Positions 1 through 64,000 of a stretch of 64,000 bases of DNA are shown here, one piece after another (position 1 is the first letter of the stretch; every line of letters begins with the position of its first letter). Location: positions 1,736,001 through 1,800,000 of the forward strand of contig NZ_LWLN01000001.1 in assembly GCF_001953745.1 (NCBI RefSeq), given 5' to 3'. The DNA is from Natrinema saccharevitans (lineage in GTDB: Archaea > Halobacteriota > Halobacteria > Halobacteriales > Natrialbaceae). The notes under the pieces are model-generated. The model worked only from the letters and a program-made list of their open reading frames with translations, was not told where the DNA came from and did not search any database. The translations under genes and the position numbers were made by a program.

Positions 1-344
1 CCGACGGGCTGGAGGACGCGGCCCGCGTCGAGGGGACGACCCGGCTGGGCGCACTGTTCCGGGTCATCATTCCCCTCTCTGCCCCCGGCGTCGCGACCGC
101 GGGCGTGTTGACCTTCATCGCCGTCTACAACGAGTTCTTCTTCTCGTTCCTGATGACCGACGGCCAGCCGGAGAACTGGGCCCCGATCCTCGACGGCATT
201 CTGGCCTATCAGGGCCAGTACCAGGTGCTGTACCACCTCATGGCCGCCGCGAGCATCCTCGGGGTGATCCCCGTCGCGATCCTCGTGGTCATCGCGCAGG
301 AAAAGATCGTGAGCGGGCTGACCGCGGGCGCACTCAAGGAGTAA
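1..344 (+). CDS. Sugar ABC transporter permease, MalG/UgpE type (5' end outside window)
   Basis: Inner-membrane permease of a carbohydrate ABC importer. The reading frame is open from the first bases of the window, so only the C-terminal ~114 residues are seen. They contain the EAA loop that docks on the ATPase (an EG-T--LG-LFRVIIPL-AP pattern near the left edge), followed by two hydrophobic segments. The stop lies 4 nt before the ATPase gene, so the two are co-transcribed. The substrate cannot be read from this fragment; the downstream oxidoreductase and isomerase suggest a sugar or polyol. Confidence 0.9.
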   Translation, partial: DGLEDAARVEGTTRLGALFRVIIPLSAPGVATAGVLTFIAVYNEFFFSFLMTDGQPENWAPILDGILAYQGQYQVLYHLMAAASILGVIPVAILVVIAQEKIVSGLTAGALKE

Positions 345-348
345 GACA

Positions 349-1536
349 ATGGCACGAGTACGACTCGAGAACGTCACGAAACGGTACGGTGAGGAAACGG
401 CGGTCGAAGACGTCAGCCTCGAGGTCGAGGACGGCGAGTTCGTCACCTTCGTCGGCCCCTCGGGCTGTGGGAAGTCGACCACGATGGAGACGGTCGCGGG
501 GCTGACCCAGCCCACCGAGGGGCGGATCTACATCGGCGACGACGACGTCACCGACCTCGCCCCGAAGGACCGCGGGGTCGCGATGGTCTTCCAGAACATC
601 GCCCTGTTCCCCCACATGGACGTCTACGAGAACATCTCCTTCGGGCTGCGGCTCCGGAAGTACGACGACGAGGAGGTCCGTCGTCGCGTCGAGGAGGCGG
701 CCGATATCGTCCAGCTCGAGGGGATGCTCGATCGGATGCCGTCGGAGATGTCCGGCGGCCAGCAACAGCGGGTCGGCATCGCCCGCGCGATCGTGCGCAA
801 CCCCGACGTGTTCCTGATGGACGAGCCGCTTGCCAACCTCGACGCGAAGTTGCGGGTACACATGCGGACCGAACTCCAGCGGCTCCACCGGGAGCTGGAC
901 GCGACGGTCATCTACGTCACACACGACCAAGCCGAGGCGATGACGATGTCCAACCGGATCGCCGTCTTGAACGACGGCCGCCTCCAGCAGATCGCCGCGC
1001 CGCTTACCTGTTACAACGAACCCACGAACCTCTTCGTCGCCGGCTTCATCGGCTCGCCGTCGATGAACTTCGTCGAGGGGACGCTCCTCGAGGACGGCCT
1101 CGAGACGAACAACTTCACCGTCGACCTCGATCCCTCGCAACTGTCGGAAGTCGGCGTCGGCGACGCCGTTACCCTCGGTGTCAGACCGGAGGACGTCCAC
1201 TTGACCCGGTACGCCGACTCGCTGACCGACTCGACCGATCGGATCGGGGCCCGGACCGATGTCCTCGAACCGATGGGCGACGAGGTCTTCGTCTACCTGT
1301 TGCTCTCCGAGGCCGCGGCGGGCTCGATGGAGCAGGACCCGGCTACGTCGCCCAACCAGTTGCTGATGAGCGTCACCCCCGACACCGAGATCGAGGCGGG
1401 CGAGGACGTCGACGTCGTGTTGGACCGTTCGAAGATCCACCTCTTCGATACGGCCACCGGAGACGCCTTGCTTCACGGACTGACGGACCGATCGGGACGC
1501 GAACCGGGAACGACGCCGACGGAAGCCGACAGCTGA
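349..1536 (+). CDS. Sugar ABC transporter ATP-binding protein (MalK/UgpC/MsmX family)
   Basis: 395-residue ATPase that drives the carbohydrate importer. Visible motifs are Walker A GPSGCGKST (residues 36-44), Q-loop Q82, signature SGGQQ (135-139), Walker B ending MDEP (about 154-160) and H-loop H192. The C-terminal ~150 residues form the MalK-type TOBE/OB region. Length is normal for the family. It starts 4 nt after the permease stop, with translational coupling likely. The sugar transported is not known. Confidence 0.95.
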   Translation: MARVRLENVTKRYGEETAVEDVSLEVEDGEFVTFVGPSGCGKSTTMETVAGLTQPTEGRIYIGDDDVTDLAPKDRGVAMVFQNIALFPHMDVYENISFGLRLRKYDDEEVRRRVEEAADIVQLEGMLDRMPSEMSGGQQQRVGIARAIVRNPDVFLMDEPLANLDAKLRVHMRTELQRLHRELDATVIYVTHDQAEAMTMSNRIAVLNDGRLQQIAAPLTCYNEPTNLFVAGFIGSPSMNFVEGTLLEDGLETNNFTVDLDPSQLSEVGVGDAVTLGVRPEDVHLTRYADSLTDSTDRIGARTDVLEPMGDEVFVYLLLSEAAAGSMEQDPATSPNQLLMSVTPDTEIEAGEDVDVVLDRSKIHLFDTATGDALLHGLTDRSGREPGTTPTEADS

Positions 1537-1665
1537 TCGACTCCCCCGTTCGACCCCCGACTCGTCGTTTGGCGACGGATCGAAGGTCCTCGAGCCCCTA
1601 CATTCGATATAGCGGCTACCGATGTATCGGATCGACACGCGACGGTCGCACCGCCCCCTCGCACA

Positions 1666-2745
1666 ATGACACCTGACCGAACTGACATCGAAACCGGCAT
1701 CGTCGGCCTCGGCAACATCGGCCAGTACCACGCCGAGCGACTCGTCGACCTCGGCATCCCGCTGGTGGGCGGCATGGACGTCGCCGCCGAGGCCCGGACG
1801 CGGTTCGCTCGGCGATACGACGTCGACGTCTACGACGATCACCGGACGTTGTACGACGGCGTCGATGCCGTCATCATCACGACTCCGAACAAGTACCACG
1901 AGGAATACGCCGTCGACGCGTTCGAACGCGGGTTGCACGTCCTCCTCGAGAAGCCACTGGCCCACTCGATCGACAGCGCCGAGCGGATCGCCGAGGCCGC
2001 GGCGGCCTCGGACGGAGTCGGCATGATCGGGTTCAACAACCGCTTTGCGAACACGGTCCGGATCGTCAAAAATCGGATCGAACGAGGGGATCTCGGTGAC
2101 GTCTCGCACATCGAGGCCAACTACGTCCGGCGACGCGGTATCCCCGGGCGGGGTTCGTGGTTTACCCGCCGGCAGATCGCCGGCGGCGGCGCGTTGATCG
2201 ATCTCGGCGTCCACGCGATCGACCTCGCGCTGTACCTGCTGGACTATCCCGCACTCGAGGAGGTGACCGGCGTCTCCCGCGGGGAGTTTGGCTCCCGCGA
2301 GGAGTACGCCTACCTCGATATGTGGGCCGAGGACGCCGGCCCCGACGGGTTCGACGTCGACGACTCCGCCAGCGCGTTCATCCGCTGTGCGGACAGTCGA
2401 ACCGTCTCGCTCGAGGTCGCGTGGGCGACCAACCGGCCGGCGACCCACGAGTTCGTCGCTCGCGGAACCGACGCGGCCGCCCGCTTCGACCTCCTCGAGG
2501 GTGATCTCAGCGTCCACTCCGCGAGCAAGGTCGGCCCCGACCACCTCGAGGACACGACGATCGAAACCCGGCAGAACGACACCCACTCGGACGAACAGCG
2601 GGCCTTTTTCGATCGGATCGTCGGGGACGGCAACGCGGTGGGCACGTGCGCCGACAGCGTGCAGGAAGCGCTGACGGTCCAGCGGATCGTCGACGGGATC
2701 TACATCTCGAGCCAGGAGGGACGGACGGTCACGATCGACGAGTGA
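1666..2745 (+). CDS. Gfo/Idh/MocA family NAD(P)-dependent oxidoreductase
   Basis: 359-residue dehydrogenase acting on a sugar or cyclitol. The N-terminal Rossmann fold has GLGNIG (residues 14-19). The family EKP motif is at 95-97, with K96 the expected catalytic lysine, and the D--VHAIDL segment (179-186) carries the conserved Asp and His. It sits 129 nt after the ABC ATPase on the same strand and before a TIM-barrel isomerase, a combination typical of inositol or sugar-acid catabolism. The exact substrate is not determinable from sequence. Confidence 0.92.
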   Translation: MTPDRTDIETGIVGLGNIGQYHAERLVDLGIPLVGGMDVAAEARTRFARRYDVDVYDDHRTLYDGVDAVIITTPNKYHEEYAVDAFERGLHVLLEKPLAHSIDSAERIAEAAAASDGVGMIGFNNRFANTVRIVKNRIERGDLGDVSHIEANYVRRRGIPGRGSWFTRRQIAGGGALIDLGVHAIDLALYLLDYPALEEVTGVSRGEFGSREEYAYLDMWAEDAGPDGFDVDDSASAFIRCADSRTVSLEVAWATNRPATHEFVARGTDAAARFDLLEGDLSVHSASKVGPDHLEDTTIETRQNDTHSDEQRAFFDRIVGDGNAVGTCADSVQEALTVQRIVDGIYISSQEGRTVTIDE

Positions 2746-2832
2746 GGAAGGAAGCCACACCCAAGCGGCGAGCGACCGGCCGCCATCGGCTGCCTGCCAC
2801 CGTTTTATGCCCTCGGCCGTGGTCCCAGACCT

Positions 2833-3801
2833 ATGCAGATCGGCGTCCACACCCCGCCGCTGGCCGACGAACGACTCGAGAGCGCGCTGCCCTACCTCGA
2901 CGGACTCGGCGTCGACGCGATCGAGCCCGGCGTCGGCGGCCACCCGGGACAGGATCACCTTCCGCGGTCGGAGTTTCTCGACGACGAGACCGAACAGGCG
3001 GAACTGCGGGATCTGCTCGCGGAGTACGACATGGAGATCAGCGCGCTCGCGACCCACAACAACCCGCTTCATCCCGACGACGAGCGGGCCGGGAAAGCGG
3101 ATACCGAACTCCGCGAAGCGATCCGGCTGGCCGGCCAGCTCGAGGTCGACGCCGTCACCTGTTTCTCGGGGCTGCCCGCGGGCGGGCCGAACGACGAGGT
3201 ACCCAACTGGATCACCGCACCGTGGCCGCCCGAACACGCCGACGCGCTCGAGTATCAGTGGGAACGGGCGATCGACTACTGGGGTAAGATCACCGACCAC
3301 GCCGCCGATCACGGGGTCGACGTGGCGATCGAGATGCATCCGAACATGCTGATCTACGAACCCCACGGGCTGGCGCGGCTTCGCGAGGAGACCGGCGACC
3401 GGATCGGGGCGAATTTCGACCCGTCCCACCTCTACTGGCAGGGGATCGCGATCACCGATGCGATCCGCTATCTGGGCGAGCGCGACGCGATCCACCACGT
3501 CCACGCCAAAGACACCAAGATCTACGACGCGCAGGCTCGCGAGAAGGGCGTGCTGGACACGACGGCCTACGACGACGAACCGAACCGGTCGTGGCTCTTT
3601 CGGTCGGTCGGCTACGGCCACGGCGAGGCCCACTGGAAGGACGTCGTCTCGACCCTCCGGATAGTCGACTACGACGGGACCCTGAGCATCGAACACGAGG
3701 ATTCGCTAACGAGTGCGCGGGAAGGCCTCGAGAAGGCGATCGAACTGCTCGAGCGAGCGGTCTTCGAGACGCAGCCGGGCGAGGCCTACTGGGCCGAGTG
3801 A
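2833..3801 (+). CDS. Sugar phosphate isomerase/epimerase (AP endonuclease 2-type TIM barrel)
   Basis: 322-residue xylose-isomerase-like TIM barrel. Likely metal ligands are E167 (IEMHP), D196 (NFDPSHL), a His in HHVHAKD (221-227) and E287 (SIEHED). The start at 2833 gives a clean N-terminus (MQIGVHTPPL). It is 87 nt downstream of the Gfo/Idh/MocA gene, and such pairs commonly act in successive steps of inositol, hexose or sugar-acid breakdown. Function beyond the isomerase/epimerase class is inference. Confidence 0.9.
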   Translation: MQIGVHTPPLADERLESALPYLDGLGVDAIEPGVGGHPGQDHLPRSEFLDDETEQAELRDLLAEYDMEISALATHNNPLHPDDERAGKADTELREAIRLAGQLEVDAVTCFSGLPAGGPNDEVPNWITAPWPPEHADALEYQWERAIDYWGKITDHAADHGVDVAIEMHPNMLIYEPHGLARLREETGDRIGANFDPSHLYWQGIAITDAIRYLGERDAIHHVHAKDTKIYDAQAREKGVLDTTAYDDEPNRSWLFRSVGYGHGEAHWKDVVSTLRIVDYDGTLSIEHEDSLTSAREGLEKAIELLERAVFETQPGEAYWAE

Positions 3802-3807
3802 GTCGCG

Positions 3808-4113
3808 TCACTCCTCGATCTGGCGAGATACCGACTCGTCCTCTGCGCGGTCGAGAACCTCGACGCCGTCGGCGCGAACGACGATCTCGTAACCCTCGTA
3901 CTCGAGGGTGACCACCGCGTCGCTTTCGGTTCCCGCGGCGGTTCGGAACAGGTCGTCGAGCGCCTCCGGGTTGACCGCGGTAAACAGCGGCTCGTAGGCC
4001 GGGGGCTCGATCTCGGTGACGTCGACGCCTTCGTGTGCGGCGATCGCCTCGATGATCGCCTGAGAGGGCGGCACCTCTCCATTCGGCGTCGACGGTTCGT
4101 CCGGAGAGGACAT
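3808..4113 (-). CDS. HalOD1 output domain protein
   Basis: 101-residue acidic protein matching the haloarchaeal HalOD1 pattern: a helical AIAAHEGVDVTEIEPP segment, then the -NPEALDDLF- helix, then a strand pair containing YEGYEIVVRADG. HalOD1 occurs alone or at the end of two-component regulators, and its molecular role is unproven. It is convergent with the isomerase gene, with stop codons only a few bases apart. Confidence 0.75.
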   Translation of the reverse strand: MSSPDEPSTPNGEVPPSQAIIEAIAAHEGVDVTEIEPPAYEPLFTAVNPEALDDLFRTAAGTESDAVVTLEYEGYEIVVRADGVEVLDRAEDESVSRQIEE

Positions 4114-4305
4114 ACTAGCCGCTATGAGTGTCCGCCGGATAAGGGTGGTGGCAAACGGGCGTTTTAGATTCCTACCAGTAATACCATCGGACGGGATCGA
4201 TTACCGCGCAGAGAACGCCGAGTAAACGAGACCGCAATCCGACGTTGACGCGGATGGCGGACGGAACGTTCGAATCGGAACCGGTTGCCCGTCCGATCGA
4301 CGGGA

Positions 4306-5712
4306 CTACGACTCCTCACCGCGTGCCCGTTCGAACATCGCGATCGCCTGCTCGCGGCGGGTCGCGTGGTCGACGATCGGGGCGGGGTAGTCGGGGGCGA
4401 CCTGCTCTCGCTCCGCGTCGGACAGTTCGTGCCAGCCGTGGATCTCCGCGGGACTCGCGTCGGCGAGTTCGGGGACGTACTCGCGGACGTACTCGGCGTC
4501 GGGGTCGTACTCCCGGGCCTGTTTCATCGGGTTGAAAACCCGGAAGTACGGCTGGGCGTCAGTGCCGGTCGAGGCCGCCCACTGCCAGCCCCCGACGTCG
4601 TTGGCGGTGTCGTGGTCGGCCAGCGTCCGGCGGAACCAGTCGTAGCCGGCCCGCCAGTCGAGCAGGAGGTCCTTGGTCAGAAACGAGGCCACGAGCATCC
4701 GCACGCGGTTGTGCATCCACCCCTCGCTCCGGAGCTGGCGCATCCCCGCGTCGACGATCGGACACCCCGTTTCGCCGGCCTGCCACGCGGCGAGCGCGTC
4801 GGGATCGTCGCGCCACTCGATCTCGTTCTCGTAGCCGCTGAAGTCCTCGGTGACGGTCTCGGGATTGAACGCGAGGACGTGGGCGTAGAACTCCCGCCAG
4901 GCGAGTTGGCGCTGGAACTCGCGGACGCTCTCGCGGTCGTCGTCGCTCTCGGCTCGGTCGGCGGCCCGTTCGGTCGCCGCGTACAGCTCCCGCGGCCCGA
5001 TCGTCCCCCACTTCAGTTGCGGCGAGAGCCGCGAGGTCCCGCTCTCGGCCGGGAAATCGCGCCGCTCCGCGTAGTCGTAGATGGGCCCCGAACAGAAGTC
5101 GGCGACCCGCTCTCGAGCCGCCGCCGTCGTCACCGTCGGCGGCGTCGCCTCGGGCTCGTCGAATCCGAGGTCCGAAAGCGTCGGGATCGGATCGCCCGAG
5201 ACGGCCGCGAGGTCGTCCGCGTCCGGTTCGGCCGCGGGTTCGCGCTTGTCCCGGTCGCGCCACTTCTTCCAGAAGTAGGAAAACACCGAGTAGTGATCGC
5301 CCTGATTGGGCGTGATCGAGCCCGGTTCGTGATGGATCGCGTCGTGGAGCGACTCGGCGGCGATGTCCGCGTCCTCGAGGGCCGCCCGGATGGCCCGATC
5401 GCGCTCGCGTGCGAGCCCGCTGTAGTCCTCGTTCCAGACGACCCTCTTCGCGTCGTACTCGCTCGCGACCTCGGGCACGGCCGCGCTCGCCTCGCCGCGG
5501 ACGACAAGCAGGTCGCTCCCGCGCTCTCGGTACTGCGACCGCAGGTCCGCGAGCGCCGCGAGCAACGTCGCGACCCGGACGGGCGAGGCGTGGTCGAGGA
5601 CCGTCGGATCGAGGACGAACAGCGGGACGACTCGCTCGTCGGCGGCCGCAGCGCGTGCCAGTCCGCGGTTGTCGGCGGGCCGGAGATCCCGGCGGTGCCA
5701 GAAGACGTTCAC
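4306..5712 (-). CDS. Deoxyribodipyrimidine photolyase / cryptochrome family protein
   Basis: FAD-dependent light-driven DNA repair enzyme. The N-terminal photolyase fold starts NVFWHRRDLRPADNRG. The C-terminal FAD-binding part has WREFY, GETGCPIVDAGMRQL, GWMHNRVRMLVASFL and the DHDTANDVGGWQW segment, all diagnostic. I chose the GTG at 5712, giving 468 residues, because the protein then begins at the conserved first strand. An ATG at 5778 would add a 22-residue Arg-rich extension unlike the family. Repair of CPD lesions is most likely, since haloarchaea depend on photoreactivation. Confidence 0.9.
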   Translation of the reverse strand: MNVFWHRRDLRPADNRGLARAAAADERVVPLFVLDPTVLDHASPVRVATLLAALADLRSQYRERGSDLLVVRGEASAAVPEVASEYDAKRVVWNEDYSGLARERDRAIRAALEDADIAAESLHDAIHHEPGSITPNQGDHYSVFSYFWKKWRDRDKREPAAEPDADDLAAVSGDPIPTLSDLGFDEPEATPPTVTTAAARERVADFCSGPIYDYAERRDFPAESGTSRLSPQLKWGTIGPRELYAATERAADRAESDDDRESVREFQRQLAWREFYAHVLAFNPETVTEDFSGYENEIEWRDDPDALAAWQAGETGCPIVDAGMRQLRSEGWMHNRVRMLVASFLTKDLLLDWRAGYDWFRRTLADHDTANDVGGWQWAASTGTDAQPYFRVFNPMKQAREYDPDAEYVREYVPELADASPAEIHGWHELSDAEREQVAPDYPAPIVDHATRREQAIAMFERARGEES

Positions 5713-6026
5713 GGTCGCAGTCGGGACTCGAGGACCGAAAGCGTAGGGATGGCGGCGAGGCGAGCGTCGGGTTCTCATCTCCGGGAGCCGTCGATGACCA
5801 TCGTCACCCGACAGTCACGAAACGAATACTGTACTTAATCACTGAAAGTACTTCTTACCGAATAGTAATATTGTGAGGAGTATCTTTTAATCGAGTATAT
5901 GTCGACCATAACAATGGCCGGCGATGTCGACGCTCGAGCCGTGGAACCCGTTCCCGTCCCGGTCGCGTCGGCCGACCCAAACTGATCGGTCGCGGTCGCG
6001 CCGGGGAACGGCCACGACAGACAGCT
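5713..6026. promoter_or_regulatory. AT-rich divergent intergenic region between photolyase and cetZ
   Basis: The stretch 5818-5920 is strongly AT-rich against the GC-rich background and holds TATA-like sequences for both directions, for example CTTTTAA near 5884-5890. A short open frame of 23 codons (5914-5985, starting MAGDVDARAV) begins about 27 nt after that TATA-like box and ends 41 nt before the cetZ ATG. Promoter function is inferred from base composition and spacing. Confidence 0.45.
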
Positions 6027-7187
6027 ATGAAACTCGCACTCATCGGTTTCGGTCAGGCAGGCGGGAAGGTAGTCGACGAGTTCCTGGCGTTCGACGAGCG
6101 GACCGGCGGCGGCTTCGTCGAGTCCGCGATCGCGGTCAACTCCGCGACGACGGATCTGCAGGGGCTCGAGCGCGTCCCGGAACGGAACCGCGTCCTCGTC
6201 GGGCAGGCCCGGGTGAAAGGCCACGGCGTCGGCGCGGACAACGAACTCGGCGCGGCAATCGCCGAGGCGGACATCGACGAGATTCAGGGGGCGATCGACC
6301 GGATCCCGGTCCACGAGATCGACGCCTTCCTCGTCGTCGCCGGGATGGGCGGCGGCACCGGGAGCGGCGGCGCACCGGTCCTCGCGAAACACCTCCGGCG
6401 GATCTACACCCAGCCCGTCTACGGGCTCGGGATCCTCCCCGGGACCGACGAGGGCGGGATCTACACGCTCAACGCCGCGCGGTCGTTTCGCACCTTCGTC
6501 GACGAGGTCGACAACCTGCTGGTCTTCGACAACGACGCGTGGCGCAGCGCCGGCGAGTCCGTCGAAGGCGGTTACGACCGGATCAACCGCGAGATCGTCG
6601 AGCGGTTCGGCCTCCTCTTTGCCGCCGGCGAGATGGACGAGGGCGACCACGTCGCCGAGAGCGTCGTCGACTCCTCGGAGATCATCAACACGCTCTCGGG
6701 CGGCGGCGTCTCCACGATCGGCTACGCCAGCGAGACGGTCGAGATCGACGACGGCCTGCTCTCGTCGCTGACCGGCGACGACGGGTTCGACGAGGGTACC
6801 GCGACCAACCGACTGACGAGTCTCGTCCGCAAGGCCGCGCTCGGCCGGCTGACCCTGCCCTGTGACGTCGCCAGCGCCGACCGCGGGCTGGTCGTCGCCA
6901 CCGGCCCGCCGAGCCGGCTCAACCGCAAGGGCGTCGAGCGCGGCCGCCAGTGGCTCGAGGACGAGACCGGCAGCATGGAGATCCGCGGCGGCGACTACCC
7001 CCTGCCCGATCGGAACGAGGTCGGGACGATCGTCCTGCTATCGGGGGTGACCGACGTGCCGCGGATCGATCAGCTCCAGCAGGTCGCGATCGAGGCCCAG
7101 GAGACGACCGAGGACGTGCGGGCACAGGCCGACGAGGAGTTCGCCTCCCTGCTGGACACCGGCGGCAAACTCGACGCGCTGTTTTAG
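6027..7187 (+). CDS. cetZ: CetZ-family tubulin-like protein
   Basis: 386-residue GTPase of the archaeal tubulin/FtsZ superfamily. The tubulin signature GMGGGTGSG is at residues 106-114. The N-terminus (LIGFGQAGGKVVDEFL) is the CetZ rather than the FtsZ form. In Haloferax volcanii CetZ1 controls rod-cell shape and motility; other paralogues are less understood, and the sequence alone does not say which one this is. Its 3' end overlaps the convergent membrane protein gene by 4 nt. Confidence 0.93.
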   Translation: MKLALIGFGQAGGKVVDEFLAFDERTGGGFVESAIAVNSATTDLQGLERVPERNRVLVGQARVKGHGVGADNELGAAIAEADIDEIQGAIDRIPVHEIDAFLVVAGMGGGTGSGGAPVLAKHLRRIYTQPVYGLGILPGTDEGGIYTLNAARSFRTFVDEVDNLLVFDNDAWRSAGESVEGGYDRINREIVERFGLLFAAGEMDEGDHVAESVVDSSEIINTLSGGGVSTIGYASETVEIDDGLLSSLTGDDGFDEGTATNRLTSLVRKAALGRLTLPCDVASADRGLVVATGPPSRLNRKGVERGRQWLEDETGSMEIRGGDYPLPDRNEVGTIVLLSGVTDVPRIDQLQQVAIEAQETTEDVRAQADEEFASLLDTGGKLDALF

Positions 7188-7618
7188 TTCCGCGAGGGAC
7201 CGCGAAGTTCGTCGACCGCGGACCGGAAGCTCGGACTCTCCCGGTACCACAGCCAGCAGCCCACCCCGGCGGTGACCACCGCTCCCGAGACGACGCCGAT
7301 CGTCGCGGTCAGGAAGGCGGTCGCACCGGTCCCGGAGACGGCGAGGGCGTTCGCCGGGTTGTCGTGAACGAAGAAGAAGTACGTGACGAACCAGGCGGTG
7401 GCCACCATCGACGAGACCAGAAGCGGCGCGCCGTAGGCGTAGTTTCGGATCCAGATCAGGCCGACCGCGAGGAGCGGAACGAACAGCCCGACGGTGGCGA
7501 GAAACGCCGGCTGACCCAGTGTGAGCGGAGCCTCGACCGTCGACTGGGCCAGCCAGAACAGCCCACACAACGCCAGATAGACGAGAAACGGCGTCGTCGC
7601 GATGAGTCGTTGATCCAC
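7184..7618 (-). CDS. Haloarchaeal four-helix membrane protein of unknown function
   Basis: 144 residues with four hydrophobic segments (about 8-26, 38-57, 65-84 and 96-122) and short loops; the C-terminus is polar. No catalytic motif is visible. It is convergent with cetZ, overlapping by 4 nt. The start at 7618 gives MDQRLIATTPFLVYL with a short cytoplasmic N-terminus. I recognise no named family. Confidence 0.75.
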   Translation of the reverse strand: MDQRLIATTPFLVYLALCGLFWLAQSTVEAPLTLGQPAFLATVGLFVPLLAVGLIWIRNYAYGAPLLVSSMVATAWFVTYFFFVHDNPANALAVSGTGATAFLTATIGVVSGAVVTAGVGCWLWYRESPSFRSAVDELRGPSRN

Positions 7619-7716
7619 GTCCTATCGTGGTCACGTATCCGTCTTAACTGTTGTTCCCAGCGGGCCGAGGGGAACGGCCCCGGACGGACCGGGAACGACG
7701 ACCGAACGACGGGGAA

Positions 7717-7800
7717 CTATAGTAGCCACTGAAACGGTTCACACTGATTGCAACGCTGTCGTGCGATCAGGTATGCAATGACGTTCAGTGGCTATTATAA
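7717..7800. repeat. Palindromic intergenic repeat, copy 1 (MITE-like)
   Basis: 84-bp element with terminal inverted arms: the left end CTATAGTAGCCACTGAA pairs with the right end TTCAGTGGCTATTATA. The interior holds an imperfect palindrome around CAACGCTGTCG. It closely matches copy 3 at 45497-45566 read in reverse, over about 60 nt, and its ends match copy 2 at 8484-8570. There is no coding capacity, so it is probably a non-autonomous mobile or REP-type element. Confidence 0.75.
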
Positions 7801-7827
7801 GTCGTCCGCCACTCGAGAGCCGCGGGA

Positions 7828-8499
7828 ATGACTGCCGGCGAGATCACGCGTATCGACGTCGGCGGGGACGCGCCGGAAGGGACCAACAGTGCGTACCTCG
7901 TCGGCGATCGGTCCGTCGTCGACCCCGGGCCGCCGACCGCGCGTGGCGCGGTCTCCGGGCGAGTCTCGAGGGAGCCGGCGTCGAACTGACGGCGCTGGCG
8001 TCCGTCCTCGTGACCCCCTGGCACGCGACCACGCCGGCCTCGCGCCGCGACTGCCCGCGGCCGCGGACGCGACGCTAGCGATGGGGGCCGGCGACGCGCG
8101 GCGGCCGGGGGCGCGGCGATCGATCACGGCCCGCTGGCGGCCTTTCGGCGCACGCTCGAGCGACTCGCCGACCGACCCGAGCGGCTCCTGCCCGGACACG
8201 GCACCGCCGTCGAGTCCGGGCGCGTCAGCGAGATCCTGTCACACCGCCGGGATCGGTCCCGACGGGTACTGACAGCCTTCGATCGACGGGGCACTGCGAC
8301 CCTCTGGAGCCTCGCCGGCGACCTGTTCGGCGATCTCGCGGGGATACACGTCAAGTTCGGCGCGGGCGAGGCGGCGGCGCACCTGCGGGCGCTCGAGCGG
8401 CGGGGCAGCGTCGGCCGCCTCGAGGAGACACCGCGTCGCTACCGGCCCGTCGACCGGGAGCCGTCGACCCGCGAGACGGGCGTCTATAGTAGCTGTTGA
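7828..8499 (+). pseudogene. Decayed MBL-fold metallo-hydrolase (frameshifts and deletions)
   Basis: An intact N-terminal frame (MTAGEITRIDVGGDAPEGTN) ends early. Pieces of the same protein continue in other frames. LVTPWHA then DHAGLAPRL is a broken metal-binding motif (expected HWHADH), and a C-terminal part has LLPGHGT followed by a winged-helix-like tail. At least two frame changes and an internal deletion are needed. The last codons run into palindromic repeat copy 2, which supplies the stop. A sequencing error cannot explain all of the lesions. Confidence 0.75.
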
Positions 8500-8570
8500 A
8501 AGTCAATGCACACCCGGTCGCAGGACAGGCGTTGTGATCGGTGTGTGAATCGTTTCAAGAGCTACTATAG
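8484..8570. repeat. Palindromic intergenic repeat, copy 2 (MITE-like)
   Basis: 87-bp element. The left arm CTATAGTAGCTGTTGAAA and the right arm TTTCAAGAGCTACTATAG form an 18-bp inverted repeat with one mismatch. The interior differs from copy 1 but shares the GTGATCGGTGTGTGAATCGT segment with copy 3. It lies at the 3' end of the decayed MBL-fold gene, so that pseudogene is bracketed by copies 1 and 2. Confidence 0.75.
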
Positions 8571-8693
8571 GGGCCGATTACCGCCGCGGGAGACCACTGT
8601 GGGCCATCGGTTCTCGGTCCGGATCGCATCGCCGTTCGTGTCAGTTCGGATAATCGGACAATAACGAACTATGATATGCGTGACCGAACTCTC

Positions 8694-8882
8694 ATGAGCG
8701 AACCAGCGGGGAGCGACTCCACGACCGGATCGACCGTACGAAAGACGCTCGAGGCGGTATTGCTCCGGAGCGACGACCGGACGGTGATCGAGGAGTGTCG
8801 GCGGTGTGGGACGACGATCGAGTCGGCCGCGACGTGTCCGGCCTGTGGCTGTGACGACATCGTCGAGTATCGGATTCAGTGA
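8694..8882 (+). CDS. Small zinc-ribbon protein
   Basis: 62 residues from the ATG at 8694; an in-frame ATG at 8676 would add six residues. Two CxxC knuckles (CRRC and CPAC, plus CGC) near the C-terminus form a probable zinc ribbon, a common type of small haloarchaeal protein. A TATA-like CTATGATATG lies 15-25 nt upstream of the start. Its 3' end overlaps the convergent mptE gene by 7 nt. The function is unknown. Confidence 0.7.
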   Translation: MSEPAGSDSTTGSTVRKTLEAVLLRSDDRTVIEECRRCGTTIESAATCPACGCDDIVEYRIQ

Positions 8883-9586
8883 CGCGGATCGATCGGGAGC
8901 GGAGCGGTTTCGATCCCGTCCCGTCGCCCGTCGAGGAGACCGAACCGCTCGTCGCGTCGGCGCTCGAGCCAGTAGAGCAACCGCTCGGCCCACTCGAGTT
9001 TGTGCGCTTTCGTGTTATCGACCGCGGGATCATCGAAGTCCCAGCCGACGAAGACGAGATCGCCGGCGCCCAGGTGATCCGCCAGAAACGCCGCCCGATC
9101 GCCGTCGGTAAAGCCCCCGACGTTCCGGACCGGTCCCGCTGGTGCGGCCTGGGTCGTCGGCAGGACGTACGCGTGGTCACAGTTCGGAACGACCTCGCGG
9201 ATCGCCTCGCGGTTGTCGCCGTGGCCGTGAACCGCGACCGGAACGCCCCGATCGGTGAGCCGCTCGACGGTCCCCGGATTCTTGTCGAGATCGGTCACCA
9301 TACAGTCGGTATCGATTCCGTGGCTCGCGAGCGTGTCGACGGCTGTCGACGCGGCGAGGACAACCTCGGCCTCGTAGGCCCGCTCGAGGCTCCGCTCATC
9401 GGTCAGCGACGGCCCGGCCCCCGCGACGGCCACCGTCGTCTCCGGCCCGATCGGCAGCGCCGACGGGTCGAACGACGTCTCGAGTAGCGATGCCAGCAGG
9501 TCGCGGCCGCGCTCGTCGCCGGCCCGACCGTAGCCGAAGTCCTCGAGGATGGCCTCGTAGACCGGTTCCCACTCGTCGAACTCCAT
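8876..9586 (-). CDS. mptE: 6-hydroxymethyl-7,8-dihydropterin pyrophosphokinase, MptE type (DUF115)
   Basis: 236-residue archaeal pterin kinase that makes 6-hydroxymethyldihydropterin diphosphate for folate/methanopterin-type cofactors. The DUF115 core is visible: VAVAGAGPSLTDE, TDCMVTDLDKNP, VAVHGHGDN and FVGWDFDDP. A gene for a dihydropteroate-synthase-like enzyme lies 190 nt upstream on the same strand, which fits consecutive pathway steps. The intervening region holds a structured RNA candidate. Confidence 0.9.
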   Translation of the reverse strand: MEFDEWEPVYEAILEDFGYGRAGDERGRDLLASLLETSFDPSALPIGPETTVAVAGAGPSLTDERSLERAYEAEVVLAASTAVDTLASHGIDTDCMVTDLDKNPGTVERLTDRGVPVAVHGHGDNREAIREVVPNCDHAYVLPTTQAAPAGPVRNVGGFTDGDRAAFLADHLGAGDLVFVGWDFDDPAVDNTKAHKLEWAERLLYWLERRRDERFGLLDGRRDGIETAPLPIDPRH

Positions 9587-9684
9587 GCGGGTATTCGCGG
9601 CGCTATCGGTTTGGACCTTCGGGACTCACTGCCGGTCGACGCGGGGCCGTCGCTGGTCGGCGTAGGGCCACAATAATTCCGTGA

Positions 9685-9747
9685 TGTGGGCCGGGGGTCG
9701 CCTCCAAAGTACCCCTACCCGGGAGGCCGCCCGGCGTCCACTCCCAC
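9685..9747 (-). ncRNA. Candidate structured small RNA or 5' leader element upstream of mptE
   Basis: On the minus strand, three nested stems can be drawn: GUGG with CCAC, GCCGGG with CCCGGC, and GCCUCC with GGAGGC. They enclose an apical loop and two asymmetric internal loops, and ACA follows the outer stem. A TATA-like GCTTATACC sits at 9762-9770, just upstream. The shape resembles an archaeal H/ACA guide unit, but a leader element controlling mptE is equally possible. No covariation was tested. Confidence 0.4.
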
Positions 9748-9776
9748 ATTTTGATGCATCCGGTATAAGCTTTCTC

Positions 9777-10970
9777 TTAACGCAGCAGTTCTGACAGCTT
9801 CTCACCGAGCGCGCCCAAACGGCCGTCTCGGGACGCGAGATCCGTTGCAACGCCGGAAACCGATGTCGTCGACCCCACGAGCAGCAGTCGGCCGTCTGAC
9901 GCGCGTTGGACGACTGCTCCGTGGTCGGCCGCCACTGCCGTCAATCGCTCGCCCGCGTCGGCATCGAGTCCGTCGATCTCGAGGAGTTGGGCCTGCCAGT
10001 CGTCGGCGAAGTCGGGATCGACGCCGCGCGCTCGCAGTTGCGCCCGGAACTCGACCGTCGAGTGGACGTCCAGTTGCGACACGCCGATCCCCGCGACCGT
10101 CGCGGCCCGTCGCTCGGTGAACGCTTTCCCGATCAGGGCCGCGTCCCGCGTCTCGGCCACGTCGTGGGTCCGGATCACGTGCGCGCCGCGCTCGACGGCC
10201 ATCGAAGTCGCCGCCAGGCTCACCGGCAACCGTTCCTCCGTCTCGCGGTCGGCGACCTCCCCGAGGAAGTTCTTCCGATTGATCGACACCAGCATCGGCC
10301 GCTCGAGCGCCCGAAACTCCCGGAGTCGACGGAACGTCTCCCGATCGTCGGCGACCGTCTGGGCCTCGCTCCAGCCGCCGAAGGCGGGGTCGACGATGGT
10401 CTTGTCCGTCAGGCCGTTCTGTTTCAACGCCTCGTAGACCTGATCGACGTAGTCCGCATCGGCCGCCCAGTCGGAAGACTTCCGAGACACCCAGTCGGTC
10501 TCCTCGACCGCGCCGGGGCGCTCGAGGTCGGGCGGACTGGCCATCTTCGCGACGGCGACGTCGTGGTCCTCACAGACGGTCGGCATCTCGGGATCGGCGA
10601 AGCCCGCGATGTCGTTGACCATGTCGAACCCCTGCGAGAGCGCCTCGTCGGCGACCTCGGCGTACCGGGTCTCGATGGAGAAGACGGCGTCGCCGGAGAC
10701 GCTCTCGAGCGTCTCGAGCGCGATCGGCAGCCGCTCGAGTTCCTCCTCGGCCGAGAGGACGTCGAAGCGTTTGTTCGCGGACTCGAGGCCGACGTCGACG
10801 ATATCGGCACCTTCGCCGATCAGTTCCTCGTCGACGTAGCGGGCCGCGTCGCCGGGATCGTCGTAGACGCTGGGATCGTACGGTGACTCCTCGCTGACGT
10901 TCAATACGCCCATGATCCGGGGCGGGTGGTCGTCACCGATCCCTAGGCCGGCGGCGTCGACGTTGTGCAT
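9777..10970 (-). CDS. Dihydropteroate synthase-like protein (pterin-binding TIM barrel)
   Basis: 397 residues from the ATG at 10970 (MHNVDAAGLG); the longer open frame upstream is an extension without family similarity. The barrel has IMGVLNVSEESPYD, DIVDVGLESANKRFD and MVNDIAGF, counterparts of the DHPS pterin and sulfonamide loops, and IDPAFGG/INRKNF-type strands later. About 110 extra C-terminal residues follow the barrel. Adjacent mptE supports a role in pterin cofactor synthesis. The loops differ from bacterial FolP, so substrate specificity is uncertain. Confidence 0.82.
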   Translation of the reverse strand: MHNVDAAGLGIGDDHPPRIMGVLNVSEESPYDPSVYDDPGDAARYVDEELIGEGADIVDVGLESANKRFDVLSAEEELERLPIALETLESVSGDAVFSIETRYAEVADEALSQGFDMVNDIAGFADPEMPTVCEDHDVAVAKMASPPDLERPGAVEETDWVSRKSSDWAADADYVDQVYEALKQNGLTDKTIVDPAFGGWSEAQTVADDRETFRRLREFRALERPMLVSINRKNFLGEVADRETEERLPVSLAATSMAVERGAHVIRTHDVAETRDAALIGKAFTERRAATVAGIGVSQLDVHSTVEFRAQLRARGVDPDFADDWQAQLLEIDGLDADAGERLTAVAADHGAVVQRASDGRLLLVGSTTSVSGVATDLASRDGRLGALGEKLSELLR

Positions 10971-11020
10971 ACCCGGTCTGAGGAATCGATGCAAAAAGGT
11001 ATCGTGGTTCCGGCGAACCG

Positions 11021-12226
11021 CTATCGGCTCGTGGTCGGACGGACGGGATCCGCGTCCGTCCGGCGACGGATCTCGCCGCGTTCGGAACACGCCGGAACGC
11101 CCGTCCTGACCCAGCGCGTTCCATCGATCGTTACCGTTTGCTCGTCGGTCGGCGAGGAGGGGTCGAGGGAGTCGTCCCTGACCGCAGTGCCGGTGACCGC
11201 GAGTTCGTCGCCGGCCCCGTCGTCGACGACTCGCGCCCGGATTCCGGGGAGCGGGTCGCCGATCGATCCGGACGCGACGTCGGCCGGCGTTCGCACGTGT
11301 GTCAGCCCGGTTTCGGGGAGCCCACACAGCCGAACGGCGTCGCCTGGATCACCGTCCTCCGTCCCGAACGTCGCTCGCGTCGATTCCACGACGCGGAGTC
11401 CGCCGTCGTCGACGCCCCCGTTCGAGCGGAGATCACGGTACTGACCCGGAGTGACGAACGTCCGCTCGGCCTCGGTCGTCACGAGCAACGAGCGCAGCGT
11501 CGTCCGATCGGCGGCCGCTATCGGCCGGTATCGACCGCCGTCTGTAAGCGTCGCGTTCGCACCGTGCGCGAACTCGATCGGGTCCGAAAGGGGCAACGCG
11601 CTACGGTGGGACTCGAGCGGGGTGGAGCCGTCGCCGGGAACCCCCGGTCGCGCGCTCGCGGCCGCATTCAGGGACGCGTGCGTGTAGGCGGCGGCGACGG
11701 GCGGGCGCTCGTCGCGATCGACGTAGGCGATCAGCGCCGGTGCCTCGTCCGCTCGTCGCACGATGTCGATTCCGGTCCGCGAGTTCGAGCCGTTCATCCC
11801 GTCGTTGTCGACGAAGTCGGTAAACGAGACGCCCATCCGAGTATCCGAGTCGACGGTGATGGCGACACGCAGCGGTTCGCTACCCGTCAGGAGGGGCATG
11901 ATCGGACTCGAGTCCGTCACGAGTGCCGCCGCCCCGGTATCGCTCAGGACGCGTCTCACGTCTCGGTTCTCGTAGGCCGCCGGGAGCGTGACGGGAACGC
12001 ACCCGGCCCTGAGAGCGCCGTAGGCAGCGACGAGAACCGGGCGCGGATCGGCAACGTGAATCGCGATCCGATCGCCGGCCGTGATCTCCCGCTCCTGAAG
12101 GCCGCCCGCGAACGAATCCATCGCGGACCAAAGCTGCGAAAACGTCATCGGATCCTCGCAATCGATAGCCGTCGCTTCGGGATCGTTTCGTATCGACGAT
12201 CGGAGTTCGGTTACGAAATTCGTCAT
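11021..12226 (-). CDS. Degenerate AMP-binding (acyl-CoA synthetase-like) protein
   Basis: 401 residues resembling the N-terminal domain of ANL-superfamily adenylating enzymes: TAIDCEDPMTFSQLW, GDRIAIHVADP, LVAAYGALRAGCVPV and LPGIRARVVDD can be aligned. The canonical P-loop (YTSGTTGxPKG) is replaced by a diverged YVDRDERPP stretch with AAAYTHASL after it. The C-terminal domain with the catalytic lysine is missing. It may be non-catalytic or a decaying gene without frameshifts. It shares strand orientation with the DHPS-like gene, 50 nt upstream of it. Confidence 0.6.
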   Translation of the reverse strand: MTNFVTELRSSIRNDPEATAIDCEDPMTFSQLWSAMDSFAGGLQEREITAGDRIAIHVADPRPVLVAAYGALRAGCVPVTLPAAYENRDVRRVLSDTGAAALVTDSSPIMPLLTGSEPLRVAITVDSDTRMGVSFTDFVDNDGMNGSNSRTGIDIVRRADEAPALIAYVDRDERPPVAAAYTHASLNAAASARPGVPGDGSTPLESHRSALPLSDPIEFAHGANATLTDGGRYRPIAAADRTTLRSLLVTTEAERTFVTPGQYRDLRSNGGVDDGGLRVVESTRATFGTEDGDPGDAVRLCGLPETGLTHVRTPADVASGSIGDPLPGIRARVVDDGAGDELAVTGTAVRDDSLDPSSPTDEQTVTIDGTRWVRTGVPACSERGEIRRRTDADPVRPTTSR

Positions 12227-12426
12227 CTATCCACACCCACGATTCAAATGTTTATAAGAATTTACTACAGGCAGAATTTACACTGTTTTGTGATTTTCTG
12301 TTCGCTCGTTGGGAAGGACCGTTCAGGAAACGCTCCGGTCGAGCGTGGATAATCGGAAATCGTCACAGGACTGCCGACGCCAGCAGTCGGAGTCCGCACA
12401 GGTCGGGACGCCCGAGGGATCCGTCG

Positions 12427-13653
12427 TCACTCCTCCTCGAGGATCGCCAGCCGCGAGTCACGCAGCAGCACCTTCTTGACGATCGAGGGGTTCTCGAGCA
12501 GGCGGTGTTTCGCGTGTGCGCCCCGGCCGCGTCCCCGGCCCTCGCGCTCGGACTGGATCACGTTGAGGAAGTTCTGCTCCTGCAGGATTTCCTGAACCCG
12601 GCGTTCCGAGAGGACGTCGAAGTCGAGCCGGCGGGCGATCTCCTTGTACTGGTTGTAGATGATCTTCGTCGGGAACTCCTTTTCCTGACTGTTCTCGGTC
12701 AGCAGGGTCAGCGAGTAGAGGATCGCCTTGGCCTGCTGGGGCGAGCCCTCGATGAGTTCGTTGAAGCGGTCGGCCTCGGTCTTTTCCTTGGCGTCCCGGA
12801 CGTGATCGGCCGTCACGCGGGTGTCGTTTCGCTTCTTGGCGATCCGGCCGGCGTTCCGGAGGATGTCGATCGCCTTGCGCGCGTCGCCGTGTTCCTGGGC
12901 CGCGAGCGCGGCGGTCAACGGGATCACGTCGTCCGAGAGGACGCCGTCGTGGAACGCGTCGCGGCGCTTCTCGAGGATCTCGACGAGTTGATTGGCGTCG
13001 TACGGCGAGAAGACGAGTTCGTCCCGCGAGAGGCTGGACTTGACGCGTTCGGAGAGGTGATCGGGGAAATCGATCTTGTTCGAGATGCCGATGATGCCGA
13101 TGCTCGAGTCCGAGATCCGGCGGTTCTCGCCGGCCCGGGAGAGTTTGCGCAGTACTTCGTCGTCCTCGAGCATGTCGATCTCGTCGAGAATGACGATCGT
13201 CACGTCGGTGCAGTGATCGACGGCCTGCCAGAGCCGCTTGTAGTAGTCGCCGGTCCCGAGCCCCCGATCGGGGACGGTGACCCCGCTCGCGTCGGGTTCG
13301 TTGACGATCTGAGCGATCGTCTTGACGATGGAGGCCTCGGTATTTTGCTCCCCGCAGTCGATGAAGGCGTACTTCACGGTGACGTCGTCGTTTTCGGCCT
13401 CGGTGATCACGCGCTGGGTGACCGACCGCGAGATGAGCGACTTGCCGGTCCCGGTCTTGCCGAAGATAAACAGGTGGTTGGGCTCGCTCCCGAAGATCGC
13501 CGGGTTCAGGGCGTCCGCAACCCGTTGCATCTGTTCGTCGCGACCGACGATCCGGTCCGGCCCGGGCAGGTGCGTGATCTCGAGCAGGCGCTCGTCGGCG
13601 AAGACGGGGTCGTCGTACCGAAAGAGCGGATCTCGATCGTCGTTGGCGGCCAT
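12427..13653 (-). CDS. Orc1/Cdc6-type replication initiator
   Basis: 408-residue AAA+ origin-binding protein. Walker A GKTGTGKS is at residues 65-72, Walker B IVILDEID at 153-160, sensor 1 around N192 (GISNK) and sensor 2 in HGDARKAID (255-263). The C-terminal ~110 residues form the winged helix that contacts origin recognition boxes. I chose the ATG at 13653 because the longer frame upstream runs through the origin. It is transcribed away from the ORB-like repeats, the usual haloarchaeal arrangement of initiator next to its own origin. Confidence 0.95.
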   Translation of the reverse strand: MAANDDRDPLFRYDDPVFADERLLEITHLPGPDRIVGRDEQMQRVADALNPAIFGSEPNHLFIFGKTGTGKSLISRSVTQRVITEAENDDVTVKYAFIDCGEQNTEASIVKTIAQIVNEPDASGVTVPDRGLGTGDYYKRLWQAVDHCTDVTIVILDEIDMLEDDEVLRKLSRAGENRRISDSSIGIIGISNKIDFPDHLSERVKSSLSRDELVFSPYDANQLVEILEKRRDAFHDGVLSDDVIPLTAALAAQEHGDARKAIDILRNAGRIAKKRNDTRVTADHVRDAKEKTEADRFNELIEGSPQQAKAILYSLTLLTENSQEKEFPTKIIYNQYKEIARRLDFDVLSERRVQEILQEQNFLNVIQSEREGRGRGRGAHAKHRLLENPSIVKKVLLRDSRLAILEEE

Positions 13654-13824
13654 TGCAGTGGCCGCCCCTTTCAACTCGACTGAAATAAACCTGTGGAGAT
13701 CGATCGCGGATGTAAACACGTCGGGTAAGCGACTCGAGCGCCAGTTTTCGGACGACTGAGCGTACGTACGGCGTACCGCCGCCCTCGCGCTTCTAACGCC
13801 GAAACCGATCGATCCGCGGAACGG

Positions 13825-13847
13825 GCACCCCCATCGCGGGTGTAAAA
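13825..13847 (-). repeat. ORB-like element 1 (diverged)
   Basis: The reverse strand reads TTTACACCCGCGATGGGGGT plus flanking bases, matching about 17 of 23 positions of the two better copies at 13994 and 14140. The G-run and the TTACA part are both kept. Confidence 0.6.
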
Positions 13848-13993
13848 CCGATGCAACAGGCCACGAAGCTGCCAGTATCGATCGATTCCGAGCGTTGTGT
13901 CGCGGACACTGCGCGTGGTCCGAATCCGAGACCGCGGTCGAAACCGAACCGCTGCACCGGTCGAACGTTCGAATCGCGACTCGCTCGAGGGGG

Positions 13994-14016
13994 CACACCC
14001 CCGTCGCGTTTGTAAC
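13994..14016 (-). repeat. ORB-like element 2
   Basis: The reverse strand carries GTTACAAACGCGACGGGGG followed by TGTG. It differs at one position from element 3 and lies in opposite orientation to it, 123 nt apart. Confidence 0.75.
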
Positions 14017-14139
14017 GGGAAACGGGTGGGGTGGCTCGAGCGGTATTGCCCGATTTGGGTCGTATGAGACGAATCGGGGACCGGTCTTTCATCCGCGGCG
14101 GAGGTGTGTTCGCGAACGAAACCCCCACGCGCAATCGCG

Positions 14140-14162
14140 GTTACAAACGCGAGGGGGGTGTG
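14140..14162 (+). repeat. ORB-like element 3
   Basis: The plus strand carries GTTACAAACGCGAGGGGGG followed by TGTG, then a CCCTC tail like the flank of element 2. It is the copy closest to the AT-rich CTAG cluster. Confidence 0.75.
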
Positions 14163-14270
14163 TCCCTCTCTCACTGAGTCCAGTCCGACGGCTGCGGAAC
14201 GGTGATCGGCGGAAACGGCCCCGTATATCGGCGCAGTCGACGAGAAGCACACAATGCTACGTAACTCCAC

Positions 14271-14369
14271 GTCTAGATACTACTACATCTAGATACTAAC
14301 TAGACCGTCTAGACTAGCTATCTAGACTAGCTAGTTCATCCAGGAATAGGTCATCCAATAGCTAGACCA
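14271..14369. repeat. CTAG cluster in AT-rich part of the origin
   Basis: Nine CTAG tetranucleotides occur in about 100 nt, several within TCTAGA or CTAGCTAG palindromes. CTAG is normally rare in haloarchaeal chromosomes. The segment is the most AT-rich part of the origin region and lies beside ORB-like element 3. Its function (DNA unwinding, protein binding or methylation site) is unknown. Confidence 0.7.
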
Positions 14370-14586
14370 GCAGTTGTCTTGTGATATCATACAACAATCG
14401 GTTGCGGCCACTCGCGAACGGACTCCTTTTTGCGGTTCCGATCACTACTCCGGCTATGAGCGCACGTCTCGCTTCCGCCGCGTCGATCGTACTCGATCTT
14501 CCCGGCGGTCTCGGCACGGACTCCCTATCGACCGATCGCCGAGGCATCGAACGATATCGACTCGCGGCCGTCCGAGCGCCGAACCG

Positions 14587-15348
14587 ATGAGTGGGGAGTC
14601 CGAACCCACCGCGGACGCGACGGCCAGAACGGTACCGGCCGTCGCCGTCGTCGACGCTCAGTCACCAGGCAACGTCGGCACGATCGCCCGCTCGATGAAG
14701 AACTTCGGCTTCGAGGAGTTGCTGTTGATCGACCCGCCCGAACTCGATCCCGACGGCGAGGCCTACGGCTACGCGGGCCACGCTCGAGAGGACGTCCTGC
14801 CCGAAGCCGAGGGGATCACCTTCGATCACCTCGCCGAGAACTACCACACGATCGGCTGTACGGCGGTGACCAACGAGGACGACCGAAGCCACACGCGGTT
14901 TCCCTACTCGACCCCTGCGGAGCTGGCCGACCGGCTGCCGACCGTCGAGGCACCGACCGCGCTCGTGTTCGGCCGCGAGCGCGTCGGGCTGACCAACCAG
15001 GAACTGGCCCGGATCGACGAGATCTGTTCGATCCCCGCGAGCGCGGACTACCCCGTCCTCAACCTCGGGCAGGCCGCGACCGTCACGCTCTACGAACTCC
15101 GGTCGCTCGCGCTCGAGGCGACGCAGTTACCGGACGTCGAACGGGTTCGTGCCCCCGAGGAGACCGTCGACCGGCTCTACGGCCAGTGGGACGACCTCCT
15201 GACCGAGATCAACCACCCCGACGAGAAACGCGACAAGACGATGCGGATGCTCAGACGGGTGTTCGGTCGTGCTGACCTGACCGAACGCGAGGCCAACACC
15301 CTGCTCGGCCTCCTCCGCCGGGCGACCGAGCGGCCGGCCGAGGACTGA
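14587..15348 (+). CDS. trmJ: tRNA 2'-O-methyltransferase, TrmJ family (SPOUT class)
   Basis: 253 residues from the ATG at 14587; the open frame extends upstream into the origin and that part lacks similarity. SPOUT motifs are clear: SPGNVGTIARSMKNFGF near the N-terminus, LVFGRERVGLTNQEL mid-protein and YPVLNLGQAATVTLYEL for the knotted SAM site. Archaeal TrmJ methylates the ribose of nucleotide 32 in tRNA. The C-terminal ~85 residues form the helical tail (PDEKRDKTMRMLRR, NTLLGLLRR) usual in the family. Confidence 0.9.
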   Translation: MSGESEPTADATARTVPAVAVVDAQSPGNVGTIARSMKNFGFEELLLIDPPELDPDGEAYGYAGHAREDVLPEAEGITFDHLAENYHTIGCTAVTNEDDRSHTRFPYSTPAELADRLPTVEAPTALVFGRERVGLTNQELARIDEICSIPASADYPVLNLGQAATVTLYELRSLALEATQLPDVERVRAPEETVDRLYGQWDDLLTEINHPDEKRDKTMRMLRRVFGRADLTEREANTLLGLLRRATERPAED

Positions 15349-15438
15349 CCGTTGAAGGGGCGCTCAGGCTGTCAACGCCACTAAATATCGGCGAAAGCGG
15401 CCAGTATAATAATACGGTTCAGTGGCCATCACCTGACC

Positions 15439-16073
15439 ATGACTACCTGTCGCCGACGAACGACGTTGGGACTGCTGGGAACGGGGATGGCATTTCTGGC
15501 CGGCTGTTCGGGGTCGTCAGACGACGGTAACGACTCCGACGACGGCACCGGGGACGAGTCCGACGGCGACTCCGACGACGGCTCCGACGAATCGGCCGGT
15601 GACACGAACATCGACGGCGAGAGCGGCGACTTTCCCGCCTACGCTTCGAACCGGTTACAGCCGTCGAGCGCGTCCTCGAGACGGCCATCGGCGATCGGAA
15701 GCCCAAACACGCCGTCGACGAGGACTTCGAGTGGCTCCTCCGCGCCAGTTCGACCGACGGGATGGCGCTCTGTCGGTACGCGGAAACCGACGCTTTCGAT
15801 CCCGCGACCCTCGGCAACGAGCAGGTGTCCTCGGACACGCTCGAGTTCGCCTTCGGCGCGTTCGAGGGGGCAAACGGCGCGCACCAACAGCTTTCCCTCG
15901 GCGACGGCGACGCGACCGCGAGCGCCGTCGTCACCTACGCCGACGAGGCCAGCGTCGACCGCGATCGCCTCGAGTCGGCGCTGAGAACCGACGCCGATTC
16001 GGTGTCGTTCGGCCAGGACGGGCCGGCCGTCGCGGTCGACGCCGAGTACAGCGGCGATCTGGTCGACGAGTAA
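15439..16073 (+). pseudogene. Haloarchaeal TAT lipoprotein with one frameshift
   Basis: The N-terminus has a twin-arginine signal (RRRTTLGLLG) and a lipobox (LAGC at about residues 18-21), then a Ser/Asp-rich linker, ending in DFPAYASNR. The frame then shifts by one near 15650. The continuation reads VTAVERVLETAIGDRKPKHA and runs to the stop at 16073, including the ALCRYAETDAF segment. A single-base indel fits all of this, so either the gene is recently inactivated or the assembly has an error. The function of the family is unknown. Confidence 0.7.
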
Positions 16074-16233
16074 CTCCGCGACAGCGAGTGAGTCCGCACA
16101 CGCGCCGCCGGGACGGCGTCCGATTCGTCGCGTTCGCGACCGAAACGGAGACCATCGACGGGACCCTGAAGGCGATCAACAGTACCGTGAAGGTGATCGA
16201 CGAGGCCGTGATTGCGGGTTGTTCGACCGTGAA

Positions 16234-16911
16234 TTACCGAGACTGCGGTGATGGCTGCCGTTCCGCCGTCGCCTCGGACGCTGCCGCCTCGGCGACGTAC
16301 CGCCCGGAGTCGGTCATCCGCCCGACCCAGCCGCAGTCGCCGCAGGCGAACAGCCCCTGTCCGTCGATCAACTCCCCGCCGCAGTCGGGACACGGATCCG
16401 AGATTGGCGCGTCCGGGCCACCGTCGGTATCGGGCGCGGACTCGTCGTCGACCGGCTCGAGCGGGGTCGGCACCGCGCCGGTCCGAAGCGTCGCGATCGC
16501 TTCGTCGGTCGTGTAGGTTTCCTCGGTCCGCTCGTCGGTGTGGGGAAAGACCCCGATCAGGTCATCGCCCTCGTAGACCTCGAGACACAGAAGCGGCGTC
16601 ACGAGCCGCTCGCGGGTCTCGCCGGTGACCTGCGAGGTCGTTTCCCGCTCCCGGAACGGCGGGCGGACGCTCACGCCGCGGTCGGCGGCCCACCCCCTGA
16701 ATCGCTCGTAGTTCTCGAGGACCTCCCGATGGGGGCTCTCATCGGAGAGCGAGACCTCCTTGGGCCAGCTTCGCAACAGCAGGTCGTCGATCGCTCCCTC
16801 CGTCTCGCACGCCTGCAGGGTCTCGATCTGCTCGTCGATCGGCTCGAGCAACAGCGGTGCGCGCACGTGACACACCACGGTACGGTCCGTGTGGTCGGTG
16901 TCTCTTTGCAT
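16234..16911 (-). CDS. Haloarchaeal protein with C-terminal zinc ribbon
   Basis: 225-residue soluble acidic protein. The first ~140 residues (HVRAPLLLEPIDEQIETLQ, then RGWAADRGVSVRPPF) resemble a haloarchaeal family often labelled HTH-domain protein, in which no DNA-binding helix is obvious to me. Near the C-terminus, CPDCGG and CGDCGW form a zinc ribbon. No operon partner is evident. Function unknown. Confidence 0.75.
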   Translation of the reverse strand: MQRDTDHTDRTVVCHVRAPLLLEPIDEQIETLQACETEGAIDDLLLRSWPKEVSLSDESPHREVLENYERFRGWAADRGVSVRPPFRERETTSQVTGETRERLVTPLLCLEVYEGDDLIGVFPHTDERTEETYTTDEAIATLRTGAVPTPLEPVDDESAPDTDGGPDAPISDPCPDCGGELIDGQGLFACGDCGWVGRMTDSGRYVAEAAASEATAERQPSPQSR

Positions 16912-17034
16912 CGTTCTCGGTCAGGCTGTCGGCCAACGTGCGCGTTAATAACTGTTTCTGACGGTGCAGATATGGCCAGGACTCGCTCGGCCAGACAGAG
17001 CCGTAGACGTCGCGTCTGCCTCGTGACTGCCGAC

Positions 17035-17985
17035 TTATGGGGTCTTTGAGGACGTCCCTCCGACCGCCGAGCGAAGCACGGACCGCAGGGCCTCGCGTTT
17101 GATCATGACGAAGCCCGCGAGGATCGTTACCAGACCGACGAGCGTGAGCGAATCGACGAGATATCCCAGCGCGATCCAGCTCACCCCCATCGCGACCACC
17201 GGCTCGGCGTAGCTGACCAGGATGACCTGCGTCGCGCCGGTTCGCTCGAGCAACTCGAAGTAGAGGAAGAACGCGAACACGCCGGAGACGAGCGTCAGAT
17301 AGCTAAAGGAGAGAACCGTCGCCGACGTCAGTTCGATCGCCGCGACCGACTCCCCGCGCAGGAACGCCCAGCCGAGCAACACGCCGGCCCCGATGAGCAT
17401 CGCCCACGCCTGGAGCGTCTCGATCGGTAGCGCCGAGTCGATCGGGCGGACGAGGACGCTCCCGAGTGCGAACGCGACGGCCGAGCCGAACACGAGAGCA
17501 GCGCCGACGGTCACGTCGCTCCCGAGCGCGGCCGACGACGGCTGAACGACGGCGATCACGCCCACCAGACCGAGAACGAAGCCCGCGATCCCGGCGGGAG
17601 CCAGTCGCTCCTCGGGGAGTACCACGCCCGCGAACCCTGCCGTCAGGATCGGTGCCGTGCTAACGATCGTCGCCGCGACCGCGCCCGACACGTACAGTTC
17701 GCCGAGATACAACAGGCCGTGATAGAGCGCGATGACGAACGTCCCGGCGACGGCGACTGCCGCCCACTCCCCTCGGCCCGCCGGTCGAACCCGATCGTTC
17801 ATCACGGCCGCGTATGCGAAGACGATCGCGCCCGCGATCGCGTACCGAAAGCCGGCGAACAGGAGCGGCGGAACGTACTCGAGTCCGATCTCGATCGCGA
17901 CGAACGAACTCCCCCAGCATAGCGCGAGTATCGAAAAAAGTACCGCTTCGCGGTACCCATCTGGAACCCAATCGATTGTACTCAT
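17035..17985 (-). CDS. EamA/DMT-family transporter
   Basis: About 316 residues with ten predicted hydrophobic helices in two EamA repeats, for example SILALCWGSSFVAIEIGLEY in the first and SAVAFALGSVLVRPI in the second. DMT exporters move amino acids, nucleotides or other metabolites; the substrate is not known here. I prefer the ATG at 17985 (MSTIDWVPDG); an ATG at 18003 adds six residues. It is transcribed divergently from an Lrp/AsnC-type gene, which may control it. Confidence 0.88.
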   Translation of the reverse strand: MSTIDWVPDGYREAVLFSILALCWGSSFVAIEIGLEYVPPLLFAGFRYAIAGAIVFAYAAVMNDRVRPAGRGEWAAVAVAGTFVIALYHGLLYLGELYVSGAVAATIVSTAPILTAGFAGVVLPEERLAPAGIAGFVLGLVGVIAVVQPSSAALGSDVTVGAALVFGSAVAFALGSVLVRPIDSALPIETLQAWAMLIGAGVLLGWAFLRGESVAAIELTSATVLSFSYLTLVSGVFAFFLYFELLERTGATQVILVSYAEPVVAMGVSWIALGYLVDSLTLVGLVTILAGFVMIKREALRSVLRSAVGGTSSKTP

Positions 17986-18099
17986 ACTCCATTCGGAAAT
18001 CACGGACGTATTTAGCTCCTTCTACAAGCACGCGGTGTTTTGAGAGCTAAAAACCACACATATGAATATATTCCGAATCGACCACCGCTAAACGCGTTT

Positions 18100-18163
18100 C
18101 AATTGTAGAAAGGTCCAATTGTATCGGTCGGAAGACACATGTTGGTCGGGGTCGAATCCGACC
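18100..18163. promoter_or_regulatory. Candidate operators between EamA transporter and Lrp-type gene
   Basis: Two symmetrical sites are visible. CAATTG occurs twice (18100-18105 and 18116-18121) with a 10-nt spacer. GGTCGG (18144-18149) is mirrored by CCGACC (18158-18163), which ends just before the regulator's ATG at 18165. Lrp-family proteins commonly bind such dyads and regulate themselves and a divergent neighbour. Binding is inference. Confidence 0.4.
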
Positions 18164-18164
18164 T

Positions 18165-18647
18165 ATGGACGAACGCGACGTGCGCCTGCTCAAGGCGATC
18201 GCCGAACTCGAGACGGGGAGTCCCGAACGGCTCCACGAGGCGACCGACATTCCGATCTCGACGATCCACTACCGCCTCAACAACCTCCGAGAGGAGGGAA
18301 TCATCGAGAACGACCGCTACGATATCGACCTCGAGGAACTCGGGCTCGGTGTCACCGTCCTGATCGAGGTTCACGCGGACTATCAGGGCTCCTACGAGAC
18401 GTTCGCGGACCGGCTCCTGACCGTCGAGGGAGTCACGAACGTCTACTTCACGATGGGCGAGACGGACTTCATCGTCGTCGCGCGCCTGAGCGACAGCGGC
18501 ATGGTCGAACGCCTGATCGCCGAGTTCGAACAACTCGAGGGCGTCGAACGAACCGACTCGACGTTCGTCATCTCGGCGATCGAAGAACGGGACGCGCTCC
18601 AGAGCTACGAGTTAGAGACGCTGCTGGAGGAACTCGTCGACGAGTGA
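18165..18647 (+). CDS. Lrp/AsnC family transcriptional regulator
   Basis: 160 residues. The N-terminal winged helix-turn-helix (LLKAIAELETGSPERLHEATDIPISTIHYRLNNL, about residues 8-45) is followed by a RAM/AsnC ligand-binding half (TVLIEVHADYQ, VYFTMGETDFIVVARL). Length is standard. A GGTCGG/CCGACC dyad lies just before the start, suggesting autoregulation, and the divergent EamA transporter is a likely target. Confidence 0.88.
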   Translation: MDERDVRLLKAIAELETGSPERLHEATDIPISTIHYRLNNLREEGIIENDRYDIDLEELGLGVTVLIEVHADYQGSYETFADRLLTVEGVTNVYFTMGETDFIVVARLSDSGMVERLIAEFEQLEGVERTDSTFVISAIEERDALQSYELETLLEELVDE

Positions 18648-18683
18648 GGACCGCGGCGTCAGTGAAATTACGTTTCGAGCGAC

Positions 18684-20552
18684 TTACGCCCGTTTCTGAA
18701 TCTCCTCGCGCAGGAGTTCGCTCACGAGGTCGCCGTCGGCCTTCCCGCGGAGCGCGCCCATGCACTCGCCCATGAGCCCGGAGAAGGCCTGCATACCTTC
18801 CTCCTCGACTTGTCCCGCGTTGCGTTCGACGACCTCGACGACGGCCTCGCGGACCTCGTCTTCCTCGGCCCCGCCGAGTCCGGCTTCCTCGGCCGCCGTT
18901 GCGGCCGTCCGGTCCGGCTTCTCGGCCAGCGCCGCGAGCAGGTCCGGCACGCCCTCGTTCGGCAGGTCGCCGTCCTCGACCAGTCGGAGAACGCCCTCGA
19001 GGTGGTCGCGGGTCAGGTTCTCGACTGGCGCGCCGTCACGGCGGACTTCGGTCAGCGTCGACTCGAGCGTCGTCGCGGCCAGCGTGGGATCGATCCCCTC
19101 GGCGACGACGTCCTCGAACAGCGGCATGTACTCGCCGTAGGCGACCTGTTCGGCCAGCCCCTCGCCGAGGTCGTACTCGTCCTGGTACCGTTCAACCTTC
19201 TCGGTCAACAGTTCGGGCTCGGGCACCTCGCTCGGGTCGGGTTCGACCGGCGGCACGTCCGTCTCGGGGTACATCCGCGCCGCGCCCGGAAGCGGACGGA
19301 GATAGCGGGTCGTCCCGTCGTCGTTCGCGCCGCGGGTTTCCTCGGGGACGCCCTCGAGGGCGGTCCCGGCGCGCTCGGCGGCCGCCTCGATCGCCGATTC
19401 CGCCACCCCGGTGTCGGCGGCGACGATGGCGACGGCGTCCTGGGGGCCGGCACCGACGGCATCACGCAGGTCGGCGACCTCATCCTCGGTGACGCCGTAG
19501 GCCGGTAGTTCGTCGGTGTGGAAGATCCCACCCGCGCCGTGGCGCTTTGCGTGATCGGAGAGTTCGGTCCCGAGCCGGCGATCGGGGGCGATCTCGCGGC
19601 CGACGAGCCCGTCGAAGCCGTAGAGCGTCACCGCCGTGACGGCACCGCCCGCGTTCAGCGCTCCCGAGATGACGCCGCTATCGGTGTCCTCGAAGACCTC
19701 GGTCACGTCCTGCACCTCGCCGACCGACGCCTCGCGATCCGCGAGTTCGTCGGCGATCTCGACGAGTTCGGCCTGTCGGGCCACCTCGTTGCGCACGATG
19801 TCGTCGATGTCGTCCAAGCTCTGGACGCCCTTGATCTCGACGCGGGCGCCCTCCGCGATGGAGACGTTGACGTCCTGGCGGATCGTCCCCAGCCCGCGCT
19901 TGACCTTGCCCGTCGAGCGAAGCAGCATCCCGATCCGCTCGGCGGCCTCGAGCGCCTGTTCCGGCGTCGAGATGTCCGGGCTCGTGCCGATCTCGACCAG
20001 CGGGATCCCGAGCCGATCGAGGCTGTAGCGAACCCCGTCGTCGGTTTCCTCGACGCGTTGGGCACTCTCCTCCTCGAGCAGGAGGTCCTCGATGCCGACC
20101 GCGCCCTCGCTGGTCTCGATCGCGCCGTCGGTGGCGATCAGCGACGAGCGCTGGAAGCCCGTCGTGTTCGAGCCGTCGACGACGATCTTGCGCATGACGT
20201 GGGCCTGATCGACCGGGCGCATGTCCATGAGCTGGGCGATCTCGAGGGCGGTCTCGAGGGCCTCCTCGTCCAACTCGTGGGGCGGTTCGTCGTCTTCCTC
20301 GACGAGACAGGTCGTATCGTAGGCGAGGTACTCGAACTCGCGGTCGACCCTGCTCTCCTCGACGGCGGCGTCGTCGAGTTCGCCCAGTTCGCTCCGGGTG
20401 GGATGCAGGTAGCGCGAAAACGTTCGCGTCGACGCCTCGGGCTCGCGAAGCTCGGTCGGACACTGACAGAACAGCTTCGTCGCCGTGTCGAGTTGCTGGT
20501 GGATCTCCAGCCCGGCGACGAGTCCGAGCTCGTCGTAGTCGTACTCGGTCAT
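18684..20552 (-). CDS. gatE: Glutamyl-tRNA(Gln) amidotransferase subunit E
   Basis: 622-residue subunit of the archaeal GatDE enzyme, which converts Glu-tRNA(Gln) to Gln-tRNA(Gln). The N-terminal GatB-like kinase core (GLVAGLEIHQQLDT, CLVEEDDEPPHEL, TDGAIETSEG, RLGIPLVEIGTSPDI, KRGLGTIRQDVNVSI) is followed by the AspRS-like insertion specific to GatE and a C-terminal YqeY-like tail domain. Length matches GatE and excludes GatB. The GatD partner is not in this window. Confidence 0.96.
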   Translation of the reverse strand: MTEYDYDELGLVAGLEIHQQLDTATKLFCQCPTELREPEASTRTFSRYLHPTRSELGELDDAAVEESRVDREFEYLAYDTTCLVEEDDEPPHELDEEALETALEIAQLMDMRPVDQAHVMRKIVVDGSNTTGFQRSSLIATDGAIETSEGAVGIEDLLLEEESAQRVEETDDGVRYSLDRLGIPLVEIGTSPDISTPEQALEAAERIGMLLRSTGKVKRGLGTIRQDVNVSIAEGARVEIKGVQSLDDIDDIVRNEVARQAELVEIADELADREASVGEVQDVTEVFEDTDSGVISGALNAGGAVTAVTLYGFDGLVGREIAPDRRLGTELSDHAKRHGAGGIFHTDELPAYGVTEDEVADLRDAVGAGPQDAVAIVAADTGVAESAIEAAAERAGTALEGVPEETRGANDDGTTRYLRPLPGAARMYPETDVPPVEPDPSEVPEPELLTEKVERYQDEYDLGEGLAEQVAYGEYMPLFEDVVAEGIDPTLAATTLESTLTEVRRDGAPVENLTRDHLEGVLRLVEDGDLPNEGVPDLLAALAEKPDRTAATAAEEAGLGGAEEDEVREAVVEVVERNAGQVEEEGMQAFSGLMGECMGALRGKADGDLVSELLREEIQKRA

Positions 20553-20652
20553 TGGCGGCCACTCGGTGGCGGAGGGGTAAAAAACCGTCCAGTCCGGCTC
20601 GCCAGCCCCTGTCCACTCGGGACTGGCCCGCAGTCACTCGTCTGCGTCGCCG

Positions 20653-22008
20653 TCAGTCGTCGGAGGACTCCCGCGAGTCGGCCGGGGGCGACGATCGCGA
20701 TAGCGACCGATCCGCACCGACCGTCGAGACTGCCTCGAGGACGCGACTGCCCGGCACCTCGAGCCCGCGTTCGCGATACCGTTCGTAGCGCTCCCGCGCC
20801 TCGCCGCCGGCGAAGTTCCGCTCGGCGAACGGCCGCGTCTCGACCAGCACGAGCGGGTCCGTCTCGTCGAGGGGGCCGAGCAGCGACTGGGTGCCCGCCC
20901 CGACGACGAAATCCGCGAGGACCGTCGTCTCGGCCTCCCGAATCAACGACTCGACGCTCTCCAGCTCCGCGGTACTCGGCCGGGCGAACGGCTCCGTCAC
21001 GACGGTTTCGATTTCGAGCGAGCGGGCCGTTTCCGCCGCCGCGTCGCCGCTCGAGACCGGGCCAATCGAGACGCCGACGCCCGCGGCCTCGAGGCGAGCG
21101 ACGACGCCGGCCGCGGCGGTGCCGGTCCCCAGGACGTGAACCCGGTCCGGTAGCGGCCCCGCCTCGCGGTCGGCCGCGAACGCGGTGACCGTCTCGGTCC
21201 CGGTCACCGGACTCGGCGTCACGACTGCGTTCGCGTCGAACGAGTCCGCGAGCGCCTCCCGCGTCAACACGCTCGAGGGCGGCCCGTCCGCCGCGACCCG
21301 CCCGTCCGCGAGCAACACGAGCCGATCGCAGTAGCGGGCGGCCAGCTCGAGGTCGTGGATCGCCGCGACGACCGTCCGGCCTTCCGCGACCAGCTCCCGG
21401 ACCAGCTCGAGCGTCTCGACCTGATGGTTGACGTCGAGGCTCGCGGTTGGTTCATCCAGCAGCATGACCGGCGTCTCCTGGGCGATCGTCCGCGCCAGTA
21501 CGACCCGCTGGCGCTGGCCGCCGCTGACCTCGTCGATCGGCCGGTCGGCCAGCTCCGCGGTCCGGGTCCGCTCGAGGGCGCGCTCGACCGCCGCCCGGTC
21601 TTCGGGCGTCGCCGACGAGAACCGGGAGCGATGCGGGTGTCGCCCCATCTCGACGACGTCGCGGACGGGGAACGAAAACGACAGCGTCGTGTCCTGGGGC
21701 ACGACCGAGACGAGCCGACTCGAGGCCCGCGAGGAGAGCCCGTGAACGTCGGTCCCGTCGATCTCGATCGACCCCGAATCGGGCTCGAGTGCGCCGCTGA
21801 TCAGCCGAAGCAGGGTGGTCTTGCCGGCCCCGTTGGGACCGACGACGCCGACGAACTCGCCGGGCTCGATCGTCAGCGAAACGTCCTCGAGGACCTCGAG
21901 GTCGCCGAACGACAGCGAACAGTCCGCGATCGAGATCGCCGCCGGCTCGAGGGCAGTTCGCGGGCTGGGCTCGCGGTCGGCACCGGAGCCGCGGTCGGCC
22001 GGCGTCAT
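20653..22008 (-). CDS. btuD: Cobalamin (B12)-type ABC transporter ATP-binding protein with C-terminal extension
   Basis: 451 residues from the ATG at 22008. Walker A GPNGAGKTT is at residues 57-65, signature SGGQ at 162-165 and Walker B VMLLDEP at 181-187. After the ~260-residue ATPase, a second domain of ~190 residues carries a glycine-rich LGTGTAAAGVVARLEAAGV segment and ends in a charged tail. This second domain is not part of bacterial BtuD. The ATG overlaps the permease stop (ATGA), and btuF is divergent, so these form a corrinoid or heme uptake system. Confidence 0.88.
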   Translation of the reverse strand: MTPADRGSGADREPSPRTALEPAAISIADCSLSFGDLEVLEDVSLTIEPGEFVGVVGPNGAGKTTLLRLISGALEPDSGSIEIDGTDVHGLSSRASSRLVSVVPQDTTLSFSFPVRDVVEMGRHPHRSRFSSATPEDRAAVERALERTRTAELADRPIDEVSGGQRQRVVLARTIAQETPVMLLDEPTASLDVNHQVETLELVRELVAEGRTVVAAIHDLELAARYCDRLVLLADGRVAADGPPSSVLTREALADSFDANAVVTPSPVTGTETVTAFAADREAGPLPDRVHVLGTGTAAAGVVARLEAAGVGVSIGPVSSGDAAAETARSLEIETVVTEPFARPSTAELESVESLIREAETTVLADFVVGAGTQSLLGPLDETDPLVLVETRPFAERNFAGGEARERYERYRERGLEVPGSRVLEAVSTVGADRSLSRSSPPADSRESSDD

Positions 22009-23117
22009 GTCGAATACACCTCCCGATGCGTGAGCAGGAACAGGAAGAACGGGGCACCGAGCGCCGCCGTGACGATGCCGACCGGGACTTCGGTCGGGCC
22101 GGTCGGCCACCGCGCGATCGTGTCCGTCACGACCAGAAACGACCCGCCGGCGAGTGCGCTCGTGGGAAACAGGACCCGGTGGTCCGGCCCGACGAGCAGC
22201 CGCATGATGTGGGGGACGACCAGTCCGACGAAGCCGATGACGCCCGTGACGGCGACCCCCGCCGCCGTGACGATACTCGCGAGTGCGAGCAGGAGGAGCT
22301 TGGTCCGCTCGACCTCGACACCGAGGTGGTGGGCGTCCTCCTCGCCGAGCAGGAGAACGTTGAGTTCCCGCGCGTACGTCGCCAGCACGAGGACGCCCAC
22401 GACCGAGATCGGCAGCGCGAACGCGACGTCGCTCCAGCCGCGGTCCCGCAGGCTCCCCATCAGCCAGACGACGGCCGCTCTGAGTCCGTCGCCGCTGTGG
22501 ATGAGCATGTACGAGATCATCGCGCCGAGGAAGGCCTGAACGGCGACGCCGGAGAGCAACAGCGTCGCGACCGGCGTCCGTCCGCCCTCGGTCGCGATCC
22601 CGTAGACGAGAAACGCCGTCGCGAGCGCGCCGACGAACGCGGCAAGATGGAGGTTCCCGAACGGAACGAGCGCGGGAAACGCGATGGCCGCGACCGCGCC
22701 GGCCGCGCCGCCAGAGGAGACGCCGATGATCGACGGATCCGCGAGCGGGTTCCGGAAGAACCCCTGCATCACCGTCCCCGCGGCGGCGAGCCCGAACCCG
22801 ACCGTCGCCGCGAGAACGATCCGCGGGAGCCGAAGTTGGACGACGATGTACTCGTGTGTCTCGTCGACCGGGAACGAGAACGCGGACGAAAACTCGAGGC
22901 CGGGCATCGGAACGGTCCACTCGAGCAAGGGTAGCGTCGCGGTTCCGGTGTCGATCCCCGACGGAACGGCGATCCCGTTGAGGATCGCCATCGCGACGAT
23001 CAGTGGATCGATACCGACGGGCCCGAGCGCGGCGCTGCCGACGACGACGGCCACGAGCAGGACGCTCAACCCCGCCGACCACACCACCGTTCGGGCCCGT
23101 CGTTGCATTCGTCCCAA
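22005..23117 (-). CDS. btuC: Cobalamin/iron-siderophore-type ABC transporter permease (FecCD family)
   Basis: 370 residues with about ten transmembrane helices. FecCD motifs are visible: LRLPRIVLAATVGFGLAAAG, RNPLADPSIIGVSSGGAAGA, and GVIGFVGLVVPHIMRLLVG near the C-terminus. An in-frame ATG nine bases in (23108) is an alternative start. It couples to btuD by a 4-nt overlap and is divergent from the binding-protein gene, with 42 nt between the start codons. Confidence 0.92.
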   Translation of the reverse strand: MGRMQRRARTVVWSAGLSVLLVAVVVGSAALGPVGIDPLIVAMAILNGIAVPSGIDTGTATLPLLEWTVPMPGLEFSSAFSFPVDETHEYIVVQLRLPRIVLAATVGFGLAAAGTVMQGFFRNPLADPSIIGVSSGGAAGAVAAIAFPALVPFGNLHLAAFVGALATAFLVYGIATEGGRTPVATLLLSGVAVQAFLGAMISYMLIHSGDGLRAAVVWLMGSLRDRGWSDVAFALPISVVGVLVLATYARELNVLLLGEEDAHHLGVEVERTKLLLLALASIVTAAGVAVTGVIGFVGLVVPHIMRLLVGPDHRVLFPTSALAGGSFLVVTDTIARWPTGPTEVPVGIVTAALGAPFFLFLLTHREVYST

Positions 23118-23159
23118 CCTCGCTTGCAGTAGGCAAATATTTGTTGAAGTGGGAGTGAT

Positions 23160-24272
23160 GTGTTCCCGATGCGACGACAGCTAGCCGTCATTCTGACAGT
23201 TCTCCTTACAGTTTCGGCGATCGGGCCCGCCGTGGCCGGCGCCGGAGCGGCAGCACAGGAGTCCCACCCACAGTGTGAGTACCCGCTCACGATGACCGAC
23301 GCGACCGGCGAGGACGTGACGATCGAGGACGAACCCGAGTCGGTCGTCACGCTCTATCCGGGCGACGCGCAACTCGCCTACTCCATCGGCGCCGAGGACA
23401 CGGTCGTCGGGATGCCCGTCGGCCAGTACACCGAGTCGCTCGACGCTGGCGACAGGACGGACATCTCCGGCGACGACGGCGCGACGCCCGTCGCCGAGGA
23501 GATCATCGGTCTGAACCCCGACGTCGTCCTCGCCGCGAACGTCGCCCTCTACAACGAGGACCTCCTCGAGCAGCTCGAGGACGCCGGGATCACGGTCGTC
23601 GTCCTCGACACCGCCACCTCCCTCGAGGACGTTCGCGAGAACGTCCGCGTGACCGGCCAGGTGACCGGCGAATGTGACGGTGCCGAGGCGACGATCCGGT
23701 GGATGGACGAGCGACTCGAGATCTACGAGGACGCGCTCGAGAACGAGTCCGCACCGCTTGCATACTACGACGGCGGCGAGAACGGCAACACCCACGGCAC
23801 GGAGACGTTCCAGCACGAGGTGATGACGACCGCCGGCCTCACCAATTTGGCAGCCGAGGAGGGCCAGACGGGGTGGGTGCGGCTGAACTCCGAAGTCGTC
23901 GTCGATGCGAACCCCGAGTGGATCGTCTACCCGGACCGGACGGAGTCGCCGCCGTCTGCGGGAGCCCTCGAGGGGACGACCGCCGTCAGCGAGGGCAACG
24001 TCGTCGCCGTCGACGACAACGCGATGAGCCAGCCCGGCCCCAACGTCGTCTACGCGATCGAGACGATCGTCGAGGAGGTCCACCCCGACGTGTACGACGA
24101 CATCGAGGGCGACCTCGAGGACGTCGACGAGGAGTACGGCGACGACGGAAACGAGTCGGACGACGGATCGGAGAGCGACGAGGACGACGAAAGCGCCATC
24201 CCCGGCTTCGGCGCGACAGCCGCGCTGGTCGCCTTGCTGGCCGCCGCCGGAGTCGTCGCTCGACGCCGATAG
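23160..24272 (+). CDS. btuF: PGF-CTERM-anchored corrinoid ABC transporter substrate-binding protein
   Basis: 370 residues. The Sec-type signal peptide (hydrophobic stretch up to about residue 30) is followed by a periplasmic-binding domain (ESVVTLYPGDAQLAYSIGAED, NPDVVLAANVALYNEDLLEQLEDAGITVV). Then comes an acidic Asp/Glu/Ser linker and a C-terminal IPGFGATAALVALLAAAGVVARRR-type tail, the PGF-CTERM sorting signal processed by an archaeosortase. The protein is thus lipid-anchored outside the cell. An ATG at 23169 is an alternative start. The divergent btuC/btuD genes complete the importer. Confidence 0.92.
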   Translation: MFPMRRQLAVILTVLLTVSAIGPAVAGAGAAAQESHPQCEYPLTMTDATGEDVTIEDEPESVVTLYPGDAQLAYSIGAEDTVVGMPVGQYTESLDAGDRTDISGDDGATPVAEEIIGLNPDVVLAANVALYNEDLLEQLEDAGITVVVLDTATSLEDVRENVRVTGQVTGECDGAEATIRWMDERLEIYEDALENESAPLAYYDGGENGNTHGTETFQHEVMTTAGLTNLAAEEGQTGWVRLNSEVVVDANPEWIVYPDRTESPPSAGALEGTTAVSEGNVVAVDDNAMSQPGPNVVYAIETIVEEVHPDVYDDIEGDLEDVDEEYGDDGNESDDGSESDEDDESAIPGFGATAALVALLAAAGVVARRR

Positions 24273-24371
24273 CGTTCGCGGCCCGTATCCTGTTCGTTCG
24301 GTTCGCCGTGCCCCCCGGACTGACGTATCGTTTTGAAAAGGGTTTACTCGCCGGACCGCACAGGAACGCGC

Positions 24372-24650
24372 ATGGTCGAGAACGTCATCTGGCCCGCCTA
24401 TCTCGATGCGGCCCTCTCGCGGGCCGAGGGACGGCGCGTGTCCGAGGACCTGGCGGTCGAGGAACCGACGGTCGACGAGATCGCGAAGGCCGTCCAGCAG
24501 ATCGGGTACGACGCCACGATCGAGCGGGACAAGGCCTACTCCCGGGAACACTGGGCCGACCGGGGCCGGGTCGTCGTCCGCGGGGCCGACGACTCGAAGA
24601 ACGACCTCGTCCAAGCCGTCGCGGCGTACGTCGTCGCGATGCGCGAGTGA
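24372..24650 (+). CDS. srp19: Signal recognition particle 19 kDa protein
   Basis: 92 residues from the ATG at 24372 ([20 protein letters not shown]). SRP19 binds 7S RNA and promotes assembly of SRP54 for membrane targeting. Characteristic features are the WPAYLD start, GRRVS and the [11 protein letters not shown] segment. It is followed at once by gar1, so both RNA-binding protein genes are probably one transcript. Confidence 0.93.
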
Positions 24651-24651
24651 G

Positions 24652-24891
24652 ATGCGCCGGGTCGGACGCGTCGTCCGCACCGCACAGGGCCTCGCGGTCC
24701 TCCGGGCGGACGAGACGGACGGCGACGCCCACCGCGACGAGATCGGGACGACGGTCCTCGACGACGACCTCGAGGCGATCGGCCGCGTGGTCGACGTCTT
24801 CGGCCCGGTCTCGCGGCCGTATCTGGCGGTGACGCCCGACGACGGCATCCACCTGCCCGCGCTGGTCGGGTCGACGCTGTACGCGCGATAG
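24652..24891 (+). CDS. gar1: H/ACA RNA-protein complex component Gar1
   Basis: 79-residue beta-barrel protein of the pseudouridylation RNP (Cbf5, Nop10, L7Ae, Gar1). The sequence RRVGRVVRTAQGLAVLR and the IGRVVDVFGPVSRPYLAV core are typical. The ATG at 24652 starts one base after the srp19 stop. Its presence implies that H/ACA guide RNAs exist in this organism. Confidence 0.9.
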   Translation: MRRVGRVVRTAQGLAVLRADETDGDAHRDEIGTTVLDDDLEAIGRVVDVFGPVSRPYLAVTPDDGIHLPALVGSTLYAR

Positions 24892-24976
24892 CGGTCGCTC
24901 CTCCCGGAGATCCTCTCCGCCACTGCCCGGCCCTCGAGTGAAAAAGCCGATATGAGCGGGGTTCGAATCCCGCCGC

Positions 24977-26068
24977 ATGAACGATCGGAGCCGGATCCTC
25001 GCCGCCGTCGGCGCGACGGTCCTGCTGTTCGTCGCCGTCCAGATCGGTGCCCTGGCGCTGGTCGAGCCGTTCGACCAGTCGGGACGACAGGCCGTCGAGA
25101 ACCCGCAGGATCCGACCAACAGCATCTTTTACGTCGGCATCATGCTCGTCGCGACCGCGCTGATGCTCGCCGCCTTCCGGTACGACCTCGAGGGGTTGAT
25201 CAGGCTCCTGTTGGTCGGCGTCAGCGTGATGATTTCGTGGTACGTCTTCGCCGAACTCGTGCCCGCCGTCGTCGAGCCGATCGCCCCGGCCGGCGTCGCG
25301 GACGCCCTCGCCATCCTCGTTTCGCTGGCCGTCGGTGCCGCTCTGCTGTGGTATCCCGAGTGGTACGTCATCGACGCCGCGGGGATCGTGATGGGGGCCG
25401 GTGCCGCCGCCCTCTTCGGGATCAGCTTCGGCCTCCTGCCGGCCCTGTTGTTGCTCTCGGTGCTTGCCGTCTACGACGCCATCAGCGTCTACGGCACCGA
25501 ACACATGCTCGATCTCGCCGAGGGCGTGATGGACCTCAAGATTCCGGTCGTCCTCGTCGTGCCGACGACGCTCTCTTACTCCTATCTCGCGGCCGGCAGC
25601 GCCGAAGACGCCCTCGAGGACGAAAGCGCCGCCGACGGCGGCCGGCCGGTCGCCGAACGCGAGGACGCGGGCGACGACGTGACGGCCACGGCCGAGAGCG
25701 GCGACGGAGCGGCCGAGAACGACGATGGGGCGGCCACGACCGACGACGGGGCGAGCCCGGACGACGACGTCCTCGAGCGCGACGCCTTCTTCATCGGGCT
25801 GGGCGACGCCGTCATCCCGACGGTGCTGGTCGCCAGCGCGGCGTCGTTCCTCGAGGCCGGGGCGATCGCGGTGTCGGGGATCGCGTTGAACCTTGCGGCC
25901 CTCGGCGCGTCGCTGGGGACGATCGCCGGCCTGCTCGTCCTCATGTACATGGTGATCGAGGGACGGGCCCACGCCGGCCTCCCGCTGTTGAACGGCGGGG
26001 CGATCGTGGGCTATCTGCTCGGTGCGCTCGCCAGCGGCGTCTCGATCGCGACCGCGGTCGGGTTCTGA
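24977..26068 (+). CDS. Presenilin-like A22 intramembrane aspartyl protease (PSH family)
   Basis: 363 residues with about nine hydrophobic helices. Catalytic aspartates are in YD (166-167, in LAVYDAISVYGT) and GLGD (274-277). The C-terminal PAL motif appears as PLL (336-338). An acidic Asp/Glu/Ala insert of roughly 60 residues (about 205-265) separates the two catalytic helices, equivalent to the large cytosolic loop of presenilins. The gene lies 85 nt after gar1 with a TATA-like GATATG about 25 nt before the ATG. Natural substrates are unknown. Confidence 0.88.
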   Translation: MNDRSRILAAVGATVLLFVAVQIGALALVEPFDQSGRQAVENPQDPTNSIFYVGIMLVATALMLAAFRYDLEGLIRLLLVGVSVMISWYVFAELVPAVVEPIAPAGVADALAILVSLAVGAALLWYPEWYVIDAAGIVMGAGAAALFGISFGLLPALLLLSVLAVYDAISVYGTEHMLDLAEGVMDLKIPVVLVVPTTLSYSYLAAGSAEDALEDESAADGGRPVAEREDAGDDVTATAESGDGAAENDDGAATTDDGASPDDDVLERDAFFIGLGDAVIPTVLVASAASFLEAGAIAVSGIALNLAALGASLGTIAGLLVLMYMVIEGRAHAGLPLLNGGAIVGYLLGALASGVSIATAVGF

Positions 26069-26074
26069 CCCCGG

Positions 26075-27298
26075 TTATCGGTCGAGCACGGTGACGCCGC
26101 GTACCTCGAACCGAGCGCCGCCGTTTCGTCCCGACGCGACCGAGATCGACCAGCCGTGGGCGTCGACGACGTCGCTGACGATCGCCAGCCCGAAGCCCGA
26201 CCCGCCGGCGCTCGAGTAGCCGCTCTCGAAGACTCGCTCGCGCTCGTCGGGCGGGATTCCGGGGCCGTCGTCTTCGACGTAGAAGCCGTCGTAGTCGGCC
26301 GCCTCGACCGACCAGTCGGCGGCCTCGAGCTCGCCTTCGATCGACTCCGCTGGGCCGGTGCTCTCGCCGCTGGACGCCGACTCGAGGGTCCCGATCTCGA
26401 TACGGGGGCCGTCTCCCCCGTGTTCGACGGCGGCCTGACGAGTTTGCGAGTCAGGGTTCGTCGAGCATGGCTCGACGGCGTCCTGCTGAGCGCGCGAAGC
26501 AAGACTTGTCGAACCGTGTTCGACAGCGTTTCGAAACAGGTTCTCGAAGAGGTGGGTAAGCAGCGACGAATCGGCCCGGATCGCGACGTCGTCGACGACG
26601 GCGACGCTCGCGCCGTCCGTTCGGACGGTGGTCCAGGCGGTCTCGACGGCCCGCGAGAGCGCCAGGAGTTCGGTCTCCTCGACCGCGTCGATCGTCGTGA
26701 GAAGCAGCGCCTCGTCGATGATCTCCTCCATGCGCTCGAGTGAGGCGCGCAACGGGTTCTCGTCGCCGTCGTCACCGAGGTCGACGCCGTCGTCCAGTTC
26801 GAGCATCTCCGTGTGCGCCAGCGCGACCGAAAGCGGGTTCCGGAGGTCGTGTGAGAGCAGTTTGGCGAACGACTCCATCCGGTCGGCCTGTTCCTGCGTC
26901 CGCCGCTCGAGGAGTTTGCGCTCGGTGATGTCGACGTGCATGACGAGGACGTACCGCTCGCCGGCGTAGTCGTACGACCTGGCGTCTAACAGGTACCAGC
27001 CGTCCTCGCCCGGCGTGTGGCAGGGGTACTCGAGGTGGAACGACTCGCTGTCGCCGGCGGCGATCTCGCGGATCCCGCGCGCGGTCTCGGTCGCGTCGGG
27101 ATCGTCGCTCGCCTCACAGACCGCGAGGTAGTTACTCCCGACGCCGCCCGCAGTCCGGGCCAACCCCTGCTCGTCGCCGAACGACTCCCAGGGCTCGTTC
27201 GTGTCGACGATCGTCCCCGACGCGTCGAGGATCGCGACGCGTGCGGGTAACGCGTCGAATCCGGCCGCGACCAGCGCATCCGTGCTTGGATCACCCAT
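26075..27298 (-). CDS. PAS-domain sensor histidine kinase
   Basis: 407 residues without transmembrane segments. A PAS domain (about 15-127) is followed by the H-box LLSHDLRNPLS with H150, an N-box FENLFRNAVEHG (251-262), a G1 box VEDDGPGIP (341-349) and a G2 box GFGLAIV (about 369-375). Directly after the N-box lies an insert of about 33 residues (262-294) that repeats the AVEHG/DAVEP/AAVEHG theme. Phosphotransfer partners are not adjacent. It is convergent with the presenilin-like gene. Confidence 0.9.
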   Translation of the reverse strand: MGDPSTDALVAAGFDALPARVAILDASGTIVDTNEPWESFGDEQGLARTAGGVGSNYLAVCEASDDPDATETARGIREIAAGDSESFHLEYPCHTPGEDGWYLLDARSYDYAGERYVLVMHVDITERKLLERRTQEQADRMESFAKLLSHDLRNPLSVALAHTEMLELDDGVDLGDDGDENPLRASLERMEEIIDEALLLTTIDAVEETELLALSRAVETAWTTVRTDGASVAVVDDVAIRADSSLLTHLFENLFRNAVEHGSTSLASRAQQDAVEPCSTNPDSQTRQAAVEHGGDGPRIEIGTLESASSGESTGPAESIEGELEAADWSVEAADYDGFYVEDDGPGIPPDERERVFESGYSSAGGSGFGLAIVSDVVDAHGWSISVASGRNGGARFEVRGVTVLDR

Positions 27299-27373
27299 AC
27301 CGCCCGATGGGCCGCGACCTACTTGAGCGGTGTTGCCGACTGGCCCGAGAACGGAGCGGTTCGTGCCCGTGGC

Positions 27374-28870
<1,497 letters not shown>

Positions 28871-29078
28871 TGGGCTCACTTCCCCCGGACGACAGTTAAA
28901 CGGTGTGATGCACCGCGAACGCGGCGGTTGCTCGGGATCGCAGAGCGGCCGAGACGCGCGGACCGGTTCCGGTCCGACCGGCGTTCGATGCGGACGGCGA
29001 GTGAAATAAAGGCGGCCGTTTTCGGCAGATGCGGACCGACCAAAAATTAAGCAACAGAAGCGAGTGGGTGCCGATACG

Positions 29079-29459
29079 ATGGGAAGCAACGCCGATCCGA
29101 CGGACCTCCTCCCGGAGCGAAGCGTCCGCTCCCTCGAGGAGTACCTCGAGATGCAGGCCGCGGTCGGGAACCGAAACCGGTTCGAGATCCTCTATCGACT
29201 CGCTCACACGGACGAGCTGACGCCCACGGAGCTGGATTCGATGATCGACGTCGACGAAAGTACGCTCCACTACCACCTCGGCAAGCTCCGCGAGGTCGGG
29301 CTCGTCGAGAAACGAGCGCGTTCGGAGCGGGACAGTGACGGGCTCTCCACCCACTACAGGGCGACGATCCCCGGCGAGGTCATCCTCGAACACGGGGTCG
29401 AAGAACTTCTCCGTCGCGAGTGGGACTTCGGCGACGCCTACGACAGCAGCGCGGACTGA
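29079..29459 (+). CDS. ArsR-type winged-helix transcriptional regulator
   Basis: 126 residues from the ATG at 29079; an ATG at 29064 would add five. The winged helix covers about residues 28-95: RFEILYRLAHTDELTPTELDSMI then DESTLHYHLGKLREVGLVEKR. No metal-binding Cys motif is present, so this is the haloarchaeal helix-turn-helix type rather than a metal sensor. The AT-rich AAAAATTAAG about 35 nt upstream is a likely promoter. Confidence 0.82.
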   Translation: MGSNADPTDLLPERSVRSLEEYLEMQAAVGNRNRFEILYRLAHTDELTPTELDSMIDVDESTLHYHLGKLREVGLVEKRARSERDSDGLSTHYRATIPGEVILEHGVEELLRREWDFGDAYDSSAD

Positions 29460-29476
29460 ATTCCGTTCCCCGTCCG

Positions 29477-29992
29477 TCAGTCCGGGTCGTCGCCGTCGCG
29501 GACGACGGCGTTCTCGAGCGCGTTTTCGACCGTCCGCAACGCCGTCGCCCCTGCGCGTCGATCGACGACGAGGACCAGCGTTCCGTCGGCGACGGCCGCG
29601 GCGTCCGGCGAGGTCCCCTCGACCCCGAGCCGCTCGAGGACGGCCGCCGCGGCGGCCGCGTCGACCTCGCCGGTCGCGACGATGGCGGTCGACCCGCCGT
29701 CGCAGGGGCCGAATGCCGCGCCGCCGACGGTCACGAGCGCGTCGTCGCGGTCGGCCCCGTCCTCGAGCCGTCCGACGCCGCTTTCCATCCGCACGCGAGC
29801 GGAGCGAGAGTCGGTCTCGTAGGCGGGCAACTCGTCGGCGTACCGGCGCAGCGCCGTGGCGACCGCGTCGGGCTCGCCGTCGATCGGGAGCGAGCGGGCC
29901 GCGGCGGTGTAGTTGACGACGCCGGCCCGCAGGGCGGTCCGGAGGAACGGACGGCGATCGACCGCCCGTCGCGTCTCGGCTGCCAGTGACAT
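29477..29992 (-). CDS. Conserved haloarchaeal protein of unknown function
   Basis: 171 residues from the ATG at 29992 (MSLAAETRRAVDRRPFL); an upstream ATG at 30019 adds nine. The N-terminal helical part (LRAGVVNYTAAARSL) precedes a domain with GGAAFGPCDGGSTAIVATGEVDA and LEGT-like strands. The layout resembles a small regulatory alpha/beta domain. I do not recognise a characterised family. It is convergent with the winged-helix gene. Confidence 0.7.
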   Translation of the reverse strand: MSLAAETRRAVDRRPFLRTALRAGVVNYTAAARSLPIDGEPDAVATALRRYADELPAYETDSRSARVRMESGVGRLEDGADRDDALVTVGGAAFGPCDGGSTAIVATGEVDAAAAAAVLERLGVEGTSPDAAAVADGTLVLVVDRRAGATALRTVENALENAVVRDGDDPD

Positions 29993-30145
29993 AGCGGGGA
30001 CGGCGTCGCGAGCGATCATAAAGTCGCCGTCATCGTCGCTCGGACGGTTCGCGGTCCCGGGGACGGGTCGCGATCGTTCGACCCCGATCTCGGGGAGAAT
30101 CGATTCGGCCGACAGTATATACCGTTCCGGTCCCTTGGCTCACCC

Positions 30146-30469
30146 ATGAGCGAGTCCGAATCGGCCCAGTCCCCAGCCGACGCCGTCCGCGAAGACGTGG
30201 CGCTGTTCCTCCGCCGGAACTTTCCCCAGATCGAGGCCCACGGCGGCGAGTCCGCGATCACCGAGGTCGACCTCGAGGCGGGACGTGTCTCGATCGCCCT
30301 GACAGGAGCCTGTAGCGGCTGCGGCGTCAGTTCGATGACGACCCAGGCGATCCAGCAGCGACTGCCGGCCGAGATCGACGCGATCGACTACGTCGACGTC
30401 AGCACCGGGTTCGACGGGATGGCCGGTGGATCGTCGGGACGCGACGTACCCGACGACGTGCCGTTCTAA
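30146..30469 (+). CDS. NifU C-terminal domain Fe-S scaffold/carrier protein
   Basis: 107 residues. The NifU-like fold (VALFLRRNFPQIEAHGGESAITEVD) carries the cluster ligands C56 and C59 in CSGCG. It is expected to bind or transfer a 4Fe-4S cluster. A BolA-family gene follows 60 nt downstream; the two families cooperate in Fe-S handling elsewhere, so co-function is plausible. A TATA-like TATATACC about 30 nt before the ATG suggests a leaderless transcript. Confidence 0.88.
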   Translation: MSESESAQSPADAVREDVALFLRRNFPQIEAHGGESAITEVDLEAGRVSIALTGACSGCGVSSMTTQAIQQRLPAEIDAIDYVDVSTGFDGMAGGSSGRDVPDDVPF

Positions 30470-30529
30470 ATCGGCCGCGCCGCCGATCGCGACCGCGGCG
30501 CTTTTGCCGCGAGCGACCAATTCCCACCC

Positions 30530-30787
30530 ATGAAGCCAGCCGACGTCGAGGAACTCATCGAATCGAACCTCGAGGACGCCGACGCCACGGTCACCCACGC
30601 GCGGGACGAAGGCGACGAGGACCACCTCGCCGCGACGGTCGTCTCGCCCGTTTTCGACGGCCTCCCGCTCGTCCAGCAACACCAGGAGGTCTACGACGCG
30701 CTGGGCGATCACATGACCACCGACATCCACGCCCTCGAACTGTCGACGTACACCCCCGAGGCGTACGACGACCTCGAGGCCGAATAG
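30530..30787 (+). CDS. BolA family protein
   Basis: 85 residues: EELIESNLEDADATVTHARD, then HLAATVVSPVFDGLPLVQQHQEVYDALG. This is the BolA class II KH-like fold with the VSPxFxGLxxVxxHxxVY signature. BolA proteins work with glutaredoxin or NifU-like partners in Fe-S cluster delivery. A NifU-domain gene lies directly upstream. Confidence 0.88.
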   Translation: MKPADVEELIESNLEDADATVTHARDEGDEDHLAATVVSPVFDGLPLVQQHQEVYDALGDHMTTDIHALELSTYTPEAYDDLEAE

Positions 30788-30871
30788 ACCGATCGGTCGC
30801 TCGCGGTCCACCCGCGTCCGTCGAACCCCTGCATTTCTCCCACTGGTTTCCGGGAGCGTCCCGATCGCCTC

Positions 30872-31034
30872 GAGCGACCGCGGTCGACGGTGAGACGCCC
30901 GCTGCGGTCGGGCGGGTCGCGGTCGCGGAAGCCGCCCGACACGGCGCTCGAGTCGACGCGCTGTCGATCGTCCGCATGACCGCGTCCGTCGGGCGTCGTC
31001 GGTGCCGGTCCTGACGGTCCCCGCCGACGACTGA
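30872..31034 (+). pseudogene. Remnant of a UspA-like gene
   Basis: The 421-nt gap between bolA and the PH-domain pair has no intact gene. One frame reads GETPAAVGRVAVAEAARHGARVDALSIVR, like the first helix and strand of UspA. A second frame ends SVPVLTVPADD then stop, like a UspA C-terminus. The middle of the protein is missing and the frame differs. The call rests on short stretches. Confidence 0.4.
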
Positions 31035-31208
31035 TCCGCTCGGCTGTCACTGGTTACCGGACCGATCGCAGGACGGTTCGCGGTCGCACCGGAACTGACT
31101 GCCGGCGATCCGTACGACGCTCCCATCCGTTCGTCCGTCGCTGGCCCCGACGGTCGCCGCCCCCGTTGGAACCGTAGCTTTATCCATCAGGGTTGACACG
31201 AATCGGAC

Positions 31209-31670
31209 ATGGAGACGCTTCATCCCCGCATCAGGCTCATCTGGATCGCCCGCGGCGCGATCGCGGCGGTCGTCCTCGCCGTCGCCCTCGTCGCCCTCGA
31301 TCGGTGGCGAGTCACCGTCCCGGCGCTCGCGATCGCAGCCGCCGTCGCCGTCGCGCTGCTTCTCGCCGTCGGCTACGCCGTCCGCCGCTATCAGGTCTGG
31401 CGGTTCGAACTGCAGGACGACGCCCTCTACCTCGAGCGCGGGGTCGTCACGTTCGTCGAGACCGCCGTTCCGTTCGTCCGTGTCCAGCACGTCGACACCC
31501 AGTTCGGCCCCGTCGAGCGGGCGCTCGGTCTCTCGAGCGTCGTGGTCTATACCGCCGGTTCCCGGAACGCCGACGTTCGGATTCCGGGGCTGACGCCGGA
31601 CCGGGCCCGGAGCCTGCAGGAGACCCTCCGCGAACTGGCCGTCGAGAGCGAGGGCGAAGACGCCGTCTGA
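31209..31670 (+). CDS. PH-domain (bPH2) membrane protein, YdbS-like, pair 1 small subunit
   Basis: 153 residues: two hydrophobic helices (about 10-60) then one bacterial PH-like domain (WRFELQDDALYLERGVVTFVETAVPFVRVQHVD, and SSVVVYTAGSRNADVRIPGL). The stop is one base before the start of the large partner gene. A close paralogue pair lies at 38142-40195. In Bacillus the YdbST pair affects tolerance of an antimicrobial peptide; no archaeal role is known to me. Confidence 0.85.
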   Translation: METLHPRIRLIWIARGAIAAVVLAVALVALDRWRVTVPALAIAAAVAVALLLAVGYAVRRYQVWRFELQDDALYLERGVVTFVETAVPFVRVQHVDTQFGPVERALGLSSVVVYTAGSRNADVRIPGLTPDRARSLQETLRELAVESEGEDAV

Positions 31671-31671
31671 C

Positions 31672-33288
31672 ATGAACCGCTTACACCCTCTCAGCGCCGT
31701 GACGCTGGCGCTCCAGCACGGCGCGACCGGCTTCTCGGTCCCGGTCTTGCTCGTGGGGCTGGGATCCAGCGTCCTCGACGTCGATACCGGTCCGCTACTG
31801 GCGTTGGTCCCGATCGGTCTCGTCGCCGGCGTCGGCTACGGAATCGCGTACTACTACCGGTTTACCTACGAAGTCACCGCGAGTACGTTCGACGTCTCCT
31901 CGGGGGTGTTCTCGCGCCGGTCCCGCGAGATCCCCTACCGGCGGGTCCAGAACGTCGATATCTCACAGGGGCTCTTCCAGCGGGTCGTCGGCCTCGCGGT
32001 CGTCTCGATCGAGACCGCCGGCGGCGGCGACACCGAAGCGACGCTCCGGTTCGTCAGCGAGGACGAGGCAGAGCGGGTCCGGTCGGAAATTCGCCGATTG
32101 ACGGCCGCCACCGGAGAGAGGACCGCCGACCCCGAGTCCGATCGGCCGGCGTCTAACGAATCGATCCCGTCCACCGACGAGCCGACCGCGCCCGAACGAA
32201 CGCGCGAGGACCGCTCCCGAGGCGATGCCGCCCCGACGCTGCTGTTCGACCTCGAGACCCGGGAACTCCTGCTCTACGCGGTGACCTCGTTCCGGTGGGG
32301 CGCGGCGGTCTTTCCGATCGCGATACTCGTCTTCCTCGGCGGTGCCGACTCCGGGTCGGGGCTCGTGCCCGCGTTCGTCGTCGACGCCGCTCGCCCCTTC
32401 GGCGGGCCGGCGACGCTCGAGGGCGCGGCGGTCGGCCCGCTGCTGGTGTTGGCCGCGGTCACCGCCGTCCAGTGGTCGCTTTTCACCTACGTCTCGAGCG
32501 CGATCTACACCGTCGCGAACTACCACGGGTTCCGGCTCGGCCGCGCGGGCGAGGACTTCGTCTACGAGCGCGGGCTGGTCCAGCGCTACAGCGGCTCGAT
32601 CCCAGCCGAGAAGGTCCAGTCGGTCACGGTCACCGAGAACCCGCTCCAGCGGCTGGTCGGCTACGCCGGCCTCTGGGTCGAGACGGCGGGCTACGGCCCA
32701 GACAGCGGCGGCGGCAGCCAGTCGGCGGTCCCGATGGCGAAGCGGGACCGCGTCTACCGGTTCGCCGAGAACCTCACCGGTGCCGAGTCGCCCGACTTCC
32801 GCAGTCCGCCGACGCTGGCTCGCCGCCGGTATCTCGGCCGGTACGCCATCGTCGCGGCCGTGATCGTCGCCGTCGCGTTCGGCCTCGCGCAGGTCTCGAC
32901 GTTCGACCGCTGGTATCTCACGGCGATCGTTTTCCTCGCCGTACCGCCCGCCGCCTACCTCAAGTACGCCAACCTCGGCTACGTCGTCGGCGACGAACAC
33001 CTCGTGATCCGCAGCGGGTTCTGGAAGCGCCGGACGACCGTGATCCCCTACTACCGGATCCAGACGGTCGCGACGCGGCGCTCGGTCTTCCAGCGACGGC
33101 TCGGGCTCGCGTCGTTGGCCGTCGATACCGCCAGTTCGCGCACCTTTGCGTGGGGGTCCCCGACGATCTACGACATCGACCTCGAGACGGCCCGCGAGAT
33201 CCACGATACCGGCCGGGAACGGCTCCAGTCGGCACTGCGCGAGCGCGCCCGCACGGACGATCTCGGGCTTTCGGTGGATTTTACGTGA
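31672..33288 (+). CDS. PH-domain (bPH2) membrane protein, YdbT-like, pair 1 large subunit
   Basis: 538 residues with three bPH2 repeats. Each has the form of RYxV---G-F-RR--EIPY-RVQNVDI (about 65-140, 280-360 and 440-520), separated by paired hydrophobic helices. The repeats share the IPxxRIQxV core. An acidic Ser/Asp/Glu linker (about 150-185) follows repeat 1. It is co-transcribed with the small subunit. Paralogue: 38627-40195. Confidence 0.85.
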   Translation: MNRLHPLSAVTLALQHGATGFSVPVLLVGLGSSVLDVDTGPLLALVPIGLVAGVGYGIAYYYRFTYEVTASTFDVSSGVFSRRSREIPYRRVQNVDISQGLFQRVVGLAVVSIETAGGGDTEATLRFVSEDEAERVRSEIRRLTAATGERTADPESDRPASNESIPSTDEPTAPERTREDRSRGDAAPTLLFDLETRELLLYAVTSFRWGAAVFPIAILVFLGGADSGSGLVPAFVVDAARPFGGPATLEGAAVGPLLVLAAVTAVQWSLFTYVSSAIYTVANYHGFRLGRAGEDFVYERGLVQRYSGSIPAEKVQSVTVTENPLQRLVGYAGLWVETAGYGPDSGGGSQSAVPMAKRDRVYRFAENLTGAESPDFRSPPTLARRRYLGRYAIVAAVIVAVAFGLAQVSTFDRWYLTAIVFLAVPPAAYLKYANLGYVVGDEHLVIRSGFWKRRTTVIPYYRIQTVATRRSVFQRRLGLASLAVDTASSRTFAWGSPTIYDIDLETAREIHDTGRERLQSALRERARTDDLGLSVDFT

Positions 33289-33308
33289 CTCGAGCCGACC
33301 CCTCGCGT

Positions 33309-34724
33309 ATGGCAGACGGAGACGATTACCGACTCGAGGAGGACAGTCTCGGCGAGATGCAGGTTCCGGCCGACGCCTACTGGGGGGCACAGACCCAACG
33401 CGCGATTCAGAACTTCCCCATCTCGGGGATCACGTTCAGCCGGCGGTTCATCCGCGGGCTCGGCGTCGTCAAGAAGGCCGCCGCGCAGGCCAACCGCGAC
33501 CTCGGACTCGTCGACGACGACGTCGCCGAGGCGATCATCGAGGCCGCCGACGAGGTCATCGCCGGCGAACACGACGACCAGTTCCCGGTCGACGTCTTCC
33601 AGACCGGCTCCGGCACGTCCTCGAACATGAACGCCAACGAGGTCATCGCCAACCGCGCCGCCGAGATCATGGGCTCGGAGATCGGCGACCGCGTCGTCCA
33701 CCCCAACGACCACGTCAACTACGGCCAGTCCTCGAACGACGTCATCCCGACCGCGATGCACGTCGCCTCCCTCGAGGCCGTCGAGAAAGACGTCATCCCG
33801 GCACTGGACACCCTCCGCGAGGCGCTCGAGCAGAAGGAAGAGGAGTTCGACGACGTGATCAAGACCGGTCGCACGCACCTGCAGGACGCGACACCGGTCA
33901 CGCTCGGCCAGGAGTTCTCGGGCTACCGCACCCAGGTCGAGAAGGGACTCGCACGAGTCGACCAGGTCCGCGACCACCTCGGCGAACTCGCGCTGGGCGG
34001 GACCGCGACCGGGACCGGCCTCAACACGCACGAGGAGTTCCCCGGCCGCGCCGCCGAGTACATCACGAAGGAGACCGGCGTTCAGTTCCGCGAGGCCGAC
34101 AACCACTTCGAGGCCCAGGCCGCCCACGACGCGATGAGCGAGGCCCACGGCGCGCTCCGGACGGTTGCGGGCTCGCTGAACAAGATCGCCAACGACCTTC
34201 GCCTGCTCGCCTCGGGTCCCCGTAACGGGCTCGGCGAGATCGAACAGCCGGAGAACCAGCCCGGCTCCTCGATCATGCCCGGCAAGATCAACCCGGTCGT
34301 CGCCGAGGCCGTCAACCAGGTCCACAAGCAGGTCGTCGGCAACGACGCCGCCGTCTCCGCCGGCGCGGCCGAGGGCCAGATCGACCTGAACCTCTACAAG
34401 CCCGTGCTGGCCCACAACTTCCTCGAGTCCGCCGAACTCATTTCGAACGCGAGTCAGGTCTTCGCCGAGCGGTTCGTCCGCGAACTCGAGGCCAACGAGG
34501 CCTACTGCGAAGAGCGCGTCGAGCAGTCGATGGCGATGGCCACCTCGCTGAACGTCCACATCGGCTACGACAAGGCCAGCGAGGTCGCAAAGACCGCGCT
34601 CAAGGAGGACAAGACCGTCCGCGAGGTCGTCCTCGAGAAGGGCTACCTCGACGAGGAAGAGGCCGACGAGGTCCTCGACCCCCGCAAGATGGCCGAGCGC
34701 GGTATCCTGGGTCAGGACGACTGA
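33309..34724 (+). CDS. fumC: Fumarate hydratase, class II
   Basis: 471 residues from the ATG at 33309. The Fe-S-independent fumarase interconverts fumarate and malate in the TCA cycle. Diagnostic segments are QTGSGTSSNMNANEVIANRA, HPNDHVNYGQSSND, KTGRTHLQDATPV and the superfamily signature GSSIMPGKINP. Length and motifs are normal. Class II fumarase rather than aspartase or argininosuccinate lyase is indicated by the GSGTSSNMNANEV block. It begins 20 nt after the PH-domain gene. Confidence 0.96.
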   Translation: MADGDDYRLEEDSLGEMQVPADAYWGAQTQRAIQNFPISGITFSRRFIRGLGVVKKAAAQANRDLGLVDDDVAEAIIEAADEVIAGEHDDQFPVDVFQTGSGTSSNMNANEVIANRAAEIMGSEIGDRVVHPNDHVNYGQSSNDVIPTAMHVASLEAVEKDVIPALDTLREALEQKEEEFDDVIKTGRTHLQDATPVTLGQEFSGYRTQVEKGLARVDQVRDHLGELALGGTATGTGLNTHEEFPGRAAEYITKETGVQFREADNHFEAQAAHDAMSEAHGALRTVAGSLNKIANDLRLLASGPRNGLGEIEQPENQPGSSIMPGKINPVVAEAVNQVHKQVVGNDAAVSAGAAEGQIDLNLYKPVLAHNFLESAELISNASQVFAERFVRELEANEAYCEERVEQSMAMATSLNVHIGYDKASEVAKTALKEDKTVREVVLEKGYLDEEEADEVLDPRKMAERGILGQDD

Positions 34725-34767
34725 GACGGCACGGGATCTCGTTTTCGATCGGCGGCCCCGATCCCTC

Positions 34768-35199
34768 TCAGGGCCGCGCGATCAGTACCGACGCGTCGAC
34801 CGTTCGAACCACGCGATCGGTCGTACTCCCGAGGAGTCGTTCTTTCACGCCCGAGCGCCCGCTCGCGCCCATGACGACGAGGTCGGCTTCGACTTCCGCG
34901 GTTTCGGTCGCGATTGCCTCGTGCGGAATTCCCTCACGTATGCGTCGATCGTACGCGATGCCCGCGCTCTCGGCTCGTTCGGCGGCGGCGTCGAGGGCCG
35001 ATTCGGCCTCGTCCTCGAGCGTCCGCGTCAATTCCGGAGCCAGCGCCCCCTCGCCGGCCCCGGCCATCTCGGTTCCCGCGTCGACGACGTGCAAGAAGTG
35101 AACCGTCGCTCCCGCTCCGTCGGCGATCGAGACGGCCTCGTCGACCGCCGCCGCGCTCGAGTCGCTTCCGTCGGTCGGCACGAGGATGTCGTCGTACAC
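34768..35199 (-). CDS. Universal stress protein (UspA family)
   Basis: 143 residues with the full ATP-binding signature G-2x-G-9x-G-S (G111, G114, G124, S125 in VMGASGRSGVKERLLGS). The N-terminal strand ILVPTDGSD holds the conserved Asp. Standard single-domain UspA. It is convergent with fumC. Confidence 0.92.
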   Translation of the reverse strand: MYDDILVPTDGSDSSAAAVDEAVSIADGAGATVHFLHVVDAGTEMAGAGEGALAPELTRTLEDEAESALDAAAERAESAGIAYDRRIREGIPHEAIATETAEVEADLVVMGASGRSGVKERLLGSTTDRVVRTVDASVLIARP

Positions 35200-35250
35200 G
35201 GCGGTCGTTTCGATAGCGACGCGGAAAAAACGACCGCGTGCAGTCGCGGG

Positions 35251-36321
35251 TCAGCGATCGACCGACTCGAGATTCGCCTCGTCCAGCGGGTCCTCGATGT
35301 CGCCCATCACGGCCTCGAGCAGGTCGGTGACGGTGACCAGCCCGACGACCTCGCCGTCCTCGATGACCAGGGCGAGTTCCTGGTTTTCGGTCTGGAACTG
35401 GTCGATCGCGTCGCTGACGTCGGTGTCGGGCGAGAGCGTCATCGGCGGCGCGGCCAGTTCCTCGAAGTCGACGTCGCCGTCGGCCAATTCCTCGCGGTGC
35501 CGGACGAAGACCGGCGTGTAGACGATTCCGCGGAAGTCGGTCAACTCGTCGCCGACGAGCGGATACCGGGTCTGCGGCCGTTCCTCCATCTTCCGGAAGT
35601 TCTCCGCGGGTGCTGCGGTCGTCGACAGGGCGACGATCTCATCGGGATCGACCATCACCTCCCGGATCGACTGCTCGCCGATGTTGAACGCGTTCATCAC
35701 CTCCTCGCGACGGTCGGCCGGGAGATCGCCCTCCTCGAGGACGGAGTCGAGCCGGTTCCGGAGGTCGGCCCGCGTCTCGATGACCTCCTCTTCGGCCTCG
35801 GTCCACGCCTGGGTCATCTCGATGCCGAACAGTCCCAGCGTCGCCTTGGCGACCCAGTCACCGAAGTGGATCAGCGGGGCGATCGCTTTGGCGAACCAGT
35901 ACAGCGGCCGCGCGCCGTACCGACAGACCTGCTTCGAGCGTTCGACGCCGAGATACGTCGGCGTCTGCTCGCCGTGCGTGAGGTGGACGAGGTTGATGAG
36001 CAGGAATCCGAGGATCGAGCCCGCGCCCGCGGACGCCAGCGCCGTGTTCGCAAACAGCGGCTCGAACAACGCCGCCAGCCCCGGCTCGGCGACGATCCCG
36101 AGCGCGATGCTCGTCCCGGAGATCCAGACCTGACAGGTCGTCAGGTAGAACTCGAGGTCGTCGGTCATCTCCCACGCCAGCCGTAGCCCGGGCGTGTCGA
36201 ACTCGGACTCGGGATACTGTCGGGCACGCGTCAACCCGAACTCGATCGCGACGAAGAAGGCGTTCAACGCGATGAGAACGAACCCGGCCACGATCCGTGC
36301 GCCGATCTCGATCGGTTCCAT
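35251..36321 (-). CDS. CNNM/CorC-type membrane protein (DUF21 plus CBS pair)
   Basis: About 356 residues. The N-terminal DUF21 (CNNM) domain has four hydrophobic segments (RIVAGFVLIALNAFFVAIEFGLTRAR at the start). A CBS pair follows (RREEVMNAFNIGEQSIREVM to LVIEDGEVVGLVTVTDLLEAV). The family is linked to magnesium/cobalt transport. I chose the ATG at 36321 (MEPIEIG); ATGs at 36336 and 36354 give longer N-termini. The C-terminal CorC_HlyC (transporter-associated) domain is absent. Confidence 0.88.
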   Translation of the reverse strand: MEPIEIGARIVAGFVLIALNAFFVAIEFGLTRARQYPESEFDTPGLRLAWEMTDDLEFYLTTCQVWISGTSIALGIVAEPGLAALFEPLFANTALASAGAGSILGFLLINLVHLTHGEQTPTYLGVERSKQVCRYGARPLYWFAKAIAPLIHFGDWVAKATLGLFGIEMTQAWTEAEEEVIETRADLRNRLDSVLEEGDLPADRREEVMNAFNIGEQSIREVMVDPDEIVALSTTAAPAENFRKMEERPQTRYPLVGDELTDFRGIVYTPVFVRHREELADGDVDFEELAAPPMTLSPDTDVSDAIDQFQTENQELALVIEDGEVVGLVTVTDLLEAVMGDIEDPLDEANLESVDR

Positions 36322-36575
36322 CGTTGGCCCGTTCATCCGGCGATCACTTATCAATCAGGGTAATCGACTAGAATACCGCTCGTCGTTCGACAGCGACGGT
36401 CGAACCGTCGAGCTACCACGCGAGAGACAACTCGCGGTCGCGTAAACACGGATTCCGACCGTTCTTTCTTCCCGACCCGTCGTCCCCAAATCGGGACAGC
36501 GAGCCCGAATCACTGCCGTATCCGCCGGAATAAAAAACCCAAGCAGTTTTTGCGGAGGCTCGCGTCAGACGAAAT

Positions 36576-36809
36576 ATGCACACCTGTCGAAACTGTAATC
36601 AGTCGTTCCAGACCGAACTCGCCCTCGAGTTACACCGCGATACGTGCGGCGACGGACAGCTCCTCTGTGAGGTATGCGGGGAGCGATTCCAGGAGGGGTC
36701 GGCGACCCAGGACGGCTGGCACTACGAGTGCCCCAACGAGGATTGTGACGGCGACGGACTGCAGGAGGACCTCTATCGCGTCGGCGACGTCCGAACCGCG
36801 ACCCACTGA
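36576..36809 (+). CDS. Small zinc-finger protein (C2H2 plus CxxC type)
   Basis: 77 residues. A C2H2-like finger begins the protein (CRNCNQSFQTELALELHRDTC), followed by CEVCGERFQ and a CPNEDC cluster, so two zinc sites are likely. Small zinc proteins of this size are common and regulatory in haloarchaea. The upstream sequence is AT-rich (AAATATG at the start), fitting a leaderless transcript. Confidence 0.78.
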   Translation: MHTCRNCNQSFQTELALELHRDTCGDGQLLCEVCGERFQEGSATQDGWHYECPNEDCDGDGLQEDLYRVGDVRTATH

Positions 36810-36839
36810 CTCCGACTGGCGTCTCTCCGACTTCCGTCC

Positions 36840-37565
36840 CTACGCGTCGTCGATCGTCTCGAGGTAGTCGCTCAGTTCGCGGACGATCGACGGCTCGAAC
36901 GTCCAGAACCCGGCGTACTCGTCCGGATCGCGTTCTTCGGCGATCAGGGCACCGCAATGCCTTCCGTCCTCGCCGCCGTCGAAGACGACGAACCAGAACG
37001 CGCCGAGTTCGCCGCCGGTCCCGGTGACGACCGAGACGCCCTCGAGCGGGGTCGACCACTCTCCCGCCAGAAACGCCGTCACGTCGATCGACTTGCAGGC
37101 ACCGAATCGCTCGTACACCGCCGCCTGAGTCCGAAGCGCCGCCGGTCGCTGGAAGCCCGCGTACAGCCGGCCGGCACCGGCCCGCCACGCCCGCTCTTCG
37201 ATCTCGCGGGAGGTCGCGAGCAACTGGCCGCGGGTCGCGGACGCGAACAGCGTGTTCTCGAGGAAGTCGAACAGGTGAGCGGGGTCGGGTTCGGCGTCGA
37301 CCAACTCCCACGGTGGGTGGGCCGTCGGTGAGAGGATCGCCTCGAACCCCTCGAGTCCCAGCGCGCCCCGAAACGCGCCGTCGGCGTCTCGGACGATCAC
37401 GAAGCCGGCCCCGTCGAGCAGTCCCAGTGGACGACGCGTTACGTCGACGGTCCGCGTTTCGAACCCCCGACGGAGCGCCGTCACGACCGACTCGTCGTCG
37501 CTGTGTATCTCGAGGGTCTTGTGCCGTCGATCAACCGCCTCGAAGGCGTCTCGGAGCGATCGCAT
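36840..37565 (-). CDS. DICT sensory domain protein
   Basis: 241 residues from the ATG at 37565. The C-terminal two-thirds match the haloarchaeal DICT-type sensory domain: ATSREIEERAWRAGAGRLYAGFQR, VYERFGACKSIDVTAFLAGEW and AFWFVVFDGGED. DICT domains usually accompany signalling or HTH proteins. The upstream HTH gene overlaps it by 4 nt, so the pair probably works together. Confidence 0.75.
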   Translation of the reverse strand: MRSLRDAFEAVDRRHKTLEIHSDDESVVTALRRGFETRTVDVTRRPLGLLDGAGFVIVRDADGAFRGALGLEGFEAILSPTAHPPWELVDAEPDPAHLFDFLENTLFASATRGQLLATSREIEERAWRAGAGRLYAGFQRPAALRTQAAVYERFGACKSIDVTAFLAGEWSTPLEGVSVVTGTGGELGAFWFVVFDGGEDGRHCGALIAEERDPDEYAGFWTFEPSIVRELSDYLETIDDA

Positions 37566-37570
37566 CGCGG

Positions 37571-37933
37571 TCACTCGACGGCCCGCAGGCAGTCGAGGAT
37601 CGACTCCGGAATCGCCGTCTCGGTGACGTCGCCGGATTTCCGCTCGAACGCGAGCAGTTCCATGTCCTCGAGTCGCGGCAGCGTCTCGTGGTAGAGCCGG
37701 ACTCTGATCCGGTCGCGGTCGGCCGGCGACGCGATCGTCCCCTCATCGCTGGCGGTCACGCCGGCGACCACGTCCGCGAGTTCCTCGAGCGTTGGCTGTG
37801 GCTGCTGGTGGCAGTAGACGATCGTTGCTCGAGCGATCGGGGACGCGAGCAGGCGAAACACCTCATCGACCGACAGTCCGTCCACGGCCGAACTGAGCGC
37901 GTTCGCCTCGAGTTCGGTGCGATCGTCTCTCAT
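37571..37933 (-). CDS. Haloarchaeal DUF7344-type winged-helix protein
   Basis: 120 residues from the ATG at 37933 (MRDDRTELEANALS). The HTH region DEVFRLLASPIARATIVYCHQ, LEELADVVAGV and RVRLYHETLPRLEDMELLAFERKSGDV has the pattern of the family that accompanies DICT or bacterio-opsin-activator genes. Its stop overlaps the DICT gene start (37571-37574), indicating translational coupling. Confidence 0.78.
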   Translation of the reverse strand: MRDDRTELEANALSSAVDGLSVDEVFRLLASPIARATIVYCHQQPQPTLEELADVVAGVTASDEGTIASPADRDRIRVRLYHETLPRLEDMELLAFERKSGDVTETAIPESILDCLRAVE

Positions 37934-38141
37934 TGGTCGTCGTATGATAACAAGTAACAAATAGTTGTCCCCGTCGAAATCAGGCCCCTCCTACTCGGGG
38001 ACGGTCGTCGCCGCGTCAACTCGGCGACGACTGCCGGATCGTGGGCGGCAATTTCGCCGACGAATCTCGCCGAGGCTCTCAGTCCCTGCGACCCGCAGCT
38101 GCTTTCCCATGTTTTAATCGGGTCGTCCCCTCACGATACGT

Positions 38142-38630
38142 ATGGAACGGCTCACGCCGCGAGTGCGGGTCGTCTGGCTGGCCCTCGCGCTGGTTCGGGC
38201 CGCGATCTTCGGTGGGATCGTCGTCGGTGCAGCGATCGGGCTCACCCGGACCGATCTCTGGGCGAGTGCGCCGGAGGTCCTCGTGCCGGCCGCCGTCGCA
38301 GTCGCCGTCGTTCTCGCCGTCCTCCGGGTCGTCGTCGCCTGGCTCCGCTACGGCGTCTGGCGGTTCGAACTCCGGGACGACGACCTCTACATCGAGCGCG
38401 GCGTCTTTACGCGCGTCAGGACCGTCGTCCCCTACGTCCGGGTCCAACACGTCGACTCCCGCCGCTCCCCGCTCGAGCGGACGACCGGGCTCGCGACGGT
38501 CGTGGTGTACACGGCCGGCTCCCGGAGTTCGGACGTCACGATCCCCGGGTTGACGCCAGCCCGTGCGGACTCGCTCCAGGAGTCGCTTCGGGGGCTCGCG
38601 ATCGAGAGCGAGGGTGAAGACGCCGTATGA
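38142..38630 (+). CDS. PH-domain (bPH2) membrane protein, YdbS-like, pair 2 small subunit
   Basis: 162-residue paralogue of the 31209 gene: two N-terminal hydrophobic helices, then WRFELRDDDLYIERGVFTRVRTVVPYVRVQHVD and VVVYTAGSRSSDVTIPGLTPARA. The last residues (ESEGEDAV) are identical to the paralogue's end. It overlaps the next gene by 4 nt (ATGA), a tighter coupling than in pair 1. Confidence 0.85.
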   Translation: MERLTPRVRVVWLALALVRAAIFGGIVVGAAIGLTRTDLWASAPEVLVPAAVAVAVVLAVLRVVVAWLRYGVWRFELRDDDLYIERGVFTRVRTVVPYVRVQHVDSRRSPLERTTGLATVVVYTAGSRSSDVTIPGLTPARADSLQESLRGLAIESEGEDAV

Positions 38631-40195
38631 GATCGCTGCATCCCGCGTCGATCGCCGTCCGCTCGCTGTCGCGGAGTATCAACACCGGCTTCCTGTTTTT
38701 CGTCGTCGGGGTGGTCGTCTCGCCCGGCGGAAACGGGATGGATCTGCTGTCGATATTCGGCCTCGTCGCGATCGGGATCGTCGCCGGGATCGTCTACGAG
38801 TTCGCCTACTACCAGCGGTTCCGGTACGATCTGACCGACGACACGTTCGACGTCACTTCCGGCGTTCTCGCGCGTCGGGACCGCGAACTCCCGCTCGGTC
38901 GAGTCCAGAACGTCGACATCAGACAGAACGTCCTCGGTCGCGTCCTCGGTATCGCCGCCGTCCACATCGAGACCGCCGGCGGCGGCCAAACCGAAGTCAG
39001 CCTCGAGTACGTCGCCGAAGACGAGGCTCACCGGCTCAGGCGACAACTCCGGAGCGGGGCGAGCAGGGACGACCCGGACGACGACGATCTCGAGGCGGGC
39101 GACCGAACTACGGCGGCCGACCCCGGCCCCGCGGACGACGAACTCCTGTTCGAGATCCGACCACGAGAACTCGTGATCCTGAGCGTCTTTACCATCGACC
39201 CCGGGGCGAGTCTACTCGGCGGTATCGCGCTGTCCTTTGCCAGCGGGTTCGATCCCGCGACGCTGCTACCCGGGGATCGCATCGGCTGGCTGCCGGGCCC
39301 CGAAACGGGCCTGTTCGCCCTCGCGTGGGGCCTCTTCCTGTTCCTACTTGCCGCCTGGGTCGTCAGCGCGGTGCTTACGTTCACCCGGTACTACGGGTTC
39401 CGGCTCACCCGCGCCGGCGACGAACTCTACTACGAGCGCGGGCTCTTGCAGCGCTACAGCGGGACGATCCCGCTCGAGAAGGTCCAGACGCTGACGATCT
39501 CTCGGTCGGTCCCCTTCCGTTGGTTCGGCTACGCCGCCCTCAGCGTCGAGACGGCCGGCTACGCGCCCGGCCAGTCCGACTCCCGAGGGACCGAGTCCGC
39601 GATTCCGCTGGCCGACGCCGACCGGGTGGCCGCACTCGCACGCGCGATCGAACCCTTCGGTCCGGTCGCCCTCGAGTCGCCGCCTCGCCGTGCGCGCGAG
39701 CGGTACGCGGTCCGGTACCTGCTCGTCGTCGCCGCCGGCGTCGGGATCGCGGCGCTGGTGGCCCGATACACGGGAGTCCTCGGTCGGTGGTACCTGCTGG
39801 CCGCACTCGCCGTCCTCGTCCCGCCTGCCGCCCACCTGAAGTGGTCCAGTCGGGGCTACCAGGTCGACGACCGGTACTTCCTCACCCGGACCGGCTTCTG
39901 GCGGCGCACCACGAAGGTCGTCCCCTACTACCGGGTCCAGGCCGTCCTCCACCAGGCGACGATCTTCCAGCGCCGCCGGTCCCTCGCCAGCGTCACCGCC
40001 GACACCGCGAGTTCGGCCTCGCTGCTTGGCCGGGCCGCGACCGCCCACGACATCGACGCCGAACGGGGCCTCGAGTTACAGGCCGACCTCGAGGAACGGC
40101 TCCAGGAGCGACTGCGGGCACGCAAGCGCCAGCGGACCGTCGGGCAGTGGTTCCGGGAGGCCGACGACGGGGACTCGAGCGACGAAGACAGTTAG
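38627..40195 (+). CDS. PH-domain (bPH2) membrane protein, YdbT-like, pair 2 large subunit
   Basis: 522-residue paralogue of the 31672 gene with the same three-repeat plan: RYDLTDDTFDVTSGVLARRDRELPLGRVQNVDI, then YYERGLLQRYSGTIPLEKVQTL, then RTGFWRRTTKVVPYYRVQAV. An acidic linker follows repeat 1. The two pairs are about 5 kb apart in the same orientation, so local duplication is likely, though the linkers have diverged. Confidence 0.85.
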   Translation: MRSLHPASIAVRSLSRSINTGFLFFVVGVVVSPGGNGMDLLSIFGLVAIGIVAGIVYEFAYYQRFRYDLTDDTFDVTSGVLARRDRELPLGRVQNVDIRQNVLGRVLGIAAVHIETAGGGQTEVSLEYVAEDEAHRLRRQLRSGASRDDPDDDDLEAGDRTTAADPGPADDELLFEIRPRELVILSVFTIDPGASLLGGIALSFASGFDPATLLPGDRIGWLPGPETGLFALAWGLFLFLLAAWVVSAVLTFTRYYGFRLTRAGDELYYERGLLQRYSGTIPLEKVQTLTISRSVPFRWFGYAALSVETAGYAPGQSDSRGTESAIPLADADRVAALARAIEPFGPVALESPPRRARERYAVRYLLVVAAGVGIAALVARYTGVLGRWYLLAALAVLVPPAAHLKWSSRGYQVDDRYFLTRTGFWRRTTKVVPYYRVQAVLHQATIFQRRRSLASVTADTASSASLLGRAATAHDIDAERGLELQADLEERLQERLRARKRQRTVGQWFREADDGDSSDEDS

Positions 40196-40508
40196 CGCGT
40201 CTGCAACCGGAGGATGACGAGTTTCGACATCCGATCGCGTGGGCGGGGAAATCGATATTTCACTCGGACTGCTCCGCACAGGAGTTGAGACTGGCTGTCT
40301 CAATGCATTCGGCTTCGATTGATCCGATACATTTGCGAGGGACTGCATGAAATGAAACTGCCGGTCGATGATTCCCGTTATTCGATTCAACTCACTCGAG
40401 GAGGGAGCACTGATGACCTCTTTGACGACGTCGAAAAACTCCAGATGAATTATCGTCCGCGACACGTCGGCCGAGACGACGTCAAAACACGTTCAAACGA
40501 ATCGTAGC
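40196..40508. other. Intergenic region, no supported gene
   Basis: A 62-codon frame at 40319-40507 (MIRYICEGLHEMKLP) is the only ORF with lower-GC, native-like codons, but it matches no family I know and has no clear promoter. The base composition drops here, marking the left edge of the accessory island. Confidence 0.4.
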
Positions 40509-41069
40509 TTAGCAACCACACCCACAGTCCGATTCGTCGCTGCCCGCCCCTTCGAAGAATTCCCGGACGTTCGACGAAAGCTGATAGGCTCGGCTCTCGC
40601 GTGATTCACTGGATTGCATCCCATTCGGCGCAATAGCTTGCACTAACGACTCGACAAGGAGTCCGACAGGTGCCGTCGAGTATTCCTCACCGCGGTACTG
40701 CCAGAGGCGACAATCGACATCACCCTCACACTCACAGAGGCCTCCACACGATTCGCAGGTATTTTCAATATAGTCGGGCTGGATGTCCCGGCCATTGATA
40801 CGGATCGTCGGTGACACGGCGAGTTGCGTCGCTTCAGCAGCCTCTAGCGTCGAGACGTGGATATCCCTGACAGTAATCCCGACAGCTAGCGCATCGAGAA
40901 TTGGTTCGATCCGCTCAAGCGCCGCTTCGAGTGCATCTTCAGTCCCCATACATCGGTCGCAGGATTCGTTGTCCAGATAGAGGAAATCGACGGTAACCGT
41001 CCGTCGTGTGTACTCTTCGGTTGCTGGCTGAATAATCGATACCGTCTTGCTGTCTGTGTGGTCGTCCAT
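40509..41069 (-). CDS. DUF2703-type cysteine-rich thioredoxin-fold protein
   Basis: 186 residues. The thioredoxin-like fold opens with VTVDFLYLDNESCDRC (C37, C40) in the position of a CxxC active site. Mid-protein CESCGGLCECEGDVDC adds five cysteines and the C-terminus is CGCGC, so metal or thiol chemistry is likely. A TATA-like TATAAG on the minus strand near 41097-41103 is about 30 nt before the ATG. It is divergent from an HxlR regulator with a Cys-rich tail. Confidence 0.78.
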   Translation of the reverse strand: MDDHTDSKTVSIIQPATEEYTRRTVTVDFLYLDNESCDRCMGTEDALEAALERIEPILDALAVGITVRDIHVSTLEAAEATQLAVSPTIRINGRDIQPDYIENTCESCGGLCECEGDVDCRLWQYRGEEYSTAPVGLLVESLVQAIAPNGMQSSESRESRAYQLSSNVREFFEGAGSDESDCGCGC

Positions 41070-41096
41070 CGCATTTTACTATATGGCTTGCTGGCT

Positions 41097-41178
41097 CTTA
41101 TACTACTCAGTAATTAGACATAAACGTGGTTAGCGTATCGAAACCACCTGGAGTGGGAGAGAGGCCGAACGTATATCT
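41097..41178. promoter_or_regulatory. Divergent promoters of DUF2703 and HxlR genes
   Basis: On the minus strand a GTATAAGAG box is about 30 nt from the DUF2703 start. On the plus strand GTATATCT (about 41171-41178) is about 28 nt from the HxlR ATG at 41204. Both spacings fit leaderless haloarchaeal transcripts. Control of both genes by the HxlR protein is inference. Confidence 0.5.
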
Positions 41179-41203
41179 CGCTATAGCGGCTGATACTACG
41201 GTA

Positions 41204-41614
41204 ATGAGCGAGCGCGAGCAGTGGCAGGCAAAATGGCACGGATTACAGGACATTCTCGGGCCGAAGTGGACGCTGCACATCCTTCGTCTCCTGTCAGAAG
41301 GGCCTCAGGGGTTCAACGCGATTCAACGCGAACTTGACGGCTTGACCGCACCGATGCTATCTCAGCGGCTCAAAGAGCTTCGGTGTCACGGCCTCGTCGA
41401 GCGGGTAGTCGCAGATACGACCCCTCCGACGACGACGTACTCACTGACCGAGCAGGGAACTGAAATCGCTACTCAACTTCGAGAACTGGAGTCGCTCGTC
41501 GAGTTACACGATCACGGAGACGACCCCGAAACCGACGGCTGTTCGCCCACCTCGCAGGAGTGTCGTGACGAAGCACTCACGACCGGATGCGTAACGGCTG
41601 TCGATCGATGTTGA
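41204..41614 (+). CDS. HxlR-family transcriptional regulator with Cys-rich tail
   Basis: 136 residues from the ATG at 41204; the in-frame extension to 41126 lies upstream of the TATA-like box and is excluded. The HxlR winged helix is clear: LGPKWTLHILRLLSEGPQGFNAIQREL, PMLSQRLKELRCHGLVERVV and YSLTEQG. The C-terminal ~30 residues contain four cysteines, an unusual tail that could sense metals or thiol stress. It is divergent from the DUF2703 gene, its likely target. Confidence 0.85.
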   Translation: MSEREQWQAKWHGLQDILGPKWTLHILRLLSEGPQGFNAIQRELDGLTAPMLSQRLKELRCHGLVERVVADTTPPTTTYSLTEQGTEIATQLRELESLVELHDHGDDPETDGCSPTSQECRDEALTTGCVTAVDRC

Positions 41615-42292
41615 ATCCGACGCCAGAGACGTACTTTTTCCAGCGAGAGGTACTCCTCGGCGAGGACCACGGAAAATAATACCCGGATAAACGCCGGAAC
41701 GAAAACTAGTGTCAAATAGAAAATGTACTTTGACGAATCAAAACACCCATATCACATGCATATACCGGCGCATCATGCTAGGTGAGAAAAACTTCAACTC
41801 GGAGCCACCATATTGGCATATATTGAATTATTCGTAGTAGGGTAGCCAGACACTCTCAACTGGTCTCTTCGAGCCATCGATCGTACCAAACTGTCTTCTC
41901 TATCGGTGGCAAGACCGGTATGAGACCGATCGGAACCTCCATCTCGGAAAGAACAAGTGACATCCTTCTCGCCGTAAACGGAGGGTTATCCGAGATCCCT
42001 CAGGCAGCCGGGCTACGCCCGGCGACGGCGAGGCTTCCCTACTGCAGGTAGGATAGTTGCCGGTCTACGATACGACCTGTTCTCTCGTACGAAGCATCCA
42101 ACTCTCGCGGTCGAACAGGTGTACCGATGGCTGTGTCGTACGAAAATCCTCTATTTCCGGGATGATCAGACGACTTTGGCGTCTCGAACCACTTGACCTC
42201 GAGCCGATTCACGACTTGCTTTCTGAAGGATACCGGAGTCGTACGGAGTTCGTTTTCGCCAAGGTACCCACGCTGACAGGGAGCCGAAGTCG
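41615..42292. other. AT-rich intergenic region with paired hairpins; possible mobile-element remnant
   Basis: No convincing gene. GC content is low to 41980. Two adjacent hairpins are present: GCCGGGC-TAC-GCCCGGC near 42008-42024 and TCCCTAC-TGCAG-GTAGGA near 42035-42052, joined by a GACGGCGAGGCT segment. Hairpins of this kind occur at the ends of IS200/IS605 elements, but no transposase remains here. Confidence 0.4.
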
Positions 42293-42922
42293 CTATCGGC
42301 TGGCTTTGAGCCCCACGAACGACCCGTCGCCATAGCCGTCTTCAATCGGCTCGATACCGTCTCCCTCATCGAGCCAGTGGTAGATCGTTTGTACGAACTC
42401 AAAGTCTGTAAACCCGGTCGCTTCGAGCGCCTCGAGGAGTTCTTCGGTCGAGACGAACGTCGCCTCCCTGTAGAACGGATTCTGCTCTTTCTTTTCCTGA
42501 TAGAGCCGACCGACCGGGCTGTCCTTGTCGATGTAGCCGATCACGAGGTGCCCTGACTGCGAGAGGATTCGGTCGGCTTCGGCCAACGTTCTGGGAATGT
42601 CGTCGACGAAGCAAATCGTCGTCACGATCAGCGCAGTGTCGAAGGTATCGTCCGGGAATGGGAGATGCTCACCGACACCTCTGACCACGTTGATTCCCCG
42701 CTCGCGGGCATGTTCCAACATCGCTTCGGCGGGGTCGATCCCGACGTCGATTTCAAGCGGTGCGGCAAACCGCGCGCTCCCGACGCCGATCTCGATTCCG
42801 CGTCCGGTCGCTGGCACGAACCGATCCAACGCAGCCAACTCGGACTGGTAGACGTCGTCGTGTTCGTCGAACCATCCTTCGTATCGGTCAGTGTGGACTT
42901 CGAATGGCTCCGATTTCGGCAT
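42293..42922 (-). CDS. Class I SAM-dependent methyltransferase (UbiE-like)
   Basis: 209 residues from the ATG at 42922 (MPKSEPFEVHTDRYEGWF). The SAM motif I is GIEIGVGSARFAAPL, motif II surrounds GIDPAEAMLEHARERG, and motif III is DTALIVTTICFVDD. It is a typical small-molecule methyltransferase; the substrate is unknown. The frame is intact, unlike its neighbours in the island. Confidence 0.88.
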   Translation of the reverse strand: MPKSEPFEVHTDRYEGWFDEHDDVYQSELAALDRFVPATGRGIEIGVGSARFAAPLEIDVGIDPAEAMLEHARERGINVVRGVGEHLPFPDDTFDTALIVTTICFVDDIPRTLAEADRILSQSGHLVIGYIDKDSPVGRLYQEKKEQNPFYREATFVSTEELLEALEATGFTDFEFVQTIYHWLDEGDGIEPIEDGYGDGSFVGLKASR

Positions 42923-43003
42923 ACGTGAACGTAGTCTGCCAAGCACTACCAACGTTGGGTCCATAGTTCCCAGGCCTCACCGTCCAAACGTCCCGCGGAA
43001 AGG

Positions 43004-43451
43004 TGAACCTGATCGGACTCTCGGTCGCCCGCGCCCACTCCCACATCAAGCGGTCGCAGACGAACTCGACGTGCGAATTGAGATATCCGTCGTCGCCGAC
43101 GAGGGGGACGAAATGGCGACTCGGCTCGGAGTGCTCCACCTCGAGATGGCGTCGCACACTGGCCGGTGGGCCTACGTCGTCGACCCGGACGGCGTGATTC
43201 GACTCGAACTCGAGTATCCCATAGAGATCGGCCAAAACATCGACAAGATCCTCCGGTCGAAGGGGCTCTTCAAGCGTCCGACGAGAGCGATGTGGCTCCC
43301 GGTAGACTGGCCGAACAACGCGAATTTCGACGACCGAGTCCTGCTCGAATCGCCGTCCGATGTCGCGACTGCCGAGAAACGACTCGCACGAATTGGTGAG
43401 AAGAACTACGAGTGGCTGGACTGGTGGTTCCGCCCCAACGGTCTCGAATAA
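43004..43451 (+). pseudogene. Truncated, frameshifted peroxiredoxin (AhpC/Prx6-type)
   Basis: The recognisable stretch begins VNLIGLSVARAHSHIK (peroxiredoxin VKLIGLSVD--HIKW), shifts frame near 43055, and continues ADELDVRIEISVVADEG, YVVDPDGVIRLELEYPIEIGQN and YEWLDWWFRPN. The N-terminal third with the peroxidatic Cys (PVCTTE) is absent. Two lesions make it a pseudogene rather than an error. It lies beside two other decayed redox genes. Confidence 0.8.
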
Positions 43452-43613
43452 CGCAGCGCTCCCCAGGGCGGGTGAACAGTGAGAATAACACCCGCATCAT
43501 TTGCCCTCGCGTGCCATGTACAACGGTGTTCTAATGATACGAGAGTTACTAGTTCCCCGCGGTGATCGGGCCGCTCGAGTCCTCGACGGAATTCGATCGA
43601 GGTATGGACGATA

Positions 43614-44756
43614 ATGAGTACTCGACCCACCCGCATCGTCGTCGGAGGCGGAACCGGCGGCACCGTCGTCGCCAATCGACTCGCTGACAAATTGCGAGGC
43701 GAAATCGACGCTGGAGACGCCGAGGTGACGCTCGTCACCGACAGTCCCGAGCACGTGTACAAGCCAATATTCCTGTACGTGGCGTTCAATCGGAAGGATC
43801 CGGCCGATAGTCGACGTCCCCATCAGGAACTGCTCGATCAGCGTGTAAACCTCCAGACTGATCGCGGTTACCGACATCGAGACCGACGCTCACCAAGTGG
43901 TCTGTGAGGAACGGAACGAACCACTACGCTACGACAAACTCGTCGTCGCAACGGAGCAACACTTGATCCGGAGTCGATCGACGGGCTCGCCGACAACGGC
44001 TACCACTTCTACAGTGCGTCCGGCGCCGAGGCGCTGCGCGAGGAACTCGCCAGCTTCACCGAGGGACACATCGTGTCGAGCACTATCGGGATGCCGCAGA
44101 TGTGTCCAGCGGCGCCGATCGAGTTCGTCTTCATCGCCGACGAGTGGTTTAGAAAACGGGGCTATCGCGAGGATATCGAGATCACGTACACCTATCCGCT
44201 CGAATCCGCACGCGCCAAACAGGCGATCGCTGACTGGGTCACACCCGTATTCGACGACCGTGAGATCAATCTCGAAACGCCGTTCGAAGTCGAATCCGTC
44301 GGCGCGGAGACGGTCACGACGACGGACGACCGGACGCTCGAGCACGACCTCTCCGTCGGAATCCCTCCACACGCCGGCGACGACCTGATCAGCCAATCAG
44401 ACCTCGGGGAGGAGTGGATTGAAGTAGACCAGCACACACTGGAAGTTACCCGAGCCGACGACGTCTACGCGTTGGGAGATGCGACGGACGTCCAAACGAG
44501 TAAAGCCGGCAGTGCCGCTCACTATCAAGCCGGCGTCGTCGCCGACCGACTTGCGAGCGAAGCCCGGGGACACACACCCACAGCCAGGTACGACGGTAAG
44601 ACGCTGTGTTTCGTGGAGGCGGGACTCGAGGAAGCGACGTTCGTCAAATTCGGCTACGGAGAGGAGTCGGTGGTCCGCGAGCCCTCGCAGTTCATCCACT
44701 GGGCGAAGCTGGCGTACAACGAGTCCTATTGGCTGACGGCACGGGGGCTTCTCTGA
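43614..44756 (+). pseudogene. Frameshifted NAD(P)/FAD-dependent oxidoreductase (SQR-like)
   Basis: The first frame (MSTRPTRIVVGGGTGGTVVANRLADKLR) has the FAD-binding GGGTGGT fingerprint. It is lost after about residue 65. Further pieces lie in other frames through about 44080, and from about 44073 one frame runs to the stop: MSSTIGMPQMCPAAPIEFVF, then DDVYALGDATDVQTSKAGS, and ends HWAKLAYNESYWLTARGLL. The CPxAPIEF segment and C-terminus match sulfide:quinone-reductase-like flavoproteins. At least two frame changes are needed. Confidence 0.8.
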
Positions 44757-44765
44757 GGTGATCGA

Positions 44766-45033
44766 ATGACGGACTCGACTCTCACCGGCGACGAGGAAGC
44801 GGACGAGGCCACCGTCGAGGCCATCGAGGAGAACCCCGAGGAGGTCGCTGCGCTTATCTAATGGATCGGATTGTTGAATCAACTCCTCGACACGACGGAG
44901 CTTGAAGCGGCGGCTCTCGACGACCAGATGGTCGAACAACTCGGAGCCACGTCGGCGACGCTCGGAGAGGCCGTCGACGGGATCGCGACCGACGAAACCG
45001 ACCGGAAACTCCATCCCGGGAAGAACGCATGGC
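44766..45033 (+). pseudogene. Interrupted DUF1641 gene
   Basis: The first 31 codons (MTDSTLTGDEEADEATVEAIEENPEEVAALI) end at a stop, and the family sequence resumes in the adjoining frame as WIGLLNQLLDTTELEAAALDD and SATLGEAVDGIATDET, then is cut off. DUF1641 genes typically follow SQR-like flavoprotein genes, as here. Both are broken. Confidence 0.75.
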
Positions 45034-45186
45034 ACGAGACGACTCGAAGAATTTTGGCCTGCGTTCCTCTACTTCGCGTTCGCGTGTCTCCTGTACTCGC
45101 TTTGGCACGCAGTTGATTTGCTGGTGCAGATCCAATTGACTGGTGAATACGAACGCTCTCCAACCGTGTATCTTACCCTTCGTTAG
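45034..45186 (+). pseudogene. Fragment of an unidentified membrane protein
   Basis: An open frame starting inside the DUF1641 remnant reads RLEEFWPAFLYFAFACLLYS then LWHAVDLLVQIQLTGEYERS. It encodes one strong hydrophobic helix with no start codon of its own. It probably marks a deletion junction between DUF1641 and another gene. Confidence 0.35.
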
Positions 45187-45189
45187 ATC

Positions 45190-45719
45190 CATATAGCGGT
45201 ATTCGATTTATACCATTTGAATAATCGTCGTGGTGCCGTCTAACCACCGGTAATACTATTTAATGCACCATGTAGTAATATAAATAAAGTAATATAATAA
45301 GATAGATAGTTGTAATACGCCTTCATAGGAATGCATGGATCGAGATCCGTCCTGACCCGACCAGACGAACGCCCTCTTTCTCGAGACGAAGGGAAACTGG
45401 AAAAACCGAATTCAACTCTCGACTGCCCGCCATATTCGAGACGATAGGGCGAGAAAACGGTTGTCTTTCTCAAAACAACCAACGGTACTTCCAATTAAAA
45501 CGATTCATACACCGATCGCACGACAGCGTTGCGATCAGTGTGTAACTCGTTTCAGCGGCTACTATACGATAGAGAACATCACTCCAGTTGCGATATTTCT
45601 TCGAAGAGCGCTTTCAGGGCCGACCACAGCATCGTGACTACAGTCTCGGTCGATCGATCGTTCGGAGATCGATTTATTTACTCTCGAGTCCGGTTACCTG
45701 ACGTCTATCTTCCGACTAT
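45190..45719. other. AT-rich intergenic region
   Basis: No supported gene. The segment 45190-45320 is the most AT-rich of the window (runs such as TAATATAAATAAAG). It includes palindromic repeat copy 3 at its centre and ends just after the convergent integrase stop. Confidence 0.5.
45497..45566. repeat. Palindromic intergenic repeat, copy 3 (left arm truncated)
   Basis: Read in reverse, it begins TATAGTAGCCGCTGAAACGA and continues with CAACGCTGTCGTGCGATC, matching copy 1 at most positions. The inner arms (AAACGATTCATACACCGATC against GATCAGTGTGTAACTCGTTT) pair, but the distal TAGTAGCC terminus of one arm is missing. It lies in the island, about 37 kb from copies 1 and 2. Confidence 0.7.
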
Positions 45720-46736
45720 TCAGCGATGGTCCGTGAGCGAATAAATTCGATCGAGATACGTTTCGCGAACCCGATCCCCCCAGTTGTGGGTGTAGGTGTC
45801 GATTATGTCACTTGCCACGTCCCCGCGTAGATATTTAACTACCCCACGGTCACCGGTCCGGTCCCGCAGATGGGTGGTGAAGAAGTGCCGAAAATAGTGC
45901 GGTGTCACGTTTTCTGCTGCACCACCACCGGTGCGGAACCAGCCGTAGTCTCTCGTATACTGTTCGACGATATGATGGACCGTATCGATTGTGAGTCGCT
46001 TTCCCCACCGTTCGACGGTTCCGACGAACAGCGGCTCACTCCGAGACATCGCCTCCGGTCGGATTGCAAGCCATCGAACTAGCGCAGTTTCGAGTTCGGA
46101 GTCGATCGGAATGATCGTTTCTCGTTTACGTTTATTTGATTCAGTCCGGACTATTCCCCCGGATTCTTCGGCGTACGTGTGTTCAGCGGAGATATACAGT
46201 GAGTTCGATTCATCACTGATCTGTGCCCGTGGGTTCCATGATCTCGCCTCGTGATCGAGATGCAAATCGATCAGGTCGATGTTGCAGAGTTCGCCGGATC
46301 GTATCCCCGTTTTCAACATCGTTAGTATGATCGCTCGATGAAGCGGATGATGGATAGTTGCGACGAAATTACGCATCTCCTCGAGCGAAACGTCCCGACG
46401 GGAGGGGTTCGATTCGATCGATTCGGACATCTCCTCCAGTACAAGCTCCATCGGGTTCTCATCGTGTCGTCCAACCCGTACGAGATAGCCGTAGAACCGG
46501 TTCAAGTACGACGCATAGCTCGCAACGGTGCTTTCGGCGTATTCCGAACGCAGGTCGTGTGTGAAGGACATACAGTCCCTGTAACTCGCCTCAGCCGGTG
46601 CTTTGCCGAACCGCTCGTCGAGAAAATCATCGAATTCGAAGAGGACGCGCCGATAGGCCGCCGCGGTCCGGTCGTTACGACCGTGGTGTTCGATATCCTC
46701 GAGGAAATATTCGATCGATTCGGACCTGTCAGTCAT
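45720..46736 (-). CDS. Tyrosine recombinase/integrase (intact, lower-GC copy)
   Basis: 338 residues from the ATG at 46736. The SAM-like core-binding domain covers residues 1-100. Catalytic residues are R146 (LKTGIRSGEL), H280-x-x-R283 (PHYFRHF) and nucleophile Y315 (IIDTYTHNW). Codon use is distinctly less GC-rich than in neighbouring core genes. Its 5' end overlaps the DUF5805 gene by 8 nt. A broken, GC-rich homologue lies at 47564-48703 in opposite orientation. Confidence 0.92.
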   Translation of the reverse strand: MTDRSESIEYFLEDIEHHGRNDRTAAAYRRVLFEFDDFLDERFGKAPAEASYRDCMSFTHDLRSEYAESTVASYASYLNRFYGYLVRVGRHDENPMELVLEEMSESIESNPSRRDVSLEEMRNFVATIHHPLHRAIILTMLKTGIRSGELCNIDLIDLHLDHEARSWNPRAQISDESNSLYISAEHTYAEESGGIVRTESNKRKRETIIPIDSELETALVRWLAIRPEAMSRSEPLFVGTVERWGKRLTIDTVHHIVEQYTRDYGWFRTGGGAAENVTPHYFRHFFTTHLRDRTGDRGVVKYLRGDVASDIIDTYTHNWGDRVRETYLDRIYSLTDHR

Positions 46737-47130
46737 TTTTAACCCGAACGTAACCGCCATCCCGCCCGCTGTACCGGATGTGATTTTTGTCCTGAAGCTC
46801 GCCTAATGCAGTATCGACTTCGTTCTCGATATCGTCGATCAGCTCATCTACTAACTCGTCCCAGTCGAGGACCGCTTCCCGGTCGATCGCTGCGAGGACC
46901 CGTTCCTGCAGATCGTCGGTATCCGTCCGTGTTCGGGTTTGGTCCCCTGCTTCCGTCCCGGTATCGATAGCATTTGACGACGGAACATCGAAATCGCGCC
47001 GACCCGCTTGCACCATCGTCCGGACGAATTCACTTTGACTCATGTCGAGTTCGTCGGCGTGGTCGGCCCATTCCTCCTTTTGGTATCGTGGAACGTACGT
47101 TTTCACTGCAGTTCGATCGTCGTCTGCCAT
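46729..47130 (-). CDS. DUF5805-type protein, partner of the integrase
   Basis: 133 residues. The N-terminal half looks like a ribbon-helix-helix or coiled region (AVKTYVPRYQKEEWADHADEL, MSQSEFVRTMVQAGRRDF). The C-terminal half is a small winged-helix-like module (VLAAIDREAVLDWDELVDEL, DKNHIRYSGRDGGYVRVKND). It precedes the integrase in the same transcript with an 8-nt overlap, a common haloarchaeal pairing, and may guide or regulate recombination. Confidence 0.82.
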   Translation of the reverse strand: MADDDRTAVKTYVPRYQKEEWADHADELDMSQSEFVRTMVQAGRRDFDVPSSNAIDTGTEAGDQTRTRTDTDDLQERVLAAIDREAVLDWDELVDELIDDIENEVDTALGELQDKNHIRYSGRDGGYVRVKND

Positions 47131-47369
47131 ACGCTCGAGATCGAATCGCTGTCACTTCAATCTATCCCACATTCACAAATAAGGATGTTTATTTGTGCGT
47201 CCATTACCGTCAAAGCGCCGATCTTTGGAACTTAGTTGTATATATGGGACTACTAGCGGACAGTGAATGGTAATGGATACACAAATAATATTACTCGAGG
47301 GTCGGATCGACTCCAGAGGTCAGCGGCAAAGACATCGGAATCGCAACCAGGTTTCTCAGCTCTGACCCC

Positions 47370-47563
47370 TGGGGTAACGGCCTCGAGATGCGGGCCCTCG
47401 AATTGCTGCAATCCGACACGTACCCCTGGGACGAGTTGCTCGAGGCGGTCGCCGACGACATCGAGTCGTGTCTGAGACGAGATCCTCGAGGAGTTGCAAG
47501 CGGACACCCGGATTCGATACAGCGGCCGCCACGGCGGGTACGCCGTCGTCGAGGGTGGTGGCG
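47370..47563 (+). pseudogene. Remnant of a second DUF5805 gene
   Basis: The surviving pieces are MRALELLQSDTYPWDELLEAVADDIES in one frame and EILEELQADTRIRYSGRHGG in another, homologous to the C-terminal module of the intact gene at 46729. The N-terminal RHH-like half is missing and a frameshift separates the pieces. It directly precedes the second integrase copy, repeating the order of the intact pair. Confidence 0.75.
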
Positions 47564-48703
47564 ATGGCGACCGAACCCGCGCCCGACGCACCGGGGGACG
47601 TGACGGACCCAATCGCGTACTTCCTCGACGACCAACGGTACCACGGCAAGAGCGAGCGCACCCTGAAGCCTACGAGCGGGTGTTGCGACGGTTCGAGTCC
47701 TTTCTCGCTGAGCGGTTCGATATCGATGCGATCGGCGCGCCGGGGCGGTCGGGAGTGTATGGCCTGGATCCACTCGCTGCGCGGCGCGTTCGAGTCCAGT
47801 ACGATCGCGACCTACGCCTCCTATCTCAACCGGTTTTACCAGTACATGGCCCGTGTCGACGTCTTCGAGGACAACCCGATGGCACTGGTCACGGAGGAGT
47901 TGTCCGAGTCGATCGAGACGAACCCCTCTCGTCGGGACGTCTCGGTCGCCGAAATGCGATCGTTCGTCGCCGAGATTGCCCATCCGCTCGAGCGGGCCGT
48001 CGTCGTCACGCTCTTGAAGACCGGGATGCGTGTCGGCGAACTGTGCAACCTCGACCTGCGGGACCTCCACCTCGAGACGCCCGGAATCGCCCTCGAGTGG
48101 ATCTCGCGAGTCGGCCTCGAGCAGCGACCGTCGTCGCTGTTCGTGTCGTCGGAGTCGGCCCGCGACACCACGGTCAACGGCGAGGAGCGGACGGCTTCGA
48201 ACAAGCGAAAGCGCGAGACGGTCGTCCCCGTCGACGAGGAACTTCGCCGGGTGCTCTGCGAGTGGCTGGCGATCCGGCCGGACGCGGTCTCGCCGGCACG
48301 GCCGCTCTTTCTCGACACGCGCGATTCCTGGGGCCAACAGCTCACGCCGTCGGACGTCCGCTATATCGTCGAGAAACACGCTCGAGAACGGGGCTGGTAC
48401 CGCACCGGCGGCGGAACGACGGAGAACGTGACGCCACATTACTTCCGGCACTTCTTCACCACCCATCTGCGGGACCGGACCGGCGATCGCGGGACCGTCC
48501 AGTACCTTCGGGGCGACGTCGCCGGCGACGTGATCGACACTTACACCCACAACTGGGGGGATCGGGTTCGAGAGACGTACCTCGGCAGTATCTACACGGT
48601 GACGGAGCGACTGCGAGCGGCTACTGCCGTTTCGGAGGGGCCGACCCGGCAGTCGCGACGGATAGACCAGTACCCGTTTTCGCTCGAGTCCCCACTTCCC
48701 TGA
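47564..48703 (+). pseudogene. Second tyrosine recombinase copy, damaged near the N-terminus (GC-rich)
   Basis: 379 codons are open, but residues about 32-66 are in the wrong frame. The native sequence there (EAYERVLRRFESFLAERFDIDAI) reads in another frame, so two compensating frameshifts lie near 47665 and 47750. The rest is conserved, including LLKTGMRVGELC, PHYFRHF and VIDTYTHNW. Catalytic residues remain, but the core-binding domain is garbled. It is head-to-head with the intact copy. Confidence 0.78.
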
Positions 48704-48910
48704 GTGGATTTACTACGATCCGACTCAAGATGCGTGTCTGGCAACCTCCACATAAACTATATACAGCTATACCAACTCGGTGTCATCTCGATCGAACTGA
48801 CGACCCGCTCACGGGCCGAACAGGCGGTCCACACCGAACCGAGACTGTTGGGTGTGGTGACGGCTCGAGCAATCTCCGGTCGGGGCCGGGAACGGTGACG
48901 GAAACCCGTC

Positions 48911-49837
48911 TTATCGACCCACGGTGAGTTCCGTCTCGAGGTCGCCGCCGTCCAACAGCGACCGGACGAATTCGACCGTTTCGGTCGTCTCCGCGGTGTT
49001 TTCGAGCAACACGGTCTCGCTGGGGAACAGTTGCTCGCCGAGCAGGAGGCCGTGATCGCGTGCGGTCGAGCCGGTCACGGTCAGGTAGACGCCGAGGCCC
49101 GTCTCGGCGATGGCGGCCTCTTCCTCGCGGCCCTCCTCGGGGTAGCGAAACTCGATCCCCTCGAGTGCCCGCGTTCCCAGCACTGCCTGAACGAGCCGTT
49201 CGTACCGCGGTTCGATACAGAGCGGGCCCTCGTAGCGCTCGAGGAAGTCCCCGTCGAGCGAGCCGTTCGAGGGCGCGACCTGGGGCGTCGCGAGCAGCGT
49301 GTGATAGACGGTGTCGCCCATCCCGGTGACGACCTGTACGTCGGTATCCGAGGGGTTAATTCGAGCGTTGACGTCGGCGATCCGGTTCAGCGGCTCCGGG
49401 CGGAGTTCGACGACCTCCTCGAGAACCAGATCGGCACTGTCGAACCCGAGGGCGAACTCGTGGGTCCGCAGAGAGCGAAACGGCTCCTCGCGACCCACGA
49501 GCTGGATCGCCGCACCGTCGGGTGCGCCCTCGACGTCGGTCAAAGGGATCGTGACGCTGTCGAAGACGATCCGGCGGGGCTTACCGGCGCGATCGTCGCG
49601 CAAGAGCGTGTACTCGGGCGCGGTCGGATCGTCGACGGCGCTGTAGGCGGCGAGACGATGGTAAACGTCCTCCTCGTCGGGGTCGATCGTCCCCTTCGTG
49701 AGCGCCTTTTCGTGGCGAAGCGTCGACGTGATATCGTCCGCGAGGGCGGGGACGTCGAGCCGGTCGGCCAGCCGGTCGAGTACCGACTCGAGCGGTCGTC
49801 CCTTTCGCGGCACAGCGATCGGTATCGTCTCGCCCAT
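48911..49837 (-). CDS. HisG-like (ATP phosphoribosyltransferase-related) protein
   Basis: 308 residues. The N-terminus IPIAVPRKGRPLESVLDRL resembles the HisG start IAVPNKGR. Residues 127-141 (EFALGFDSADLVLEE) resemble the strand-helix that follows. TGSTARDHG (255-263) has the form of the HisG PRPP loop (DIVxTGSTLRxNGL). Spacing and many core residues differ and it is not next to other his genes, so it may be a divergent paralogue with a new role. The canonical HisG is not in the window. Confidence 0.55.
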   Translation of the reverse strand: MGETIPIAVPRKGRPLESVLDRLADRLDVPALADDITSTLRHEKALTKGTIDPDEEDVYHRLAAYSAVDDPTAPEYTLLRDDRAGKPRRIVFDSVTIPLTDVEGAPDGAAIQLVGREEPFRSLRTHEFALGFDSADLVLEEVVELRPEPLNRIADVNARINPSDTDVQVVTGMGDTVYHTLLATPQVAPSNGSLDGDFLERYEGPLCIEPRYERLVQAVLGTRALEGIEFRYPEEGREEEAAIAETGLGVYLTVTGSTARDHGLLLGEQLFPSETVLLENTAETTETVEFVRSLLDGGDLETELTVGR

Positions 49838-49897
49838 CGAGCGACTGTCGACCGGCGACGGATAAACGAGTTGTGTTTCCCGCGCGATTCGACGCCG

Positions 49898-51943
49898 TCA
49901 GTCCGAGAACATCGACCCGAGCTGGTCGCGCCACTCCTGAATATCGGTCACGTCCGCGCGCACCGCCTCGAGATCGCTCTCGACCGTCTCGATGTCGTCC
50001 TCGAGGTCCTCGACGTCGTCTTCGACGGACTCGACGTCAGCCTCGACCTCGTCAACGTCGTCTCCAAGATCGTCGACATCGTCTTCGACGGATTCCACGT
50101 CGTCCTCGACGGAGTCGACATCGGCTTCCACGGCTTCGAGATCGTCCGCGACCGTCTCGACCTCGTCGTCGACCGACTCGACATCGGCTTCCACGTCCGC
50201 GAGGCCGGCCTCGAGGTCCTCGACGTCGTCCTCGACGGCGGTCAGCTCCGACTGGAGGTCGCTGTTCCAGTCGCTGAGATCGTCGACGTCCGCGGCGACC
50301 TCGTCGACCTGCGTGGTCGTCCCCTCGAGTCGGTCGTCGACCGACTCGATCTCGGCTTCCAGCGCTTCGAGATCGGACTGGAGGTCCTCGATGAGCTGTG
50401 CCCCCGTCCCGTTCTCCTCGAGGAACGTCTCGAGGGCGTCGGTGTAGGCGGCCACTTCCTCGACGCGGGACTGGAGGTGATCGATCTTCGCGACCTCGGC
50501 ACCGGTGGGCTCGACGTCGAGTTCGACCCGGATCGCCTCGAGGTCGTCGTCGTCGACGGTGCCCTCGCGGATCTCGGTTGCGAGTCGGGTGGCGACGGAG
50601 CCGGTGAACTCGGGTGCCGGGTTCGGGGCCGCGTCGGCCGTCGCGGCGGCGTCGTCGACCGGCGGCTCGTCCTCGGTGTCGGCCGTCACGTCGGGCTCGT
50701 CGGCTGCCGGTTCGGATTCGACCCCGGGTTCGGGCTGGGATTCAGCGTCGTCGCCGGGCTCAGTGACGAAGTCGTCGTCGGCCGCTTCGGTGTCCGCTTT
50801 CGCGTCGGATTCCGTCGACGCCTCGAGCGCATCGTCGGCTTCCTCGGCGTCCGTCGTGGCTGCGTCGACGTCGTCACCCGACGTCTCGTCGGGTTCGGAC
50901 AGTTCGGCATCGGCCTCATCTGCCGTGTCGTCGGAATCGAACTCGTCGGCCGTGTCGTCGTCGATGTCGAGGTCGATCCCGGAGTCGTCGGCCGTGTCGT
51001 CGTCGGTTTCGGTAGCCGCTTCGGTCGCAGCCCCGTCGTTCGCGGAACTCGATTCGTCGGTCCCGTCGCCGAGATCGAGGTCGACGCTGGGCTCGTCCGG
51101 CTCGTCCGCCGCCGCGTCGTCTTCGTCTATCTCGACGTCGATCTCGGGGTCGTCATCGGTCTCGATCTCGATTCCGCCGTCGTCGTCGGCCCCGATTGAG
51201 AGGCCGGAATCGTCGTCCACAGCCGTCCCGTCGTCGGGCTCGGGGATCTCCTCGTCGTCGAAGCCGAGATCGATATCCGGCGTGTCCTCCGTCTCGTCCT
51301 CGTCGTCGTCCGCGGCGGCCGCGTCCGGCTCGGGGTCGACGTTCTCGAGGTCGAGGTCCAGCCCCGCCGAATCGTCGGCCGGATCCTCGTCGTCGGCGGG
51401 TTCGGTGTCGGTTTCGGCGGCTGCTGTGGTCGTCTCGTCGTCCTCGTCTTCGAGTCCCGGCATCGAGTCGGACTCGCCGGATATCATGTCTTTGACGGCC
51501 TGATTTCGGTCCTCCGAGACGATGTTGCCGATGACTTCGTCGTCGACCTCGTCGGCCGCGGCGTCGTCGTTGTCGTGGGTGCTGAGATCGACGATCGTGG
51601 GCTCCCCGAGAAACGCCGTCGCGCGGCTCTCGTCCTCGAGTTGGATACCATAGACTGTCAGGAGCGTTTCGTCGGGCTCGAGGGTGGCCGTGAACTCGAC
51701 GTGGTGGTCCTGATAGGCGGTCCAGTCGTCGCTGTGGTAGTCGGGGTGGAACCCGACTTTGTCCATCGGGAACGATTCGGGGATGTCCTCGGAGAGTTGG
51801 AACGTGATCGGCTCGTCGCGGTTCGATTCGATCTCGAACCGGATCGCGGGGACGGGGAACTCGTCCGCTGCGAACGTCTTCCGGACGGTTACACCGTCAG
51901 CACTGACCTCGATCACGTCGTCCGTATCGGCGGTGCTACTCAT
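49898..51943 (-). CDS. Long acidic protein with C-terminal coiled coil
   Basis: 681 residues in three parts. The first ~110 residues fold as a compact beta-rich domain (IEVSADGVTVRKTFAADEF, WTAYQDHHVEFTATLEPDET). Residues about 120-430 are low-complexity Asp/Glu/Ala/Thr. The last ~230 residues form a heptad-rich coiled coil (repeats of VESVEDDVEDLEDD type), ending LGSMFSD. No transmembrane segment is present. It could act as a scaffold or long tether. I do not recognise a named family. Confidence 0.75.
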   Translation of the reverse strand: MSSTADTDDVIEVSADGVTVRKTFAADEFPVPAIRFEIESNRDEPITFQLSEDIPESFPMDKVGFHPDYHSDDWTAYQDHHVEFTATLEPDETLLTVYGIQLEDESRATAFLGEPTIVDLSTHDNDDAAADEVDDEVIGNIVSEDRNQAVKDMISGESDSMPGLEDEDDETTTAAAETDTEPADDEDPADDSAGLDLDLENVDPEPDAAAADDDEDETEDTPDIDLGFDDEEIPEPDDGTAVDDDSGLSIGADDDGGIEIETDDDPEIDVEIDEDDAAADEPDEPSVDLDLGDGTDESSSANDGAATEAATETDDDTADDSGIDLDIDDDTADEFDSDDTADEADAELSEPDETSGDDVDAATTDAEEADDALEASTESDAKADTEAADDDFVTEPGDDAESQPEPGVESEPAADEPDVTADTEDEPPVDDAAATADAAPNPAPEFTGSVATRLATEIREGTVDDDDLEAIRVELDVEPTGAEVAKIDHLQSRVEEVAAYTDALETFLEENGTGAQLIEDLQSDLEALEAEIESVDDRLEGTTTQVDEVAADVDDLSDWNSDLQSELTAVEDDVEDLEAGLADVEADVESVDDEVETVADDLEAVEADVDSVEDDVESVEDDVDDLGDDVDEVEADVESVEDDVEDLEDDIETVESDLEAVRADVTDIQEWRDQLGSMFSD

Positions 51944-52012
51944 ATGGGACCAACGTTACTATACCATTATTATAAAACGTGCGGACGGGCCGACGGTCGG
52001 TTCCGCCGGCGC

Positions 52013-52846
52013 TTAGAGGTCGACGCGGTCACCGATCTCGACGATCTCGAGGTCCTGCGGGGAGTCGAAGCTCCGCGCGTGGTGGTGCAGCGTCGTCGGG
52101 TCGGCGGTCAGCCCCTTCCACATGTCCCAGTGGCTCGGGAGCAGCCGATCGGCGTCGATGGCGGCGGCGCATTCGATGAGCTGGTTTTCGTCGTTGTACC
52201 AGCGGGTCCGCTTCGGCTCGCGCGTCTGCTTGTCCGGGATCCGCCCGACCGTGCCGAAGGCGAGCGCCGCGAGGTCGATCTCGTACTCGTCGCCGAGGCG
52301 TTCGAACTCGTCGGTGGGTTTCGTATCGCCGCCGTGGAAGAACGTGCCCGCGTCGTGGTCGATCACGTAGCTCACGGGGTGGGTCGCGTCGGGGTCGTTG
52401 GCGACCTCGACGTGGACGGTAAACTCGCCGATCTCGAGCGTGTCATCCTCTGTGACCTCGGTCAATTGCTCGTCCGAAACGGCCCACTCGTCCGTCCAGG
52501 CCTCTTCCTCGCGGGCGACGGCGACGCTGTCGTCGGGTCCGTAGAAGGTCGCACCCGTTGTCTCGAGGACCGGGGCCTGGCTCGGCCCGTGAACGTGATC
52601 CGTGTGTTCGTGGGTCGCGAGGACGGCGTCGGCGGCCGCGACGTCCGCGGGGTCGAACGGGACCGGAATCATCCGGATCGTCCGCGGCGGATCGCCAAGG
52701 CCGAGGTAGGGATCGATGAAGACCGTCGTTCCCTCGCTGCCTTTCAGAACGAAGCCGTTACAGCCGAGATACCAGATCGCCACGCCGTCTGGGTCGGCCT
52801 CCGCGACGTCGCGAACGAGCCAGTCGTCCCAGTCGCTCTCGATCAT
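52013..52846 (-). CDS. MBL-fold metallo-hydrolase, UlaG-like
   Basis: 277 residues. Metal site THEHTDHVHG is the HxHxDH motif. DPYLGLGDPP and FFHGGDTKPT supply further ligands, as does LLPSHWDMW near the C-terminus. The order and size fit UlaG/L-ascorbate-6-phosphate lactonase-type enzymes rather than beta-lactamases or RNases. Substrate unknown. The gene is complete, unlike the MBL remnant at 7828. Confidence 0.87.
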   Translation of the reverse strand: MIESDWDDWLVRDVAEADPDGVAIWYLGCNGFVLKGSEGTTVFIDPYLGLGDPPRTIRMIPVPFDPADVAAADAVLATHEHTDHVHGPSQAPVLETTGATFYGPDDSVAVAREEEAWTDEWAVSDEQLTEVTEDDTLEIGEFTVHVEVANDPDATHPVSYVIDHDAGTFFHGGDTKPTDEFERLGDEYEIDLAALAFGTVGRIPDKQTREPKRTRWYNDENQLIECAAAIDADRLLPSHWDMWKGLTADPTTLHHHARSFDSPQDLEIVEIGDRVDL

Positions 52847-52905
52847 ACTCGAGGGTGCGGGCAGCGACCCGGTAAGTGTTGTCGTCTCGGCCGAGGGAGC
52901 GGCCG

Positions 52906-53270
52906 CTATCGGATCGGGTTCGACCCCGAGAGCGCTTCGGTGAACTCGGCGACGTCCAGCGGCCGCTCGTCGGAGACCCGAACGCCGTTGCCGACCGCCT
53001 CGAGCAGCACCGCGTCCGTCAGCCGCGGAAGCAGGTCGTGGTGGATTCGACGAGCGCCCGCCGGTGGTCGTCGGTCGAGACGTCGACGGGGCGTTTATCG
53101 TCGGTTACCGCCGCGAACTCGCGCGCAAGATCGTCTTTCCCGATTCCAGCCGGGGATCGATCGCGAACGAGCCGGCAGACGGTTCGTCGACGGTCGTCGG
53201 CGAGGACGGCGAAGCGATCGTCGCGAACGGCGGCCGCGGATCCGCTCGAGGCAGAGTTACTCGTCGACTA
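52906..53270 (-). pseudogene. Frameshifted DUF7344-type winged-helix gene
   Basis: The minus strand encodes RDDRFAVLADDRRRTVCRLV and DDHRRALVE, then shifts frame near 53045 to IHHDLLPRLTDAVLLEAVGN and runs to a stop at 52906. The family pattern continues across the shift. There is no start codon before the first piece, and a stop lies just upstream of it. One indel plus loss of the 5' end is the simplest explanation. Confidence 0.6.
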
Positions 53271-53279
53271 CCGGTCGGA

Positions 53280-53486
53280 GACCAACGTGCAAACGGGCTC
53301 TTCCAGACTGATTTGGAATCAGTACGTGAGTATGGCTAGTTTGATGGAGGTCCTACACAAAGCTGTTATTTGAGCGAGAACGTAGCAAGATATTTCGAAA
53401 CTATCGAAACGAATGTTTGGGAAGGGAGATAGTCAGAGGAGCCCGAGGCGCGTCGACGCCGTACGGGAGAGCGGGACGGGAAAGCG
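53280..53486. other. Lower-GC intergenic stretch, no gene
   Basis: The sequence CTGATTTGGAATCAG and the following 53320-53410 region are less GC-rich than their surroundings and contain no gene. It may be the scar of an insertion element, but no inverted pair is evident. Confidence 0.3.
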
Positions 53487-54536
53487 TTACCAGGTGCCGT
53501 GGAACGTGTCGAAGGAGAGTTCGTCCAGGGGCTTGTTGCCGACCGCGATCTCGTACTCGCCGGGCGTGAGCATCGGTTTGTGGAACTGCGGCCCGTCGTC
53601 GGTCGTGATCCGCGGACAGCCGGTGTTGACGAACGCGTCCATGTCGAAGTTCCGCAGGCGGTCCGGCGTCACTTCGTCCATCGTGATGAGGTAGGCGTCG
53701 TCGTTGTCCTCGAGGATCTCCTGGGCCTGTTCCCAGCGACCCTGGCCGATCTTGGTACAGAAGATGACGCCCCATTTCTCGGCGTCCATCGCGCGGTGGA
53801 CGGCACCGTAGCGCTGTTTCATGAACTTCTCCGTGTCGGCGACGGTGACGACGTTGTTGACGGGATCGGCGATGACGACGTGCTTGTCGGGATACTCCAT
53901 CGCCAGCCCCAGCGGGTGGAACTTGCCGCCGCCAACGTAAAGGACCTGGTCCGCGGGCACGTCCGCGCTCGCGTAGTTGCAGCCCAGCACCTGCCCCTCG
54001 TGAGTTAGCCGCTCGTCGCCGCGGCGGCTGTGGACCTCGTAGCCACGGTCCTCCAGGAACGCGGCCATCTCCTCGTAGCGGTTCATGTGCTGGGCGGTCG
54101 TCACGAGGCCGACGTCTTCGGTCTCCTCGGGCGACTCGAGCGTGTCGAGGGCGTCCTCCATGATCGGCGTCACCTCGACGTTCGAGAACAGCGGCACGTA
54201 GATCACCTTGTCCGTGTCCTTCATCGGCGAGTGGCCGAAGTGAACGAACACGTCGGTGCGTTTCATCAGATAGGTGTCGAGATCGCAGGCACCGTAACAG
54301 GGCTGGCCCGAGAGCATGAACGTCACGTCGTCGTCGGCCAGTTCCCGGAGGTCGTCGGCGACGGACGGGCCTCGACGCTTCAGTCCTTCGGGGAACTGCA
54401 GGCCGACCTTCGTGGCGTCTCGCTCCTCGATCGCGTCGACGATCGTCTCGAGTTCGTAGTCCCACTCCCGGTCGTGCTTGAGCTGCATTCCGGTGTTCCG
54501 GAGGTCCCCGTCAGTGTACTCCGACTCCTGACTCAT
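53487..54536 (-). CDS. dph2: Diphthamide biosynthesis protein Dph2
   Basis: 349 residues from the ATG at 54536. This radical-SAM-like [4Fe-4S] enzyme transfers the 3-amino-3-carboxypropyl group of SAM to the target histidine of aEF-2. The three conserved Cys are in GQPCYGACD, LGCNYASAD and NTGCPRI. The archaeal enzyme works as a homodimer. Full length and intact. Confidence 0.94.
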   Translation of the reverse strand: MSQESEYTDGDLRNTGMQLKHDREWDYELETIVDAIEERDATKVGLQFPEGLKRRGPSVADDLRELADDDVTFMLSGQPCYGACDLDTYLMKRTDVFVHFGHSPMKDTDKVIYVPLFSNVEVTPIMEDALDTLESPEETEDVGLVTTAQHMNRYEEMAAFLEDRGYEVHSRRGDERLTHEGQVLGCNYASADVPADQVLYVGGGKFHPLGLAMEYPDKHVVIADPVNNVVTVADTEKFMKQRYGAVHRAMDAEKWGVIFCTKIGQGRWEQAQEILEDNDDAYLITMDEVTPDRLRNFDMDAFVNTGCPRITTDDGPQFHKPMLTPGEYEIAVGNKPLDELSFDTFHGTW

Positions 54537-54588
54537 TAGCACTGCTTGCGCCCACGAACGTATAACGCCGACGCTTTTCTCACATCGG

Positions 54589-55167
54589 TTACGACCGCTC
54601 GCGGACCCCCTCGGCGCGAGCGGACTCGCCGTACGTGCAGGTCCCGAACGCGGCCCGGAAGTCCTCGCCGTCGAAGCCGTCGCGCAACGCGTCGACCGCC
54701 GCGAGCAGTTCCTCGAGGCGGTCCGCTTCCGACACGTCTCGGTCGATGCCGGTCCCGGTATCCTCGGGAGCGTCGCCGGCCGCGAGAGCCGCGCATTCGT
54801 CCATCAGTTCGTCGTATCGGACGCGACGCAGTAGTCGATCGACGGTCTCGCACAGCGCGGCGTTCGAAACCGGTTCGGTGAGTGCGACGGCTGCCGTGCG
54901 GTCGCGTTCGGACTCGTCGTCCCCGCGAAGTACCGCCATCGCGTATCCCTCACCCCTGCGCTCGACGGCTCGCGCGACGACGGTTCCATCGGCCGTTCGC
55001 AGGCCCCGTCCGATCAGGGCTACATCGACGGCCTCGAGTCGCGCGAGCGCGTCGGTCCCATCAGTCGTCGTCTCGACCCGGTACTCCCCCGTGAGCCACG
55101 AGCGGTACTCGGCGACCGCGTCGGCGTCGGTGTCCGCGACGAGAACGGTTCGCTCTGCATCAGTCAT
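54589..55167 (-). CDS. HalX-domain response regulator with degenerate receiver
   Basis: 192 residues. The receiver fold (TVLVADTDADAVAEYRSWL, VDVALIGRGLRTADG) lacks the phospho-acceptor Asp: the expected D is G53. The paired acidic residues are only AD (11-12) and the conserved Lys is replaced by Glu (LTEPVS). The C-terminal HalX helix pair (RVRYDELMDECAALAA, LEELLAAVDALRDGFDG) is intact. Phosphorylation at the usual site is impossible, so it may act constitutively or by another signal. Confidence 0.85.
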   Translation of the reverse strand: MTDAERTVLVADTDADAVAEYRSWLTGEYRVETTTDGTDALARLEAVDVALIGRGLRTADGTVVARAVERRGEGYAMAVLRGDDESERDRTAAVALTEPVSNAALCETVDRLLRRVRYDELMDECAALAAGDAPEDTGTGIDRDVSEADRLEELLAAVDALRDGFDGEDFRAAFGTCTYGESARAEGVRERS

Positions 55168-55365
55168 TACTCTCGATAGACCTCTCTGCTGTCGGCTTGG
55201 ATATCAAACTATGGATACAACCAATACAGTATACATGTATCGGCGTGTATCCAATCGTTATGCCCTCGAGAGGCGTTGTATCGGCAGATCTACCGGGACA
55301 GCAGCCAGATCGACTTCGTTTTCCGTCCCAACAGTCATAGTACTGGAGCGTAAACAGGGGGGGTA

Positions 55366-56286
55366 ATGGCAGCGGAACAGGCCACAGACGGCTATCTCTT
55401 CGACCTCTATCGTCGATACATCGGTGAACCGGAAGACCGGACCGACGTCTACGTCGGGTTCGGATTATTCCTGGGCGGGATCGCGCTCGCGCTCGTCGGA
55501 CTGCTGCTTTTTTTGTGGGGGAACACCTACGACGCCCGCACCGCAGGTTACTTCGCGTGGGTCGGCCCGGCGTACGCGCTCGCGATGTCGGCACTGCCCG
55601 TGACGATGCTCGGTATCGTCGTCCTGTTGCCGTCGGAACGGCGGATGCAGTACGCGTCGATCGCCGGCGTCGCCGTGACGATCGCCGCGACCGTCGGCTT
55701 CCTCGTGGCCTATCCCGGCGACTGGAACGGGTACGGCAACGACTACACCGTCTCGATCATCGCCACCTACGCCGTCGGGCTGGCGGCGATCACCGCCTCG
55801 ACCGGGGCGGCCCTGATCGCCCACTACCTCGATATGGCACAGCAGGCCGAGGCCGTCGCGGTCGAGGAAGACACCGACGACGAACCCGAACTGACCGACG
55901 ACCAGGTCAAGCAGGACATCGACGACGCGATGGAAGGCGTCGAACTCTCGTGGGGCGGCGTCGAGAAGACCGAACACAAGCGACTGAGCTTCTCGAGCGA
56001 CGACTTCGACGAGGTCAGCGTCGATACCGACGCCGGCACGACGACGACCCGCTCCTCGGGCGTCGACCAGCAGGTAGCCGGCCTCAAGGGACTGAAAGGC
56101 GGCGAGACGAAACAGACCACCTCGAGTTCGACGGTCGACGACCAGACGGCGAAGCTCAAGGAACTGCGCGAACAGCAACGCGCGGAGGAACTCGCAACGG
56201 CCGACGAGGAAAGCGCCACCGAGCGCGTCAGAAAACCCTTCGCAGGCTTCCTGAATCGGGTTCGTTCGCTGGTAAAACGGGATTAA
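55366..56286 (+). CDS. DUF7139-type membrane protein upstream of salactin
   Basis: 306 residues. Four hydrophobic helices lie in residues about 28-165 (FGLFLGGIALALVGLLLFL, YALAMSALPVTMLGIVVLL, IAGVAVTIAATVGFLVAY, YAVGLAAITASTGAALIAH). A long acidic cytoplasmic tail follows, with KLKELREQQRAEELA and a basic end LNRVRSLVKRD. It lies 97 nt before the salactin gene on the same strand and could anchor it to the membrane; that link is inference. Confidence 0.75.
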   Translation: MAAEQATDGYLFDLYRRYIGEPEDRTDVYVGFGLFLGGIALALVGLLLFLWGNTYDARTAGYFAWVGPAYALAMSALPVTMLGIVVLLPSERRMQYASIAGVAVTIAATVGFLVAYPGDWNGYGNDYTVSIIATYAVGLAAITASTGAALIAHYLDMAQQAEAVAVEEDTDDEPELTDDQVKQDIDDAMEGVELSWGGVEKTEHKRLSFSSDDFDEVSVDTDAGTTTTRSSGVDQQVAGLKGLKGGETKQTTSSSTVDDQTAKLKELREQQRAEELATADEESATERVRKPFAGFLNRVRSLVKRD

Positions 56287-56353
56287 CGCGACCGAACGAC
56301 AGTAATTAATTCTTACTTCGGAAACGGTAAAGAGAGGAATTAATGCACATAGA

Positions 56354-56361
56354 TTTATAAT
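56354..56361 (+). promoter_or_regulatory. TATA box of the salactin gene
   Basis: TTTATAAT ends 22 nt before the ATG at 56384, fitting a leaderless haloarchaeal transcript, so the actin gene can be expressed separately from the upstream membrane protein gene. Confidence 0.6.
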
Positions 56362-56383
56362 CCGTCGGTGGCCTTGCCCACAC

Positions 56384-57421
56384 ATGGCCAAAGGCCTGGA
56401 CGTCGGTACGATGAACATCCTGTCGGCACAACAGGATGGGAACGACACGGTTTTCGTGCAACAGCGTAACTCCTTCGTCGAGATCGAGTACTCGGACATG
56501 GCCGAGCAGATGCTCTCGCGAAGCGAAGTACTGCACATTCGCAAGGACGACAAGGTCTACGTCGTCGGCGACGACGCCCTGAACTTCGCGAACATCTTCA
56601 ACAAGGAGACTCGTCGGCCGATGAAACACGGGATCCTCTCGAACGACGAGCAGAGCGCGATCCCGATGATGAAACTCATCATCGAGCAGGTCGTCGGCGA
56701 GCCCGCGTATCCGGACGAGAAGCTTTACTTCTCGACGCCCGCGGATCCGATCGATTCCGACCTCTCGACGCTGTACCACCAGAAGACGATCGAGTCGTTC
56801 CTCGACGACATGGGTTACGACGCCGAGCCCATCAACGAGGGGATGTCCGTCATCTACTCCGAACTCGCGGACAACAACTTCACCGGCCTCGGGATCTCGT
56901 TCGGTGCCGGGATGACGAACGTCTGCCTGGCCTACTACGCGGTCCCGGTCATGAAGTTCTCGGTGGCCCGCGGTGGCGACTGGGTCGACGAGCAGGCGGC
57001 CCGCGCGACGGGCACGCCCGTCGACAAGGTCACCTCGATCAAGGAAGACGACTTCGAACTCGACTTCACGACCGACGTGGGCGGCGTCGAGGGGGCGCTC
57101 TCGATCTACTACGAGAACCTGCTGGACTACGTCATCGAGAACATCGTCAAGGAAGTCGACGAGGAAGACGTCGAGGAGGGACTGGACGTCCCCGTCGTCG
57201 TCACCGGCGGTACCTCCAGCCCGAGCGGCTTCGAGGCCCTGTTCAAAGACCACCTCGAGGAGGCGAACATTCCGTTCTCGATCAGCGGCGTGACCCACGC
57301 GAACGAACCGCTGTACAGCGTCGCTCGCGGTGGCCTGGTCGCGGCCCGCTCCGACGAGGACGTCGATCACGACGGCGGCAGCGACGACGAGGAAGCGGAA
57401 GCGGCGGCCGCGAACGAATAG
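56384..57421 (+). CDS. Salactin-type archaeal actin homologue
   Basis: 345 residues of the actin/Hsp70 ATPase superfamily. Phosphate-1 motif LDVGTMNI is at residues 5-12, phosphate-2 [13 protein letters not shown] at 168-180 and the adenosine motif [13 protein letters not shown] at 271-283. The acidic tail (about 325-345) is typical. Haloarchaeal actins (salactin in Halobacterium salinarum, volactin in Haloferax volcanii) form dynamic polymers, and salactin filaments grow from the cell poles. Together with CetZ the window thus encodes two cytoskeletal systems. Confidence 0.9.
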
Positions 57422-57479
57422 CGCCGGACTCGGCGTTCGATTTTTCGGCGACGCGATCGCGTAGTCTCGACTCGAGTCG

Positions 57480-57650
57480 CTACTCCTCGTAAAAGCGGTT
57501 GAACGCGTCCCGCCAGGACTCGGACTCCTCGCCGACCGGCTGGTGTTCGACGGGAACGTCGGCGAACCCACAGTGGGGACACGTGACCGTGGACGCGTCG
57601 CCGAGCGAGAGTTCCTCGATCGCTCCCCCACACCGCGGACAGTCGTCCAT
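57480..57650 (-). CDS. Small zinc-ribbon protein
   Basis: 56 residues from the ATG at 57650 (MDDCPRCGGAIEELSLG); an ATG at 57665 adds five. Two CxxC pairs (CPRC, CPHC) make a zinc ribbon, then an acidic helix with DAFNRFYEE. It is convergent with the salactin gene. The function is unknown. Confidence 0.75.
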   Translation of the reverse strand: MDDCPRCGGAIEELSLGDASTVTCPHCGFADVPVEHQPVGEESESWRDAFNRFYEE

Positions 57651-57843
57651 GTCTGATACTTTCACGGCTCGGCCTTAACTCTATTCGAACCTCTCGCGAA
57701 ACGGAAACGTTGAGGCGTCTGTCCGCTCGAGGCGGAGTCCGCAGCCGTCGTCACACCGGGACGATACCGGACCGGCCCGCGGCTGTGTATTACTACTGCG
57801 TATTCAACAAACTTTTTGTATGCAAGCCATGTATTCGTGAGCG

Positions 57844-58236
57844 ATGAGTACGACGTCTCCCGACCCCGCGATCGAACGCTGTCAGCCCGCCGACGCGACC
57901 CCCGTCGCCCTCGAGGCTGCGGCCCTCGAGTCGACCGCTCCCGAGTACCTCCGAGACCTCAAGGCCGACTTGACCGACGAAGGGATGGTCCCCGCGGAGT
58001 TGACCGTCGAGGCGCGTTTCGACGCGGACTGTTCGCTGGCGACCCAGGAGGAGGTCGACCGGATCCGGGGCTACGTCCGCGCCGGCTCCTTCCTCGGCGT
58101 CGGCACGGTGACCGTCAGCGTCGGCGACGTCGCCGACCCGGAGAAGGTCCGGCCCGCGCTCGCGGCCTGTGCCGAACGCGCCGATCGGGAGGGGCTCGCG
58201 TTCGACCTCGAGGGCTCGCTCTCGCTCGCGGCGTAA
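57844..58236 (+). CDS. Conserved haloarchaeal protein of unknown function, upstream of METTL5-type gene
   Basis: 130-residue acidic soluble protein: EVDRIRGYVRAGSFLGVGTVTVSVGDVADPEKVRPALAA, likely an alpha/beta ferredoxin-like fold. No catalytic residues stand out. Its stop is directly followed by the ATG of the methyltransferase (58236/58237), so the two are coupled and may form one functional unit. Confidence 0.75.
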   Translation: MSTTSPDPAIERCQPADATPVALEAAALESTAPEYLRDLKADLTDEGMVPAELTVEARFDADCSLATQEEVDRIRGYVRAGSFLGVGTVTVSVGDVADPEKVRPALAACAERADREGLAFDLEGSLSLAA

Positions 58237-58893
58237 ATGGCCGGCCCCTCACGCCGGACCCTCGCCCGTCGGCTCGAGTCGATCGCGGACTTCGCCGACC
58301 CCTCGCCGGCCCTCGAGCAGTACCTGACGCCGGCGGAATTGGCCGCCCACCTCTGCCATCTCGCCGGACTGCAGGACGACCTCGAGCGGCGGGTGATCGA
58401 TCTGGGGACCGGGACCGGGATGCTCGCGATCGCGGCGTCGCTGGCCGGCGCGGAGCGGGTCGCGGGGATCGACGTCGATCCGGACGCGCTCGCGCTGGCA
58501 CGGGAGAACGAACGGACCGCACTCGAGGGCGAGGGGGCCGCCGGCGACAGTGATCGAGCCATCGAGTGGCTCCGGGGAGACGTGAGCCGGCATCCGTTCG
58601 CGACGACCGAGGCGACGGTCCTCTCGAACCCGCCATTCGGTGCCCAGCGGGGCAACCGCCACGCCGACAGGGAGTTTCTCGAGGCGGCCAGCGAGATCGC
58701 CGCGGTCTCCTATACGATCCACAACGAGGGGAGCCAGGAGTTCGTCGAGTCCTACGCCGCCGACGCCGGCGGCGAGGTGACCCACGCGTTCCGGGCCGAA
58801 TTTCCGATCCCCAACCGGTTCGAATTCCACACCGACGCCGAGGCGACGCTCGAGGCCGAGGTCTTCCGGATCGAGTGGTCGCCTCGAGCATAA
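58237..58893 (+). CDS. METTL5-type N6-adenine RNA methyltransferase
   Basis: 218 residues. SAM motif I DLGTGTG is at 55-61, acidic GIDVDPDALALARENE next, and the catalytic NPPFG is at 131-135, followed by HADREFL as in METTL5. The eukaryotic counterpart makes m6A in 18S rRNA with the zinc protein TRMT112; an rRNA target is likely here. It directly follows the 130-residue gene. Confidence 0.85.
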   Translation: MAGPSRRTLARRLESIADFADPSPALEQYLTPAELAAHLCHLAGLQDDLERRVIDLGTGTGMLAIAASLAGAERVAGIDVDPDALALARENERTALEGEGAAGDSDRAIEWLRGDVSRHPFATTEATVLSNPPFGAQRGNRHADREFLEAASEIAAVSYTIHNEGSQEFVESYAADAGGEVTHAFRAEFPIPNRFEFHTDAEATLEAEVFRIEWSPRA

Positions 58894-58984
58894 TCGGTCG
58901 CTTCGACTGCAATTACCGCTGCCACGAGAGGGGGTGAACCGTCGATCGGGCGGCAAATACCGAGCCCGGAACCGGAAACGATTC

Positions 58985-59213
58985 TCAAACTGGCAACACG
59001 GAGTAGCTACGCCCTCCCCAACCGATTTCTCCTCACGGCGCGAAGCGCCGTTCGGATGGTTCGCGGGACCGCAGGTCCCGCGCTAACGCTCACGCCGTTG
59101 GCGTTCGCTCATCCCTCGCACGAAGCCGTCGCGCGGTTCGCCTATGAGAGGCCTCACTCCGTTCGGCCTCGGGTTCACCGCGGGACAGCGCGCGCCACCG
59201 CGCGGTGGACCGG
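58985..59213. repeat. Hairpin-rich repeat region (REP-like)
   Basis: Between METTL5 and the rhomboid gene a chain of short palindromes occurs: GGCGCGAAGCGCC, CGGGACCGCAGGTCCCG, AACGCTCACGCCGTTGGCGTT and GAGGCCTCACTCCGTTCGGCCTC, preceded by CCCTCCCCAACCGATT. No gene is present. The string looks like multicopy intergenic haloarchaeal repeats; only one copy is in this window, so repetition cannot be shown here. Confidence 0.5.
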
Positions 59214-61067
59214 TCAATAGCCGTTGTACGTCTCCTCGCTGGCGATGGCGACCCGCGTTCCGTCGGCGGCCGCGTAGATCGTTTCGCTCTCTCGCTCGAA
59301 GATCAGCCCGCCCGCCGTTACCGTCTCGTTCGCGGCCGGGACCGTCGTCGTGGCGGGAGTCGTTCCCTCTCCGGTCACCTCGAGGACGAACTCGCCGTCC
59401 TCGGAGCCGAGCGTCACGTTCTGCCCGGCGATTCGGGCTTCGGCCCGCGACTCGTTGGACTCGTGGGCGAGCCGGCGGTCCCCGCCCTCGGGCCGGAGCC
59501 AGACCTGATAGACGGTGTCGTTGCCGACCGGTTCCCAGCCGGTTCGTTCGACGTGGACGGTTTCCCGCCAGCCGGCTCCGCCGACGGAGACGGTCTCCTC
59601 GCCGGTAACGGAGAGTCGCTGGGCGCTGACCGCCTCGAGCCACACCTCGCGGCGCTCGCTGGCGACGATCACCCCGCTCGCCTCGAGGCCCTCGTCGCTC
59701 TCGATGGCCTCGATCCCGATCCCCGAGACGAGCCCGTTGGGAACGCCCTCGACGTACTCGACGGTGTAATCCTCGATCTGTACTGCGGTCTCCGTGGTCG
59801 CGCTCGCGTCCTCGACGACGAGGAAGTTGGCGGGGACGGCGACGCCGGCCAACAGCGCGAGGACGCCGATCACCGCGAGGAACGCGACCTGCTTTCGGGA
59901 CAGCGCCGCCAGCGAACCGCCGTCAGCCGCCTGGTCCCGGGTACCGCCGACGAGTTCGCGAACCCGCTCGAGGCGGTCGCTGACGGGGCGCTCGTCGCCG
60001 TCGTCGGTGCGGGCCAGCTCGAGCGGCCGATCGGTCGCGCGGTCGCTGTCTCCCTCGGAAGCGCCCACCGATGATCCGGGGAGTCCCGTCGCGAGCCGTC
60101 GCGGGATCGCCGGCCGCTCGGAGGCGGTCACCGCGAGGGTGACGACCAGCGCGAGGACGGCCACGACGACGACCCCCGGTCCCTGATAGAGGAGATACGT
60201 GTTCTCGCCGCCGAACCAGTAGATCGCCCACAGCCGCTTTGCGAACCCGAACAGGAGGACGGCCAGCCAGAGCCGCAGCGGGTCGGGGCGTCGTCCCCGT
60301 CGCTCGAGCAAGACGATCCCGAGGACGAACCCGACGAAGAGGCCCAGTGCGTGGCCCTGGATCGCGATGCCGGCCCACGACGGTGCCGACGGGGGACTGG
60401 GCTGGGCGGTGTAGACGTAGATCGGATCCTGCAGCGCGGAGTACAGGCGCAAGACGGCACCCTGCACGCCGAGCGTGGCGACGATCGTCGCGATCGGGTA
60501 GTGGACGACGGCGAAGCCGGCGAAGGCGAAGACCACGCCCGAGAAGCCGATCACGGGGCCGAGCGCGAACAGACTCGTCGTCAGTCCGACCGCGACGACG
60601 GCCAGCGGAAAGCAGACGAACGCCCGGACTCGCGGGTTGCCGTACAGCGAGCGGAGCCGTCCCGCATCGCCGTCGGTCGCCACGTCGCCGCCGGTCGGGT
60701 AGTGGCCCCAGGCGTACTCGGCGAGCGGTGCGACGACGACCGTCCCGGCCAGATTGCCGAGCAGGTGACTCGGCCCCGCGTGGGAGAACGACGCCGTGAC
60801 CATCCCCAGCGGGTAGAAGTACGACCACGTCCGGAAGGGGATCGTCACCGGATCGTCGAAGTCCGTGCTCCCGTCCTGAACGAACAGGTAGACAACGAGA
60901 ACGACGGCGATCACGAGCAGCGAGCCCCACGGCACGCCGAGGACGAACCGCGATCGGAGACTGTCGCGCCAGCGTCGTGCCGGCCGGTGGAGTCGCCTGA
61001 CGATCGCGACCGACCCGAGCAGCGTCGCGGCGACGAGGACCGTCAACAGGGCCGCAACCGAAACCAT
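59214..61067 (-). CDS. Rhomboid-family intramembrane protease with large C-terminal domain
   Basis: 617 residues from the ATG at 61067. Six or more hydrophobic helices occur in the first ~350 residues, with [10 protein letters not shown] (96-105), catalytic GFSG with S176, and partner H239 (AIQGHALG). Further helices follow, then a charged cytoplasmic stretch, one helix near residue 425, and about 170 residues of beta-rich sequence ([18 protein letters not shown] onward) that probably lies outside the cell. The C-terminal domain is unusual for rhomboids. Confidence 0.85.
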
Positions 61068-61228
61068 GTCGCGTGGTTCGAACGGGGACCTATAGTGGTT
61101 TGCCTTCGGCGAACCGCCGGCGTTGCGTCGGCCGAACCCGGCCGCGAGGCCGCGTCGCGGGAGACGCGACCGACCGCACAACGGCCGCTTCGAAAGGTAC
61201 AAGCGGCCGACGGTCGGACCCATACAGC

Positions 61229-61513
61229 ATGGAACTGCGGGTTACCGAGAGTACCGACGACGAACTCTCGATCGAGATCGCCGGCGAGGATCACACCTTC
61301 ATGAACGTACTCAAGGGCGCCTTGCTCGAACACGACGACGTGAGCGCGGCGACCTACGACGTCAACCCCGAACAGTCGGGCGGCCAGACCGAGCCGATCC
61401 TGACGATCAAGACCGAGGGTGGAGCCGACCCCCTCGAGACACTCGAGGAGGCGGCGGTCACCGTCCGCGAGAAGGCGACGGCGTTCCGCGACGCGTTCGA
61501 GGCGGCCGCGTAA
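61229..61513 (+). CDS. rpoL: DNA-directed RNA polymerase subunit L
   Basis: 94 residues from the ATG at 61229 ([38 protein letters not shown]). The subunit pairs with RpoD at the polymerase assembly platform, like the bacterial alpha dimer. Sequence and length are standard. It is divergent from the rhomboid gene. Confidence 0.94.
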
Positions 61514-61618
61514 GGACAACAACGGCGGTTGCAGGGATCTCGACTCGCTCCCGTCGTCGAAAAATCGTTTTTCACCTTCGAATCCGAATCCCGGACCGCC
61601 GCGGCTCTCCTGGCCGGC

Positions 61619-62491
61619 TCAACACGCCGAGTAGAAGACGTAGACGTCGTCGTTCGGTGCCACGTGGATGTCGATGCCCTCGGCGTCGAACCCGCGTCGC
61701 ATGTCCTCGCCGTACTCCGCGAGCAGCGCCTCGGCGATCGCGTCCCCGAACGCTCGCTCGTCGCCGTACTGGCCGGCGGACAGATTACTGCTCGTCAGTT
61801 GCGCCGTGACGATCTGCGCGTCGCCACAGCCGTGGTCGAAGGCGTCCGGGTCGGGCGCGTCGGGCTCCGCGTCGCCGAACTCGACCGCCACGAGCATCCG
61901 GTTGTAGTACTCCGCGTAGGCGACGAGCCCGTCGTCGTACCGCCGCGTGTCGGAGCCGGTGCGCTCGGCCTCGAGTCGGTCGTGGACCGCGGACTCGGTC
62001 GCCTCGAGGTCGAGCCCGGCCGCTTCGTCGGCCTGACCCGGCGCGTCGGGCGGCGAGGGCGGGCCGATCCCTGGCAGTATCGACGGCGAGACGACTCCCG
62101 TCGCGAACAGCGCGACGACGATCCCGATGACGGCGAAGACCGGCAGGTAGGGCTTGGCGACCTCGAGCCAGCTCGGCGTCTCGAGGTCCCGCTCGACGTC
62201 CTCGTAGGTCCGCTCGACCCGCTCGAGGTCGGGGTTGCCACAGCGCGAACACGGCGGGGTGTTCCGGACGTGTTCCCGGCCGCAGTTCGTGCAGGCCCAG
62301 ACGTAGTCCGGGCCGGTCTCGACGGTTCCGGATGGGATCGGCTCGCTGCCGCCGCGGTCGCCGCCGTTGCGGTCGTCGTCGGTGTCGTCGACCCGGACGA
62401 TCGCCTTCTCGAAGGCGTTGTGGCCACAGTCGTCACAGGGCGGGTCGTTTTCAGCGTGCGGTTTGCCACACCGCGTACACCGCCATTTCAC
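61619..62491 (-). CDS. Membrane protein with twin zinc ribbons and extracellular domain
   Basis: 290 residues. Two CxxC ribbons (CTRCGKPHAENDPPCDDC near the start and CTNCGREHVRNTPPCSRC about residues 67-84) precede one transmembrane helix (VFAVIGIVVALFATGVV, about 115-135). About 140 residues follow (RRYDDGLVAYAEYYNRMLVA, EYGEDMRRGFDAEGID), with a CAP-like feel but no proven family. Function unknown. Confidence 0.75.
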   Translation of the reverse strand: MKWRCTRCGKPHAENDPPCDDCGHNAFEKAIVRVDDTDDDRNGGDRGGSEPIPSGTVETGPDYVWACTNCGREHVRNTPPCSRCGNPDLERVERTYEDVERDLETPSWLEVAKPYLPVFAVIGIVVALFATGVVSPSILPGIGPPSPPDAPGQADEAAGLDLEATESAVHDRLEAERTGSDTRRYDDGLVAYAEYYNRMLVAVEFGDAEPDAPDPDAFDHGCGDAQIVTAQLTSSNLSAGQYGDERAFGDAIAEALLAEYGEDMRRGFDAEGIDIHVAPNDDVYVFYSAC

Positions 62492-62595
62492 TATCGGAAC
62501 GGAGGACCGGGACGGAATAAGCGTACTGGATGCCCGACCAGACCGCCGGAGTCGCCGGAGTCGTGACGGCGAGCGGTCGGAGCGCGAGAACGGTC

Positions 62596-63411
62596 TCAGC
62601 GCCGGACGGGAACGCCGCGCTCGTCGAGGTAGGCCTTCGTCTCCTCGATGGAGTACTCGTCGAAGTGGAAGATCGAGGCCGCGAGCCCGGCGTCGGCACC
62701 GGCCTCGGTGAAGACATCGTACATGTCCTCGGGACTGCCACAGCCCGACGAGGCGATCACGGGCGTATCGACCGCGTCACAGACCGCCTCCGTCAGCGGG
62801 AGGTCGTAGCCGTCCTTGGTACCGTCCTTGTCGATGGAGTTGACGAAGAGTTCGCCCGCGCCGCGGGCCTCGGCCTCGGCGGCCCACTCGAGGACGTCGA
62901 TCCCGGTCCCCTCGCGGCCGCCCTTCTTGGTGCACTCGAACCAGCAGGACTCGCCGTCGATCTCGACGTAGTGTTCCCCCTGCTCGTCGAAGCGCCGTCT
63001 GGCGTCGACGCTGATGACGATACACTGGTTGCCGAAGGCCCGCGCGCCCTCGTTGATGAGTTCGGGGCGCTCTAAGGCCCCGGTGGTGATCGAGACCTTG
63101 TCCGCGCCGGCCCGCAGGGTCTCCTTGATGTCGTCGGTGGTACGGATCCCTCCGCCCACGGTGAGGGGAATGAAGACCTCGTCGGCGACCCGTTCGACGA
63201 CGTTCAGCATCGTCTCCCGACCGTCCGCGGAGGCGGTGATGTCGAGGAAGACGAACTCGTCTGCCCCCGCACGGTTGTAGGCGCGGGCCATCTCGACCGG
63301 GTCGCCGGTGTATTGCAGGTCCTCGAAGTTGACGCCGGTGTAGACCGCCGGGTTCCCGTCCTCGTCGAGATCCACGTCGATACACGGGATGACGCGTTTT
63401 GTCAGTGTCAT
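62596..63411 (-). CDS. hisF: Imidazole glycerol phosphate synthase cyclase subunit HisF
   Basis: 271-residue TIM barrel. It makes imidazole glycerol phosphate with HisH in histidine synthesis. The first strand (RVIPCIDVDLDEDG) and the phosphate loops VGGGIRTTDDI and ASSGCGSPEDM are intact, and ISVDARRRF holds the second catalytic Asp. A ~15-residue insert after strand 1 is usual in haloarchaea. HisH and other his genes are not adjacent. Confidence 0.95.
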   Translation of the reverse strand: MTLTKRVIPCIDVDLDEDGNPAVYTGVNFEDLQYTGDPVEMARAYNRAGADEFVFLDITASADGRETMLNVVERVADEVFIPLTVGGGIRTTDDIKETLRAGADKVSITTGALERPELINEGARAFGNQCIVISVDARRRFDEQGEHYVEIDGESCWFECTKKGGREGTGIDVLEWAAEAEARGAGELFVNSIDKDGTKDGYDLPLTEAVCDAVDTPVIASSGCGSPEDMYDVFTEAGADAGLAASIFHFDEYSIEETKAYLDERGVPVRR

Positions 63412-63554
63412 GTGGTCGTTACCGGATCGTTCGCGCCCGGGATAGTAAAGGGGTCTGGATCGGGCGAATTCCGTTCGGCGGCGAACCGTCGGCGGCGCGG
63501 CCGCTCGAGACCCGTGTCGGTGACCTTAAGCGATCGAGCCGAGAATACGCGAGT

Positions 63555-63743
63555 ATGACGGACGACAGCGACACCACAGCCGAGGACGACGCGGAAGCCG
63601 ACGTCGATCGGGATCCCACGGCCGACCGGACGACCGCACCGATGAGCGACTTTTCGGCGGGCGAAGCGCTGACCGGTGCGCTCGTCGCACTGATCGGCGT
63701 CGCGATCGCGTTCGGAATCCCGCTGCTCGCGTTCGGTATCTAG
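63555..63743 (+). CDS. Small single-pass membrane protein
   Basis: 62 residues from the ATG at 63555: acidic N-terminus (TTAEDDAEADVDRD) then one hydrophobic helix (LTGALVALIGVAIAFGIPLLAFGI) at the C-terminus. The family is common in haloarchaea and unstudied. Its stop adjoins the convergent CopG-like gene. Confidence 0.72.
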   Translation: MTDDSDTTAEDDAEADVDRDPTADRTTAPMSDFSAGEALTGALVALIGVAIAFGIPLLAFGI

Positions 63744-63744
63744 G

Positions 63745-63972
63745 TTAGAAGACGTACTCGTCGTCGTGGCCCATCATACCGTCGTCTTCGAAGCCGGTAC
63801 CGCCGGTCGCGCCCTCCTCTTCGTCCGACGGGCCGCTGGTCTTGTACGCCTTGATGCCCGTCGACAGGAGGTCCTCGATCGCCTCCTCGCGGTTGACGAA
63901 CTCGCCGCGCTCGACCATCTGGGCGATCTGCATCTCGAGGTGCTCCGGTATGGTGATCTCTACTTTCGGCAT
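63745..63972 (-). CDS. Ribbon-helix-helix (CopG-like) DNA-binding protein
   Basis: 75 residues. The ribbon-helix-helix is MPKVEITIPEHLEMQIAQMV then REEAIEDLLSTGIKAYK. An acidic Gly/Asp tail follows. Probably a small dimeric regulator; haloarchaea label this type DUF7120. The ATG at 63972 is near the right edge of the window. Confidence 0.82.
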   Translation of the reverse strand: MPKVEITIPEHLEMQIAQMVERGEFVNREEAIEDLLSTGIKAYKTSGPSDEEEGATGGTGFEDDGMMGHDDEYVF

Positions 63973-64000
63973 CTGATTCGGCTTTCGGCGAGGGGGTATT

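Follow-up and report, generated by a model that had tools for sequence, protein, structure and literature searches.

A probable orc1/cdc6-linked chromosomal replication origin with a CTAG array in Natrinema saccharevitans

The orc1/cdc6 intergenic region and its boxes

The window (the whole 64,000-nucleotide stretch of Natrinema saccharevitans DNA that was analyzed) contains an intergenic region of 933 bp at 13654-14586 that directly adjoins an orc1/cdc6 initiator gene and is bounded on its other side by a divergently transcribed neighbor. A search for Rfam RNA families in this region found none. The initiator has orthologues in Natrinema and other Natrialbaceae with 90 to 100% identity, and it is one of about nine Orc homologues encoded on three contigs of the genome, which also has fragments and weak AAA+ matches. 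Background counts for the host genome come from pattern searches and individually retrieved stretches. The features of the locus are as follows.

12427-13653, minus strand: orc1/cdc6 initiator gene, 408 aa (TIGR02928, 414 bits, cut-off 181)
13683-13689, minus strand: TATA-like box TTTATTT of orc1, ~30-36 nt before the ATG, conserved when orthologous upstream regions are aligned
13704-13715, minus strand: promoter-proximal ORB core TTACATCCGCGA without a G-string, at a fixed position before the orc1 ATG
13775-13797, minus strand: weak ORB-like element, 6 mismatches, with counterparts 144-145 nt upstream of the start codon in many Natrinema and other relatives
13824-13846, minus strand: third ORB, with 6 mismatches to ORB 2 here and near-consensus in many relatives
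13994-14016, minus strand: ORB 1, proximal member of the inverted pair, GTTACAAACGCGACGGGGGTGTG, 22/23 identical to ORB 2
14024-14035, plus strand: arm of a G-rich inverted repeat just inside ORB 1, with a run of at least 4 at the same side in 44/49 relatives
14086-14108, plus strand: weak internal ORB, 54 bp inside ORB 2, 7 mismatches
14121-14130, minus strand: arm of the G-rich inverted repeat just inside ORB 2, with a run of at least 4 at the same side in 37/49 relatives
14140-14162, plus strand: ORB 2, distal member of the inverted pair, GTTACAAACGCGAGGGGGGTGTG, 22/23 identical to ORB 1
14256-14400, no strand: AT-rich stretch outside the ORB pair, candidate duplex-unwinding element, 58.6% AT vs 36-39% on either side
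14273-14365, no strand: array of 9 CTAG sites within 93 bp, located past ORB 2 and inside the AT-rich stretch
14587-15348, plus strand: TrmJ-type RNA methyltransferase gene, the divergent neighbor, flanking the origin on the outside (TIGR00050, 171 bits, cut-off 167)

ORB 1 and ORB 2 are 146 bp apart, with 123 bp between the boxes, and their G-strings point outward. The preliminary description of this DNA had proposed such a 23-bp pair in opposite orientation, and it is confirmed and proves stronger than claimed; the inverted repeat extends to 27 nt at 93%, and the best inverted 23-mer matches in 20 shuffles of 13654-14586 reach 15 to 18 of 23 positions, compared with the 22 observed. The element is not scattered over the genome; the 12-base signature TTACAAACGCGA has exactly two copies in the 3.98-Mb genome, both at the ORB pair. 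A genome-wide search with the 21-base pattern TTACANNCGCGANGGNGGTGT, allowing up to three mismatches, places its three best matches at the locus; the copy at 14087 is one of two 2-mismatch matches, and matches elsewhere in the genome have 2 or 3 mismatches. No box match within 7 mismatches was found upstream of the other orc genes checked in the genome.

The pair is conserved among relatives. Its spacing is 143 to 148 bp in 46 of 48 orthologous Natrialbaceae loci (146 bp in 25) and 137 bp in the other two. Across the 48 loci there is little or no variation in TTACA, CGCGA, and most of the G-string (GG.GGTGT), and the two positions separating TTACA from CGCGA are A/T and A/C. The G-run and C-run just inside the pair (37/49 and 44/49 relatives) are present together in 34/49. 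The topology of this G-rich inverted repeat is the same as at Har. hispanica oriC1, where the repeat acts as an enhancer (PMC3936714).

The two weaker copies that the preliminary description had placed nearer the initiator gene are those at 13824-13846 and 13775-13797, both on the minus strand; the former lies ~185-230 nt before the ATG in most orthologous loci. The weak internal box is better conserved in relatives, 51 to 56 bp inside the distal ORB. A further copy, the G-run-less core TTACANNCGCGA, is 62 to 63 nt upstream of the start codon in 47 of 49 orthologues (77 nt in the other two) and adjoins TTTATTT, a predicted promoter element of orc1. Because the core is fixed at this distance beside a TATA-like element, binding of Orc1 at the orc1 promoter is likely, and we regard the core as a candidate autoregulatory site. 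The boxes could in principle serve this purpose only, controlling transcription of orc1 and perhaps trmJ with no initiation at the locus. We consider this highly improbable, as the strongest boxes are 340 to 510 nt away, inverted and at constant spacing with the G-rich inverted repeat between them, an origin-type architecture, and the CTAG array is located further out.

The AT-rich stretch noted in the preliminary description is present, but it lies outside the ORB pair and is not unique, a few other 120-bp segments within the 64 kb being equally or more AT-rich. The 123 bp between ORB 1 and ORB 2 are 36.6% AT, similar to the surroundings. Haloarchaeal orc/cdc6-adjacent origins usually have an AT-rich region flanked by ORBs, whereas here it is outside the main pair; this is the main departure from the usual layout, and class membership is kept. 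Given this position, DNA opening may start within 14256-14400, the candidate unwinding element. We note that AT-rich stretches are also present near 41.7 and 45.2 kb of the window and that 40844-41778 contains four further CTAG sites in less than 1 kb; this region is possibly a foreign island.

A dedicated initiator and the relation to oriC1

Of a sample of 116 genomes of the class, about a third have an orthologue of the window Orc (at least 65% identity); these include most Natrialbaceae and a few other genera. The box, allowing at most one mismatch, is found in 14/14 genomes with this Orc and in 0/10 without it, and the initiator-specific subclass of box suggested in the preliminary description is therefore real. 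Five of the ten genomes without the Orc are Natrialbaceae, and since these five have neither component, the window Orc and its box are dispensable over evolution. The linkage of an initiator gene to its own box family is a known principle for other families (Wu et al. 2012, PMC3528665), with oriCa, oriCb, and others likewise pairing an initiator with its own box and with multiple origins per chromosome. The box family in the window is likely already among those listed for Haloterrigena, Halopiger, or Natrialba. Elsewhere in the genome, the orc of the 422-kb replicon (C2:253164-254306) shares 91% identity with an orc of a Har. hispanica minichromosome (G134:C1:150834), which suggests that a plasmid origin may have been exchanged between families.

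The locus is distinct from the universal oriC1, which this genome carries elsewhere, near C1:3.2134-3.2138 Mb. The Orc encoded at oriC1 matches Har. hispanica cdc6A with 88% identity over 320 residues, is of a type recurring in 19/19 genomes searched, and is associated with ORBs reading CCACYCGAAACGAAGGGGTGGGGG. Membership of the oriC1-cdc6A family, which is present in all haloarchaea, entails an Orc at least 80% identical to Cdc6A; the window Orc is 43% identical to the genome's oriC1 Orc in the best stretch and has no match above about 50% among the Har. hispanica Orcs. The two origins are nonetheless built alike, in that Har. hispanica oriC1-cdc6A and the genome's own oriC1 also have two inverted ORBs with outward G-strings upstream of the initiator, and the G-rich inverted repeat just inside the ORBs and the CTAG cluster of oriC1-cdc6A are both found at the window origin. 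They differ in Orc family and box sequence, in the AT-rich CTAG part, which is between the ORBs at oriC1 but outside the distal ORB here, and in the box core, which in the window origin recurs at the orc1 promoter.

In 16 genomes a single contig carries both the window-type orc and the oriC1 orc, and in 15 of these the distance between the two genes is 0.41 to 0.50 of the contig; the exception is Natribaculum breve (0.295 of the contig), which also lacks a CTAG array at its window-type origin. Counted as nine lineages with eight at 0.41 or more, this arrangement has a probability of ~8e-6 under uniform placement, a statistic that is supportive only, because the lineages are not fully independent, the threshold is post hoc, and the contigs are taken as circular chromosomes. 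GC skew, which the preliminary description had offered as a check, shows no pattern and no switch in 14 sampled 20-kb stretches within ~350 kb either side and in the window, and is uninformative.

The region adjoins orc1/cdc6, has at least two inverted ORBs with a G-string, and carries an Orc-specific box, as is characteristic of the haloarchaeal orc/cdc6-adjacent class. We are confident, judging from sequence and its conservation, that 13654-14400 is very likely a chromosomal replication origin of this type, distinct from and roughly opposite oriC1. The same interpretation in the preliminary description is supported on its computable features, including the inverted ORBs, the G-rich repeat, the AT-rich stretch nearby, the box that tracks with the Orc, and the position, with conservation in orthologues.

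Intact-looking haloarchaeal origins with inverted ORBs can be dormant, as illustrated by Har. hispanica oriC4 and oriC5 (PMC3528665) and by Haloferax mediterranei oriC4 (PMC4595724). The window origin could similarly be a backup, intact but normally silent and fired only when others are lost, like Hfx. mediterranei oriC4, and it is consistent with this that the five Natrialbaceae genomes manage without the window Orc and box. We think this unlikely, however, as the locus is retained by most Natrialbaceae genera at a constant box spacing, is 41 to 50% of the chromosome from oriC1 in 15/16 genomes, and carries a CTAG array otherwise seen at oriC1. Hfx. mediterranei oriC4, in contrast, sits in a variable chromosomal region (PMC4595724).

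The CTAG array

CTAG is a normally avoided four-letter word, and its clusters have a restricted distribution in this genome. There are 14 overlapping matches to a triple-CTAG cluster, six of them at the locus and four at oriC1, and only these two of the nine orc loci have a cluster. The reversed triple pattern (GATC) gives 2,975 matches, although this control is limited since GATC is a common word in haloarchaea. When 49 relatives are taken together, the CTAG density in the 400 bp on the outer side of the distal box is 14.4/kb compared with 0.26/kb in the background (55-fold), whereas TATA, the next palindrome, is raised 5.9-fold. The 282 CTAG sites observed there compare with a mean of 73 and a maximum of 105 in composition-preserving shuffles. 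Relative to base composition, no tetramer is more enriched than CTAG (3.7-fold), which is also 1.46-fold over a trinucleotide-based expectation, with a count of 564 versus 168 for CTAC, 154 for CTAT, and 56 for CTAA. Both the position of the array and the surrounding sequence vary between species while the CTAG sites persist, suggesting that the tetranucleotide itself is under selection. Clusters at both the window-type origin and oriC1 are also present in seven other complete Natrialbaceae genomes.

Har. hispanica (G134), for which we find 6+4+1 orc genes per replicon in agreement with PMC3528665, has CTAG clusters at oriC1 and oriP, both of which are experimentally active (PMC3528665, PMC3936714). 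The presumed oriC2 of this species has no more than 3 CTAG sites in 200 bp, and the minichromosome origins presumed to be active have no more than 2; the cdc6 letters were assigned by coordinate order, which is an assumption. We therefore reject the cluster as a marker of every active origin; CTAG clusters mark some active origins, not all.

Triple-CTAG clusters also exist away from any orc gene. One (C1:3124486-3124526) is just upstream of a probable PHP-domain phosphoesterase gene ~90 kb from oriC1, and this cluster is also present in genome G141 at C1:3693047. In one relative, G135, clusters are located upstream of two more orc genes of other families (C1:3962944-3962963 and C2:205095-205119), one of which sits on a plasmid-sized contig. 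A natural separation of replicator and initiator is seen in the Natrinema relative G055, in which the oriC1 replicator (C1:1884500-1887500), with two ORBs, a CTAG array, and a GTP-binding-protein neighbor, is ~160 kb from the oriC1-type orc (C1:1724000-1728000); the cluster stays with the replicator and not with the orc gene. N. ejinorense likewise has no CTAGs upstream of its oriC1-type orc.

Clusters of CTAG upstream of haloarchaeal orc1/cdc6 genes were described by Blow et al. (2016), who proposed a role in replication for an orphan methyltransferase (PMC4752239), and the array here has the same dense non-coding CTAG upstream of orc together with a candidate methyltransferase of the conserved orphan type (PMC4752239, Fig 6D). 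Our analysis goes further in resolving the cluster to two of nine orc loci, in placing it beyond the distal ORB at the window origin, and in assigning it to the replicator rather than the orc gene, as the 160-kb separation in G055 illustrates. The candidate methyltransferase gene (C1:1663478-1664212) is the only full-length N6_N4_Mtase match in the genome, and its CTAG specificity is presumed. It is present in 50/50 and 22/22 further genomes, with or without the cluster, and is therefore non-discriminating; as all genomes examined have the enzyme, its presence is uninformative as an explanation of where the array is found.

The array is probably a target of this conserved orphan methyltransferase, with methylation modulating initiation. 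Nearly as good a case can be made that the array is no more than an AT-rich stretch that has many TpA steps and melts easily, with no part played by methylation. The array is the AT-rich part of the origin, TATA is also raised, ACTA/TAGT and TCTA/TAGA are enriched as well, and the candidate enzyme is present even in genomes that lack the array. Hfx. volcanii without the CTAG methyltransferase has no growth defect, and raised CTAG density is reported at only one origin of that species (Ouellette et al. 2018, PMC5867850). Melting alone does not readily account for CTAG being the top tetramer over composition and exceeding its trinucleotide expectation, for counts far above those of CTAC, CTAT, and CTAA, or for no other palindrome being comparably raised over background, and the clusters correlate with methyltransferase presence across a wider set (Blow et al. 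2016, PMC4752239).

Initiation at the locus and its implications

In the origin that we favor, Orc1 (12427-13653) would bind the inverted ORBs, its winged helix reading the TTACANNCGCGA half and its AAA+ domain the outward G-string, a division of box reading already established at the ORBs of archaea. A pair of Orc1 assemblies in opposite orientation, 146 bp from each other and aided by the G-rich inverted repeat, would load MCM for the origin to fire, with DNA opening probably in the adjacent AT-rich, CTAG-dense stretch. Orc1 would probably limit its own synthesis via the G-string-less core before the orc1 promoter, and methylation of the CTAG array by the conserved orphan enzyme would probably modulate initiation. 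More speculatively, and with rather low confidence, the array may be a methylation-gated switch at the two main origins, the window origin and oriC1, in which CTAGs that are hemimethylated just after replication delay re-initiation and so coordinate the opposite origins, the array doubling as an unwinding element that has moved outside the ORB pair. The arrangement is reminiscent of GATC, Dam, and SeqA at E. coli oriC, likewise an origin containing many closely packed copies of a methyltransferase-type palindrome, although GATC is subject to adenine methylation whereas CTAG methylation is cytosine m4C with a putative function in haloarchaea; we know of no SeqA-like reader for CTAG.

Origins of this kind are already known, and the CTAG array and the box core at the promoter are the parts most worth experiments. 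Because mutations could be confined to the array and leave the boxes intact, the proposed role of CTAG methylation is directly testable. The locus bears on the coordination of initiation in archaea whose chromosomes have multiple origins, for which it offers a compact test case. Its initiator and boxes form a dedicated pair, almost half the chromosome separates it from oriC1, a box core stands at the promoter of the initiator gene, and within the genome its CTAG array is shared with oriC1.
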